A stretch of DNA of 64,000 bases, taken from assembly GCA_003216355.1 (NCBI GenBank), contig QCIX01000002.1:1-64000 (forward strand). The letters run 5' to 3'. The DNA comes from Prochlorococcus sp. AG-402-N23 (GTDB lineage Bacteria > Cyanobacteriota > Cyanobacteriia > PCC-6307 > Cyanobiaceae). The translations under genes and the position numbers were made by a program. Shown here one piece after another: positions 1 through 64,000 of this stretch; within the stretch, counting starts at the first letter, position 1, and every line of letters starts with the position of its first letter. The notes beneath the pieces are model-generated. The model saw only the letters and a list, made by a program, of their open reading frames with translations. It did not search any database and was not told where the DNA came from.

Positions 1-1
1 G

Positions 2-1555
2 ATTGGTAAATGGAAAGCCGTTGCTAAAGAAACTGCACAAATTCATAGAGATGGTAGACCTGTTTTAGTTGGTACGACAAGTGTTGAAAAAAGTGAATTA
101 TTAAGTTCACTTTTATCTGCTGAAAAAATCCCACATAATTTGTTAAATGCTAAGCCAGAAAATGTTGAACGTGAGGCGGAAATTGTTGCTCAGGCAGGTA
201 GAGCAGGAGCTGTTACCATAGCGACTAATATGGCTGGAAGAGGAACGGATATAATTCTTGGCGGTAATAGTGACTATATGGCAAGGCTTAAATTAAAAGA
301 AATTTTAATTCCTTTGTTAGTTAAGCCTGATAATGAGCATAAGCCACCAATACCTAAACAAAGAAATTCAAAATCTAAGAGTGGTTTTTCTACAAAAGCT
401 AGTTCAAATTTGAAAAAGAACATTTCAAATTTTTCAACAAGTCTTTTCCCTTGCAAACTAGATGAAGTAATTGAAAAGAAACTCTCTTTTTTATCTGATG
501 AACTTGTAAAAAATTGGGGAGATAAACAACTTTCTGTCTTAGAACTAGATGACAGGATAGCTACAGCTGCAGAAAAAGCACCAACTGATGATGAATTGAT
601 AAAGCTTTTGAGAGAATCTTTGTCTGATGTAAAAAAAGAATATGAAAAAGTTTTGATTCATGAAGAAGACAAAGTAAGAGAAGCTGGCGGTTTACATGTC
701 ATTGGTACTGAGAGACATGAATCAAGAAGAGTGGATAATCAACTTAGAGGAAGAGCAGGAAGACAAGGTGATCTTGGAAGTACAAGATTCTTTTTATCTT
801 TAGATGATAATTTATTAAGGATTTTTGGAGGTGATAGAGTAGCAAATCTAATGAATGCTTTTAGGGTTGATGAAGATATGCCTATTGAGTCAGGAATGCT
901 TACTAGGTCTCTAGAAAGTGCTCAAAAGAAAGTTGAAACCTACTATTACGATATTAGAAAACAAGTTTTTGAATATGATGAGGTAATGAACAATCAAAGA
1001 AAAGCAGTTTATGGCGAAAGACTAAGAGTATTGAAAGGAATTGATTTAAAGAGACAAGTAATAGGATATGGAGAAAGGACAATGATTGAAATTGTAGATG
1101 CTTATATTAATCCTGATCTTCCTCCTGAAGAATGGAATATTGAACAATTAATTTCTAAAGTTAAAGAATTTATATATTTATTAGATGATCTTAAATCTGA
1201 TGATATTAATTTACTTTCAATAGAAGAATTAAAAAACTATCTTCAAGAGCAGTTGCGAATAGCTTATGATTTAAAGGAATCACAAATAGAAAATATTCGT
1301 CCAGGATTAATGAGAGAAGCTGAAAGATTTTTCATTTTGCAGCAAATTGATAATTTATGGCGAGAACATCTTCAATCTATGGATTCCTTGAGGGAATCAG
1401 TCGGATTGAGAGGTTATGGTCAAAAAGATCCATTAATCGAATATAAAAACGAAGGATATGACATGTTTCTCGAAATGATGACTAATATGAGACGTAATGT
1501 TATTTATTCAATGTTTATGTTTCAACCTAAAACTGACGTTAATGAAAAAAATTAA
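2..1555 (+). CDS. secA: Preprotein translocase subunit SecA, C-terminal part (5' truncated by window)
   Basis: Open in frame from base 2; [53 protein letters not shown] motifs. Confidence 0.97.
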
Positions 1556-1563
1556 ATCAATAT

Positions 1564-2301
1564 TTAATCATCTCCAAGAAATTCAAAAATTTCTTTATCT
1601 TTAAGATTTTGAGAATCACCAAGTTTAGAAATATCAATAGATTCTGAGCTGACTATACATTGTAGAGTTTTTTGTAATTTAAGAATTTCATTTTCAAGAG
1701 TGTCTATTCTATCCATTAAATTTTTTATCACATTAGCTTCTGCATCTGGTAAGGCAGAATGAGCTAAAGGATTTACTTTGACACCACTTTGATGCACTAC
1801 TCTGCCAGGAACTCCGACCACAGTACTGTTCCCCTCTACATTTCGAACAACTACTGAGCCAGCACCAATCCGGGTATTAGATCCTACTGTGATGGATCCA
1901 AGAACTTTTGCGCCCGCTCCCACTACAACATTTTCCATTAAGGTGGGGTGTCTTTTGCCATGGCTTTTACCAGTACCTCCTAATGTCACTCCCTGATAAA
2001 GCAAACAGTTATTTCCTATTTCAGCAGTTTCGCCAATTACAACGCCCATTCCATGGTCTATGAAAACCCTTTTTCCAATTTTTGCCCCAGGATGGATTTC
2101 AATACCTGTTGCTAGCCTATTCAGATGACTGAGTAAGCGAGGAATCAAAGGAATCTTTAATTTCCATAATTTATGCGTAAATCTATGTATAACTATTGAT
2201 TGAAAGCCAGGGTAGCAAAGAAATATTTCTACTATTCCTCTTGCGGCGGGATCTCTTTCTCTGATAATTTCTATATCTGATTTAAAAGTTTTTAATACCA
2301 T
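1564..2301 (-). CDS. cysE: Serine O-acetyltransferase
   Basis: Hexapeptide-repeat acyltransferase; GAKIGKRVFIDHGMGVVIGETAEIG, GVTLGGTGKSHGKRHPT. Confidence 0.95.
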   Translation of the reverse strand: MVLKTFKSDIEIIRERDPAARGIVEIFLCYPGFQSIVIHRFTHKLWKLKIPLIPRLLSHLNRLATGIEIHPGAKIGKRVFIDHGMGVVIGETAEIGNNCLLYQGVTLGGTGKSHGKRHPTLMENVVVGAGAKVLGSITVGSNTRIGAGSVVVRNVEGNSTVVGVPGRVVHQSGVKVNPLAHSALPDAEANVIKNLMDRIDTLENEILKLQKTLQCIVSSESIDISKLGDSQNLKDKEIFEFLGDD

Positions 2302-2304
2302 GAT

Positions 2305-3291
2305 TTAATTAATGACTCCTATTTCTTTTTTTAATTGATTTATTGTTTCGATACTTAAATAATTTTTAGCACATATTATTTGAGGTAATCTCATTAACTG
2401 AGAACGATTTTTTAGTAATGTGTTTTCTACAACTGATAAACTTGGTCCATCACACACTATATGGTTTGAAGCCTTTAAAAGTGAGAGTAATCTACTGTTG
2501 TTGTCTGAGATTGCAGTCATAAGCATTAATTCACTACCACGCATGCTATGTATAATGACTTCTGCTGCTCTCAATAAACCTGGACTTATGCTTACAATCC
2601 CTACACAACTTCCAGCATTTAATTCCTTGAGAATTTTTAATTCCTTCTGAAAGTCGCTCAAGTCAACTGCAATTGCGCGAACTCCATGTTGCTTAGCAAC
2701 TTTTTCTAGAGGCTGTAAAAAATATCTGCTTGTGACAATCGTACCATTATTTGAATTACTCAAAACTTTTTCTAATTCTTCCATGGGAACAACTTCTACG
2801 GGTACATTAACTGTTGTAGAAAGGTCTTCTGCTATTAACATAGAAGCTCCAATATCTTCTCTAGGAGTACTGACTATGATTCTTGATCCGCACTTAATAC
2901 GCCAATCAATTTCATTGTTCAATATCTCTCTCGTATCTTGTAAAGTGAATCCAAGACTTATTAAGTTGTCAATAACTTTCTTTGCTTCTTGATCAGGTGC
3001 TTTAATTATTTTATCTTTTGAGTAAAGTGATTTTGTAAATTCTCTTTTAGTAAGATTATCTCTCACATAGATACCTGATCCAGCTATTGCTTCAACAACT
3101 CCATCTATTTCCAGTTGTCTGTAAACTTTGCTTATAGTATTCCGATGGAGTCCAGTCTGCATTGCAAGTTGCCTCGTACTGGGAAGTCTGTGACCTGGAG
3201 GATAATGTCTTGCTGCAATTGCGAAACAAATTTGATTATTTAGTTGAGTAGATGCTGGAATATCACTGTCTTGTTGAATATGGAATCTCAC
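2305..3291 (-). CDS. GntR-family transcriptional regulator
   Basis: N-terminal wHTH: ARHYPPGHRLPSTRQLAMQTGLHRNTISKVYRQLEIDGVVEAIAGSGIYV. Confidence 0.85.
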   Translation of the reverse strand: MRFHIQQDSDIPASTQLNNQICFAIAARHYPPGHRLPSTRQLAMQTGLHRNTISKVYRQLEIDGVVEAIAGSGIYVRDNLTKREFTKSLYSKDKIIKAPDQEAKKVIDNLISLGFTLQDTREILNNEIDWRIKCGSRIIVSTPREDIGASMLIAEDLSTTVNVPVEVVPMEELEKVLSNSNNGTIVTSRYFLQPLEKVAKQHGVRAIAVDLSDFQKELKILKELNAGSCVGIVSISPGLLRAAEVIIHSMRGSELMLMTAISDNNSRLLSLLKASNHIVCDGPSLSVVENTLLKNRSQLMRLPQIICAKNYLSIETINQLKKEIGVIN

Positions 3292-3368
3292 TTTAGAAAA
3301 ATCCTGACTAAGTTAATTTTTGATATAGTGACACTTTAACATTTGGCATATTTTTTGATAATAATTTA

Positions 3369-3941
3369 TCAACCATCATCTTTTTTAATAAGAGGAGTTT
3401 TTCGAGGGCTTAAAAACATAATCATGTTTCTCCCTTCTCTTTTTGGTTTTTGTTGAACTTCTGATTGCTCTTCTAAATCATTAGCCATTTTTAAAAGAAG
3501 AGTCTCAGCTAAATTTGAGTGTTGAATTTCTCTTCCCCTAAAAATTACAGTGCATTTTACCTTATCTCCTGATTTTAGAAATTTAGTAGCTTGACCAATC
3601 CGAACATCGTAATCATGCTTATCAATTTTATACCTCATTTTTACTTCTTTAACTTCTGTTTGATGAGATTTTTTCCTTGCTTCTTTAGCTTTCTTTTCTT
3701 GTTCAAATTTATATTTACCGTAGTCCATGATTCTACAAACAGGAGGATTTGCTTTTTCGCTCACCAAAACTAAATCAAGTTCTCTTTGAGATGCTATTTC
3801 TAATGCTTTTAATCTATCTATGACGCCTAATTGTTTTCCATCTGAATCAACGACTCTCAATTGAGGGTATTTTATTCTTTCATTTATATTTGGTAGCTCT
3901 CTAACTGGAGCTCTTCGGTCAAAGCGTGGGCGTGGGGGCAT
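3369..3941 (-). CDS. infC: Translation initiation factor IF-3
   Basis: [47 protein letters not shown]. Confidence 0.97.
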
Positions 3942-3994
3942 TCAGTTAATTAAATAAATTGATTGGAAGATGAACAAAATCTATTTTTATAAAG

Positions 3995-4894
3995 TTAGCT
4001 TAAAAAAGACTCTATTTTAATTATTGCATCTTTTAGCAGGTTTTTGTTATTAAGCCAAAGAGGATTATTTTTATTACGAAACCAAGTTTTTTGTCTTTTG
4101 GCAAATTGGATTGTTTTTGTCGCAGTCAACTCAATCGCTTTGTCAATTGTTGAACGGTTATTTAAAACATCCCTAGCTTCTCGATAACCAATGGTTTCTA
4201 ATATTGGCAAATCAAATCCGTATTTAGAGATAAGGTGGTTCGTCTCCTCAATAATTCCAGATAAAAACATATTTTTTGTTCTTTGAAAAATTCTTTCTTT
4301 TAAATTATCTCTATCTAATCCAAGCTCTAGGATTCTCCAGTTTGGCGGGTTTTGAACTTTCAGAGTTGACAAAGGTTTACCTGTTACGTAAAAGACTTCT
4401 AAAGCTCTTATTGTTCTAGTGTGGTCAGCAAAATTGATTTTTTTTGTTGATAATGGATCACAATTTTTTAACAGGTCCCAACATTTTTCCTGACCAAGTT
4501 CTTCTAATTGTCTTCTGAAATTCTTTTGAGGAGGGACATCTGGTAGAAAAAATCCTTTTGTTATTGAGTTCATATACAAACCACTTCCTCCAACAAGAAA
4601 AGGTAAATTATTTTGATTAATTTCACCCTTAATAGATTTTTGAGCAATTTCTTGAAATTGTTTTGCATTAATTGGATTAATTGGTTCCTCAATATCTATC
4701 AAAAAATGCTTTATTTGTTTTTGTTGGATTTTAGATGGCTTGGCTGTTCCAATATCCATGGACTTATAAATTTGCCTTGAATCGATATTGTGTATATGAG
4801 TTTTAAAATATTCTGCAATTTCAATAGCTAATTCTGTTTTACCACTTGCAGTAGGCCCAATTAAAATTATTACATGAGGTAGATACGAAGACAT
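3995..4894 (-). CDS. miaA: tRNA dimethylallyltransferase
   Basis: [46 protein letters not shown]. Confidence 0.96.
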
Positions 4895-4994
4895 ATGAAT
4901 TTCTGATGAAATAAATATTAGCTATATAATTAAAGTGATTAAATTTTTCATTGACTTCGAGCCTTTATCTTATTGCGGTGGTAAGTTTAATGAA

Positions 4995-5040
4995 AGACCT
5001 TTTAAAAATAACATTTTAAAAGTCTAATATTTTTTTTATA
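4995..5040 (+). promoter_or_regulatory. Terminator-like hairpin plus T-tract in the gyrB leader
   Basis: AGACCTTTTAAAA-loop-TTTTAAAAGTCT (one bulged C), then AATATTTTTTTTA just before the gyrB ATG. Confidence 0.45.
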
Positions 5041-5044
5041 TTAA

Positions 5045-7338
<2,294 letters not shown>

Positions 7339-7341
7339 ATT

Positions 7342-7707
7342 TTGGATTTTATTTCAATAACTATAATTTTACTCGGCAGTACTTTTGGATTAATACTTAG
7401 AATATTCATACAAAATAATTTTAAAAAAAGGATAGGTATTGATATTCAAAATACTTCAATAATAAATTTTTTATCATCTTTTTTATTAGGAATTTTAGTA
7501 GCTTTAAATTTTATTCATAACGAAATATTAGTGTTATTTTATAGTGGTTTTTTAGGATGTTTTAGTACATTTTCTTCCTTTATATATCAACTATTTGACT
7601 TATTTAAAAAGAGAAAATTCCTAAGATTATTTTTCCACTATATTGAAGTGATTATTTTTTCATTCCTTTTCTTTTATTTAGGTTTTATTCTTATTCAGTT
7701 TTTTTAA
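7342..7707 (+). CDS. crcB: CrcB-like fluoride channel subunit (TTG start)
   Basis: Four hydrophobic segments; GFLGCFSTFSSFIYQ matches the Fluc/CrcB GxxGxxTTFSTF-type motif. Confidence 0.75.
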   Translation: MDFISITIILLGSTFGLILRIFIQNNFKKRIGIDIQNTSIINFLSSFLLGILVALNFIHNEILVLFYSGFLGCFSTFSSFIYQLFDLFKKRKFLRLFFHYIEVIIFSFLFFYLGFILIQFF

Positions 7708-7708
7708 A

Positions 7709-8038
7709 GTGAAAATAGATAATTTTATTTATATTCTTTTAGCTGCTTACCTAGCTACTTTTTTAAGATTAACTATAGATAATAATTTTTTTATCTCAAT
7801 AATTGGATCATTTTTAGTGGGTTTTTTTATCAGTAGAAGGTTAAGTTATTCAACTGAGAATATTTTATTTAGTGGTTTTTTTTCTTGCTTTACATCCTTT
7901 AGCGGATTTATATATTTTTTGTACAAAATTTTAAATCAAGGGGATTGGAAAAAATTTATCATTTTTTTTAATTTTATCATTATCGTAAATTTATTCACAA
8001 TGCTTTTCGGGTTCTGGATAAGTAGAAAAATTACTTAG
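7709..8038 (+). CDS. crcB: CrcB-like fluoride channel subunit, second copy (GTG start)
   Basis: GFFSCFTSFSGFIYFLYK; adjacent to the other CrcB-like gene. Confidence 0.7.
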   Translation: MKIDNFIYILLAAYLATFLRLTIDNNFFISIIGSFLVGFFISRRLSYSTENILFSGFFSCFTSFSGFIYFLYKILNQGDWKKFIIFFNFIIIVNLFTMLFGFWISRKIT

Positions 8039-8081
8039 ATTTCATATAATGGTGTTGTTACTTTGATAAGGGATTATATTT

Positions 8082-9488
8082 ATGAATGAAAATAATCTTG
8101 AAACAGTTACATCGTTATCTTCAGATTTAAGTACACGAGAGAATATTACTTTTCAACTTGAGGAATTGCTCATCGCGGGAAATTATGATGAGGCAAAGTT
8201 ACTTTTAGAGCCATCCCAACCTGTTGATATTGCGGATGCTATTGGAAGCCTTCCACTAATATTGCAGGCATTGGCATTTCGATTATTAAAGAAAAATGAA
8301 GCAATTGAGGTTTATGAATATTTAGATCCAGTAGTTCAGCAAACTTTATTAGAAAGACTTCGTTCAGGAGAAGTTTTAGAAATCGTTGAGAAAATGTCTC
8401 CTGATGATAGGGTTCAACTTTTTGATGAATTACCTGCAAAAGTTGTACGAAAATTTTTATCTGCCCTTAGTCCTGGTGAAAGGAAAGTAACAGCTGAGTT
8501 ACTTGGATATGAGCCTGAAACTGCTGGAAGATTAATGACAACTGAATTTATAGATCTTAAAGAGATGCAAACAGCAGCTGAGGCCCTTTCTTTAGTTAGA
8601 AAAAGAGCCCCATTTACAGAAACCATCTATAGCTTATATGTTACAGATAAAGAAAGACATTTAACTGGTATTCTCTCTTTAAGAGATCTTGTCACTGCTG
8701 ATCCTTCTAAGCCAATTGGAGACGTTATGACAAGAGATGTAGTTAATATTGCTACTAATACGAATCAAGAAGAGGTTGCGAGAGCAATACAAAGATATGA
8801 TTTTTTAGCTCTCCCAGTCGTTGATAAGGAAAAAAGACTTGTTGGGATAGTTACCGTCGATGATTTAATTGATGTTATAGAACAAGAAGCAACAAGAGAT
8901 ATTTATGCAGCGGGGGCAGTACAACCTGGCGATGAAGATGATTATTTCCAAAGTAGTTTGTTTACGATTGCTAGAAGAAGAATTTTATGGTTATTAATTT
9001 TGGTTTTAGCAAATGGTTTAACGACAAAAGTTATAGCTATGAATGATCAAATATTAAAAGAAATAGTTTTATTAGCTGCATTTATTCCATTACTTATAGG
9101 TACGGGGGGGAATGTTGGCGCTCAAAGTTCAACAGTTGTCATTCGAGGTTTAAGTACTCAAAAACTGAAGTCTCTTGGTGCAATTAAGGCAGTAGTTAAG
9201 GAGGCAATAACAGGCGCTCTTCTAGGTGTTTTTATGATGCTTGTAGTGTTTCCCTTCGCTTGGTGGCAAGGAGAAGGGCCTTTAATCGCCTCTGCGGTGG
9301 GAATAAGTTTGATATCCATAACAACTTTAGCTGCGACAACAGGAGCGATCCTCCCTTTGTTGTTCGACAGAATGAAATTGGATCCAGCCTTAATGTCCTC
9401 TCCTTTCATTACTACCGTAACTGATATTGCAGGTGTATTTATTTATCTCAGTACAGCAAAATGGCTATTAAGCTCTTCATTAGTCTAA
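8082..9488 (+). CDS. mgtE: Magnesium transporter MgtE
   Basis: MgtE N-domain, paired CBS domains (VMTRDVVNIATNTNQEEVARAIQRYDFLALPVVD), C-terminal TM domain with GTGGNVGAQSST. Confidence 0.96.
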   Translation: MNENNLETVTSLSSDLSTRENITFQLEELLIAGNYDEAKLLLEPSQPVDIADAIGSLPLILQALAFRLLKKNEAIEVYEYLDPVVQQTLLERLRSGEVLEIVEKMSPDDRVQLFDELPAKVVRKFLSALSPGERKVTAELLGYEPETAGRLMTTEFIDLKEMQTAAEALSLVRKRAPFTETIYSLYVTDKERHLTGILSLRDLVTADPSKPIGDVMTRDVVNIATNTNQEEVARAIQRYDFLALPVVDKEKRLVGIVTVDDLIDVIEQEATRDIYAAGAVQPGDEDDYFQSSLFTIARRRILWLLILVLANGLTTKVIAMNDQILKEIVLLAAFIPLLIGTGGNVGAQSSTVVIRGLSTQKLKSLGAIKAVVKEAITGALLGVFMMLVVFPFAWWQGEGPLIASAVGISLISITTLAATTGAILPLLFDRMKLDPALMSSPFITTVTDIAGVFIYLSTAKWLLSSSLV

Positions 9489-9588
9489 ATTCAGTAGGTA
9501 TTTATTCTCATTTTTGTAAAATTGTGGATTTTTTTGTTTAACTTTACATTTCTTAATGGTATTGTTTACAAAACATCATTTAATCTTC

Positions 9589-10590
9589 ATGTCTTCTGAA
9601 ACAATAAGTGAAAATAAACTAGCTTCAATCGCAAGTATAAAATCTAGTAATGATGTAGATCTTGTTCGATCATACTTGAGGGATATAGGAAGAGTTCCAT
9701 TACTATCGCATGAGCAAGAAATTACGCTGGGTCGCCAAGTTCAAGAGTACATGGAAGTTGAAAGAGCTGAATTAGAAATTACTGAATTAACAGGAGATAA
9801 GCCAAGTATTGATGAATTATCGACTAAATTAAACTTATCTACTTCCACAATTAAAAAAAGATTGAGAGCTGGACAGAGAGCTAAAGAAAGGATGGTTGCA
9901 GCAAATTTAAGATTGGTAGTAAGCGTTGCAAAAAAATATACAAAAAGAAACATGGAACTTTTAGATTTAATCCAGGAAGGAACTATAGGACTAGTCAGAG
10001 GAGTTGAAAAATTTGATCCAGCCAGAGGATATAAGTTTTCAACATATGCATACTGGTGGATTAGACAAGGTATTACAAGAGCAATAGCTGAAAAAAGTCG
10101 TGCGATAAGGCTACCAATTCACATAACTGAAATGTTGAATAAGTTAAAAAAAGGTCAAAGAGAGCTCAGTCAAGAAATGTCAAGAACTCCTACTGTAACT
10201 GAACTTGCTAAGTACGTAGAGCTTCCTGAAGATGATGTTAAAGATTTGATGTGCAAAGCTGGACAGCCAGTTAGTCTTGAAACTAAAGTTGGCGATGGAG
10301 AAGATACTGTTTTATTAGATTTACTGGCAGGGGGCGAGGATTTGCCAGACGAACAAATAGAAATGGATTGTATGAGAGGTGATCTGCATTCTCTTTTACA
10401 TCAATTGCCTGATCTGCAATGTAGAGTTTTAAGAATGAGATACGGAATGGATGGTGATGAGCCAATGTCGCTTACAGGTATTGGAAGGGTACTAGGGATA
10501 AGTAGAGATCGAGTAAGAAATCTAGAAAGAGATGGATTAAGAGGCTTGAGAAGACTTAGTGATAATGTAGAAGCTTATTTTGTTTCTTGA
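9589..10590 (+). CDS. RNA polymerase sigma factor, RpoD/SigA family (probably group 2); ORF could start at 9556
   Basis: DLVRSYLRDIGRVPLLSHEQEI; NLRLVVSVAKKYTKRNMELLDLIQEGTIGLVRGVEKFDPARGYKFSTYAYWWIRQGITRAI. Confidence 0.93.
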   Translation: MSSETISENKLASIASIKSSNDVDLVRSYLRDIGRVPLLSHEQEITLGRQVQEYMEVERAELEITELTGDKPSIDELSTKLNLSTSTIKKRLRAGQRAKERMVAANLRLVVSVAKKYTKRNMELLDLIQEGTIGLVRGVEKFDPARGYKFSTYAYWWIRQGITRAIAEKSRAIRLPIHITEMLNKLKKGQRELSQEMSRTPTVTELAKYVELPEDDVKDLMCKAGQPVSLETKVGDGEDTVLLDLLAGGEDLPDEQIEMDCMRGDLHSLLHQLPDLQCRVLRMRYGMDGDEPMSLTGIGRVLGISRDRVRNLERDGLRGLRRLSDNVEAYFVS

Positions 10591-11489
10591 ATAAATTCAT
10601 TCATTAACTTATTTGTTTTTTCAGGTTCCTCATCATGAGGACAATGACCAGCCCCATTAATAATATCTAATCTTTTAATATTTCTGAATTTTTTCTTCCA
10701 CTCTCTTGCTTCATTTAAAGATTCCCAAGGATCTTTTTCTCCCCAAATCAACTGGATGGGAGCATCAACCTTATCGAAAAGGTCAGTAGCGAGATAGTCA
10801 TCAAATAAGTTAATAAAACCACGAAATGCTTCTTTAGAGTTTTTCCTTTGCGAGGGTTGATAAAGTATTTCAATCAATTCTTTATCTATATTGTTTCCAG
10901 TAGGGTAAGCTTGTTTAAGTATTTTCTTTATAACTTTTGGATTAGCAGCTCTTGTAAAAAGTGTTTTGCTAATTACTCTTTGTCTGACTATCGTTTTAAG
11001 GACGGGTCTCAGTAGATTCATTAAAATATCACTTTTTTTTAAACGTTTATCATCCATAGTTCTTTGTGCACAATCAATCAAAATAACACCTTTGCAATTA
11101 TCTTTGAGAATTTCAGCAGCTTTCAATGCAATAACACCTCCAATTGAATTTCCTACCAAGTAAACAGGAGATTTAATTACCTCGGCACAAAATGTTGATA
11201 TTTGATTACCCCACAAGTCAAATGAATATTTAATTGAGTTTTCTGCATCAGGTTCGAAATCTAATAAAGCACTAGGCTGACTGCTTTTTCCAAATCCTAA
11301 TAAGTCAATTGCGTAGCAGTTAGAAAATTTCCCAAGAAAATCTTGATTATATCTCCAGTGGTTTTTTGATGCTCCAAATCCATGAACTAATAAAATTTTA
11401 ATATTTTTTTCAGAAGTAGATTCTTTTGATAAAGACCAAGAAATTTCCCAATTCTTCCACTTCCAAATTTCAGATTTATTGAAAGACAC
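10575..11489 (-). CDS. Alpha/beta hydrolase
   Basis: LLVHGFGASKNHWRYN, VGNSIGGVIALKAAE, GAGHCPHDEEPE. Confidence 0.85.
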   Translation of the reverse strand: MSFNKSEIWKWKNWEISWSLSKESTSEKNIKILLVHGFGASKNHWRYNQDFLGKFSNCYAIDLLGFGKSSQPSALLDFEPDAENSIKYSFDLWGNQISTFCAEVIKSPVYLVGNSIGGVIALKAAEILKDNCKGVILIDCAQRTMDDKRLKKSDILMNLLRPVLKTIVRQRVISKTLFTRAANPKVIKKILKQAYPTGNNIDKELIEILYQPSQRKNSKEAFRGFINLFDDYLATDLFDKVDAPIQLIWGEKDPWESLNEAREWKKKFRNIKRLDIINGAGHCPHDEEPEKTNKLMNEFIQETK

Positions 11490-11578
11490 TATGAATTTGC
11501 ATTTAATTAAACTTTAATTCAAAAAAAAATTATTCGTTTTTAATAAATTATTCTTAGTTAAGAAAAAGCGTTCATTTT

Positions 11579-12577
11579 ATGCAAAAGAACAAGGTCATAT
11601 GTATTGGAGAGGCTTTAATAGACAGAATCAGAAATAAGTCAAATCAAGGATTTACAGATTTTTTGGGTGGTGCTCCGGCTAATGTTGCTTGTGCATTAAG
11701 AAAATTAAAAATAGATTCAATATTTATAGGAAGTTTAGGTATTGATGATTATGGAAAAAAATTCATTACGCAATTCAATGAATTGGACGTTAATTTAGAT
11801 TTTTTGCAATTAGATAATGATTCATCTACTCGCGTGGTTAATGTAGATAGAGATCAGTTTGGAGATCGTTTTTTTGCAGGCTTTGAGGAAAGCTCCCATT
11901 CATCCTTTGCAGATGAAGTTCTTAGTAAGAAATTAATCGAAAAAGAAATTTCAAATTTGGAGGCATCTTTTCAAGAAACAAAATATTTGGTTACTGGAAC
12001 TATTTTATTATCATCTCCAATATCAGCGGAGACTATTTTTTTTATTCTTGAACATGCTAAAAAATTTGAAGTCAAAATAGTTATTGATTTGAATTGGAGA
12101 GAGGTTTTTTGGGATCGTTCAAGTTTTTCACTAGAAATGAGTAAAGCCGCGAGAGTTAATTTAATCAAAAAATTTTTAAATCATGCAAATGTTTTAAAAC
12201 TTGCTAAGGAAGAAGCAACTTTGTTTTTTGAGGATATAAATCCCTTGCTAATATCTCAACAATTGTCTAATAGACCAGATGTAATAATAACTGATGGAAA
12301 AAATCCCATTGCATGGTATATCAATGGATTGCAGGGAATTACCGAAATTCCTTCTTCAAAAAAAATTGTTGATACAACTGGTGCAGGCGATGCTTTTCTA
12401 GCTGGCTTAATTTCAAAATTAATTTCTTCTGGATATCCCTCAAATGAACTCGAGATAGAAGATTGCATTAAGTTCGCAGGTGTTTGTGGATTATTAACTT
12501 GTCTTGGTGAAGGCGCCATCGAGCAACAGCCCTATTATGAGAAGGTTAATAAATTTTTGGGATCCCTGATTTCGTAG
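11579..12577 (+). CDS. PfkB-family carbohydrate kinase (fructokinase-like)
   Basis: CIGEALIDRI, FLGGAPANVACALRKL, DTTGAGDAFLAGL. Confidence 0.88.
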   Translation: MQKNKVICIGEALIDRIRNKSNQGFTDFLGGAPANVACALRKLKIDSIFIGSLGIDDYGKKFITQFNELDVNLDFLQLDNDSSTRVVNVDRDQFGDRFFAGFEESSHSSFADEVLSKKLIEKEISNLEASFQETKYLVTGTILLSSPISAETIFFILEHAKKFEVKIVIDLNWREVFWDRSSFSLEMSKAARVNLIKKFLNHANVLKLAKEEATLFFEDINPLLISQQLSNRPDVIITDGKNPIAWYINGLQGITEIPSSKKIVDTTGAGDAFLAGLISKLISSGYPSNELEIEDCIKFAGVCGLLTCLGEGAIEQQPYYEKVNKFLGSLIS

Positions 12578-12984
12578 TTTCTTCCATAATTTTTTGCGTA
12601 ACTAATTTCTATTTTCCAGAAATTATCAATAACTGGTTCTATTAATTCTGGCCATTCAATAACTAAAATAGCTCGTCTTTGTATTGCCTCTTCTTCTTCT
12701 GAAAAAAAAACTTCTTTTGCTGAAGAAATATTTTCTATCCTGTATAAATCAAGGTGAATTAGCGGAATTCTTCCAGAGTTATAGTGATGCGATAAAGCAA
12801 ATGTAGGGCTTGTTATGTCCTCAGAGATTGATAAGCCTTTCCCAATCCCTTGAACAAATGAAGTTTTCCCAGCCCCAATTGGACCCTGTAATAGAACAAT
12901 TGATTGGGGATTTAATTTGTGTGAGAGTTTTTTTCCTAAGTTTAAAGTCTGTTTTAAATTCTCAACAAACACAAAATTACGCAA
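12535..12984 (-). CDS. tsaE: tRNA threonylcarbamoyladenosine biosynthesis ATPase TsaE (YjeE)
   Basis: LLQGPIGAGKTSFVQGIGKGL, ITSPTFALSHHY, HLDLYRIE, VIEWPE. Confidence 0.92.
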   Translation of the reverse strand: MRNFVFVENLKQTLNLGKKLSHKLNPQSIVLLQGPIGAGKTSFVQGIGKGLSISEDITSPTFALSHHYNSGRIPLIHLDLYRIENISSAKEVFFSEEEEAIQRRAILVIEWPELIEPVIDNFWKIEISYAKNYGRNYEIRDPKNLLTFS

Positions 12985-13023
12985 AAATCATTTATAGTCT
13001 AAAAGAAAAAGTATTTTTTAGAT

Positions 13024-14442
13024 ATGATTATCGCAAATTCAGTTAAAACCTCCACACCAAATTACGTAATTGCTGATATCTCTTTATCAGATTTTGGTCG
13101 TAAAGAAATTAAAATTGCCGAAACAGAAATGCCTGGATTAATGGCTCTTAGAGATAAATATCAATCTGAAAAGCCACTAAAAGGTGCAAAAATAGCTGGA
13201 AGTCTTCATATGACTATTCAGACAGCAGTCTTAATAGAAACTCTTGTTGATCTTGGTGCAGAAGTGAAATGGGCTTCATGCAATATTTTTTCAACTCAAG
13301 ATCATGCAGCTGCAGCCATCGCAGATCAAGGAATTTCTGTATACGCAAAAAAAGGTGAGACTCTTGATGAATATTGGCAATATACCCACTATATCCTTGA
13401 TTGGGGTTTAGACTCTCCGAACATGATTCTTGATGATGGGGGAGATGCTACTGGTCTATTAATACTAGGTAGTAAAGCAGAAAAAGATTTATCTGTTTTA
13501 GATAACCCTGGCAATGAAGAAGAAATTGCTTTATATAATTCTATTAAGTCTAAGTTGGAAAAGGATAGTGACTTCTATTCTAGAATTAAGAGTAACATCA
13601 TTGGTGTTACTGAGGAAACTACAACAGGAGTTGCAAGACTTTATCAACTGCAAAAGCAAAATGCTTTACCTTTCCCTGCTATCAATGTTAATGATTCAGT
13701 AACTAAGAGCAAATTTGATAATTTATATGGCTGCCGAGAATCTTTAGTTGATAGTATAAAGCGTGCAACTGATGTGATGATTGCTGGGAAAGTAGCTTTA
13801 GTAATGGGTTTTGGAGATGTAGGTAAGGGTTCAGCCCAGTCATTACGTGGACTTGGCGCAATCGTAAAAGTTGCTGAAGTTGATCCAATTTGTGCTCTTC
13901 AAGCAGCAATGGAAGGTTTTAGCGTTGTTACCTTAGATGATGTTGTTAAAGATATAGATATCTTTGTTACGGCTACTGGTAACTATCAGGTAATAACACA
14001 TGAAAATCTTCTTAAGATGAAGGATGAAGCCATAGTTTGTAATATTGGACACTTCGATAATGAAATTGATGTAGCTTCATTAAAAAATTACGAATGGGAA
14101 AATATTAAGCCGCAAGTTGATCACATAACTTTACCTAGTGGAAACAAAATTATCCTTTTAGCTGAAGGTAGATTAGTCAATTTAGGTTGTGCCACTGGCC
14201 ACCCAAGCTTTGTTATGAGTAATTCTTTTACTAATCAAGTATTAGCTCAAATCGAACTTTTCAATAAGTCAGAGCAATATGCGAAAGAGGTTTATGTTTT
14301 ACCAAAACACCTTGATGAAATGGTAGCTAGATTACATTTAGATAAAATTGGTGCAAAATTAACAAAATTAACCAAAGAACAGGCTGATTATATTAATGTC
14401 TCTGTTGATGGACCTTATAAACCAGAACTTTATAGATACTAA
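13024..14442 (+). CDS. ahcY: Adenosylhomocysteinase
   Basis: [61 protein letters not shown]-terminal [11 protein letters not shown]. Confidence 0.98.
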
Positions 14443-14444
14443 GT

Positions 14445-15104
14445 TTGAGTTTAATTTTTTTAAATTTTCTTACTTCAATTCCTGATTACATTAGTTTGGC
14501 TGTTGAAAAAAATTCAACAATTGCATACCTTACTATTTGTCTGGCTATGTTTCTAGAAAATATAATCCCCCCAATCCCTTCGGAAATAATAATGCCTTTG
14601 GGTGGTTTTTTTGTTTATCAACAAAAATTAAACTTCTATATCTTAGTTTTTTGGGGATTAATTGGAACTATTTTAGGATCATTGCCTTGGTATTATTTAG
14701 GTAGATTAGTAAATGAAAAAAGACTTTCAAATTTTCTAGATAAAAAGGGAAAATATCTGGGAATTTCTTCTAATGATCTAAATAAAAGTAAAAGGTGGTT
14801 TGATAAATATGGGGTTTCTTTAGTTTTTTGGGGCCGATTAGTACCAGGCATAAGAACTTTAATTTCAGTGCCCGCTGGCATAGAACTTATGCCATTAAGA
14901 AAATTTTTGCTTTGGACCACATTTGGTAGCTTGATATGGGTAGCACTTCTCACTTATTCAGGGTATTTATTTGGTGAAAACTATCTAATTATTGAAACTT
15001 ACTTAGATCAAATCAAATATGTTTTAAAGCCAATTTTAATTTTAATTTTCTTATATTTTTTTATAAAAATAATTATAAGATTTTTGAAAAAAAATAGAGC
15101 TTAG
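14445..15104 (+). CDS. DedA-family membrane protein
   Basis: FLENIIPPIPSEIIMPLGGFF; FWGRLVPGIRTLISVPAGIELMPLRKFLLWTTFGSLIW. Confidence 0.9.
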   Translation: MSLIFLNFLTSIPDYISLAVEKNSTIAYLTICLAMFLENIIPPIPSEIIMPLGGFFVYQQKLNFYILVFWGLIGTILGSLPWYYLGRLVNEKRLSNFLDKKGKYLGISSNDLNKSKRWFDKYGVSLVFWGRLVPGIRTLISVPAGIELMPLRKFLLWTTFGSLIWVALLTYSGYLFGENYLIIETYLDQIKYVLKPILILIFLYFFIKIIIRFLKKNRA

Positions 15105-15472
15105 AAGGGAATTTCACTTGAGTTACTGCTGTTGGAATATTGATTATTATCAGACTCTTTTCGGGAGCCCAATAAATTTAATCTATCTACCCTAACAACT
15201 GGTTTATATCTATCTTCTCCAGTATTTTTATCTTTCCAACTATCAATTTTAAAGCTTCCTGTAATTCCAATTAATGATCCTTTTTTTACATAGTCTGCGG
15301 CTATTTGTGCTTGCTTGCCCCATATTTCTAAATTAAACCAATCTGGTTCTTCATCTCTGCTTCTTCTGTTAACTGCAATTGTGAAATTCGCTACGATACT
15401 GCCTGATTCAAAATATCTGACATCTGGTTCTCGTCCGGCTCTGCCAACAAGGTTAATAGTGTTAATTTCCAT
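15101..15472 (-). CDS. ssb: Single-stranded DNA-binding protein
   Basis: INTINLVGRAGREPDVRYFESGSIVANFTIAVNRR; acidic/Ser-rich tail ending EIPF. Confidence 0.92.
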   Translation of the reverse strand: MEINTINLVGRAGREPDVRYFESGSIVANFTIAVNRRSRDEEPDWFNLEIWGKQAQIAADYVKKGSLIGITGSFKIDSWKDKNTGEDRYKPVVRVDRLNLLGSRKESDNNQYSNSSNSSEIPF

Positions 15473-15605
15473 AATTTTTTTTTTTTTATACTACTCATAT
15501 TTCCAGGTTATGCTCAAAGTTTTACGTGCTATTCATAACTAAACGACAGATTTCTGAGAGCTTAGCAAAAAATAGATATATTATTTATAAAAAGAAATTC
15601 TTATT

Positions 15606-16658
15606 GTGATTTTTAACAGATTTAAATTTTCTAGAGATATTGGCATAGATTTGGGAACGGCCAATACTCTTATACACGTATCAGGAAAAGGCGTTGTTTT
15701 ACAGGAGCCTTCTGTAGTAGCTATGGATTTAGAAGAAGGGATTCCATTAGCTGTTGGTCAAGAAGCAAAGCTAATGCTTGGAAGGACCCCTGGCAATATA
15801 AGAGCTGTAAGACCACTAAGAGATGGGGTTATCGCAGATTTTGATGCTGCAGAACAAATGATAAAAACATTTATTCAAAAATGTAATGAAGGCAAGGGGA
15901 TAGTAGCCCCAAGAATAGTGATTGGTATTCCTAGTGGAGTGACTAGTGTTGAGCGAAGAGCAGTAAGAGAAGCGGGACTAGCGGGAGCTAGAGAAGTTCA
16001 TTTAATTGATGAACCTGTTGCAGCAGCAATAGGAGCATCATTACCAGTAACTGAGCCAATTGGAACAATGATTGTTGATATTGGTGGAGGTACTACTGAG
16101 GTTGCAGTATTAAGTTTAGGAGGAACTGTATTGAGTGAATCAGTTCGAATAGCAGGAGATGAAATAAATGAGTCAATTGCGCTATATCTTAAAAAAGTTC
16201 ACAATTTAGTTGTTGGAGAGAGAACTGCAGAAGATATCAAGATTAAAATTGGATCTGCATTTCCAGATGATGATTTTGATAAAACTACTTTAGAGGTTAG
16301 AGGTTTACATCTTTTATCTGGTTTACCTAGGTCAGTCACTTTGACATCAGGAGAAATCAGAGAAGCCATGGCTGAAACACTTAGCAAAATAGTAGAAGCT
16401 GTAAAAAGAACTTTAGAGCGAACCCCCCCTGAACTTGCTGCAGACATAGTTGATAGGGGGATTATGCTTGCAGGTGGTGGAGCTTTAGTGAGAGGCATTA
16501 ATGATTTATTGAGCGATGAAACAGGAATTTTTACTCACATAGCAGAAAACCCACTTCTTTGCGTAGTGAATGGTTGTGGAGAGGTGTTGGATGATTTTAA
16601 AAAACTTAAAAGAGTTGTTGATACTCCCGAATTTATAAGGAATGCCATAAGAGATTAA
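15606..16658 (+). CDS. mreB: Rod shape-determining protein MreB (GTG start)
   Basis: [48 protein letters not shown]. Confidence 0.98.
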
Positions 16659-16662
16659 TGTT

Positions 16663-17412
16663 ATGTTAGGTATCCGACGAATTTCTACTAGTCGTTGGTG
16701 GCATAAAAAGAAAAATTGGTTATTTTTTTTAATTTTTTTATTTTTGGTTTTTGTAAGAATATCAAAAGGAGCTTTTTATAAAGATTTTTATTATTTTATT
16801 TCAAAACCTTTTTGGCCTGGTCAATTTCAAAAAGAAATTCTTATGGAGAGTATTGACCAAGAATATTTAATAAAGTTAAATCTTCTTAAAAAAGATAATA
16901 TTAGATTGCGACGAATCTTATCTCTTCAAGAATCATCTAATAATGAAAATATTTCAGCTGCAGTTATTTCGAGAAAAACAGGTAGTTGGTGGAGACAAAT
17001 AATTTTAAACAAAGGTTCAATGGATGGAGTAGAGATTGGTAATAGTGTGATTGGTCCGGGTGGATTAATAGGAAGAGTAAAGAATACTTCTTTATTCACT
17101 TCGTCGGTCACTTTAATAACTTCTCCAGAAAGTAAGTTAGGAGTTTGGGTGGATAGAATTCAAATCAATGGATTACTTGTCGGTTTAGGAGATGATTATC
17201 CTAGCCTAATACTTTATTCAAAAGATGCTGATATTAAAGTCGGAGATTTTGTATCATCATCTCCTGCTAGTACGTTATTACCTCCAAATATCCCTATTGG
17301 CATTGTCCAATCTATAGATGAAACATTGAAATCAAAAAAAACGGCAAAAATTTCACTTTTAGCAAAACCTTATGTAATTGATTGGGTGCAAATTTTGAAA
17401 GAAAATATTTAA
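16663..17412 (+). CDS. mreC: Rod shape-determining protein MreC
   Basis: Position after mreB; SWWRQIILNKGSMDGVEIGNSVIGPGGLIGRV. Confidence 0.93.
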   Translation: MLGIRRISTSRWWHKKKNWLFFLIFLFLVFVRISKGAFYKDFYYFISKPFWPGQFQKEILMESIDQEYLIKLNLLKKDNIRLRRILSLQESSNNENISAAVISRKTGSWWRQIILNKGSMDGVEIGNSVIGPGGLIGRVKNTSLFTSSVTLITSPESKLGVWVDRIQINGLLVGLGDDYPSLILYSKDADIKVGDFVSSSPASTLLPPNIPIGIVQSIDETLKSKKTAKISLLAKPYVIDWVQILKENI

Positions 17413-17930
17413 TGAATAAATTTTTTAAAAAAAAATTATCCATAATAAGCTTTGTTTTTATCCCAATTATTTTTTTGTGGCACCCGAATTGGCTTGGATT
17501 TTTAGGTGTTCAACCATATTGGCCATTATTTTGGTTATTGCCTTGGTCAATGATTAATGGATCAATCAATGGATTAATATTTGGTTTGTGTTTAGGTCTA
17601 ATTTTAGATTCTTTAACTTTAAATGAAAGTTTTACTCAAATACCAGGCTTAATGTTTTGTGGGTTTTTGTTTGGGAGAATTAAATTACATAGTAATATTT
17701 TGTTGGGACATTTTAGGTATGGTTTAATTTGTTCTTTTGGAAGTTTTTTATGTGGGACTATTTATTATTTACAAATTTTGTTTAGAAATTTTTCGGATAG
17801 TAATTCTTTAATGTTGATTCCCAGTGTTAAAAATATCTTAGCGGAAGTTTTTTTGACAGGTTTTTTTGCTCCCTTTATTTGCTCCCAACTTTTAAAAATG
17901 TTTAAATTTTCAAGAAGAAAAATACAGTAA
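17412..17930 (+). CDS. mreD: MreD-like membrane protein
   Basis: Hydrophobic, follows mreBC with stop/start overlap (taatg); listed ORF extends upstream to 17382. Confidence 0.75.
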   Translation: MNKFFKKKLSIISFVFIPIIFLWHPNWLGFLGVQPYWPLFWLLPWSMINGSINGLIFGLCLGLILDSLTLNESFTQIPGLMFCGFLFGRIKLHSNILLGHFRYGLICSFGSFLCGTIYYLQILFRNFSDSNSLMLIPSVKNILAEVFLTGFFAPFICSQLLKMFKFSRRKIQ

Positions 17931-18110
17931 TAAATTTTGCCAAGAGCTAAAATAGTTTAAAACAATTTATACATTTTCAAATCATTTAAAATCTTTGTAA
18001 ACCTTAGGAATATCTCTTTGAGGGTTCGTAATGTTATATTTTTAATTGTTAGAATAAATATTCAATGCAATAGTTCTTTGCTTTGAAATATCGAGAAATC
18101 TTTTTTAACT

Positions 18111-18857
18111 ATGTCCAAAGCAAGAATTTTAGTTGTTGATGATGAGCCAGCAGTTTTGAAGGTATTAGTTACGAGGCTTCAACTAGCTGGATATCAAGTT
18201 TATTCAGCAACTAACGGCGAAGAAGCTCTTGAATCTTTTCACAGGGATTCTCCAGATTTGATAGTCCTTGATGTTATGCTTCCAAAAATGGATGGATTTG
18301 CTGTTTGTAGAAGAATTAGAGCTGAATCAGTAGTTCCAATAATATTCTTAACCGCTCTAGAGGCTATCTCAGAGAGAGTCGCAGGTCTCGATTTAGGGGC
18401 TGATGATTATTTATCCAAACCATTTAGCCCAAAAGAGTTAGAGGCTAGAATCGCTACCATTTTGAGAAGAATGGGCCCAACTGTATCGGTTACGGAAACT
18501 AAAGAAGTTCCTTCAGGCAAAGGAGTTATGAAATTTGGAAGTTTAGTTGTTGATACTAATCGCAGACAAGTTTCAAGAGCAGGAGATAGAATTAGCCTAA
18601 CTTATACTGAATTTAGCCTCCTAGAATTATTGTTTGATGAGCCTGGAAAGGTTGTCCCGAGAGCAGAAATTTTAGAACAGCTATGGGGTTATCCTCCTCG
18701 TAGAGCAGCAGATTTAAGAGTTGTAGATGTATATGTAGCTAGATTAAGAGGTAAATTAGAACCAGATCCAAGAAATCCAGAATTAATATTAACTGTTAGA
18801 GGAATTGGTTACGCATCCCAGAGAGTTGGTGAAACAGCAACATCTTTGGCAAGTTGA
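18111..18857 (+). CDS. rpaB: OmpR-family response regulator, RpaB-like
   Basis: ILVVDDEPAVLKVLVTRL, DLIVLDVMLPKMDGF, FLTALEAISERVAGLDLGADDYLSKPFSPKELEARI, C-terminal wHTH. Confidence 0.85.
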   Translation: MSKARILVVDDEPAVLKVLVTRLQLAGYQVYSATNGEEALESFHRDSPDLIVLDVMLPKMDGFAVCRRIRAESVVPIIFLTALEAISERVAGLDLGADDYLSKPFSPKELEARIATILRRMGPTVSVTETKEVPSGKGVMKFGSLVVDTNRRQVSRAGDRISLTYTEFSLLELLFDEPGKVVPRAEILEQLWGYPPRRAADLRVVDVYVARLRGKLEPDPRNPELILTVRGIGYASQRVGETATSLAS

Positions 18858-18907
18858 GCCATAGTCTGATAATTTTATTAAATAAAACAAATATATTAAA
18901 ATAAATT

Positions 18908-20446
18908 TTGTCTGAAATAAAAGATGCACGCTTACAAAAAGCTAATTCACTCGTTAGTAAAGGATTTGCTTCTTACGCCCAGAGTTTTCGGGTTTCAAAT
19001 ACTACAAAATTTCTTATTCAAAAATTTGACTATTTAGAAAATGGTCAAGAGAAAGACTTCAGTGTTTCTATTGCTGGAAGAGTAATAGCAAAAAGGGTAA
19101 TGGGTAAAATTGCTTTTTTCACATTAAGCGATCAAGATGGTCAGATTCAGCTTTATCTAGATAAAAAGATTATTAACTTAAATTTAGAAAAACAAAAATT
19201 ACTTTCTTTTGAAGATATCAAGGAAATAGTAGATATTGGTGATTGGATAGGCGTCTACGGAACTATTAAAAAAACAAATAAAGGTGAGCTTTCTATTAAA
19301 GTAGAAAAATGGGAAATGTTATCCAAATCATTACAACCTTTGCCAGATAAATGGCATGGATTGACTGATATTGAAAAAAGATATAGACAACGTTATCTAG
19401 ATTTAATAGTGAATCCTAACTCTAAAAATGTATTTAAAACAAGAGCAAAATGTATAAGTTTTATAAGAAAATGGTTAGATAATAGAAATTTTTTAGAGAT
19501 AGAGACTCCAATTCTGCAATCTGAAGCTGGTGGTGCTGAAGCAAGACCATTTATAACTCATCACAATACATTGGATATTCCGCTATATCTAAGAATAGCT
19601 ACAGAATTACATTTAAAAAGAATGGTTGTTGGAGGATTTGAGAAAGTATATGAATTGGGAAGAATCTTCCGTAACGAGGGAATAAGTACAAGACATAATC
19701 CAGAATTCACCTCAGTTGAAATTTATCAAGCTTTTTCTGACTATGTAGATATGATGAATTTAACAGAAGAATTGATTAAAGATATTGTGGTTGATGCATG
19801 TGGGTCTTTAATTATAAATTATCAAAATAAAGAAATTGATTTTTCTAAACCTTGGACAAGAATATCTATGAAAGATATTGTCAAAAGATATACAGGGATT
19901 GATTTTGATTCTTTCAGTGGCGACTTTCAAGCAGCAAAACAAGCCGTTAAAAGTATAAATGTTGATTTCTCTAATAAAGTCAATACTATAGGAAGACTTT
20001 TAAATGAGGTCTTCGAGCAAAAAGTAGAATCAAAACTCATAGAACCCACTTTTGTTATCGATTATCCTGTTGAAATTTCTCCTTTAGCTAGGCCTCATCT
20101 TGATAATAAAGAAATGGTTCAGAGATTTGAATTATTTATTGTTGGTCGCGAACTAGCGAATGCGTTTAGTGAGTTGATAGATCCAGTAGATCAAAGAGAA
20201 AGAATGCAATTACAGCAATCTCTTAGAGATGAAGGTGATCTTGAGGCTCACTGTATTGATGAAGACTTCTTGAATGCTTTAGAGATTGGCATGCCGCCTA
20301 CTGGAGGATTAGGCATAGGCATTGATAGGCTAATTATGTTAATTACAAATAGCGCATCAATTAGAGATGTAATCCCATTTCCATTGTTAAAACCAGAAAT
20401 AACTTCCAAAAAAAATCAAAAATTACCCTTGAATGAAGTAAAATAA
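18908..20446 (+). CDS. lysS: Lysyl-tRNA synthetase, class II (TTG start)
   Basis: [70 protein letters not shown]. Confidence 0.97.
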
Positions 20447-20475
20447 AATAATTAATCCAATACGAAATTTTTTAA

Positions 20476-20724
20476 ATGAGTGGTGAACGTGTTGGTTTCC
20501 GTTTCAAACATGCGGATGCAGTAGTAAAAAGAAATCCTCAGGGCCGATCAAGAAGAGGATGGGTTATTGAACCAGTAGAGCAAACTACAAGCAGAGGTAC
20601 AAAAATGCCTGCATACAAAATTCGCTGGAGAGATAGTGAGAGGCCTGAAACAGTCTTACAGCACATGTTAATTGCAGATCCAGATCCTTCCCCACCTCCA
20701 AGTTCAGTAAGTTTAGATTCATAG
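20476..20724 (+). CDS. Small conserved-looking hypothetical protein
   Basis: Non-overlapping 82-aa ORF between lysS and smpB. Confidence 0.7.
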   Translation: MSGERVGFRFKHADAVVKRNPQGRSRRGWVIEPVEQTTSRGTKMPAYKIRWRDSERPETVLQHMLIADPDPSPPPSSVSLDS

Positions 20725-20748
20725 TTGCAATAATTCTGCATAATAATT

Positions 20749-21243
20749 TCATCTTTTTAGTAAAGAGTTGATTTCTTTTTTTATACTTTTTTGTTTTTCA
20801 TCTTGACGTTTGTCATGTAATTTTTTCCCTTTGCCGACTCCAATAGTTAGTTTTATCCATGAGCCTTTTAAATAAAGAGATAATGGAACAATAGTCATTC
20901 CTTTTTTTTCTGTATTAGATCTCATTTTTATTATTTCTTTTTTATGAAGTAGCAATTTTCTATTTCTTAATGGATCATGATTAAAGAAAGACCCCACATT
21001 TTTATGTGGTGAAATGTGAACATTTAATAATAAGATTTCACCATCTCTAATGGAACAGTACCCATCTCTTAAATTTGCTTTTCCGTTTCTAATGGACTTT
21101 ACTTCAGTCCCTAAAAGCTCAATTCCAGCTTCGATTGTTTCAGATATTGCATATTGAAATTTTGCATATCTATTCTCAGCTAGAAGTTTAAAATTATTTT
21201 CTTTATTAGTATTTTTTTTAACTTTGTTTGAATTTTTTGCCAT
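20749..21243 (-). CDS. smpB: SsrA-binding protein
   Basis: [58 protein letters not shown]. Confidence 0.97.
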
Positions 21244-21295
21244 TTTAGTTATAAAAAATCTTTCTACTCAGAACAATTGCAATTAACCTTTCATT

Positions 21296-22354
21296 ATGGC
21301 AATAATTTCTTCCAATATAGGCGATAATGACTTTTCTCTTCGTAAAAAAGAGCTTAGGATAGTTGATTCAAAAATAATTCCAGAAGAAAAGAGAAACAAA
21401 AATCTGAACTTAGCGCGGCCTTTTAATCTAAACGAATTTATTGGCCAAGAACAACTTAAATCTTCTTTAAGAATAGCTATAGATGCTTCAATTTTAAGAA
21501 AAGAACCGATGGAGCATACTCTTTTATATGGACAGCCTGGTTTGGGTAAGACTACTCTTGCTTTTTTGATAGCCCATGAATTGAATACAAAATGTAGGAT
21601 AACTTCTGCGCCAGCAATTGAAAGACCTAGAGATATTGTAGGTTTACTTCTTGGATTAAAAGATGGTGAAGTTTTATTTATAGATGAGATACATCGCTTA
21701 AATAGGTTAACTGAAGAGTTGTTATATTCTGCATTGGAAGATTTTAGGCTCGACTTAACTATGGGAGCTAATAGAGGAGCCCGTTGCAGAACAATTAATC
21801 TTCCTAGGTTTACTTTGATTGGCGCGACAACTAAATTAGCTTCAATAAGTGCACCTCTAAGAGATAGATTTGGTATATCTCATAAAATAGAATTTTATAC
21901 ATATGATGAATTAAAACAAATAATTGTTAATTTCTCCAGATTAATAAATCTCAATTTAGATGATGAAGCATCTTATGATTTAGCAAAGATATCTCGAGGG
22001 ACTCCAAGAATTGCTTTAAGATTATTAAGACGAGTTAGAGATTATGCTCAAGTTGTTAATAAAACTAATACGATCTCGGTGAATTTAATAAAAAAAGCTT
22101 TAAATTCTTACCAAATAGACGAAAAAGGATTGGATTCGTTAGATAGACACTATTTATCTTTTCTTAACCAAAACAATAATATTCCAACTGGCCTTGATTC
22201 AATTGCAGCTGCCTTGGGTGATGATTCTTCAATGTTAGAATTTGTAGTTGAGCCATATTTAATTAAAATTGGTTTTCTTACAAGGACTCCTCGAGGAAGA
22301 TTGCTTACTGCTTTGGGAAAAAACTATATTGATTCAAAAAATGATAACTTTTAA
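21296..22354 (+). CDS. ruvB: Holliday junction DNA helicase RuvB
   Basis: [60 protein letters not shown]. Confidence 0.97.
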
Positions 22355-23129
22355 AAAAGTTAAGGTTTGTTTTTTAATAATTTTTGTTTTTTTGAATATT
22401 TTTTATATTGCACCATGCTATTCAGTATCTTTGAGGGAGAATTTGTTTAAAAATGCATTAGATTTAAGTTCAGGTGGAAAATTTAGTCTCGCTTTACAAG
22501 AATGGAATCAATATCTCCATTCTTATCCCGATGATGCTGCGGCTTTTAGCAATAGAGGAAATGTAAGACTTGTTTTAGGAGATGTAAAGGGATCAATAGA
22601 TGACCAAACTAAGGCAATAAGTTTGAATCCTAGTGAAATAGATCCCTACATTAACAGGGGGATAGCAGAGGAAGCATTGGGTCTATGGTCGCAAGCGAAA
22701 AAAGATTATATGTTCGTTATTTCCCAAAATTGTAATAATTTCTCTGCATTATATAATTTGGCTAACGTAGAAGGATCCATATCACATTGGGAAAAAGCTA
22801 GAGATTTATTTTCAAAAGCTGCTTTATATAATCCTGGATTTGCGATGGCTAGATCGAGTATGGCGTTAGCAGATTTCCAGTTGGGGAACATTGATGAATC
22901 TGAAAAAGAATTAAAAAATTTAATTAGACGTTATCCAACTTTTGCAGATGCTAGGGCAGCTTTAACAGCTTTGAATTGGTCAAAGGGTGAATCTGGGAAA
23001 GCAGAGAGTAATTGGATAGCGGTAATTGAATTAGATCCTAGATATAGTGATGAAGAATGGTTGAAAAAAATAAGAAGATGGCCTCCACAACCAATTAAAG
23101 ATTTAATGAACTTTATCGATTTAAAATGA
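22341..23129 (+). CDS. TPR-repeat protein, probably exported (start placed at ATG 22341)
   Basis: Hydrophobic N-terminus then TPR-like repeats ([34 protein letters not shown]). Confidence 0.85.
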
Positions 23130-23132
23130 GAG

Positions 23133-24317
23133 ATGAATAGAGATCAGTTTTATAAAAAAATTGATTCATTTAATGATGAATTAATTAACTTAAGAAGACA
23201 TATCCATGCACATCCGGAATTAAGTGGACTTGAAAATCAAACGGCGATTTTGATAAGTGGTTTTTTAAAAAATATTGGTTGGAATGTTAAAGAATCTATT
23301 GGCAGGACCGGAGTTGTAGCTGATTTTGGCCCCTTAGATAAGGGAATTATAGGTTTAAGAGTAGATATGGATGCTTTGCCAATATTTGAGGAAACCAAAT
23401 TAAGTTTTTCTTCAAAAGTAGACGGTGTTATGCATGCCTGTGGTCACGATTTGCATATATCGATTGGATTGGGGGTGGCAAAAATTATTAAGGATTTAAA
23501 ACTAAATTTTGGGACTCGGATAATTTTTCAGCCCGCTGAAGAAATTGCAAGCGGAGCTAGATGGATGATTAAGGATGGTGCAATTAATGGTTTAACCCAT
23601 ATTTTGGGAGTACATGTCTACCCAGATTTATCTGTGGGAACTATTGGCATTAAAGAGGGTAGTTTAACTGCAGCTGCAGGAGAATTTAAGGTAGAGATTA
23701 AAGGAAAATCAGGACATGGTGCTCGACCTTATGAAGGAGTTGATGCTATTTGGGCGGCATCTAAAGTGATCTCTGGAATTCAAGAATCAATAACACGGAA
23801 GTTAGATCCTTTAGATCCTGTAGTAATAACTTTTGGGAAAATAAATGGTGGCAATGCATTCAATGTTCTTGCAGAAAAGGTTAATTTAATTGGTACTGTT
23901 AGATGCACTAATCGTAAACTATTTGAGAATATTGGTAATTGGCTCAATGAAAATATCACTTCATTAGCTAATAGTTGCGGAGCTGAAGCAAAAGTAATAT
24001 TTAGAGAAATCACTCCAGCAGTTAATAATAATTCTGAAATTAATAGAATCTTTAGATATTCGGGAATTAAGGTTTTGGGTCAAGAAAATGTTATCGAATT
24101 ACAAAAACCATCATTAGGAGCTGAGGATTTCGCTGAATTTTTAAAAGATATTCCAGGGGCTATGTTTAGGCTTGGAGTTTCCAGTTCAAATGGATGTGCT
24201 CCGCTTCATAGTTCTAAATTTGATCCAGATGAAAGAGCTATTGCTCTTGGAATTAAAGTTATAACAGAATCCATAGTAAAATTAAACAATGAAAAAATTA
24301 ATGAAATTGGTAAATGA
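23133..24317 (+). CDS. M20-family amidohydrolase (hippurate hydrolase/IAA-amino acid hydrolase-like)
   Basis: LRRHIHAHPELSG, RVDMDALPIFEETKL, HACGHDLHISIGLG, GHGARPYEGVDAI. Confidence 0.92.
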   Translation: MNRDQFYKKIDSFNDELINLRRHIHAHPELSGLENQTAILISGFLKNIGWNVKESIGRTGVVADFGPLDKGIIGLRVDMDALPIFEETKLSFSSKVDGVMHACGHDLHISIGLGVAKIIKDLKLNFGTRIIFQPAEEIASGARWMIKDGAINGLTHILGVHVYPDLSVGTIGIKEGSLTAAAGEFKVEIKGKSGHGARPYEGVDAIWAASKVISGIQESITRKLDPLDPVVITFGKINGGNAFNVLAEKVNLIGTVRCTNRKLFENIGNWLNENITSLANSCGAEAKVIFREITPAVNNNSEINRIFRYSGIKVLGQENVIELQKPSLGAEDFAEFLKDIPGAMFRLGVSSSNGCAPLHSSKFDPDERAIALGIKVITESIVKLNNEKINEIGK

Positions 24318-24529
24318 ATATTAATAAAAGATTTATTTTATCTTTTGTAGCTCCTTTCATGATCCTTATATCTCTTATCGGATTGATATTTAGGGATAAT
24401 TCTAGGAAGATTTTTTATTTACCTATTGGCTTAATGGGGATTGTAATTATTTTGGAGAGGGGTATAAGCAGACAATTGGATAGGAAAAATATTTTAAAAA
24501 AGATAAAGTCTTATCAAAAAGCTAAATAA
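24314..24529 (+). CDS. Small membrane protein, hypothetical
   Basis: 71-aa ORF with two hydrophobic segments; overlaps preceding stop (ATGA). Confidence 0.65.
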   Translation: MNINKRFILSFVAPFMILISLIGLIFRDNSRKIFYLPIGLMGIVIILERGISRQLDRKNILKKIKSYQKAK

Positions 24530-24596
24530 AATCATTTTATTTATTTTTAAGCAATATGAGATGACTATTTTCTAGAAAAGAGCTATTAATAATATT

Positions 24597-24687
24597 AATA
24601 CTAGGGGTGCTAAGAATTTTAACTTAGCTGAGATCATACCCTTTGAACCTGAATCATTAACCTTGATGCAGGGAAGTGAAGATTTGA
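24597..24687 (+). ncRNA. TPP (THI-box) riboswitch
   Basis: CTAGGGGTGCT...GCTGAGATCATACCCTTTGAACCTGAATCATTAACCTTGATGCAGGGAAG matches the THI-box core, directly upstream of thiC. Confidence 0.95.
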
Positions 24688-24727
24688 TCAAACTTTAGTA
24701 ATAACTATTTTAAAAGATTTGTAAATT

Positions 24728-26098
24728 ATGAGAAGTTCATGGATTAAGCCTCGCCTTGGGAAAGACAATGTAACTCAAATTAACTTTGCGAGAAACGGAT
24801 ATATCACTGAAGAAATGGATTTTGTTGCTAAAAAAGAGAATCTTCCTTCTTCTTTAATAATGGAAGAAGTTGCAAGAGGAAGATTAATTATTCCAGCTAA
24901 TATTAATCATTTGAATCTTGAGCCAATGTCTATAGGTATTGCTTCAAGATGTAAAGTTAATGCCAATATTGGTGCTTCCCCTAATGCAAGTGATATCAAT
25001 GAAGAAGTAGAGAAGCTAAAACTGGCAGTAAAATATGGGGCTGATACGGTTATGGATCTTTCTACAGGAGGAGTTAATTTAGATGAAGTTCGGCAAGCAA
25101 TTATTCATGAGTCTCCTGTTCCTATTGGAACAGTTCCTGTATATCAAGCATTAGAAAGTGTACATGGTTCAATAGATAGACTAACTGAAGACGATTTTCT
25201 TCATATTATTGAAAAACATTGTCAGCAGGGCGTAGATTATCAAACTATACATGCTGGGCTATTAATAGAGCATTTGCCGAAAGTCAAAGGAAGAATTACT
25301 GGAATTGTCAGTAGGGGGGGAGGTATTTTAGCCCAATGGATGTTACATCATTTTAAGCAAAATCCCCTCTACACAAGGTTTGATGATATTTGTGAGATTT
25401 TTAAGAAATATGATTGTACTTTTTCTTTAGGAGACTCATTAAGGCCTGGATGTTTGCATGATGCTTCTGATGATGCTCAGCTAGCTGAATTAAAGACCTT
25501 AGGTGAGCTTACTCGAAGAGCATGGGAACATAATGTTCAAGTAATGGTTGAGGGTCCTGGTCATGTACCTATGGACCAAATTGAGTTTAATGTGAGAAAG
25601 CAAATGGAAGAATGTTCGGAAGCCCCATTTTATGTTCTTGGTCCATTAGTAACAGATATATCTCCTGGTTATGACCATATATCAAGTGCTATTGGGGCGG
25701 CGATGGCAGGGTGGTATGGAACTTCTATGTTATGTTATGTAACTCCAAAAGAACATCTAGGTCTACCAAATGCGGAAGATGTAAGAGAAGGCTTAATTGC
25801 TTATAAAATAGCTGCTCACGCTGCTGATATAGCAAGACATCGAGCTGGAGCTCGTGATCGAGATGATGAACTTAGTCTTGCAAGGTATAACTTTGATTGG
25901 AATAAACAATTCGAACTTTCATTAGATCCGGAAAGGGCAAAGCAGTACCATGATGAGACACTGCCTGAAGAAATCTTTAAAAAGGCAGAGTTTTGTTCAA
26001 TGTGTGGCCCTAAACATTGTCCAATGAATTCAAAGATTTCTGATGAATCTCTTGATCAGTTGAAAGATAAGCTTGAAGAATGTAATACTTCAGTTTAG
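24728..26098 (+). CDS. thiC: Phosphomethylpyrimidine synthase
   Basis: [24 protein letters not shown]-terminal [12 protein letters not shown]. Confidence 0.98.
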
Positions 26099-26112
26099 TT
26101 ATCAATTAGTAG

Positions 26113-28119
26113 TTATAGAATTTCCTTCGTCTTATTAACTACGTTTTCGACCGTAAATCCAAAATTTTTCATACATTCTCCACCTGGTGCTGATGCCCCA
26201 AATCTGTCCATAGTAATACAAATTCCATCAAAACCTGTATATTTATGCCAACCAAATGAATGGGCAGCTTCTACTACAACTCTCTTTTTTACACTACTAG
26301 GTAAAACACTTTCTTTATAAGATTCTTCTTGCTCTTCAAAAAGTTCTACACAAGGCATAGAAACAACTCTAATTTTTTTACCTAAGCTTGAAATTTCCTT
26401 ACTTGCTTCAATGCAAAGATTCAGTTCGCTTCCAGTACCAATAAATATTAGATCTGGTGTTCCTTCACAATCGGAAACTACATATCCTCCTAGAGCAACT
26501 TTGTCGATCGAAGTATTGTCTTGATTTGGCATACCTTGTCTACTTAGACAAAGGGCAGAAGGTCTTTTTCGATTTTGAATTGCAAGCTTATAAGCTCCAC
26601 TCGTCTCATTGCCATCTCCAGGTCTGAAAACAAGCATGTTAGGCATGGCGCGAAGAGAAGGGATAGTTTCAATAGGTTGATGTGTTGGGCCATCTTCTCC
26701 CACACCAATTGAATCGTGAGTTAAGACATAGATTACTCCTAATTCGCTAAGTGCTGAAAGCCTCATTGAGCCCCTCATATAATCTGCGAAAACAAGGAAT
26801 GTTCCACCATAAGGGATAAGACCACTATTGTGATAGGCAATACCATTAAGTACAGCTGCCATTGCATGCTCTCGAACACCAAAATGTAAATATCTTTTTT
26901 CAGGGCTATGTGCCTGGAATGATCCAGTTTCTCCTTTTATATCTGTGTAATTAGAGTGAGTTAAATCTGCAGATCCGCCAATTAATTCAGGTAGGTTAGG
27001 ACCTAGAGCGCCCAAACATATTTGTGAATGCTTTCTGGTGGCTAAACCTTTATCATCAGGCGAATAAGAGGGGAGATCTGAGTCCCAATTCTCAGGTAAT
27101 TTACCCTCTAACATTCTTTTTAACTCGGCTCCTTCAGCGGGATATTTTTTTTGATATTCTTTAAATTTAGAATCCCATTCTTTCTCTAAAGTTTCACCTT
27201 TGTTTATTGATTTTCTGAAATGTGAGTATACTTCGTTGGGTATCTCAAATGGAGGATATTCCCAATTAAGAAACTCCCTAGTTAATGCAGCTTCCTCTTC
27301 TCCAACTGCTGCTCCATGAATTCCAGCAGTATCTGATTTATTGGGAGAACCATAACCTATGGTTGTAGAAATTTTTATAATTGAAGGCTTGTCGGTAATT
27401 AATTTTGCTTTTTCAATAGCTTCAGTGATTCCTTTAACATCATGATTTCCATCTTCAACATGTTGTACATGCCATCCATAAGCTTCGTATCTTTTTAAGA
27501 CATCTTCGGTAAAAGAAACGTCGGTTCGCCCATCTATTGTAATTTGATTATCGTCATAGAGTGCAATTAATTTTCCAAGCTTAAGATGACCAGCTAATGA
27601 GCAGGCCTCTGATGCAATACCTTCTTGATTACAGCCATCACCCATTATTACGTAAGTGTAGTGATCAACGATATTGCAATCAGGCTTATTAAATTTAGCT
27701 GCTAAGTGTGTTTCAGCTATTGCTAAACCAACTGCATTTGAAATTCCTGCTCCAAGAGGCCCAGCTGTAACTTCAACACCTTCAGTTTCGAATGTTTCTG
27801 GATGTCCAGGAGTTTTTGATCCCCATTGCCTAAAATCTTTAATATCTTCTATGGAAACTGATTTATATCCTGTTAAATGAAGCAAGGAATATAACAGCAT
27901 ACAGCCATGACCAGCTGATAATACAAAACGGTCTCTATTGAACCATTTTGGGTTATTAGGGTTGTGATTAAGTATGTTTTGCCATAATGCAAAACCCATA
28001 GGAGCACATCCCATTGGTAAACCGGGGTGTCCACTATTAGATTTATTTACTGCATCTACAGCAAGCATTCTTATACTATTTACACAAAGTGATTCTAATG
28101 AAACAGATGCAGCGACCAT
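26113..28119 (-). CDS. tkt: Transketolase
   Basis: [45 protein letters not shown]. Confidence 0.98.
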
Positions 28120-28162
28120 TGTTTTAAAATAAGTTAAGTTGGAAATACAGAATTGGTTGTCT

Positions 28163-29407
28163 TCAATTCATTTTGCTGAAAGCAAGACAAACATTGTGAC
28201 CACCAAATCCGAAAGAATTAGAAAGAGCAACTCCTACTTGAGCTTCTCTAGCATTATTTGGTACATAATCAAGATCACATTCAGGATCTCGATTGACGTA
28301 GTTAATTGTAGGAGGGATAAAATTATGTGTCAAAGAAAGTATACAAGCTACAGCTTCTATACCTCCTGAGCCTCCTAGGAGATGACCTGTCATCGACTTA
28401 GTAGAGCTTACAGGAATGAGGTAAGATCTGTCTCTAAAAATAGATTTAATTGCAGATGTTTCATTTTTATCATTAGCTGATGTACTTGTTCCATGAGCAT
28501 TTATGTAATCAACTTCTTCAAGGCTAAGACAAGCGTCTTCAATTGCTAATTTGATAGCTTCTGCGCCTCCAACCCCACCAGGAGATGGAGCAGTTATATG
28601 ATGAGCATCACATGTTGTTCCATATCCAACTATTTCTGCATAAATTCTCGCATTCCTTTTTTGTGCATTTTCTAAAGTTTCTAAAACAAGAATTCCAGAT
28701 CCCTCTCCAATAACAAAGCCATCTCTTTCTGCATCAAAAGGTCTGCTAGCAGTTTGAGGGCTTTCATTTCTGGAAGAAAGAGCTTTGGCACTGGCAAAAC
28801 CAGCTACTCCTAGAGGCGTAATACTTGCTTCTGCTCCCCCACAGATCATTGCATCTGCTTTTCCAAGTTGAAGTAATCTAAAAGAATCACCAATTGCATT
28901 TGAACCGGCAGCGCAAGCGGTGGAAACAGAGGAACTTGGTCCTTTTGCACCCAAAGCAATTGCAGCCAATCCAGTGGCCATGTTTGGAATCATCATTGGG
29001 ACTGTAAATGGACTTACTCTTTTAGGCCCTTTATGACTCAATATTTGAGCTTGACTTTCCATAGTTAGTAAGCCTCCAACACCAGAACCAATAATTACTC
29101 CAATTCTGGATGCATTAGCTTCAGTAATTTTAAGTCCAGAATCATTAAAGGCTTGCTTTGCAGCAATAACTCCAAATTGGGAAAAACGATCCCATCTTTT
29201 GGATTCTTTAGGTTCAATAAAATTTTCAGATTGAAGATTTTTTACTTCTGCAGCAAATTTGCAGGGATGTTGTTCAGGATCAAAGAGAGTAATATCTGAA
29301 ACCCCATTAGTACCTGTTTGAAGACCGACTAAATATTCATCAATGTTATTACCAATTGGAGTTACTGCTCCGATACCAGTAATAACTACTCGATGGAAAT
29401 TTGGCAT
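28163..29407 (-). CDS. fabF: 3-oxoacyl-[acyl-carrier-protein] synthase II
   Basis: [50 protein letters not shown]. Confidence 0.97.
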
Positions 29408-29413
29408 CCTATA

Positions 29414-29653
29414 CTAACCTTTTTTTTCTTCGATGAATTTTACTGCATCGCCAACAGTTGCTATTCCTTCTGCTGCTTCATCAGGAATTTCAATATCAAA
29501 TGCTTCTTCAAGAGCCATTACTAATTCAACAGTATCTAGAGAATCTGCACCTAAATCATTTTGGAAATTTGAATCTGATTTGACTTCTCCTGCTTCAACG
29601 CTTAATTGTTCTGAAACAATAGAACAGACTTTTTCGAGGATTTCTTGTGACAT
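29414..29653 (-). CDS. acpP: Acyl carrier protein
   Basis: [26 protein letters not shown]. Confidence 0.98.
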
Positions 29654-29744
29654 AGTTTATGGAAATTACTAATTATCTATATGATTTTATGCCCTAGAGT
29701 TAACAAGAGTGAAGCATATCTTAATTTTTTTAATTTCTTTGTAA

Positions 29745-30032
<288 letters not shown>

Positions 30033-30112
30033 TTTTTATAGTGCAGTTTTAAGAGAGTCCATGCTTTGGTAAATACGTATTTTATTTCAATATAATTGAA
30101 AAAAAAATTCGT

Positions 30113-32008
30113 ATGTGTGGAATAGTTGCTGTAACTGGATATAAAAAAGCTTTACCATTATTAATTAATGGTTTAGAAAAACTTGAATATAGAGGTTATG
30201 ATTCTGCAGGTATTGCAATAATAAATTCCGAAACAAATTGTATTTCTTGTAATAAAGCAGAAGGAAAACTCAAGAATCTAATAAGTAATCTTAATGATCA
30301 TGATATTCCTGGAACTGTGGGTATAGGTCATACCAGATGGGCAACTCATGGAAAGCCTGAGGTTAAAAATGCACATCCTCATACCGATAGTTCAGGAAAT
30401 ATAGCAGTTGTTCAAAATGGCATTATTGAAAATTTCCAAGATTTAAAAAATAAATTAGAGGAAGAGGGCATTATTTTTAATTCTGATACAGATACCGAGG
30501 TAATTCCCCATCTAATTCAAAGAGAGTTAAATACACTAAGTAAACTTAATCTTGAAAATAATGGGTCAACATTATTAGTAGCTGTGAGAAATGTATTATC
30601 GGATTTAGAAGGATCTTATGCTTTAGCAGTTTTATGGTCTGGTGCTCCAACCTCTTTGGTAGTTGCAAGAAAACAAGCGCCCTTGATTATTGGTTTGGGT
30701 GAAGGGGAATTTATTTGTGCTAGTGATACTCCAGCTATTGCAAACTTTACGAATATTATTTTGCCTATGGAGGATGAAGAAATAGCATTGTTAACTCCGC
30801 TTGGAATTGAAATATATGACTCAAGCAACGAGAGACAATATAGAAATCCAGTTTCTTTAAAAGTCTCAGAGCAAATAATGGATAAGATGAATTTTAAACA
30901 CTACATGTTGAAAGAGATATATGATCAGCCACAGACTGCAAAAAACTGGTTGGAAACTTATTTAATAAAGAACCCAGATAATGGTCAATATCAAGTCATC
31001 TATCCATTTGATACAGACTTTTTTGAATCAATAGAAAGAATAGAAATTATTGCTTGTGGTACAAGTAAACATGCTGCAATGGTAGGGAGCTTTTTATTAG
31101 AACAATTTTCAGGTATCCCTACAAATGTCTTTTATGCAAGCGAATTTCGATATTCACCGCCTCCACTATTGCCAAATACATTAACTATTGGAGTCACTCA
31201 ATCCGGAGAAACAGCTGATACAATTGCGGCTATCGATATGGAAATTAAAAGACGGTCTTCAATTGAAAATAAAAAATTTAAACCCAATCTTATTGCAATA
31301 ACTAATAGAAAAGAGAGTTCCATAGGAAGGCAGGTCTCAAATATACTTGATATCTGCGCAGGAATAGAAGTTGGAGTTGCAGCAACAAAAACTTTTTTTG
31401 CTCAATTACTTTCTTTTTATGGATTAGCCATAAAATTTGCTCAAATTAAAGGCAATCAAAGTCCTGATGAAATAGGTAAATTAATAGACGAACTTTTAAA
31501 ACTTCCGCCATTACTGGAAGATCTCTTAGAGAAACAAAATAAATCTTCAGAAAAGCTAGCACATGACTTTTTTAATATTAAAGATGTTATTTTTTTAGGA
31601 AGAGGAATAAATTATCCTATCGCTCTTGAAGGTGCGTTAAAACTTAAAGAAATTAGTTACATTCATGCAGCTGGATATCCTGCTGGTGAAATGAAACATG
31701 GTCCAATAGCTTTGTTAGATAAAAAAGTACCTGTAATTTCTATTGCCTCCCCTGGTGAGGTTTTTGATAAAATTATCAGTAATGCGCAAGAAGCGAAAGC
31801 TAGAGATGCATATTTGATTGGGATTGCTCCTGAATGTAATGGAACTGAAATCTTTGATTATTTAATGAAAGTTCCTTCCTCTAATGAATGGATTTCACCT
31901 CTACTTAATATACTGCCTTTACAATTATTGAGTTATCATATTGCAGCTAATAGGGGACTTGACGTGGATCAACCAAGAAACTTAGCTAAAAGTGTAACTG
32001 TTGAATAA
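30113..32008 (+). CDS. glmS: Glutamine-fructose-6-phosphate aminotransferase
   Basis: MCGIVAVTGYKKALPLLINGLEKLEYRGYDSAGIAI; two SIS domains; C-terminal DQPRNLAKSVTVE. Confidence 0.98.
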   Translation: MCGIVAVTGYKKALPLLINGLEKLEYRGYDSAGIAIINSETNCISCNKAEGKLKNLISNLNDHDIPGTVGIGHTRWATHGKPEVKNAHPHTDSSGNIAVVQNGIIENFQDLKNKLEEEGIIFNSDTDTEVIPHLIQRELNTLSKLNLENNGSTLLVAVRNVLSDLEGSYALAVLWSGAPTSLVVARKQAPLIIGLGEGEFICASDTPAIANFTNIILPMEDEEIALLTPLGIEIYDSSNERQYRNPVSLKVSEQIMDKMNFKHYMLKEIYDQPQTAKNWLETYLIKNPDNGQYQVIYPFDTDFFESIERIEIIACGTSKHAAMVGSFLLEQFSGIPTNVFYASEFRYSPPPLLPNTLTIGVTQSGETADTIAAIDMEIKRRSSIENKKFKPNLIAITNRKESSIGRQVSNILDICAGIEVGVAATKTFFAQLLSFYGLAIKFAQIKGNQSPDEIGKLIDELLKLPPLLEDLLEKQNKSSEKLAHDFFNIKDVIFLGRGINYPIALEGALKLKEISYIHAAGYPAGEMKHGPIALLDKKVPVISIASPGEVFDKIISNAQEAKARDAYLIGIAPECNGTEIFDYLMKVPSSNEWISPLLNILPLQLLSYHIAANRGLDVDQPRNLAKSVTVE

Positions 32009-32037
32009 TGAGTTTATTACATAATTTATTTTTTAAT

Positions 32038-32577
32038 TTATAGCTCTAAAAGTCCATTTGGAGGATTGATGATTAGAAAATTATTTTTTATATCTACTAA
32101 TGGGACTATTTCTTTAACAAATGGTATGAGAACCTTTTTCTGATTTTTAAATAGTTCAATAACAAGTAAATTATTTTTCTCATTTTCTAAATTGATAACT
32201 TTCCCAATTTTTTTTAATTCATCATTTTCTAAAGTCTTGACCTCGAGATTCATCAGTTCTAACAAGTGGAATTCTTCCTTTTTTAATTTGGGTAGTGTAT
32301 CGGCATTTACAAGAACTTTAGATTTTTTTAGTTGCTCTGCATGATTTCTTGTATTTATTCCTTTGAACTTAACTATGAAGGTTTCTTTACCAGGCTGTTT
32401 GAAACCAGATATAAGTTCCATTTTAGAAGGAGGTTCATTTTCTTTTTGCAACCATCTAATTCCCGGCTTTAAAAATCTTTCTTCAAAATCACTTAAAGAT
32501 TTAACCTTTACCTGTCCATTAATTCCATGACATGATGTTATTAATCCAACAGTCAACCATTCATTTTTATTTATCAT
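32038..32577 (-). CDS. rimM: Ribosome maturation factor RimM
   Basis: [30 protein letters not shown]-terminal PRC-barrel-like region. Confidence 0.92.
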
Positions 32578-32601
32578 ATATTGTATTAGAAAGAGTGTTT
32601 T

Positions 32602-32787
32602 ATGGAATTATCTACTAAACCCATACTCCCTGGATCCTTTGTTGTTGTAAAAGACACCAATTCAATCTATAGAGGATATAAAGGGTTTGTACAAAGAGTT
32701 ACAAAAAAAAGAGCAGCGGTTCTGTTTGAAGGAGGTAATTGGGATAAACTCATAACTTTTCAGCTAACCAATTTAGAAATAGTATAA
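32602..32787 (+). CDS. ndhS: NdhS-like NAD(P)H dehydrogenase subunit/assembly protein (DUF3252)
   Basis: 61 aa; [51 protein letters not shown] resembles cyanobacterial NdhS. Confidence 0.65.
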
Positions 32788-32790
32788 AAA

Positions 32791-33540
32791 TTAGATTTTA
32801 CCTATAGTAATAAATTTTTCTATCAACACTCGAGCTGCATTTGTTTCTGCTTGTTTATGGGACTTGCCAAATGCAGATGATTCTTTTAATCCTTCGATAA
32901 ATATATCGCAGGAAAATCTTTTAGGGTCCCCATTTTTCTTTGAGACTTCGATTATTTTGTAGACTGGCAAATTAAATCCTTTACTTTGACACCACTCTTG
33001 CAATACTGTTTTAGATTTGAATTTATATGGAGCTTTTAAAAATATTTCTGAATCTTCCTCCCAAATATCATCTAACCAAAGATTTACTTCCTGAATGGAA
33101 TTAAAGCACTTATAAACAGCACCGATTAAAGCTTCTGTAGATTCACCAATAATAGTATTTTTTGAATTTTCATCACCAAGAGCTTTAGGTCCTTTCATTA
33201 TTAATTTTTCTATATCAATTTTTCCCCCTAATTTAATTAACCATTCATCACTTACAATTTGTGCTCTTAGCTCTGATCTCTCTCCTACACTCATTTGAGG
33301 ATATTTTTTTTCAATAAAATTAGAAGCCGCTAATCTGAGGACTGCATCTCCGAAAAATTCTAGTTTTTCATAATTTAATATTTTGTCCTCTGAGGAGTGG
33401 ATAAATGCTTGATTAAAATCTTCAATAATTGAAATATTTTGAGTTCTAATTATTTCAGAAAATCTTTTTGATTTAATATTTAAAGACTTTAAAAAAGTAG
33501 TTATTTGATTAATCCTCTTTGCGTTCATTATATTTGTCAT
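32791..33540 (-). CDS. rnc: Ribonuclease III
   Basis: NYEKLEFFGDAVLRLAASNFI signature; C-terminal dsRBD-like region. Confidence 0.93.
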   Translation of the reverse strand: MTNIMNAKRINQITTFLKSLNIKSKRFSEIIRTQNISIIEDFNQAFIHSSEDKILNYEKLEFFGDAVLRLAASNFIEKKYPQMSVGERSELRAQIVSDEWLIKLGGKIDIEKLIMKGPKALGDENSKNTIIGESTEALIGAVYKCFNSIQEVNLWLDDIWEEDSEIFLKAPYKFKSKTVLQEWCQSKGFNLPVYKIIEVSKKNGDPKRFSCDIFIEGLKESSAFGKSHKQAETNAARVLIEKFITIGKI

Positions 33541-33566
33541 CTGATTTGAATAATCACAACAATTAA

Positions 33567-33943
33567 AAAGCAGGTCATAAGCCGGGTTCTGTTCATCTTA
33601 ATTAATAAGATGGGTAATCATCTATCTAGGACTGGAATTACTTCACAGTCTCAAGCGGCGCTTAAAAGTAGATTGTTTAATGGTCATAAATCTACTAAGC
33701 CTTGCTCCCAGCCGGGGTTTACCTAGCCAACACTTCTCAATGTTGCTGGTGCGCTCTTACCACACCCTTGCACCCTTGCCATACATGATGTATTAGGCGG
33801 TATGTTTCTGTGGCACTATCCTCACGGTTGCCCGCACTGGGAATTACCCAGCAAGCCTGACCATGTGGGAGCCCGGACTTTCCTCAAGAAAGTTTTATTT
33901 TGTTTCCAAAATAAAACTTTCTTGCGATTGCCTCTCCTGCTTT
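33567..33943 (-). ncRNA. rnpB: RNase P RNA (bacterial type A)
   Basis: Minus strand: AAAGCAGGAGAGGCAATCGC...GAGGAAAGTCCGGGCTCC...GAACCCGGCTTATGACCTGCTTT; the terminal 8-bp P1 AAAGCAGG/CCTGCTTT defines the ends. Confidence 0.95.
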
Positions 33944-33982
33944 CATTTAGCATAATGCTTAATACTCCAAAAATCATCTATT

Positions 33983-34056
<74 letters not shown>

Positions 34057-34134
34057 TAAAAATAAAAAACTATATGTAGTATGTGTGCAAACTTGCTACT
34101 CTCTAGCTAGCGTATAGTTAGTAGTAAATCTTTT

Positions 34135-34467
34135 ATGGCTAAGTTGCATGATATGCGTTTAAAGCTCTTAATTCAACAAGAGCATGAACGCATTTCTAAA
34201 TCCCAACCTAATGATTTAGATCTTTCAATAGTTCAAGCAAGATGCCTCTGCTGGCTTGCTCTTTTGGCGGAAGCTCACGAAGACCAAGCAAATGATGCTG
34301 AAAAAAGAGGTGATGCTGAGCAAGCAATGGGATGGTTTGCTGATTCTATGAGACTAAGAGATGTAATTAATTTGGTTACTAGTATTGAGATACCTTTGCC
34401 AGATAGTCCAGATTCACTCGATGAAAATGACGAATTATTGGATGGCCCTACAATTTTACCAAAATAG
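34135..34467 (+). CDS. Hypothetical protein
   Basis: 110-aa ORF, non-overlapping, coding-like composition. Confidence 0.75.
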   Translation: MAKLHDMRLKLLIQQEHERISKSQPNDLDLSIVQARCLCWLALLAEAHEDQANDAEKRGDAEQAMGWFADSMRLRDVINLVTSIEIPLPDSPDSLDENDELLDGPTILPK

Positions 34468-34498
34468 TGAGATGATATAAAAAGAATTATATTTTCTT

Positions 34499-34954
34499 TT
34501 GGCTGAAGAACCATGTCAATGCTCTGATTGTCAGAGATTTTATAAAGAGCATGATCGTCTGATTAGAGAATTTCCTACTTTTAAGCAGCAACAAGAATCG
34601 AATTGGGCATCTATACAATCTTTCAGAACTCTTTGTACTAAGATTACTGATGAGTTGCAGAGAGAATTATCTGAAAGAGAATCAAATGAAGATATCAGTC
34701 CAGAAGATAAACATATCTCTGATACAGAAATTACTGAAGCTTTAGATGAACTGGAAAGTGTTAATGCCTATTTATATTCAATTGAGGCATTAATGGAAAG
34801 AATATTTGATACAAAAATTTCAAACAATATTGAATCAAAATTTAAAGAAATTGCAAATGAATTAGCCCCAGACCCATTAAATATGGATCGATTAATTTTG
34901 AATAGATTATTTCATCAAACCCCAGATTCACCAGATAAGAAAAATATTAATTAG
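34499..34954 (+). CDS. Hypothetical protein with N-terminal CQCSDC motif (TTG start)
   Basis: 151-aa ORF; abuts convergent glgP. Confidence 0.7.
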   Translation: MAEEPCQCSDCQRFYKEHDRLIREFPTFKQQQESNWASIQSFRTLCTKITDELQRELSERESNEDISPEDKHISDTEITEALDELESVNAYLYSIEALMERIFDTKISNNIESKFKEIANELAPDPLNMDRLILNRLFHQTPDSPDKKNIN

Positions 34955-37511
34955 TTAATTCTTCGACGTCACAAGTAATTTCTACAGGCATTGGAGATAC
35001 TTTCCAAATGGATTTACAGTACTCTCTAATAGATCTATCTGATGAAAAATATCCTGATCTAGCAGTATTTAGTAATGCCATTTTATTCCAAGATTTTTTA
35101 TTATTCCAGCATTCACTTACCACATCCTGTTTATTTAAGTAATCTTCAAAGTCAGCCATAACAAAAAATGGATCATGCCCTGTAAGACTATTTAATAAAG
35201 GTTTAAATAATTCTTTATCCCCATTGCTAAAGTGGCCAATTTCAATTAGGCGTATAACCTCTTTGAGCTCTGGACATTGATCAATAAAAGTTTTGGGAGA
35301 GTAGTTATTATTTTTTAAATCCATAATTTCGCTTTCAGTTTTACCAAAAAGAAAGAAATTCTCTTTTTTCACAAGATCTCTTAATTCCACATTTGCTCCA
35401 TCTAAGGTTCCAATCGTTAAAGCTCCATTCATCGCAAACTTCATATTTCCAGTTCCAGATGCTTCTTTTCCAGCAGTTGAGATTTGTTCTGAAAGATCCG
35501 TTGCAGGATAAACTATCTCACCAAGTTTAACGTTATAGTCTGGTAGAAAAACAACTCTTAATAAACCATCCATATCTGGATCAGAATTAACTACATCAGC
35601 AATACCATTAATGAATCTAATCATAAGCTTTGCCATAAAGTAACCTGGCGCAGCTTTACCTCCGAATATTATTGTTCTTGGGACCTCATACTTGTTTGTA
35701 CCATTTTTGATTCTTAAATATTGGGCAATAATTTGTAGGGCGTTTAAATGTTGCCTTTTATATTGATGAATTCTTTTAACTTGAACATCAAATAAACTTG
35801 ATGGATCTACAAGTACGCTAGTTTTTGAATGGATAAAGCTAGCTAATTTTCTTTTGCCATTTAGTTTAGTTTCCTCAAATTTTTGCAAAAAATTGTTGTC
35901 ATCTTTTTTTTCTTCTAACTTCTTGAGAAGTTCCATATTTGTTATCCAGTTTGGACCAACTTCTTCTTCTAAAAGGTTCGATAGTGAGGGATTAGATAGG
36001 GCAACCCATCTCCTTGGAGTAACTCCATTAGTTACATTTGTAAATTTTTTAGGCCACAAAGCCGCAAACTCAGGCAGAAGTTGTCTTTTTATTAGATCTG
36101 AGTGGAGAGCTGCAACACCATTTATGTGATGTGCTCCAATTGTAGCTAAATGTGCCATACGAACTGATTTGGAGCCTTCTTCATCAATTATTGAGAGTTT
36201 TTGAAGGATCTTGTCATCACCAGGATAACGTAGTCTTAATTGTTGAAGAAATCTCCAATTAATTTCATAAATAATTTCTAGATGACGAGGAAGAAGATCA
36301 TTAAATAAACCTAAATCCCATTTTTCTAAAGCTTCTGGTAGTAATGTGTGGTTGGTATAAGCAACTGAAGAGGTAGTTATGTTCCAAGCTTTATCCCAAC
36401 CTATTTGATATTGATCAATAAGAAGTCTCATTAATTCTGCAACTGCAATAGCAGGATGGGTATCATTCAATTGGACTGTCCAATGCTTAGGGAATTCTGT
36501 TATTGCTATTGATCTTTTTTCAAGGCTCCTCAACATATCTTGAAGCGAACAACTTACAAAAAAGTGTTGTTGTTTGAGTCTTAATCTTCTACCTTCGTCA
36601 GTTCCATCATTTGGATATAGAACTTTTGAAAGAGTTTCAGATGCAACTTTTTCTTCGACTGCACCATAATAATCACCAATATTGAATGCATAAAAGTCAA
36701 AACTTTCAGTTGCATCAGCTCTCCATAATCTTAATCTGTCACATGTATTTACTCTGTATCCTAAAACTGGAACATCATGAGGTACTCCAATTGCATGTTC
36801 TGAAGGAATCCATCTTGATCTGTAGTTTCCTTTATCATCTCTATAACTTTCAGTCCTCCCTCCAAAACCTACGAAACATGATTCGTCCGGTTGTGGAAGT
36901 TCCCATGGCCATCCACCTTTTAACCATTTATCAGTTACTTCAACTTGCCAACCATCCCTAATTAACTGATTAAATATGCCAAATTCATATCGAATACCAT
37001 AACCAACTGCTGGAACTTGTAGAGATGCTAATGATTCCATGTAACAGGCTGCAAGTCTGCCAAGTCCTCCATTACCTAATCCAGGCTCCTCTTCAACTTC
37101 AAGAATTGTTGACAATGATTCAATGCCGAATCTTTTTAAAGCATCTTCTGCCTCTTGAGTTATTCCGAGATTGAGAAGATTATTACTTAATTGAGGACCT
37201 ATTAAAAACTCTGCTGATAAGTAAGCGACTGTTTTCTGTGGTTTTTTTCTTATGACTTCTTGACTGGCTAAATACCTTGTCATTAGCCTATCTTTAACCG
37301 CATAACTTAAGGCCATGTACAAATCGTGTGGACTTGCAGAAGTAGCTAACTTTCCAAGAGTATAAAAGAGATGGGCTGTCATACCTTGGAAAACAGCATC
37401 AGAATCCATGCCTGCTTTCTCAGGATCTAGGTAGCAGCCAGGTGTAGGCAAACGTAGATCGAAGGGTTCGTTAGGATTCATTGGATTAGCCATATAACAG
37501 ACAATAGCCAT
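34947..37511 (-). CDS. glgP: Glycogen phosphorylase
   Basis: VAYLSAEFLIGPQLSNNLLNLG; EEEPGLGNGGLGRLAACYMESLASL; PLP region EASGTGNMKFAMNGALTIGTLDGANVE. Confidence 0.97.
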   Translation of the reverse strand: MAIVCYMANPMNPNEPFDLRLPTPGCYLDPEKAGMDSDAVFQGMTAHLFYTLGKLATSASPHDLYMALSYAVKDRLMTRYLASQEVIRKKPQKTVAYLSAEFLIGPQLSNNLLNLGITQEAEDALKRFGIESLSTILEVEEEPGLGNGGLGRLAACYMESLASLQVPAVGYGIRYEFGIFNQLIRDGWQVEVTDKWLKGGWPWELPQPDESCFVGFGGRTESYRDDKGNYRSRWIPSEHAIGVPHDVPVLGYRVNTCDRLRLWRADATESFDFYAFNIGDYYGAVEEKVASETLSKVLYPNDGTDEGRRLRLKQQHFFVSCSLQDMLRSLEKRSIAITEFPKHWTVQLNDTHPAIAVAELMRLLIDQYQIGWDKAWNITTSSVAYTNHTLLPEALEKWDLGLFNDLLPRHLEIIYEINWRFLQQLRLRYPGDDKILQKLSIIDEEGSKSVRMAHLATIGAHHINGVAALHSDLIKRQLLPEFAALWPKKFTNVTNGVTPRRWVALSNPSLSNLLEEEVGPNWITNMELLKKLEEKKDDNNFLQKFEETKLNGKRKLASFIHSKTSVLVDPSSLFDVQVKRIHQYKRQHLNALQIIAQYLRIKNGTNKYEVPRTIIFGGKAAPGYFMAKLMIRFINGIADVVNSDPDMDGLLRVVFLPDYNVKLGEIVYPATDLSEQISTAGKEASGTGNMKFAMNGALTIGTLDGANVELRDLVKKENFFLFGKTESEIMDLKNNNYSPKTFIDQCPELKEVIRLIEIGHFSNGDKELFKPLLNSLTGHDPFFVMADFEDYLNKQDVVSECWNNKKSWNKMALLNTARSGYFSSDRSIREYCKSIWKVSPMPVEITCDVEELTN

Positions 37512-37601
37512 TTTTTAGAAAATTTCTTTGTTGTAACTTCAGATCCACACTTGTTGAGTATTTTTGCTTTTTTCTTACATATTTCTTAAAGTGGGCCCTT
37601 C

Positions 37602-37636
37602 ATAAACTATCTTCCAATTAGGTAGTTTATTTTTTC
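37602..37636 (+). promoter_or_regulatory. Terminator-like hairpin plus T-tract in the antiporter leader
   Basis: ATAAACTATC-TTCCAATTA-GGTAGTTTAT followed by TTTTTC, ~12-18 nt before the ATG at 37648. Confidence 0.45.
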
Positions 37637-37647
37637 TCTAATTTTAA

Positions 37648-39015
37648 ATGTATTCCTTACTTGCTGAATTAAGTGCGCATGATTTAGAAGTTGCTGAAAC
37701 GTTGATAGGAGTTATAAGGTTTCTATTGATATTTTTAGCTGCAAGAGCATTAGCAGAAGTCTTAGTAAGACTAAGTTTGCCAACGATAGTAGGTGAGCTT
37801 CTTGCAGGAGTTGTAATAGGGGCATCAGGATTCCATTTGTTGATACCACCCTCAGCTGGAACTGAGTTAAATGAAGGACTTGTGAATGTTATTAGCTCAT
37901 TAGCGTCAATCCCCCCAGAAGCTGTACCTGATGTTTATTTCGAAAGTTTTCCATCCCTCCAAGCAGTAGCAACTCTAGGGTTATATGCTCTTTTATTTTT
38001 AACAGGATTAGAAAGTGAGTTAGAGGAATTAGTAGCTGTCGGAGCTCAGGCTTTTACTGTTGCTATGGCTGGTGTAATTTTACCGTTTGCCTTTGGTACT
38101 CTTGGACTAATGTTTTTTTTTCAAGTAGATCTAATTCCAGCAGTTTTTGCAGGAGCATCTATGACAGCAACAAGTATAGGAATTACTGCAAGTGTTTTTG
38201 GTGAGTTGGGATATTTAAAAACTAGAGAAGGACAGATTGTTATTGGAGCGGCTGTTTTAGATGATATTTTGGGTATTGTTATTCTTGCAGTTGTAGTAGC
38301 CCTTGCCGCAGGAGGTTCTTTAGAAATTGCTCCTATCGTTAAATTAGTTGCAGCAGCTGTAGTATTTGTTATTGCTGCTATAGCATTAAGTCGAACAGCA
38401 GCTCCAGGTTTTGATTGGTTATTAGATAGATTAAAGGCACCTGGAGCAGTAGTGGTAGCTTCTTTTGTGATACTTGTTTTGTGTTGTTTCGTGGCAACAG
38501 CTATTGGATTGGAAGCAGCTTTAGGTGCTTTTGCAGCTGGATTAATTCTTAGTAGTTCTAAAAATAATCACGCAATTCAACAATCGGTTTTACCTTTAGT
38601 TTCCTTATTCGCAACTATTTTTTTCGTATTAGTAGGAGCTGGAATGGATCTATCAGTTATAAATCCACTTGATCCAACAAGTAGGTCAGCTCTTGTAGTT
38701 GCAGGATTTTTATTAGTTGTAGCAATTATTGGTAAAATTGCAGCTGGATGGGTATTTTCAAGCGATAAACCTACAAATAGACTAGTTGTAGGTTTAGGTA
38801 TGATGCCTAGAGGAGAGGTTGGTTTAATTTTCCTTGGACTAGGAACAAGTGCTAAGTTGTTAACTCCTTCTCTTGAAGCAGCTATTTTATTAATGGTTAT
38901 TGGAACTACATTTCTTGCACCTGTTCTCTTGAGAATTGTTCTAAAAGATAAACCCCCAAATGATGGCAATAAAATTTCAGATGATGTTGCAGCAGATCCT
39001 GTTGGTCTTCTTTAG
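37648..39015 (+). CDS. Na+/H+ (CPA2-type) antiporter
   Basis: Multi-TM; LPTIVGELLAGVVIGASGF; GAAVLDDILGIVIL; GLGMMPRGEVGLIF. Confidence 0.9.
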   Translation: MYSLLAELSAHDLEVAETLIGVIRFLLIFLAARALAEVLVRLSLPTIVGELLAGVVIGASGFHLLIPPSAGTELNEGLVNVISSLASIPPEAVPDVYFESFPSLQAVATLGLYALLFLTGLESELEELVAVGAQAFTVAMAGVILPFAFGTLGLMFFFQVDLIPAVFAGASMTATSIGITASVFGELGYLKTREGQIVIGAAVLDDILGIVILAVVVALAAGGSLEIAPIVKLVAAAVVFVIAAIALSRTAAPGFDWLLDRLKAPGAVVVASFVILVLCCFVATAIGLEAALGAFAAGLILSSSKNNHAIQQSVLPLVSLFATIFFVLVGAGMDLSVINPLDPTSRSALVVAGFLLVVAIIGKIAAGWVFSSDKPTNRLVVGLGMMPRGEVGLIFLGLGTSAKLLTPSLEAAILLMVIGTTFLAPVLLRIVLKDKPPNDGNKISDDVAADPVGLL

Positions 39016-39058
39016 GAAATAAGTTTATTAGAATCAACCAACATAGAATTTTCAATAA

Positions 39059-39958
39059 ATGGAAAAATCAGCTCTGATAGATAGCGATGTTAATTATGAC
39101 TGGAATTTTTTAAATTACCCAATACACACTATTTCTGCTAAGCCTGAGCAAACATCAAAAGAATGTGCAATTTTATTAATTCATGGTTTCGGTGCCTCTA
39201 CGGATCATTGGAGATTTAACATCCCTATTTTGAGTAGCAAATATGAAGTTCATGCAATGGATCTTCTCGGTTTTGGAAAAAGTCCTAAGCCCAAAGATGT
39301 TGAATACTCAGGATCTCTATGGAAAGATCAGGTTGTTGCTTATGTACAAGAAAAAATAAAAAAACCCACAATTGTTGTTGGAAATTCATTAGGTGGTTAT
39401 GCAGCATTAGCAGCTGGTGCAGAATTAAATGAGCTAAATGCAGGAGTGATATTACTTAATGCTGCTGGATATTTTAGTGAAGAAAAAACTATCAAAAAGA
39501 ATATGTTGCAAACTTCAATTGAAACAGTTGCTGGAATATTTTTGAAAAATATTGTTCTTCAACGTTTGATTTTTGAGAATATGAGAAATCCAAAAAATAT
39601 TAAAAAAACTTTAAATCAAGTTTATGTTGATAAAAAAAATGTTGATGATTTTTTAGTTGAGTCAATAAGAAAGCCTTCGCTAGATTATGGAGCTTTTAAT
39701 GTTTTTAGAAGTGTATTTAACCCATCAGGTCCTCAGGGATTGCCGTTGGATAAGTTGTTCGCAAAACTCGATTCACCATTATTACTGCTCTGGGGAGGCA
39801 AAGATCCTTGGATGAATACTCCAAAGAAAAGAAATCTTTATAAAAAATTTACACCAAAGAATACAAAAGAAATCATTCTTGATGCGGGACATTGTCCTCA
39901 TGATGAGATACCTGAATTAGTTAATCAGCATATTTTGGATTGGGTGAGTTCTCTTTAA
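39059..39958 (+). CDS. Alpha/beta hydrolase (similar to 10575..11489)
   Basis: LLIHGFGASTDHWRFN, VGNSLGGYAALAAGAE, DAGHCPHDEIPE. Confidence 0.87.
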   Translation: MEKSALIDSDVNYDWNFLNYPIHTISAKPEQTSKECAILLIHGFGASTDHWRFNIPILSSKYEVHAMDLLGFGKSPKPKDVEYSGSLWKDQVVAYVQEKIKKPTIVVGNSLGGYAALAAGAELNELNAGVILLNAAGYFSEEKTIKKNMLQTSIETVAGIFLKNIVLQRLIFENMRNPKNIKKTLNQVYVDKKNVDDFLVESIRKPSLDYGAFNVFRSVFNPSGPQGLPLDKLFAKLDSPLLLLWGGKDPWMNTPKKRNLYKKFTPKNTKEIILDAGHCPHDEIPELVNQHILDWVSSL

Positions 39959-39967
39959 CTAACAATT

Positions 39968-40822
39968 GTGCAAATTAATTTATTTAATAAAGATCTAGGA
40001 ATTTTTGTCTTTCAGTTAGATCAAAAAAACTATATTAAATTTTGTCCTGGAAGAGGTGGTGTTATTACAAATTGGGTTTCGGATGGTAAAGAGATACTTT
40101 ATTTCGATGAAAAAAGATTTATGGATAAGACAAAAAGTATTAGGGGTGGTATTCCAATTCTTTTCCCTATTTGCGGAAATCTCAATACTTCTAGTTCAGT
40201 ATTTGGAAATGAGTATTTGCAGCTAACACAACATGGTTTCGCTAGGGATTTGCAATGGCAACACTCTTTTAATGAAAATGAAAAATCTTTATGCTTATTT
40301 TTAAATGAATCTAAAAAAACTAAAAAATATTATCCTTTCGATTTCGAACTAAGAATTGAAGTTAACTTAAAAATTAATTCTTTAGAATTTGAAATTACAA
40401 TCCATAATAAAACAGACTTTGCTATGCCTACAAATTTTGGTTTGCATCCTTATTTTAATGTTTCAGATTTCAAAAATTTAGAGTTTATTGATAATCCACT
40501 TAATTGTCAGGATCAAGAAAGAAACATTATAAGTAATACTTTGGATGAATTAAACAAAATTAATTTAGGAGTTGATCTACTTATGTATACTTCCGGCAGA
40601 AGCTCTTTTCGAGATAAAATTTTTAAAAGACAGGTAACTTTAAATCATCCATATCCTTTTGATTTAGGAGTTATTTGGAGTGATCCTCCAAGAAGAATGA
40701 TATGTCTCGAACCTTGGACTAGTCCCCGAAATTCTTTTGTTGATGGATTTAGAAACATTACGATTCCTTCAAATGATAGTAAAAGGTTAAATGCCTCAAT
40801 ACAAATAAAATCTCTTAAGTAA
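39968..40822 (+). CDS. Aldose 1-epimerase-like protein (GTG start)
   Basis: RGGIPILFPICGN; LTQHGFARDLQW; PTNFGLHPYFNV. Confidence 0.85.
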   Translation: MQINLFNKDLGIFVFQLDQKNYIKFCPGRGGVITNWVSDGKEILYFDEKRFMDKTKSIRGGIPILFPICGNLNTSSSVFGNEYLQLTQHGFARDLQWQHSFNENEKSLCLFLNESKKTKKYYPFDFELRIEVNLKINSLEFEITIHNKTDFAMPTNFGLHPYFNVSDFKNLEFIDNPLNCQDQERNIISNTLDELNKINLGVDLLMYTSGRSSFRDKIFKRQVTLNHPYPFDLGVIWSDPPRRMICLEPWTSPRNSFVDGFRNITIPSNDSKRLNASIQIKSLK

Positions 40823-40835
40823 TTATGCAATACTT

Positions 40836-42185
40836 ATGAAATTTGTTGTTATTGATGATGATCCCACAGGCTCTCAAACTGTTCACGACTGCTTATTACT
40901 GCTTAAGTGGGACTGTTCAACTTTAGTCAAAGGTTTTGAATCTAAATCTAATTTATTTTTTATTTTGGGTAATACAAGGTCACTATCGGAAAATGATGCG
41001 AAATTAACAATAGAGGAAATTTGCAAAAATCTTAAAACTGTAATTGCTTCTCAAGCCTATGAAGAAGAAATTATTTTTATAAGTAGAGGAGACTCTACTC
41101 TTCGAGGCCATAACTATTTAGAGCCAAGTGTCCTAAATAGTTGCTTAGGTCCTTTTGATGCTACTTTTCATATTCCAGCTTTCATAGAGGGTAAAAGATT
41201 AACAATTAATGGATCACATTTTGTTGATAAAACCCCTATAAGTCAAACAATTTTTGCAACAGATAAAATTTTTGGATATGAGACAAGTAATGTCAAGAAT
41301 CTTTTATTTCAGCAGAGTAAATCGCAAATAAATTTTGAAGATATTCAAAATCTTTTATTGTCAGATATCGAAATGCTTAATGACGAAGAAAATAATATTG
41401 TATTTAAAGCATTAAAGAACTTGAAGAATAATAAACATGTAATTGTAGATGTAGAAAATTATTCTCAACTAAAAAAATTTTCTTTAGTAATTAAAAAATT
41501 AATTAAACAAAAAAAATTCCTTTTTCGAACTGCAGCAAGTTTTATAAGTTCAATTTCTGAGAAAAAAAGTGTCTCTCAGAATGAAATATTTTTCTCTAAT
41601 TTAAGAATAAGAAATAAAGAAAAGAGTGTTCTTCCAGGACTGATAATTGTTGGATCATATGTAGAACTTTCAACAATACAATTGAATAATTTATTAGAAA
41701 TAAGTAATTGTAATCCAGTTGAATTAGACGTTTTTGAATTCTTTAAAATTACTTCATCAGATAATAATCAGAAGCGAAGGAATTTGTATAAAAATAAATT
41801 TTTGAAAGAAATTAGATTGTCTTTTGAGAAAGGAAAAACCCCTGTTTTGTTTACTTCAAGAACATTGATGTCCTTAGATTCTTCCGAACTATTTAATTTT
41901 TATAATTTACTTGCTTTTTTTATTGCTGAATTAGTCGCAGATTTGAAGTATGAAATAGGATATTTGATTTCAAAAGGTGGAATAACAACAAATTTGATTC
42001 TTAGTAAAGGACTTAATGCAGATTATGTTTATCTTGAAGGGCAGATTTTAACTGGCATTTCAGTAGTGACTTACAATCTAAAAAATGGCGAAAAACTTCC
42101 TATTGTTACTCATCCTGGAAACATTGGCACCAAAGATTCACTGGTTAAAATTTGGAAAGTTTTTGAAAATAAAAATAATTTTTAA
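40836..42185 (+). CDS. Four-carbon acid sugar kinase-like protein (DUF1537/OtnK family)
   Basis: N-terminal VVIDDDPTGSQTVHDCLLLLKWD; SRGDSTLRGH; C-terminal SKGGITTNLILSKGLN and THPGNIGTKDSL. Confidence 0.8.
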   Translation: MKFVVIDDDPTGSQTVHDCLLLLKWDCSTLVKGFESKSNLFFILGNTRSLSENDAKLTIEEICKNLKTVIASQAYEEEIIFISRGDSTLRGHNYLEPSVLNSCLGPFDATFHIPAFIEGKRLTINGSHFVDKTPISQTIFATDKIFGYETSNVKNLLFQQSKSQINFEDIQNLLLSDIEMLNDEENNIVFKALKNLKNNKHVIVDVENYSQLKKFSLVIKKLIKQKKFLFRTAASFISSISEKKSVSQNEIFFSNLRIRNKEKSVLPGLIIVGSYVELSTIQLNNLLEISNCNPVELDVFEFFKITSSDNNQKRRNLYKNKFLKEIRLSFEKGKTPVLFTSRTLMSLDSSELFNFYNLLAFFIAELVADLKYEIGYLISKGGITTNLILSKGLNADYVYLEGQILTGISVVTYNLKNGEKLPIVTHPGNIGTKDSLVKIWKVFENKNNF

Positions 42186-42187
42186 AA

Positions 42188-43612
42188 TTAGAAATTTGAG
42201 ATAATTTCTTCAGCAAAACTGCTGCAGGATAAGGGTTCTACTTTTGGTTCCATTAAGCGTGCTAGATCATAGGTGACTTTTTTTTGCTCTATTGCCTTAC
42301 TTAAACCATTAGTAACTAACTTAGCTGCCTCATCCCAACCAAAATATTCAAGCATCATTACACCACTAAGAATTACTGAACCTGGATTAATCTTATTTAA
42401 GCCTGCATGTTTTGGCGCAGTACCGTGCGTAGCTTCGAAAATTGCTGCATTATCTCCAATATTTGCACCAGGAGCCATACCTAGGCCACCAACAATTGCT
42501 GCAGCTGCATCAGAAACATAGTCTCCATTGAGATTTAAGGTTGCAAGAATTGAATATTCTTGAGGCCTAGTTTGTATTTGTTGAAATATACTATCAGCTA
42601 TCCGATCATCAACAAGAATAAGTTCTTTCCATTTTCCATCTCCGTGAGAATTTGATATTGATGCAATAACTTCTTTAATTTCTTCGCAAATGAATGCTTT
42701 TTTGTTATTTGTAAGCTTGTCAAAACCTGGTTCAATTTTTCGAGCATTATTTTCAATTGTAATTTCTGGATTTTTCTGAATATTATCTAAAATCCAGCTC
42801 TCTCTTTCTGTGATGCAATCTTCTCTAAATTCATTTACTGCTAATTCATATCCCCAATCTCTAAATGCACCTTCTGTATATTTCATAATATTCCCTTTAT
42901 GTACAAGAGTCACATGCCTTTTATTTCCTGATAATCTTTTGGCATGTTCAATAGCTTTTCTAATATGCCTTTGGCTACCAGATTTACTCACCGGTTTTAT
43001 TCCAATACCTGATCCGTTTGGTATAGATCTATTTTTTAAATTTTTACTTTTTGGTATGACAACGTTATTTAAGTGATTAATTAATTCAAGACAATTATTA
43101 TCCTCCGCTTCCCATTCAATTCCCATGTAGATATCCTCAGTATTTTCTCTATAAACAATAACGTCTAAATTTTGGGGATTTTTGTGAGGGCTTGGAGTCC
43201 CTGAATAATATTTGCATGGTCTAACACAGCTATATAAATCAAATATTTGTCTTAATGCAACATTCAGAGATCTAATACCTCCACCGATGGGGGTCGTTAA
43301 AGGTCCTTTGATGGCTACACCAAAGTGTTTGATTGCTTCAATAGTATCTTGAGGGAGGTAGTTATATGTTCCATAAAGTTCACAAGCTTCATCGCCTGCA
43401 TAGACTTTAAACCAATTAATTTTTCTTTCATCTCCATAGCTTTTTTTAATAGCTGAATCGAGAACGATTTGAGTTGCAGGCCAAATATCAACTCCAGTAC
43501 CATCACCCCTAATAAATGGGACAATTGGATTATTAGGAACATTAGGTTTGCCTTGATTAAAAGTTATTATCTCGCCTTCATTAGGTAAAGTTAATTTTTC
43601 AAATTTTGGCAT
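42188..43612 (-). CDS. icd: NADP-dependent isocitrate dehydrogenase
   Basis: PFIRGDGTGVDIWPA; REN(T)EDIYMGIEWEA; GTAPKHAGLNKINPGSVILS. Confidence 0.97.
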   Translation of the reverse strand: MPKFEKLTLPNEGEIITFNQGKPNVPNNPIVPFIRGDGTGVDIWPATQIVLDSAIKKSYGDERKINWFKVYAGDEACELYGTYNYLPQDTIEAIKHFGVAIKGPLTTPIGGGIRSLNVALRQIFDLYSCVRPCKYYSGTPSPHKNPQNLDVIVYRENTEDIYMGIEWEAEDNNCLELINHLNNVVIPKSKNLKNRSIPNGSGIGIKPVSKSGSQRHIRKAIEHAKRLSGNKRHVTLVHKGNIMKYTEGAFRDWGYELAVNEFREDCITERESWILDNIQKNPEITIENNARKIEPGFDKLTNNKKAFICEEIKEVIASISNSHGDGKWKELILVDDRIADSIFQQIQTRPQEYSILATLNLNGDYVSDAAAAIVGGLGMAPGANIGDNAAIFEATHGTAPKHAGLNKINPGSVILSGVMMLEYFGWDEAAKLVTNGLSKAIEQKKVTYDLARLMEPKVEPLSCSSFAEEIISNF

Positions 43613-43627
43613 AGCATTGAATTAATA

Positions 43628-43678
43628 AAAGATAACTCATTGAAGTTCCTCGTATTGTAATTTGCGATGAGTTATTTT
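43628..43678. promoter_or_regulatory. Long inverted repeat between icd and the divergent gene at 43.7 kb
   Basis: AAGATAACTCATTG ... CGATGAGTTATTTT, 14 pairs with two G-T wobbles. Confidence 0.45.
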
Positions 43679-43727
43679 CTTTAAAACCTAGAAATTTATT
43701 ATTCAAATGTGAATAGAGAATAGTTTA

Positions 43728-44255
43728 TTGATCAGCATTTCAACATCTTTATTAAAAGAAAAAGTAGTTAATAAGCAAGTTAAAGCAAATTATGTCATTT
43801 TCAAAAAAAATACTCAGCTACTTATGAATGCGAGTTCAAATGTAAGTAATGTTGAAATAGCTAATAAAATTGCTTCCACTGCAGCTTTGTTTCGGAAATA
43901 TTTTCCAGATGCAAGCGTAAACTTTAGTCCCTGGGACAATTCAAATAATGAATCCATGCAAGATACTATTGATTTTGCGTTTCATTTTCCTGGTTGGAGT
44001 CCTCTAATTGAATGTAGAGCAATACTTTTACAATTAAGAATTGAAAATGATAATAATGGCAGAGTTCCGAAATTGTTGGGAATAATAATGCGAGGTATGA
44101 TTGTTCCCTCCGAGAGATGGAGAGTGGCTACCATCGGTGATTGGGAAATGACTGGTACTCATCTACCGCAAAAGGAACAAAAAGATAACCTGTTTTTGGT
44201 TTGTAAAGAACTTTATAAGCTATTCTCTAAAACATCCGCTGGTAACAAAAATTAG
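43728..44255 (+). CDS. Hypothetical protein (true start may be ATG near 43824)
   Basis: 175-aa ORF, coding-like, upstream of ho1. Confidence 0.7.
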   Translation: MISISTSLLKEKVVNKQVKANYVIFKKNTQLLMNASSNVSNVEIANKIASTAALFRKYFPDASVNFSPWDNSNNESMQDTIDFAFHFPGWSPLIECRAILLQLRIENDNNGRVPKLLGIIMRGMIVPSERWRVATIGDWEMTGTHLPQKEQKDNLFLVCKELYKLFSKTSAGNKN

Positions 44256-44312
44256 CTGTTTTATGTTTTTTCCTTGTAGATTAAATACACTTACAAAAAT
44301 AATTCAAAATAT

Positions 44313-45023
44313 ATGGCAGTTGCTCTTGCAGGACAATTAAGAGAAGGGACAAAAAAATCCCATACTATGGCAGAAAATACTGGCTTTGTGGCTTGTTTTT
44401 TAAAAGGAGTTGTTGAAAAAAAATCTTATAGAAAATTAATTAGTGATTTATATTTTGTTTATGAAGCTATGGAAGAAGAAATTGAAAGACTGGTCAATGA
44501 GGAACATCCCGTAATAAAACCTATAGGTTTTAAATCATTATTCAGGAAAGAAACTCTTGTAAATGATCTTAAATTTTATTTTGGTGAAAACTGGAAGAAT
44601 CAAATTAATATTTCTCATTCAGCAAAAGAATATGTTGAAAGAATCCGAGAGGTCGCTAAAAATTCACCAGAGCTCTTAGTTGGTCACCACTACACTCGCT
44701 ATATAGGAGATTTATCTGGGGGGCAAATCTTGAAAAGGATCGCTAAAAAAGCATTAAATTTACAGGGAAATGATGGTTTAAATTTTTATGAGTTTGAATT
44801 AATTGCTGATGAAAAGAAATTCAAGGAAGAATATTCCCTTACTTTGAATCAACTTCCAATAAATCAAAAGACGGCTGATCAAATTATTGATGAAGCTAAT
44901 CAAGCTTTTACTTACAATATGAAAATGTTTAAGGAGCTTGAAGGTAACTTGATTGCTGTTTTAGGTAAGATTGTATTCAATTACATTACAAAAAAAGTTA
45001 GGAAAGGAAGTACCGAGACCTAA
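44313..45023 (+). CDS. ho1: Heme oxygenase (biliverdin-forming)
   Basis: [52 protein letters not shown]. Confidence 0.96.
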
Positions 45024-45028
45024 TATTT

Positions 45029-45739
45029 ATGTTTGATTCATTAGTTGATTTCCTTAAAACCAATATTGATGAATTAAATGGAAATGAAGTACAAATATCT
45101 AGTGAATTCAAAGAACATCACAATGAAGACTCAAAATATATTATTAAAAATTGGCTTTTTTCATCTCCCGAATATAGAAAGTGGCGAATAACAAGATTAG
45201 ATGGTGGCAAAAAATTACAAGTATTTAATACGGTCGCATATCCTAATTTTGATAGTGAATCGCCTATTTTAGGAGCTGATATTTTATGGTTTGGAACTTC
45301 TCAAAAGTTATTAGCAATACTTGATTATCAACCTTTAATTCAAGAAAGCAAATATCTTGAAAAATATTGTTCAAGTTTAGGAAGTATTAAGAAAAAATAT
45401 TCTGCATTTGATAATAATAAAATGAAGAATATATATGATTCAAAAAAGTATTTTTCCCCATGGGTGATTATATGTAGAGGAAATAAATTAAATCTTGATA
45501 GAGATTTAAATAATATATTCCATTCATTTGTAAATAATTATTTGAACATTTATAAATCGAATCCTGTTAATCAATTTTTAAATGCAGAAGAAATAAAGAT
45601 TAACCAAATTAAATATGATAAGTACAGTTTTGAAAAAGACCCTGCAGATAAATTGTTTAAATCTTTTTTTGGAGAAAAATGGACAAAAAAATTTATCAAT
45701 AAATTTCTATTTACATTAAATAAAGAGATTATTCACTGA
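45029..45739 (+). CDS. pebA: 15,16-dihydrobiliverdin:ferredoxin oxidoreductase
   Basis: FDBR-like: [37 protein letters not shown]; operon context. Confidence 0.88.
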
Positions 45740-46501
45740 ATGTTAATACAAGATACTATTTTTTACAGGCCAGATTGGAGATGGCATAATTTTTTAAAAT
45801 ATTTAACAAATAATTTAATTAAATATAACTGTTTAGAAAAAACAATACCCTCGGAATATTCTTATAAAAATTCAACTTATGGTTCAAAAAAAGCAAAAAA
45901 AAATGTGAATCTATCTACTTGGGGTGTAACGCATAAAAAAAGAATTAAATTGGCAAGGGCAGTTTGTATAAATAGTCCAAATTATTCTGTTTTAAATTTT
46001 TTAATTATTCCTAATACTATTTATAACGTCCCATTTTTTGGAGTGGATTTTGTTTCTCTACCTAATAGTTATTTATTAGTGTTAGATTTTCAGCCTTCAT
46101 TAAAAATACAAAATCAATACAATAATGAGTTATTAGAAAAACTTATAAAACTCAAAAATCATTGTCATTCATCACTCCCATTAGCTGAAAAAATGTCTTC
46201 GGATGTAGCTAGATTTTTTTCTCCAGGAGTAATATGGTCAAAATTACCAAAAGAAGAAAGAAGTGATTTTTTAATTACTAATCAGCTCCATAACTCATTT
46301 AAAGAATATCTTGATTTGTATTTGGAAATTCTTTTCGAAAGCAAAGAAGTCAATATTGAACTTCAAAAAGAATTAATAAACGGTCAAAATAATTACTTGA
46401 ATTATAGAAGAGATAACGATCCAGCAAGGCCAATGTTGTCGAGTTTGTTTGGTAAAGAATTTACTGAATCTTTAATTGAAGAAGTTTTATTTACTACTTA
46501 A
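45740..46501 (+). CDS. pebB: Phycoerythrobilin:ferredoxin oxidoreductase
   Basis: FDBR-like: [39 protein letters not shown]; adjacent to pebA. Confidence 0.88.
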
Positions 46502-46533
46502 AAGTCTTATAATCTATTGGAATTTGAAATCAT

Positions 46534-47007
46534 ATGAATAAAATTTCTGTTCTTTTTGTATGTTTGGGAAATATTTGTAGGTCTCCTGCAGCAGAGGCTA
46601 TTTTTATAAGTCTACTTGAAAAGAAGGGATTAACCGATGGCTTTATTGTAGATTCTGCTGGAACTGGGAGTTGGCATATTGGGAAAAAAGCTGACTCTAG
46701 GATGAGAATTGCGGCAGAAAGAAGAGATATAAATATCTTAAGCAGGGCTCGTCAAATTACTAGTAAAGATTTTGACGAATTTAACTATATTCTTGCGATG
46801 GACGATTCAAATTTTAGAAATATTCAAGATCTAAAAAATAGAACAGCTTCAACTGGTTTTGCATCAATAAAAAAAATACAAGACTATAGATCAGTTTTTA
46901 ATGAGCAAGAAGTTCCTGACCCATATTTTGGAGGTGATGAGGGCTTCGATTATGTCCTTGATATTTTAGAAGACTCTGTAAACGGTTTTTTGGAAAGTAT
47001 TTCTTGA
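46534..47007 (+). CDS. Low-molecular-weight protein-tyrosine phosphatase
   Basis: VLFVCLGNICRSPAAEAIF P-loop; VPDPYFGGDEGFD. Confidence 0.94.
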   Translation: MNKISVLFVCLGNICRSPAAEAIFISLLEKKGLTDGFIVDSAGTGSWHIGKKADSRMRIAAERRDINILSRARQITSKDFDEFNYILAMDDSNFRNIQDLKNRTASTGFASIKKIQDYRSVFNEQEVPDPYFGGDEGFDYVLDILEDSVNGFLESIS

Positions 47008-47009
47008 AT

Positions 47010-48542
47010 TTATCTGATCTCAGTCTCTTTAGGAATCTTGTCATTATAAAGGTCAATAATTTTATCCACTACCTCATTAATTGAATATCCATCCGTAATA
47101 ATTTCTATTGCGTCATTCGCTTTTATTAGAGGTGAAATTTCCCTATTGGAATCTTCAAAATCTCTTTTCTTTAAAAGTTCTTTTAATGTATGAAGGTCTA
47201 TTTCTTGAGAGTCTTTACTATTTTTATCAGATTTTCTTCTTTTTGCTCTTTCATCGATGCTAGCAGTTAAAAATATTTTAAGTTCTGCATGAGGAAAAAC
47301 AGTAGTTCCTATATCTCTTCCCTCAGCTACAAGTCCGCCTGATGCTCCAATTTTTCTTTGTTCTTCTACTAAGAATTTTCTTACTTCTTTTATTGAGGAA
47401 ATTTTAGAAACGATGGAACTAATCTCTTGCGACCTAATTTCTTCAGTAACACAGTAGTTATTAACATAAACATCCTGATGTGAATTTGTATTCGACTTGA
47501 AAACTATAGATATATCTTTAAGAATATCCTGTAATTTTTTTTCTTTTTTATAATCAATATTTTCTTTTATCATAAGCCAACTCAATGCCCTATACATTGC
47601 GCCAGTATCTAAATATAAAAGTTTAAGTTTCTTAGCTATTGACTTTGTTACTGTACTTTTACCTGAACCTGCAGGACCATCAATTGCAATAATCGGTCTT
47701 CTTTTCATTAGAAAAACGTGATCAATTAATCTTGTCTCTCCACATTTTATCGCACCAGCCAATAACGTAATATTATCCTCAAGTCTTGCTTTTTGGAGTG
47801 TATGAGGGTGTAAATGTTCTAAATATTCAATTGAAATTTTTTTTGCTGATAGCTTCTTAATTATTTGGTTTAAATTGATCTTTTTATCTTGTTGAAAATT
47901 TGTTTTTGCTTCTAATAACTCACTTGAAAAAAACCTAATCAATTTTCTTTCGTTTTTTGATAAATGTACATTACGTGAACTTAAAGGAATTCCATCAAAA
48001 TCTCTTTGTGTAGGTATGGATTTAATAGCAACATTTAATTTCTTTCTAAGGACAAGATTTTTTAAAATTAAAAGTTGTTGCCAATCTTTTTCTCCTAAGT
48101 AAAGATTTTTTGGCTTGATGAGATTAAGTAATCTATAAACTACTGTACAAACGCCATCAAAATGTCCAATTCGATTTAATCCACATAATGCAGAAGATAA
48201 TTCTTTTGGAGCTTTTATGAATTTAATATTTTTATTATTCGGTGGATATATATCTTCATTACTTGGGATGAAGATAGCATCTGCGCCATTTGAAAAGGAG
48301 ATTTTTATATCATTATCAAGTGTTTTAGGGTAATTCTCTAAATCTAACTTGTTATCAAATTGAAGTGGATTAATAAAAATACTTACTAAATTAACATTAG
48401 AATTATCATTTTTTGCTGTTGATATTAGTTTAATATGACCATCATGAAGATTACCCATTGTTGGAATGAAATTAATTTCACTATTTATATTTCTCCTCCA
48501 ATTTTCTATTTCTTCAGTTTTCCTTATGATTACTTTCTTCAC
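47010..48542 (-). CDS. panC/cmk: Bifunctional pantothenate synthetase / cytidylate kinase
   Basis: N-terminal PanC (IPTMGNLHDGHIKLI) and C-terminal Cmk (PIIAIDGPAGSGKSTVTKSIAKKLKLLYLDTGAMYRALSW). Confidence 0.95.
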   Translation of the reverse strand: MKKVIIRKTEEIENWRRNINSEINFIPTMGNLHDGHIKLISTAKNDNSNVNLVSIFINPLQFDNKLDLENYPKTLDNDIKISFSNGADAIFIPSNEDIYPPNNKNIKFIKAPKELSSALCGLNRIGHFDGVCTVVYRLLNLIKPKNLYLGEKDWQQLLILKNLVLRKKLNVAIKSIPTQRDFDGIPLSSRNVHLSKNERKLIRFFSSELLEAKTNFQQDKKINLNQIIKKLSAKKISIEYLEHLHPHTLQKARLEDNITLLAGAIKCGETRLIDHVFLMKRRPIIAIDGPAGSGKSTVTKSIAKKLKLLYLDTGAMYRALSWLMIKENIDYKKEKKLQDILKDISIVFKSNTNSHQDVYVNNYCVTEEIRSQEISSIVSKISSIKEVRKFLVEEQRKIGASGGLVAEGRDIGTTVFPHAELKIFLTASIDERAKRRKSDKNSKDSQEIDLHTLKELLKKRDFEDSNREISPLIKANDAIEIITDGYSINEVVDKIIDLYNDKIPKETEIR

Positions 48543-48640
48543 TTTGTTTTTAAAAAATAAATCTATTTGATAAATAATTACTGGACAAAAGCAATCTTAG
48601 GAGGAATATCTATATAGGGAAAGTCTATCATTTTTATTTC

Positions 48641-49684
48641 ATGGATTACAAAACATCAGGTGTTGATATAGAAGCTGGGCGAGAATTTGTTACCGAAATT
48701 AAACAGGCAGTTGAAGGAACTCATACATCTAATGTGATTGAGGGTATTGGTGGGTTCGGAGGTTTGTTTAGAATTCCTATCGATAGTTTTAAAAAACCAG
48801 TTCTTGTTTCAGGGACTGATGGTGTTGGAACAAAATTAGAATTAGCTCAAAGTAAAAACTTTCACTTTGAGGTCGGTATTGATTTAGTTGCTATGTGCAT
48901 GAACGATATCATTACTAGTGGTGCAAAACCTTTATTTTTTCTAGATTATATTGCTACCGGTAAGCTTGATAAGAAACAATTATTGAGGGTTGTTCAGGGA
49001 ATTTCACATGGATGCGGAGAAAATAACTGTTCATTACTCGGCGGAGAAACTGCTGAAATGCCTGGATTTTATTCAAAAAATAAGTATGATCTTGCAGGAT
49101 TTTGTGTTGGAATAGTTGATGAGGATAAGCTTATTAATGGTAAAAAAGTCTCTGAAAATGACTTAATAATTGCTTTAAAAAGTAATGGAGTACATAGTAA
49201 CGGCTTTAGTTTAGTAAGGAAAATTATTCAAAACAATAATCAAATAGATAAAGAATTTGAAAAAGTTTCTCACTTAAATTTTTATGATGAGTTATTGAAA
49301 CCTACAAAAATTTACAATAATGTGATTAACCAAATGTTATCTGAAGATATAGAAATTAAAGCAATGTCTCATATAACTGGAGGAGGAATTCCAGAAAATT
49401 TACCAAGATGTATTCCTTCTGATTTTATTCCTTATATCAATACCAGTTCTTGGGAAATACCTATTTTATTTAAATTCCTAAAAGAGAAAGGAGCGATTCC
49501 TGAAAAAGATTTCTGGAATACTTTCAATCTTGGAGTGGGGTTTTGTTTAATTATTGATAAACAATTTAAGGACGCGATATTAAATATCTGCAAAGATCAT
49601 GAAATAGATAGTTGGGAGATTGGAAAAATAGTTCGAAAAAATGAATCAACAATTAGTAAATTTTTGCCAGAAATTTTAACTTAA
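48641..49684 (+). CDS. purM: Phosphoribosylformylglycinamidine cyclo-ligase
   Basis: GGFGGLFRIP; SGTDGVGTKLELA; GGETAEMPGFY. Confidence 0.97.
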   Translation: MDYKTSGVDIEAGREFVTEIKQAVEGTHTSNVIEGIGGFGGLFRIPIDSFKKPVLVSGTDGVGTKLELAQSKNFHFEVGIDLVAMCMNDIITSGAKPLFFLDYIATGKLDKKQLLRVVQGISHGCGENNCSLLGGETAEMPGFYSKNKYDLAGFCVGIVDEDKLINGKKVSENDLIIALKSNGVHSNGFSLVRKIIQNNNQIDKEFEKVSHLNFYDELLKPTKIYNNVINQMLSEDIEIKAMSHITGGGIPENLPRCIPSDFIPYINTSSWEIPILFKFLKEKGAIPEKDFWNTFNLGVGFCLIIDKQFKDAILNICKDHEIDSWEIGKIVRKNESTISKFLPEILT

Positions 49685-49816
49685 ATTTTTTCCTCTTTTT
49701 ATAATGAGTTTTAAAAAATTATTTTTTATACCCAAATGAAAAAGTTAGATGTAATATAATAAAATCACCGCCGAATTATATCGGAAGTTTAAGTATTAAG
49801 ATTTAACCTTTATTCA

Positions 49817-50461
49817 ATGCCCTTTGCAAATAATCAAAGAATTACACGTAGACGTAGTTCAGCTGGCCCTACACCTCCAAAAAGACCAATAGGTAATAAT
49901 TCTGAATCAATTGGTAGACAGGCTCAAGGCCCAAGACCAACTTTCTTGACACTAAGGGATCATGGGAAAGTTTTTGTCGCTGATTTACCTAATTTGTCCG
50001 ATGGTCAATTGGCGCATATTAGTAAAGAAGCTAATGAAGTTTTAAATAGTTTGGAAAAAAGACTTAGTGATCTTGAAAATGAACCTAATGTTAATAATCC
50101 GGAAAACGATACGCTAATAAAAGCCTCTACCAAAAGAGATGTCACACTGAGGTTTATTAAATCAATAGAAGAAGAACAAGAACATAGAAAGAATAATCCT
50201 GCTTTACGAGATGCTGCCTCTGAATCTTTACCGAGAACTTTTCTAGAAGTTGCTAGACATAGATTGCCTGGAGCAACTTTTGATTCACTACTTCGAGAGG
50301 CTCTTGAAGCTTGTTCAGTTGATGAGAGTACTGAAGAAAATCAAGTTATTGATGAGCCTAAAGAAACTGTAAAAATTATGGATATACCCTCTTCCAACAC
50401 AAATGCTTCACTTGTTGTTAGTATCGATTCAAGTGATGATTCCAAGAATGACTCTATTTGA
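49817..50461 (+). CDS. Hypothetical protein
   Basis: 214-aa ORF with basic Pro/Arg-rich N-terminus; RDHGKVFVADLPNLSDGQLAHISKEANEVL. Confidence 0.75.
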   Translation: MPFANNQRITRRRSSAGPTPPKRPIGNNSESIGRQAQGPRPTFLTLRDHGKVFVADLPNLSDGQLAHISKEANEVLNSLEKRLSDLENEPNVNNPENDTLIKASTKRDVTLRFIKSIEEEQEHRKNNPALRDAASESLPRTFLEVARHRLPGATFDSLLREALEACSVDESTEENQVIDEPKETVKIMDIPSSNTNASLVVSIDSSDDSKNDSI

Positions 50462-50615
50462 TTTAACACAAGAGTTAATAAGTTTTAAAGACCAAAATAA
50501 TTCAAAAATTAACCTTACTTCAGAGAAAGATCCTATTTTATGTAATCATTGCAAAAGGACTGCATCAAATGGTGTTAGATGTTTAGGAATGTGTGTAGCA
50601 GATAATGATTACTAA
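50448..50615 (+). CDS. Cys-rich microprotein, zinc-ribbon-like (start placed at ATG 50448)
   Basis: CNHCKRTASNGVRCLGMCVADNDY (CX2C-X9-CX3C); overlaps preceding gene by 14 nt. Confidence 0.6.
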   Translation: MTLFDLTQELISFKDQNNSKINLTSEKDPILCNHCKRTASNGVRCLGMCVADNDY

Positions 50616-50675
50616 AATAATAAATTCATTTAATTTTATTTATTATTCACTTATATATTATTGAAGGGATAATTT

Positions 50676-51059
50676 CTATTTCTTGGAATTTCTCAAAGGT
50701 ATAAAATATATAATTAAACAACCAAATGGATTAATTATATTTAAGAAAGTCCAATACCATTTTGCTCCTGCAGACCTTAAACATCTGACTGTAAAAGGAA
50801 TTTGCACAACAATACTACCAATTAGATAAATTGCACGAAATATTGCTAATAACTGATAGATAACGGTAATTACTTCTGAGAGAATACCAATTTCTATAGT
50901 TGAATATTGGATATTAAGGAGAACGTTTTTGAAAAGAGATGAGACGATAATTATTAGATAATGTAATGAATAATATTCTAAAAATTCTTTTTTGGATGAT
51001 TCCCCTTTATATTTAAAACCTTGTCTCCAAACTGTTTTAAGTAAATTTAGATATTTCAT
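50676..51059 (-). CDS. Small membrane protein, DUF805-like, copy A
   Basis: 127 aa, hydrophobic; N- and C-terminal segments nearly identical to 52247..52645. Confidence 0.75.
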   Translation of the reverse strand: MKYLNLLKTVWRQGFKYKGESSKKEFLEYYSLHYLIIIVSSLFKNVLLNIQYSTIEIGILSEVITVIYQLLAIFRAIYLIGSIVVQIPFTVRCLRSAGAKWYWTFLNIINPFGCLIIYFIPLRNSKK

Positions 51060-51152
51060 TTTAAGTTGTGAATAATATTTATTATCTAATTTATATTTTT
51101 TTAAAAAACAGTTTTTAAAAATTTAATTTAAGTTATTTAGTAAAAGATGTAA

Positions 51153-51174
51153 GTTGTAATAAATTTATTGCGAT
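51153..51174. repeat. Near-palindrome, copy A
   Basis: GTTGTAATAAATTTATTGCGAT; counterpart of 52740..52761. Confidence 0.6.
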
Positions 51175-51217
51175 AATGTAAAGAAGGCAGAATTTCTCTA
51201 AAGAAAAACAACAAAAC

Positions 51218-51237
51218 TTACCATCCACTTACAGTCC
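51218..51237 (+). repeat. TTACCATCC-AC-TTACAGTCC (degenerate paired motif)
   Basis: 11-bp-period pair, second unit diverged. Confidence 0.55.
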
Positions 51238-51326
51238 TATTTTTTTAAGCATTTAATGAATAACAAATATTCAAAACTTAAGGTATTGGAGGGGTTTATA
51301 GGGAATTTTGTAGACAAAATAAAGAA

Positions 51327-51360
51327 GGCGGCACCCAGATTCGAACAGGGTGATAAACGG
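51327..51360 (-). pseudogene. tRNA-Cys 3'-end remnant (acceptor 3' strand + T-arm)
   Basis: GGCGGCACCCAGATTCGAAC is identical to 52914..52933 within tRNA-Cys; D-arm, anticodon arm and 5' acceptor strand are absent. Confidence 0.85.
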
Positions 51361-51406
51361 TAAAAAGTTAGTCATGACAGAGGTTTTTAGGAGGTAAAAT
51401 TGTATG

Positions 51407-51426
51407 TTACCATCCGCTTACCATCC
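51407..51426 (+). repeat. TTACCATCC-GC-TTACCATCC, perfect pair with 11-bp period
   Basis: Direct reading. Confidence 0.8.
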
Positions 51427-51485
51427 AAGAAAAATATAAGAATATTAATCATCAAGGAATAAATTATGACATCTTTGAGTGTTAT

Positions 51486-51494
51486 GGATGGTAA
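51486..51494 (-). repeat. Single inverted TTACCATCC motif (GGATGGTAA on + strand)
   Basis: Direct reading. Confidence 0.5.
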
Positions 51495-51613
51495 GTTGAT
51501 GTAGAATTTAGATCAATATTTTGCGGCACTCTATAAATTTTTTAAGTTGTATTTAAAAGAAAAAGTTGTAAAATCTGATCAAATATTTGCTGCATATATT
51601 TTAAGAATTTATA

Positions 51614-52222
51614 ATGAATTTCAAATTTCCAAATAAAATAACTTATAAAGAATTCTGGAATATTTACTCAAAATCATTTCTTTTTTTAGAAATTAGTTTT
51701 TTAACCCTTCAAATGTTGACTTGGAAATATCCAACAAATAATTACGGAAAAACAATTCCAAAATTGATGAAAGAGACTCCCCCTATTCTTGGTGCAATTG
51801 GACGTCGAAATTTTGATAACAACCCATATATTTATGGTGGTAAATTTTATCTTTCAATATTAATAATAATTTCCATTATTATTTTTATACCTTTTCTTTA
51901 TACTCTTGTTCGAAGAAGAGTAAGAGATATGGGAATCGATCCTTTTTTTACATATATTTTTTATTTACCATTATTAACTGTATCTATTACGGGTATAAGT
52001 GTGATGTTTAAATCTGTTGAAGTTTTTTTAAATCAATGTTGTACTGGTGTTTGGATTGATAATGTTTACTATAATTTAGATCTTTATAGATCTCTAACTA
52101 TTAAAGAATGGATTTTTAGTGATCCTCCTAGTAATGTTACTTGGTTTCACTTTAGGGCATTTGTCATAATAATTTCTTTACTATGTATCCCTTATTTAAT
52201 TATGGTTCGTACAAAAGATTAA
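51614..52222 (+). CDS. Membrane protein, possibly DUF805-like, cargo between tRNA remnant and tRNA-Cys
   Basis: 202 aa, several TM segments; YTLVRRRVRDMGIDPFFTYIFYLPLL resembles a DUF805-type R-x-RD-x-G motif. Confidence 0.65.
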   Translation: MNFKFPNKITYKEFWNIYSKSFLFLEISFLTLQMLTWKYPTNNYGKTIPKLMKETPPILGAIGRRNFDNNPYIYGGKFYLSILIIISIIIFIPFLYTLVRRRVRDMGIDPFFTYIFYLPLLTVSITGISVMFKSVEVFLNQCCTGVWIDNVYYNLDLYRSLTIKEWIFSDPPSNVTWFHFRAFVIIISLLCIPYLIMVRTKD

Positions 52223-52246
52223 TATCATTTTTTAAAGATATAGTTT

Positions 52247-52645
52247 TTACTTTTTTGAAATTCTTAAAGGTATAAAATATATAATCAAACAACCAAGTGG
52301 ATTAATTATATTTAAAAAAGTCCAGTACCATTTTGCTCCAACATACCTTAAACATCTAACAGTAAAAGAAATTTGCACAAAAATACTTCCAAATCTATAA
52401 AGGAAACTAAATAATTCGAATGTTTTTACGAAAACATTCAGTAATTCAGATACGATACCTATCTCAACATCGTCCTTCAAATAAAAACTTTCTTCAATAT
52501 TTAAAAGAATTCTTCCAAGAATGGAAATCACTATAATAATTAAATAGTGCGTTAAATAATATTCTAAGAATTCTTTTTTGGATGACTCCCCTTTATAGTT
52601 AAAACCTTTACTCCAAACTGTTTTAAGTAAATTTAAATATTTCAT
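52247..52645 (-). CDS. Small membrane protein, DUF805-like, copy B
   Basis: 132 aa; MKYLNLLKTVW..GF.YKGESSKKEFLEYY and TVRCLR..GAKWYWTFLNIINP.GCLIIYFIPLR.SKK shared with copy A. Confidence 0.75.
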   Translation of the reverse strand: MKYLNLLKTVWSKGFNYKGESSKKEFLEYYLTHYLIIIVISILGRILLNIEESFYLKDDVEIGIVSELLNVFVKTFELFSFLYRFGSIFVQISFTVRCLRYVGAKWYWTFLNIINPLGCLIIYFIPLRISKK

Positions 52646-52739
52646 TTTAAGTTGTTATTAATATTAATTATCTCATTAATATGTTTTGAAGGAAACTTTT
52701 TAAAAAAACTCAATTTAAGTTTTTTAGTAAAAGAAGTAA

Positions 52740-52761
52740 ATCGTAATAAATTTATTGCGAT
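52740..52761. repeat. 22-bp near-perfect palindrome
   Basis: ATCGTAATAAA|TTTATTGCGAT; only one T/G pair breaks symmetry. Confidence 0.7.
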
Positions 52762-52805
52762 AATGTAAAGAAGGTATAAATTCACTACCAAAAACAACCC
52801 TTAAC

Positions 52806-52825
52806 TTACCATCCACTTACCATCC
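52806..52825 (+). repeat. TTACCATCC-AC-TTACCATCC, perfect pair with 11-bp period
   Basis: Direct reading. Confidence 0.8.
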
Positions 52826-52912
52826 CATTTTTTAAGCATTAGATGAATAACAAATATTCAAAACTTAAGATACTGGAACGAGTTACAGGGAATTTTTTTG
52901 ACAAAATTAAAA

Positions 52913-52983
52913 AGGCGGCACCCAGATTCGAACTGGGGATAAAGGATTTGCAATCCTCTGCCTTACCACTTGGCCATGCCGCC
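52913..52983 (-). tRNA. tRNA-Cys (GCA)
   Basis: Acceptor GGCGGCA/TGCCGCC, anticodon arm GAGGA-TTGCAAA-TCCTT, T-arm CCCAG-TTCGAAT-CTGGG. Confidence 0.96.
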
Positions 52984-53025
52984 CAAAAAGATTCGATTGA
53001 GTCTTTTTATGATCTTAACAGTAAG

Positions 53026-54258
53026 GTGTCTCATTCTCTATTATTTATATGCAATGGTCATGGAGAAGATGTAATTGCTTCGGAACTAATAAAAAGGTTA
53101 CTAAAAAAAATAAAAAATAAAAATATTGAAGTTTTGCCCTTAGTAGGAAATGGAGATGTATTTAATTCCATAAAATCAAAGAATTTTCGTAAAATAGGAT
53201 ATTTAAAAGAGCTGCCTAGTGGAGGTTTTAGTAATCAAAGTCTGAAGGGATTTGTGCTTGATTTGTTTGCAGGATTTTTGATCGATAATTTGAGAAATTT
53301 TCTATTAGTAAAACAGAAGTCAAAACATAACTGCAAAATTATTGCAGTAGGCGATTTTTTGCCATTACTTTACGCTTGGAGTTCAGAATGCGAATTTAGT
53401 TTCATTGGAACTCCTAAAAGTGACCATACTTGGAGTAGTGGCCCAGGTTGGAATTTAAGCGATTTTTATCATAAGTTGAAAGGTTCTGAATGGGATCCAT
53501 GGGAAATGTTTTTAATGAAATCTCCAAGATGTAAAAATTTAATTATGAGAGATGAAATTACAGCTAATAATTTGAATAAAAAAAATATTGATGCAAAATA
53601 CTTTGGTAATCCAATGATGGATTTTGTTAATACAACAAACGAGAAGATATCAAATATTATTTCTTTTAAAAGAATTATTTTAATAGTTGGAAGTAGATAC
53701 CCTGAAGCTCTTAAAAATCTTGATAATTTTCTTCATTGTTTGCAAGATTTTGATTTATTAGAGGATTTGGTAATACTTTTGCCTTTGAGCATTAATGCAA
53801 ATGTGATTCAAATTCAAAGTTATTTAAATAAATATGGTTTTATAAAACAGAGTAAAGTTAAATTTCTAATTGATGAAGATTCATTATGGAAAAAGAAAGA
53901 TCAATATGTAGTGATCGGAAAAGGTAAATTCAATTCATGGGCCAATATGGCAGAAGTTGGCTTGTCTAATGCAGGAACTGCTACAGAGCAAATTGCTGGC
54001 CTTGGAATTCCGTCTCTTTCTATTCCAGGACCAGGACCCCAATTTACAAAATCATTTGCGAAAAGGCAATCAAGATTATTGGGAGGTAGTGTTTTAGTTT
54101 GTAAGAACAAAAAAATTCTTTTAAATCGTTTAAAATTACTTTTGAAAGGAAAAGATGATAGGTTAGAACAAGCAAGAATTGGGAAAAAAAGAATGGGAGC
54201 ATCCGGAGCAAGTAAGAAAATCGTAGATTCCATAAATCTCCATTTGTTATCTTGGTAA
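53026..54258 (+). CDS. Lipid-A-disaccharide synthase (LpxB)-related glycosyltransferase-like protein; start placed at GTG 53026
   Basis: LLFICNGHGEDVIASELI; GLSNAGTATEQIAGLGIPSLSIPGPGPQFT; listed ORF extension to 52843 runs through the tRNA. Confidence 0.75.
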   Translation: MSHSLLFICNGHGEDVIASELIKRLLKKIKNKNIEVLPLVGNGDVFNSIKSKNFRKIGYLKELPSGGFSNQSLKGFVLDLFAGFLIDNLRNFLLVKQKSKHNCKIIAVGDFLPLLYAWSSECEFSFIGTPKSDHTWSSGPGWNLSDFYHKLKGSEWDPWEMFLMKSPRCKNLIMRDEITANNLNKKNIDAKYFGNPMMDFVNTTNEKISNIISFKRIILIVGSRYPEALKNLDNFLHCLQDFDLLEDLVILLPLSINANVIQIQSYLNKYGFIKQSKVKFLIDEDSLWKKKDQYVVIGKGKFNSWANMAEVGLSNAGTATEQIAGLGIPSLSIPGPGPQFTKSFAKRQSRLLGGSVLVCKNKKILLNRLKLLLKGKDDRLEQARIGKKRMGASGASKKIVDSINLHLLSW

Positions 54259-54290
54259 ATGGCACTAGCTTATTAATTATTAATTCCTTC

Positions 54291-54557
54291 ATGTATCCAA
54301 TAAATGATCGGCAATATCTAAAAATTTGTGCAGAGATTGCAAAACTTATGAGTATAAGCTTATCTTCTGCTAAGAAGAAAGTAGAAATTCAAATTGCAAA
54401 AGAAGGCTCGAAAACTATTCAAGAAAAAATACAAGTTGCCCAAAATGTTTTAAAAATTTGTACAAAAAATGATGGAGATAAATTAAGTTCTTCAAGAATA
54501 CTTGATAAGCTTATGGAAACTCTTGATGGTGAAGATAATTTTTTAACTGAAGATTGA
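54291..54557 (+). CDS. Hypothetical protein (start placed at ATG 54291)
   Basis: MYPINDRQYLKICAEIAKLMSISLSSAKKKVEIQIAKEG; coding-like. Confidence 0.7.
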   Translation: MYPINDRQYLKICAEIAKLMSISLSSAKKKVEIQIAKEGSKTIQEKIQVAQNVLKICTKNDGDKLSSSRILDKLMETLDGEDNFLTED

Positions 54558-54560
54558 TAC

Positions 54561-55196
54561 TTAATGCTCAAATATATTTGAGAATTTTAGTATGTCTAAA
54601 TCAGCATGTACAGAAACTGTTTCAAAACATTTTTGAGCTAATTCATATCTATTCTCTCTTTCTAAGATAACTTTTAATTTATGCATAGCTTCAATTAAAT
54701 ATCTAACATCATTTGCTGCATAATCTAGTTGATCTTTTGTTAAATCTTCGTTGCTACCCCAATCACTACTTTGCGAGCTTTTGTCCAGTTCTATATCTAA
54801 CAATTCATTAATTAAATCCTTTAAACCGTGTTTATTTGTATAAGTTCTTGCCAACTTACTAGCAATTTTTGTACAAAAAATATTTTTTGTATTAATTTCA
54901 AGATTGCATTTTAGAGCTGCTATATCAAATCTCGCATAGTGAAATATTTTAGTAATTTTTTCATCTTCAAGAAGCGCTTTTAAATAAGGTGAAGACGATG
55001 TATTAAGTTCGATTTTTACACAGGATGTTCTTTTAAATTCATTGCATATTTGTACTAAACAGAGTCTATCTCTTCCATGAATTAAACCCATTGCTTCAGT
55101 GTCAATAGCTAGGTAGGATGATTTTTTGTAAAGATTGTATAAATCTACTGTTAAATCGCTATAAAGGAAATCAATATTTTTATTTTCAATAGTCAT
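54561..55196 (-). CDS. rnd: Ribonuclease D-like 3'-5' exonuclease
   Basis: YLAIDTEAMGLIHGRDRLCLVQI; FHYARFDIAAL; QLDYAANDVRYL (DEDDy motifs). Confidence 0.92.
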   Translation of the reverse strand: MTIENKNIDFLYSDLTVDLYNLYKKSSYLAIDTEAMGLIHGRDRLCLVQICNEFKRTSCVKIELNTSSSPYLKALLEDEKITKIFHYARFDIAALKCNLEINTKNIFCTKIASKLARTYTNKHGLKDLINELLDIELDKSSQSSDWGSNEDLTKDQLDYAANDVRYLIEAMHKLKVILERENRYELAQKCFETVSVHADLDILKFSNIFEH

Positions 55197-55358
55197 TTTT
55201 AATAAGTATTTAATGTAATTTAAAATTTAGAATATTACTTAAAATTTATTAAATTAAGAATTTTTATCTAATAGGAATATTTTACAGAATAATTCGAAAA
55301 AATTATAATATGATGTAACTTTAATTGTTATTCTCGAGTTACTAGAAAAAATTATTTA

Positions 55359-55916
55359 ATGTCATATTCCTTAAATTCAACATTATTGCTGACAATTCTC
55401 TTGGCTATAGGATTATTTTTTTTTCTTAGGGCTTCCAGTAAAGATAGAACTACCATCGTTGAGATTTCATCTTCTCAGCAGCCAATTAAGGTTTTAAATG
55501 GTTTATGTGAATGGCTTAATTTGAGGGGATGGAAGCAAACAGGAGGAGATTTTGAACAAAGAATTTTAATATTCAAGGGACAAGTTGTTTCTAGTAAATT
55601 TTTAGCAATTTTTTTAGGTTTTCTTGGTGGTTTTGGTTCTTGTGCTTTGGGATTAGTAATTATTCAAATATATCCTGAATTAGGATGGTGGCCTATTCTT
55701 TTGGGATTAATTGGTGGCCCTTTGTCTGGAATTTTTTATTTTAAAAAATCAGCAAGAGAGGAGAAATTTGAATTAAGGTTGATCAACGAAAATGAAAAAG
55801 ATTCAACTTTTATGAGAATTAGAGCCCATAGGGATGAATTAATCTCTTTAGAAAATGAACTCGGAGAAAAACTTCAATTGAAAAGTGACGGTTCTTTATT
55901 TAAAACACCTATTTAA
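55359..55916 (+). CDS. Membrane protein, probable cofactor assembly of complex C subunit B (CCB)-like
   Basis: TM/loop layout; LLLTILLAIGLFFFLRASSKDRT. Confidence 0.6.
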   Translation: MSYSLNSTLLLTILLAIGLFFFLRASSKDRTTIVEISSSQQPIKVLNGLCEWLNLRGWKQTGGDFEQRILIFKGQVVSSKFLAIFLGFLGGFGSCALGLVIIQIYPELGWWPILLGLIGGPLSGIFYFKKSAREEKFELRLINENEKDSTFMRIRAHRDELISLENELGEKLQLKSDGSLFKTPI

Positions 55917-55944
55917 GATACTTGAAAATTTTATTCGATAATTT

Positions 55945-56973
55945 TTAATCAAAAATATTATTCTCTATACAGAATTTCTCTAACTCTTTATCGTTCAACC
56001 AATCTTGGGGTTTTGTAAAAATTGATGTGAGAAATTCCTCTCGAGAACCATTTTTAGCTTTATATCCATATTCCCATCTAGCTAAAGGTGGTAAGGACAT
56101 TAATATAGATTCAGTTCTGCCATTTGTTTGTAGTCCAAAAATCGTCCCTCTATCCCAAACTAAATTGAATTCGACATATCTACCTCTTCGATATAGCTGG
56201 AATTCTCTTTCCTTAGATTGATATGTTTGAGAAGCTCTTTTTTCAATAATGGGCAAATATGAAGGGAGGAATGCCTGCCCACAGTTTTCCGCTAAAGAAA
56301 ATAAATCATCCCAATTTAAATTAGATCTGCCAATATTTTCTGAAGCTTTTGACGCTTCTCCATTTTGATTCTTTCCTCTATAAATATTGCCTGAACCATC
56401 TTGATAATCATAAAAAATACCTCCTATGCCTCTAGATTCATTTCTATGCTTCAAGAAGAAATATTCATCACACCATGGTTTGAAAACTTTATGCAAATCT
56501 TGATCAACTTTCTCACAAGCTTTTTTATGCTCATTATGAAAATTCCTTACATCAGAAAGATAAGGATAAAAAGGGGTTAAGTCTGCACCTCCCCCAAACC
56601 ACCAAACAGGACCAGCTTCGAAATATCGATAATTCAGATGAACTGTAGGAATATAGGGATTCTTAGGATGCAAAACCATAGAAGTTCCCGTAGCAAACCA
56701 TTCATGACCTTTTGCTTCGGGCCTTTGAGAGATTATAGATTGAGGTAATTCTTTTCCCTGTACTTCCGAGAAATTTACGCCTGCTTGCTCAAAAATAGAA
56801 CCATTTTTCAATACTCTTGATCTTCCACCACCACCTTCGTCTCTTAGCCAGGATTCCTCTGTAAATTTCCCTTTGCCATCTACATTTTCAAGTCCTGAAC
56901 AAATTTTGTCTTGTAGAGTTAATAAGAGATTTTTAGTTTTTTCTCTCGAGTTTTTAGGAGGTTCTTTCAACAT
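55945..56973 (-). CDS. hemF: Oxygen-dependent coproporphyrinogen III oxidase
   Basis: [71 protein letters not shown]. Confidence 0.98.
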
Positions 56974-57132
56974 GTATTTAGTAAATCTTGAAGAAAAAAA
57001 TTTTTTTGGTTAATTATAAGTTTCTCTTTATAATTTCTCTTAGGGGGTCCTTATTGCCTATTATTTGATAGTTCGACATAGTTCTTAATCTTTTAAACAG
57101 TCGACTTCCTTGTCAAAATATTTAAAAATTTA

Positions 57133-58203
57133 ATGACCACAATAGAAGATGCGAATTTTGCTTTACAAAAAGTTCTAGATGCTGGATCACAGAAAAATGT
57201 AATTGAATTAGCTTGGATTAAAAATGTAAGAGTAACTATACCGAGAGTAATCGTAACATTATCATTACCATCGTTTGCAAATTCTCAGAGAGATAGAATT
57301 GTACAAGAAGTTAGAGGGTTACTACTGGATTTTGAAGACATTGATGATGTTCAAATAGAGATAGATAATAATCCTTCCAAAACAGAATCTCAAAATCAAA
57401 GTAATGCCCCTGAGTTGCAGAAGATTGATGGGATTCGACATATCATAGCTGTTAGCAGTGGTAAAGGTGGAGTTGGAAAAAGTACCATTGCAGTTAATCT
57501 CGCTTGTTCTCTAGCTAAATTAGGCTTAAAAACTGGTTTGCTGGATGCGGATATATATGGACCTAATACTCCCTCAATGATGGGAGTTGCCGAACAGAAT
57601 CCTAAGGTTACAGAAGGTAGTGGTAGTGATCAAAGGTTAATACCAATAAATAAATATGGAATTTCTTTGGTATCAATGGGTTTCCTTATAGAAGAAGGTC
57701 AGCCAGTTATATGGAGAGGACCAATGCTTAATAGTATTATCAGGCAATTTTTGTACCAAGTTGAATGGAATTATCTTGATTTTTTGGTTATTGATTTACC
57801 TCCAGGAACAGGAGACGCTCAAATATCTCTTTCTCAATCTGTGCCTATTTCTGGCGCTATAGTTGTCACAACTCCTCAACAAGTATCTTTGCAAGATGCA
57901 AGGAGGGGATTAGCAATGTTTAAACAACTCGGAGTACCTTTACTGGGAATTGTAGAAAATATGTCAGTATTTATTCCGCCAGATATGCCAGGTAAAAAAT
58001 ATGAAATTTTTGGTAAAGGTGGTGGACAAACATTAGCTAACGAAAATGACTTACCATTATTAGCTCAAATTCCTATTGAAATCCCTCTCGTTGATGATAG
58101 TAATAAAGGTGTACCAATCTCAATAAGCCAGCCCAATAAAGAAAGTTCTGTCGTATTTGGTAATTTAGCTCAATTAATTAAAAATCAATTTGTTAATAAT
58201 TAA
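57133..58203 (+). CDS. mrp: Mrp/ApbC-family Fe-S carrier ATPase
   Basis: HIIAVSSGKGGVGKSTIAVNLACSLAKLG; LDADIYGPNTPSMMG; DLPPGTGDAQISLSQ. Confidence 0.96.
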   Translation: MTTIEDANFALQKVLDAGSQKNVIELAWIKNVRVTIPRVIVTLSLPSFANSQRDRIVQEVRGLLLDFEDIDDVQIEIDNNPSKTESQNQSNAPELQKIDGIRHIIAVSSGKGGVGKSTIAVNLACSLAKLGLKTGLLDADIYGPNTPSMMGVAEQNPKVTEGSGSDQRLIPINKYGISLVSMGFLIEEGQPVIWRGPMLNSIIRQFLYQVEWNYLDFLVIDLPPGTGDAQISLSQSVPISGAIVVTTPQQVSLQDARRGLAMFKQLGVPLLGIVENMSVFIPPDMPGKKYEIFGKGGGQTLANENDLPLLAQIPIEIPLVDDSNKGVPISISQPNKESSVVFGNLAQLIKNQFVNN

Positions 58204-58206
58204 TTG

Positions 58207-59475
58207 ATGTTTAAGAGAATTTCTTTATTAAATAACAGAGGATTTTTACAAAAAAAAGAAAACTTTAATAGAGGTTTTTTATTTTCTCCGCTACTTATCA
58301 TTCCTCTTCTTTTAGTTATTATTTCGGGGTTATTGATAAAAAGTATTCAGGGTGATTTTTTAGTATCGAACTATTTAGGTCATATCCTAACTGGTTTTTT
58401 AGGTTATTTCTTAGCATTTTTTATTTCTTATGTACCGTTAGAGAGAATTAGAAAGTATGTGGTTCCATTTTATTTGTGTACTTTAATATCCTTATTACTA
58501 ATTTATTTTTTTGGGATTTCAGTTTCTGGAGCTCAAAGATGGCTAAACTTGGGCATCTTTTCTTTTCAGCCTTCAGAGGTAGCTAAACTTAGTACTGTAT
58601 TAACTCTTGCTTTAGTACTCGACAAAAAAATAATTCTAACAATAAGAGATTTAGTATTGCCATTATTAGTAGTAGTTATTCCTTGGTTATTAATTTTCTT
58701 TCAACCGGACTTAGGTACCTCTTTAGTTTTAATTGTTTTGACAGGTGTTATGCTCTATTGGTCGCAAATGCCCATAGAGTGGATTTTGATATTAGTGTTT
58801 TGTATTATCACATCTACATTATATCTAACCTTACCAACTCTTCTTATTTTCTGGATTCCAGTTATAGGTTATCTTGCTTATAGATCTTCAAAAAAGAAAA
58901 TTATTTTTTCTGCTCTCGCCATTTCGTTGCATTTATTAGTGGCAAAATTAACACCAATTTTGTGGCAATATGGCTTAAAAGAATATCAAAAAGATAGATT
59001 AGTTTTATTTTTAGATCCAAATAGAGATCCATTAGGTGGCGGATATCATTTGATACAGAGTCAAATTGCAATTGGTTCTGGAGGATTATTTGGGACTGGT
59101 TTGTTACAAGGTAAGCTGACTAATTTGCAATTTATACCTGAACAACATACTGATTTTATATTCAGTGCATTAGGGGAAGAATTAGGTTTTGTGGGGTGCG
59201 CTATAGTTTTATTTTTGTTCTTTTTTTTGATTAAAAAACTTATTAATACTGCAACAATTGCTAGGACTAACTTTGAATCTCTAATAGTTGTTGGAATAGC
59301 CTCAACTTTTTTATTTCAAATAATTATTAACTTATTTATGACTATTGGATTAGGACCAGTTACTGGGATTCCCCTTCCTTTTATGAGCTATGGTCGAACG
59401 TCATTGGTGACTAATTTTATATCTGTTGGATTTGTTTTATCTATATTGAAACGTTCTAGATCACTAAGAAGTTGA
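58207..59475 (+). CDS. rodA: Rod shape-determining protein RodA (FtsW/RodA/SpoVE family)
   Basis: SGAQRWLNLGIFSFQPSEVAKL; PQ-like QPDLGTSLV; FIPEQHTDFIFSALGEELGF. Confidence 0.95.
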   Translation: MFKRISLLNNRGFLQKKENFNRGFLFSPLLIIPLLLVIISGLLIKSIQGDFLVSNYLGHILTGFLGYFLAFFISYVPLERIRKYVVPFYLCTLISLLLIYFFGISVSGAQRWLNLGIFSFQPSEVAKLSTVLTLALVLDKKIILTIRDLVLPLLVVVIPWLLIFFQPDLGTSLVLIVLTGVMLYWSQMPIEWILILVFCIITSTLYLTLPTLLIFWIPVIGYLAYRSSKKKIIFSALAISLHLLVAKLTPILWQYGLKEYQKDRLVLFLDPNRDPLGGGYHLIQSQIAIGSGGLFGTGLLQGKLTNLQFIPEQHTDFIFSALGEELGFVGCAIVLFLFFFLIKKLINTATIARTNFESLIVVGIASTFLFQIIINLFMTIGLGPVTGIPLPFMSYGRTSLVTNFISVGFVLSILKRSRSLRS

Positions 59476-60839
59476 TGAAATCACAAATAACTATAAAAAA
59501 AATTCAAGAGCTTTTGATTAAAGGAGTTCAAACTATTTATGTGGATGATGATACATCCAGAAGAATGTGGTGGGCGTCTTTGGAAGTTATTCAAAAAGAT
59601 TTCCTTTCTCAGTATTATAAACAGGGGGGGATGTGGGTTGCATCGCCTTTGCCAGCTTTTAATGATAAAAAATTTTTAAATCAACTTCATGGATGGCTTT
59701 GGTCTCCTGAGGGGTTTCCATACTTTCAAAATGAGAATGCAGGTTTTTTACCAGTCAATAATTCAGAAAAGATAAAAAAAGATTTTGATTTAGTTAGTAA
59801 TTATAAAGTCTTAAATCTTTGTCAAGAAGATGGCTATGAACCTTTTTTGATGATAATCACTCCAAATTTTCAATGCATATTATCAATTGTAGGAGAAAAA
59901 GATAAGAAAATTCTATTAATGAAGTGTGATGAAAAAAGCCTTAAACTTTCAATTGAATTAATGCATGCAAAATTAAATCAAGAAAATTATGAGGAAGGAG
60001 TAAAATTTCGTAATGCAATAAATAATTTAGGAAACCTTAATATTAATAATCAATTTGAAAAATTATTTTGGCCAATATTATCAGCAAAATTAGCAAACAT
60101 CACGCCAAATCATAATATACAGAATTCTGTGAAATATGATGAAAAAAATGTGCAAATAACTGAAGCAAAATTATTACGTGCAATTTCTCATGAAGTAAGA
60201 ACTCCTTTGGCAACAATAAGAACCCTAATAAGTTCTACTTTAAAAAAATATAAAATGGATGAGTCAATGAGAAATCGTTTAATTCAAATAGATAATGAAT
60301 GTAATGAACAAATTGATAGGTTTGGTTTAATTTTTAATGCAGCAGAATTAGTTGGTAATGAAGTGTCATCATTGAATAACTTGGCGAAAATCAATTTAGC
60401 CGAAATTTTCAAAAAGCTTGCTCCTTTATGGAATAAACAATTAAACCGTCGTGGTATTTCTTTGAAGATAGATATCCCCAAACAACTTCCACAAATTTTG
60501 AGTGATTCTGAGAAATTAGAATTAATGTTAAGAGGATTAATTGATAAAAATACTAGAGGATTAAAAGAAGGAAGTACATTAATTTTAGAATTAAGACCAG
60601 CTGGTCAAAAACTCAAACTTCAACTCAAAGTACAAAAATTAGATAACAATCAAAAAGAAATTTTAAAAAAAGATAACGGTTCTGATATCGGTCCTGTTTT
60701 GAATTGGAACCCTCAAACTGGCAGTTTACAACTTAGTCAAAATGCAACTCAAAAGTTGTTAGCTAGTTTAGGAGGGCATGTTACACAAAGACGTGATACA
60801 GGTTTGACAGTATTTTTTCCGATTTCAGATTCAAAATAA
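59472..60839 (+). CDS. Sensor histidine kinase-like protein with degenerate-looking ATPase domain
   Basis: H-box LLRAISHEVRTPLATIRTL; no clear N-box or DxGxG. Confidence 0.8.
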   Translation: MMKSQITIKKIQELLIKGVQTIYVDDDTSRRMWWASLEVIQKDFLSQYYKQGGMWVASPLPAFNDKKFLNQLHGWLWSPEGFPYFQNENAGFLPVNNSEKIKKDFDLVSNYKVLNLCQEDGYEPFLMIITPNFQCILSIVGEKDKKILLMKCDEKSLKLSIELMHAKLNQENYEEGVKFRNAINNLGNLNINNQFEKLFWPILSAKLANITPNHNIQNSVKYDEKNVQITEAKLLRAISHEVRTPLATIRTLISSTLKKYKMDESMRNRLIQIDNECNEQIDRFGLIFNAAELVGNEVSSLNNLAKINLAEIFKKLAPLWNKQLNRRGISLKIDIPKQLPQILSDSEKLELMLRGLIDKNTRGLKEGSTLILELRPAGQKLKLQLKVQKLDNNQKEILKKDNGSDIGPVLNWNPQTGSLQLSQNATQKLLASLGGHVTQRRDTGLTVFFPISDSK

Positions 60840-60950
60840 AATTACAAAAAAGTTTTAAATATATTAATTAATGTAGAAAATTTCATACTAATTTTGAATT
60901 TTGCAAAATATGAATGCTAATTTCTTATTAGAAATAACTCAAAATCTAGG

Positions 60951-61373
60951 ATGACTGAAACTTTAGTTGGTCAATTTCCAAAGCATATAGGAAGTACTGG
61001 GGGTTTATTAAACTCAGCAGAAACCGAAGAAAAATATGCAATTGTATGGAAAAGTTCAAAAGAACAAGCATTTGAATTGCCCACCGGCGGAGCGGCCATA
61101 ATGCATGAAGGTGATAATTTAATGTACTTTGCAAGAAAAGAACAATGCCTTGCACTTGGGACACAATTAAGAGCTTTCAAACCAAGAATTGAAGACTTTA
61201 AAATCTACCGAATTTTCCCAGGTGGTGATATTGAATTTTTACACCCAAAGGATGGTGTTTTCCCTGAAAAAGTAAATGAAGGCAGAGAGAAAGTAGGTCA
61301 TAATCCTAGAAGGATAGGTGAGAATCCTAACCCAGCTGGTTTGAAATTTACAACTAAGAATACTTTTGATTAA
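60951..61373 (+). CDS. psaD: Photosystem I subunit II PsaD
   Basis: [61 protein letters not shown]. Confidence 0.99.
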
Positions 61374-61432
61374 CTTCCTTAAAGTTGATATAAAAGAAGA
61401 AAATAATTATAATTTGGGCTGACATTATTAAT

Positions 61433-62953
61433 ATGATCAGCTCACAGAAAGATAGTTTTTTAAAGGCTTACAAAGAAGGTAAAAATTTTATACCTATAGT
61501 TGAAACTTGGCCAGCGGATTTAGAGACTCCATTATCGACTTGGTTAAAATTATCTTCAAAAGATTCCCATGGTGTTTTTCTTGAATCTGTTGAAGGTGGG
61601 GAGAATTTGGGTAGGTGGAGTATTGTTGCTACTAAGCCTCTTTGGGAAGCAGTTTGTTATGGAGAAGAAATAGTTAAAACTTGGAATAATGGCAAAACTG
61701 AAACACATAAAGGAGATCCTTTTGATATTTTAAAAAGTTGGACAAAGGAATATAAGTCAACCATGCTTGAAGAATTACCATCAATTGGCCAGTTATATGG
61801 CTCTTGGGGTTATGAATTAATAAATCGAATAGAGCCAAGCGTTCCAATAAATAAAATACCAGAAAATAATATCCCTCATGGTTCCTGGATGTTTTTTGAT
61901 CAATTAGTTGTTTTTGATCAAATAAAAAGATGTATTACTGCAGTAGTTTATGCAGATACAACTTCTTCTAAAGAGTCTTCGATTGAAGAGTTGTATCTAA
62001 ACTCAATTTCTAAAATTCAGGAAATTAGAAATTTAATGAGAGTTCCTCTAAAAGAAAATGAGTTTTTAGATTGGAATGAAAATGAGAATTTGAATTTAGA
62101 TTTAAAGAGTAATTGGAAGAAAAAAGATTTTGAGGAAGCAGTTCTCTCTGCAAAAGAATATATAAGAAAGGGAGATATCTTCCAAATAGTTATAAGTCAG
62201 AGATTTCAAACTCAAGTTAATAATGATCCTTTTAGTTTATATAGAAGTTTGAGGATGGTTAATCCATCTCCATACATGTCATTTTTTGATTTTGGCTCAT
62301 GGTATCTGATAGGTTCGAGTCCTGAAGTAATGGTTAGAGCTAAAATAAACAAAAATAGCGAGATTATCGCAAGTTTAAGACCAATAGCTGGCACAAGACC
62401 TAGAGGTATTGATAATCAACAAGACTTAGAACTAGAAAAGGATTTATTAAAAGATCCAAAAGAGATAGCTGAGCATGTAATGCTAATAGATCTTGGGAGA
62501 AATGATCTTGGAAGAGTTTGTGAAATTGGTACTGTGAAGGTCAAGGATTTAATGGTTATTGAGAAATATTCACATGTTATGCATATAGTTAGTGAAGTTG
62601 AGGGAATCTTAAAAAATAATGCTGATGTATGGGATTTGCTAAAAGCATCTTTTCCAGCTGGGACAGTGACTGGTGCGCCAAAAATAAGAGCTATGCAATT
62701 GATTAAACACTTTGAAAAAGATCCTAGAGGACCTTATGCTGGTGTTTACGGATCTATTGATATCAATGGTGCATTAAATACTGCAATTACCATAAGAACT
62801 ATGATAGTTAAACCCTCAAGAGATGGGAAATATAATGTTTCAGTCCAAGCAGGAGCAGGAATAGTTGCTGATTCTTTTCCTGAAAATGAATATCAAGAGA
62901 CAATTAATAAAGCGAAGGGGATACTAAAAGCATTAGCCTGTTTGAATAAATAA
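61433..62953 (+). CDS. trpE: Anthranilate synthase component I
   Basis: IRKGDIFQIVISQRF; GTRPRG; AEHVMLIDLGRNDLGRVCEIGTVKV; FPAGTVTGAPKIRAM. Confidence 0.96.
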   Translation: MISSQKDSFLKAYKEGKNFIPIVETWPADLETPLSTWLKLSSKDSHGVFLESVEGGENLGRWSIVATKPLWEAVCYGEEIVKTWNNGKTETHKGDPFDILKSWTKEYKSTMLEELPSIGQLYGSWGYELINRIEPSVPINKIPENNIPHGSWMFFDQLVVFDQIKRCITAVVYADTTSSKESSIEELYLNSISKIQEIRNLMRVPLKENEFLDWNENENLNLDLKSNWKKKDFEEAVLSAKEYIRKGDIFQIVISQRFQTQVNNDPFSLYRSLRMVNPSPYMSFFDFGSWYLIGSSPEVMVRAKINKNSEIIASLRPIAGTRPRGIDNQQDLELEKDLLKDPKEIAEHVMLIDLGRNDLGRVCEIGTVKVKDLMVIEKYSHVMHIVSEVEGILKNNADVWDLLKASFPAGTVTGAPKIRAMQLIKHFEKDPRGPYAGVYGSIDINGALNTAITIRTMIVKPSRDGKYNVSVQAGAGIVADSFPENEYQETINKAKGILKALACLNK

Positions 62954-64000
62954 ATGAGTAAAGATAATCTTTATAAAGGTTTTGAGGTGGAACTTTTTAC
63001 AGGTTCTTTAGATTCTCATATTGGTGTTTCAGCTGATATTGAGAAAAAATTTTCTGATTTTGTAAAAGAGCCAGATAACAGAAATGTGGAATACATAACA
63101 ACACCTGAAAAAGACTACGGTTCTTTATATAAGAAATTAATAACTCCAAGAAAAAAGTTAAGGAAGTGGCTAAATACTAAAAATTTAACAATCATTCCTT
63201 CATCAACTCTTTGTTTTAAACACGATATTAAATTTCAAAGATCTGATATTGACAACGCCTATCACCAATTTATTCAAGATAATTATGGAATATCTATTGC
63301 AACTTCAAGTGTCCATATAAACATAGGAATAGATGATTTAGATAAACTTTTTACAGCTATAAGACTTATAAGATCTGAGGCTGCTCTATATCTATCATTA
63401 AGTGCTAGTTCACCTTTTTTAAATAATAAAATTACGAATAATCACTCTCAGAGATGGATCCAGTTTCCTAAAACACCTAGTAGAGTGCCTTTTTTTGTAA
63501 ATCATAATTCTTATATCGACTGGATAGAGGAAAATATATCTAATAAAAAAATGCAAAATATTAGGCATTTTTGGTCATCAATCCGACCAAATGGTCCCCA
63601 AAGACCTTTAATTCTTGATCGTTTGGAATTAAGAATTTGTGATTTTGTTCACGATATTAATCTACTGTTAGGGATAACGGCCATGATAGAACTAAGGATT
63701 TTAAATCTTTTTGAAAATATACATACCTTAGATCCTATGAATGCTAGTATTTTTTCTATGGATGAGTTGTCAGAAATATGTGATCAAAATGAAATTAATG
63801 CTGCTAAAGATAGTCTGAATTCAGAGTTAATTCACTGGCAAGATGGCAAAAAACTTATTTGTAGAGAATGGATTCAAAACTTATTATCAGATTTATCACC
63901 CACAGCAGAAGACTTTGGTATGAAACATCTTTTAGATCCTATATATAAAGTGCTTGAAGAAGGCAATCAATCTATGAAATGGATAAATCAATATGAAAAA
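62954..64000 (+). CDS. gshA: Glutamate-cysteine ligase-like protein (GshA), 3' truncated by window
   Basis: ORF open to window end: MSKDNLYKGFEVELFTGSLDSHIGVSADIEKKF...DRLELRICDFVHDINLLLG. Confidence 0.8.
   Translation, partial: MSKDNLYKGFEVELFTGSLDSHIGVSADIEKKFSDFVKEPDNRNVEYITTPEKDYGSLYKKLITPRKKLRKWLNTKNLTIIPSSTLCFKHDIKFQRSDIDNAYHQFIQDNYGISIATSSVHINIGIDDLDKLFTAIRLIRSEAALYLSLSASSPFLNNKITNNHSQRWIQFPKTPSRVPFFVNHNSYIDWIEENISNKKMQNIRHFWSSIRPNGPQRPLILDRLELRICDFVHDINLLLGITAMIELRILNLFENIHTLDPMNASIFSMDELSEICDQNEINAAKDSLNSELIHWQDGKKLICREWIQNLLSDLSPTAEDFGMKHLLDPIYKVLEEGNQSMKWINQYEK

Follow-up and report, generated by a model that had tools for sequence, protein, structure and literature searches.

The closest known counterparts of the locus studied here are the elements that carry integrases of cluster158946, which Flamholz et al. 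(2023; PMC10187409) found in Prochlorococcus and Synechococcus by means of protein language models. According to the main text of that paper, these integrases sit at tRNA-Phe or tRNA-Cys, frequently with a small serine recombinase close by; they are distinct from the integrases of tycheposons, and their mechanism is not yet known. The same main text does not mention att boundaries, arm repeats or derivatives that lack the integrase. Tycheposons are tRNA-anchored mobile elements of Prochlorococcus that carry cargo and tyrosine recombinases and begin at the tRNA; they are described as 4-200 kb in size (PMC10872708). CIMEs have lost their integration genes, keep attL and attR, and are found in tandem (PMC5704250), and MITEs and CALINs likewise keep their ends, have lost the recombinase and can possibly be mobilised by the enzyme of a relative (PMC11389934).

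The window analysed here is a stretch of 64 kb on contig C2 of a Prochlorococcus assembly (G000; completeness 81%). Next to its tRNA-Cys gene lies unit B (51325-52911; 1,587 bp), which we consider, with a probability of about 0.8 and on the strength of sequence comparison, to be non-autonomous and bounded by attL and attR, and to derive from a tyrosine-recombinase element of marine picocyanobacteria that targets tRNA-Cys. The integrase gene is deleted to a broken start, both ends are kept (22-nt tRNA core, arm pairs and one inverted arm), and the unit has the tRNA on one side and, on the other, the right end of an older relative, A. The lineage resembles the cluster158946 elements, as these are described in the main text of PMC10187409, in its target tRNAs, its hosts (Prochlorococcus and marine Synechococcus), its variable cargo and a tyrosine recombinase that is missing from the usual profile libraries, whereas B itself has neither integrase nor serine recombinase. 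Since nothing of an integrase is present in B beyond the broken start and none is found in its own genome, B is best classed as an integrase-less derivative of a tRNA-Phe/tRNA-Cys integrase element rather than a full member.

Among the other systems, B is like a CIME in lacking integration and transfer genes, in keeping attL and attR, and in standing in tandem with another unit at one tRNA 3' end (PMC5704250). It differs in that no conjugative element is seen here, in the small size of the units (~0.2-2.8 kb), and in the sharing of an integrase-less unit between species (see below), which suggests movement as a unit. The preliminary description had linked the locus to tycheposons; the label is doubtful because the integrase family with these ends is reported, in the main text of PMC10187409, as distinct from tycheposon integrases, and B, at 1.6 kb and with no recombinase, also differs from the large, recombinase-bearing elements of PMC10872708. 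The likeness to MITEs and CALINs holds in principle only, because the ends of B consist of a tRNA-derived core and tyrosine-recombinase arm repeats at one fixed site, not of terminal inverted repeats or attC arrays.

The doubled module and the anatomy of unit B

In a BLAST search over the 64 kb, the 3' end of tRNA-Cys recurs as a remnant of 33 nt with 94% identity (Table 1), beyond which no stretch of the window resembles tRNA-Cys better than E 0.37. The core common to both ends is the 22-nt sequence AAGGCGGCACCCAGATTCGAAC, and the same tRNA core is also found at the distal end of elements in other genomes. To the left of each tRNA 3' end the same order is found, twice and in register: a DUF805 gene on the minus strand, an AT-rich near-palindrome, a pair of the 9-mer TTACCATCC, ~90 bp, and the tRNA 3' end. 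The two modules lie 1571-1588 bp apart and are 78-87% identical by block. The preliminary description had noticed both the remnant, ~1.6 kb from the intact gene, and the repeated module, and both are real. The 9-mer TTACCATCC occurs 7 times in the window as against 0.45 expected, and 6 of the 7 copies fall within 51218-52825. The seventh, a lone unpaired copy on the minus strand, is located outside the island at 40081-40089.

The 22-nt copy of the 3' end of tRNA-Cys and matched arm repeats of 9 bp, TTACCATCC, form the bounds of unit B, with a tandem arm pair ~80-105 bp from the core on either side; all five arm repeats at its two ends are intact. What is left of the integrase amounts to ~13-20 codons, and the DNA homology of this region to the G158 element described in the next section continues to ~51530 in the left-end alignment. 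Within its 1.6 kb, B encodes no integrase, no serine recombinase and no recombinase of any kind. Annotation pipelines show such units only as a stray gene beside a tRNA. An LpxB-like ORF (52843-54258, plus strand) is open through tRNA-Cys in antisense into the right end of the element, and automatic annotation may have placed its start too early.

Table 1. Features of the tRNA-Cys island, in window coordinates
Feature	Position	Strand	Remarks
Conserved 70-aa ORF, last backbone gene left of the insertion site	50403-50615	+	adjoins the site in surveyed loci with the complete region
Truncated native flank	50616-50657		~28 nt left of the ~207 bp that abut tRNA-Cys at empty sites; 28 nt, 89% to the G012 empty-site flank
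DUF805 membrane protein gene, copy A (cargo of older element)	50676-51059	-	Pfam DUF805, E 4e-5, marginally under cut-off
Right end (former attR arm) of older element A	51060-51324		aligned with right ends of B, G217, G003 and G158
Arm-repeat pair of A, second copy decayed, TTACCATCC-AC-TTACAGTCC	51218-51237	+	
attL core of B, 22-nt duplicate of tRNA-Cys 3' end (AAGGCGGCACCCAGATTCGAAC)	51325-51346		BLAST match 51325-51357, E 6e-9
Left (distal) arm-repeat pair of B, TTACCATCC-GC-TTACCATCC	51407-51426	+	spacing identical in G158 and G003
Broken integrase start (MTSLSVMDGKLM*)	51466-51504	+	homologous to MASSSVMDGNLNERTW of G158 integrase; left-end alignment
Third arm repeat of B, inverted (GGATGGTAA), within integrase start	51486-51494	-	
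202-aa predicted protein, cargo of B	51614-52222	+	no family match
DUF805 membrane protein gene, copy B	52247-52645	-	Pfam DUF805, E 2.5e-5, marginally under cut-off
Conserved right end (attR arm) of B	52755-52911		aligned with A, G217, G003 and G158; G217 94% identical
Right arm-repeat pair of B, TTACCATCC-AC-TTACCATCC	52806-52825	+	
Intact tRNA-Cys (GCA)	52912-52984	-	ARAGORN; 3' 22 nt (52912-52933) = attR core

Integrase-bearing relatives and the arm repeats

An intact relative is found in Prochlorococcus sp. AG-347-M18 (G158), whose ~9.46-kb element shares with B the remnant and, at both ends, the TTACCATCC pairs. The gene for its 459-aa recombinase starts at the distal end, with an inverted TTACCATCC inside the gene start. 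The left end in the window aligns with G158 and G003 over ~200 bp, through integrase codon ~20, and the right ~155 bp of B also align with G158. Since the alignment with G158 runs through codon ~20 (where B reads MTSLSVMDGKLM*), B descends from an integrase-bearing element.

The G158-type integrase has no convincing match in Pfam, PHROGs or NCBIfam, and its profile has none among PDB sequences. A profile of 21 members aligned with canonical tyrosine recombinases gives an hhalign score of 35.6, compared with a mean of 14.1 and a maximum of 18 for 60 column shuffles and with 12.7 for the reversed profile. R283, K312, R391-H392 and Y429 are conserved in 21/21 members, and in the profile alignment R283, R391 and Y429 fall on or next to canonical catalytic positions; three residues ahead of R391 there is no conserved histidine. 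A single-sequence structure model is poor (pLDDT 33.5). By its profile, the G158 integrase is a divergent tyrosine recombinase. Homologues are present in 8 of 266 Prochlorococcus genomes and in 36 of 399 genomes of the order, and no integrase of the family is found in the window's own assembly (81% complete). Searches of viral contigs found neither the exact TTACCATCC-pair pattern nor the integrase protein, and a search of phage records found no such integrase.

The enzyme may belong to the cluster158946 family, which it resembles by description: targets, hosts, the lack of library matches and a nearby serine resolvase, encoded by the G158 element like the small serine recombinase in the main text of PMC10187409, agree closely. 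The mode of integration of the published element is stated there to be unknown, and the ends, core and arm repeats given here make it directly testable. Relatives of the integrase are also located at tRNA-Cys or tRNA-Phe in marine Synechococcus and its relatives (L180-L206), where several are broken by stop codons and the pair-plus-inverted arm layout is the same.

Across the family the layout is as follows: the 3' end of tRNA-Cys or tRNA-Phe, a tandem 9-mer pair with an 11-nt period ~75-110 bp further on, and an inverted copy near the integrase start. The score for a pair plus inverted copy reaches at least 16/18 in 20 of the 23 left ends with an integrase gene, 16 being the top shuffle score for any of them. 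Att sites of lambda-type tyrosine integrases have a core with arm-type repeats on both sides. The present ends are alike in that respect, and differ in that the arms are 9-bp repeats with an 11-bp period and an inverted copy at the integrase start, whose sequence varies between elements and matches within them. We take the 9-bp repeats to be putative integrase arm sites. The cognate integrase would bind them and recombine inside GATTCGAA of the tRNA T-loop.

The 9-mer differs from element to element, as TTACCATCC, TTACCGCCC, TTACCTACC, TCACCTTCC, TTTCCTACC, TTACCGACC or TCCCATACC, with TCACCTACC and TTGCCGACC as further distinct codes; among the integrase-bearing elements, G087 has TTACCGCCC and G238 has TTACCGTCC. 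In the 22 Prochlorococcus tRNA-Cys elements, left and right arms match with a score of 16.8/20 within elements and of 13.5/20 between elements, and none of 100,000 permutations gave as high a value, a result somewhat inflated by kinship between some elements, which hold about six independent arm codes. Two elements with unmatched ends (G164 and G250) are best read, from these arms, as probable composites. The variation forms a natural series on how the DNA specificity of a tyrosine recombinase changes, and possibly a source of orthogonal integration tools.

Occupancy of the site and possible movement of integrase-less units

We took the region from the conserved 70-aa ORF to tRNA-Cys from Prochlorococcus genomes, which gave 75 classifiable loci; the sample is non-random, the first loci having been picked by similarity to the right end in the window. 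The site is empty in 34 of the 75, where native flank, usually ~207 bp, abuts the tRNA. The remaining 41 are occupied, 3 with a recombinase gene (G158, G238 and G087, with 9.46, 9.51 and 7.13 kb from remnant to tRNA) and 38 without an integrase, so that for each integrase-bearing form there are ~12 integrase-less ones among the loci examined. Many occupied loci retain an intact native flank immediately outside a tRNA remnant of ~21-22 nt; therefore, both flanks joined read as an empty site. Elements with unrelated cargo are common at the same insertion point. The preliminary description had named two observations that would speak against an inserted element, namely that all close relatives have the region with no empty or variable site, and that no recombinase-bearing element has its junction sequences. 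We looked for both, and neither holds, given the 34 empty loci and the junctions of G158. Its proposal of an integrase-less, tRNA-anchored element of ~1.6 kb with attL/attR-like bounds is supported by the same two findings. Given how far integrase-less forms predominate, such units would seem to account for much of the small-scale turnover of genes next to tRNA-Cys in Prochlorococcus.

Deletion is frequent at this site. In two genomes everything between the arm pairs is gone, leaving solo att scars of 197 bp (G060, L053) and 190 bp (G003, L014) that consist of the left end up to the arm pair and the right end from the arm pair on, as would be expected from recombination between two arm pairs, in analogy to solo LTRs. 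Many integrase-less islands have degenerate arms, which implies that decay is common. Real-looking integrase stubs occur only in G019 (a C-terminal piece), G113 and G031. Other matches to integrase fragments of 10-30 residues, in several mini-islands, were rejected as mostly chance or translated arm repeats.

These losses bear on a rival account of B, decay in place, by which a full element inserted beside A and then lost its integrase and most genes, so that B is dead and never moved without an integrase. The broken integrase start, which marks descent from a full element, is as expected on this account, as are copy A, the solo scars and the G019 piece, which indicate that deletion is common here, and the finding of no helper integrase in B's own genome, at 81% completeness. 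Set against it are the five arm repeats at B's ends, all intact, the 12-to-1 excess of integrase-less forms in the loci examined, and an integrase-less element that is itself shared between species. For B itself, decay in place is a possibility that deserves to be taken seriously; for the class as a whole, the sharing weighs in the other direction.

Between G104 and G093 the shared element differs at 29 of 1,972 bp (98.5% identity), and its flanks are 90.8% identical on the left and 95.3% on the right (element versus flanks, Fisher p 3.5e-22), with identity dropping at the tRNA end and at the left end of the element. A search of the two genomes found no integrase homologue. These values show that two species have recently shared an integrase-less unit. 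A second and weaker case is G166/G170, G104/G093 being the sole clear one; in most other integrase-less pairs, the flanks are at least as similar as the islands and mostly more so, so these pairs show no recent transfer. Between G170 and G166 (L141 and L142) the interior of the element is 98-100% identical, and the last ~80 bp, from the arm pair to tRNA-Cys, are distinctly less similar, which would fit a replacement of this tract.

Because the G104/G093 element is so much more alike (98.5%) than its flanks (91-95%), it appears more likely for the class that a helper mobilises the units, either in trans or in cis within a composite, than that they decayed in place. B, like the other integrase-less members here, would then probably be excisable and integrable by an integrase from another element with matching arms. 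The preliminary description had left open whether the recombinase was lost or supplied in trans: the loss is seen in the broken integrase start, and supply in trans is supported by the G104/G093 sharing and may hold for B.

Mobilisation may also have been restricted to a cis route resembling CIME accretion, the units moving only within a composite that includes a neighbouring integrase-bearing element at this tRNA, which later leaves or is lost. Tandem occupancy, seen in the window and in G003, agrees with such a route, and both the CIME mechanism and tandem accretion are described for ICEs and IMEs (PMC5704250); yet no examined locus has integrase-bearing and integrase-less elements in tandem, and we regard restriction to this route as unlikely.

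If helpers do act, the integrase-less islands could form a satellite population of two ~200-bp att modules plus cargo, each tuned by its arms to one integrase lineage. The arm codes (TTACCATCC, TTACCGCCC, TTTCCTACC, TCACCTACC, TTGCCGACC, TCCCATACC and others) are split, mostly at one tRNA core, as if integrases escaped their satellites by changing code and the satellites followed, a picture that we put forward as speculative and rather doubtful. Relative to the literature examined, the att anatomy, the arms matched within elements, the excess of integrase-less forms, the solo scars and the G104/G093 sharing are new here.

Probable serial insertion beside copy A, and the tRNA-Asn island

The remnant at 51325 is preceded by the right end of A and not by native flank, implying that B entered next to A. 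The left end of unit A is missing, and the native flank beside it has shrunk to ~28 nt; therefore, A is best described as the right half of an older element, a relic. On this sequence arrangement, the island reflects two insertions in series at tRNA-Cys, and the earlier suggestion that copy A is a relic of a previous insertion is supported. Site-specific recombination at the 3' end of the tRNA would have brought B in, restored the tRNA and moved A further out; the loss of A's left end would have followed. The history of G003 is alike, with a 190-bp scar bearing TTACCGCCC arms followed by a TTACCATCC element.

DUF805 copies A and B differ with dN 0.20 and dS 0.70, and dN is below dS in every pair. 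The protein of copy A is 85% identical at the amino acid level to a third copy, which the same genome has next to tRNA-Asn, and 71% to that of copy B, so simple tandem duplication is not favoured. A simple old duplication of the DUF805-tRNA-3'-end segment by homologous recombination would account for two modules of the same order and 78-87% identity, but it is highly improbable given the DUF805 relationships, the unique left end of B (arm pair, inverted arm and integrase stub) that matches the outer end of elements elsewhere, and the common occurrence of empty sites and of elements with unrelated cargo at the same point.

The third DUF805 gene belongs to a second integrase-less mini-island of ~2.8 kb on contig C1 of the same genome (L018, 7963-10755), beside tRNA-Asn. 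Here 27 nt of the tRNA 3' end are duplicated (81%), both ends have the identical 24-nt stretch TTGTGGTGGGGAAATGGTGGGGAA, which contains a pair with an 11-nt period, and the DUF805 gene is accompanied by a gene for an AlpA-like excisionase at the distal end. The arm pair of tRNA-Asn type, GGTGGGGAAATGGTGGGGAA, occurs in 15 of 225 Prochlorococcus genomes, and a genome often has at least two of them; the two in G182 (G182:C15:3957 and 13994) are 10 kb apart. A stretch of the G104 cargo (L049) is 94% identical to G182:C15:7288-7792, between these two arm pairs, and stretches related to it recur in ~40 genomes. Judging from these matches, elements that target different tRNAs seem to exchange cargo.
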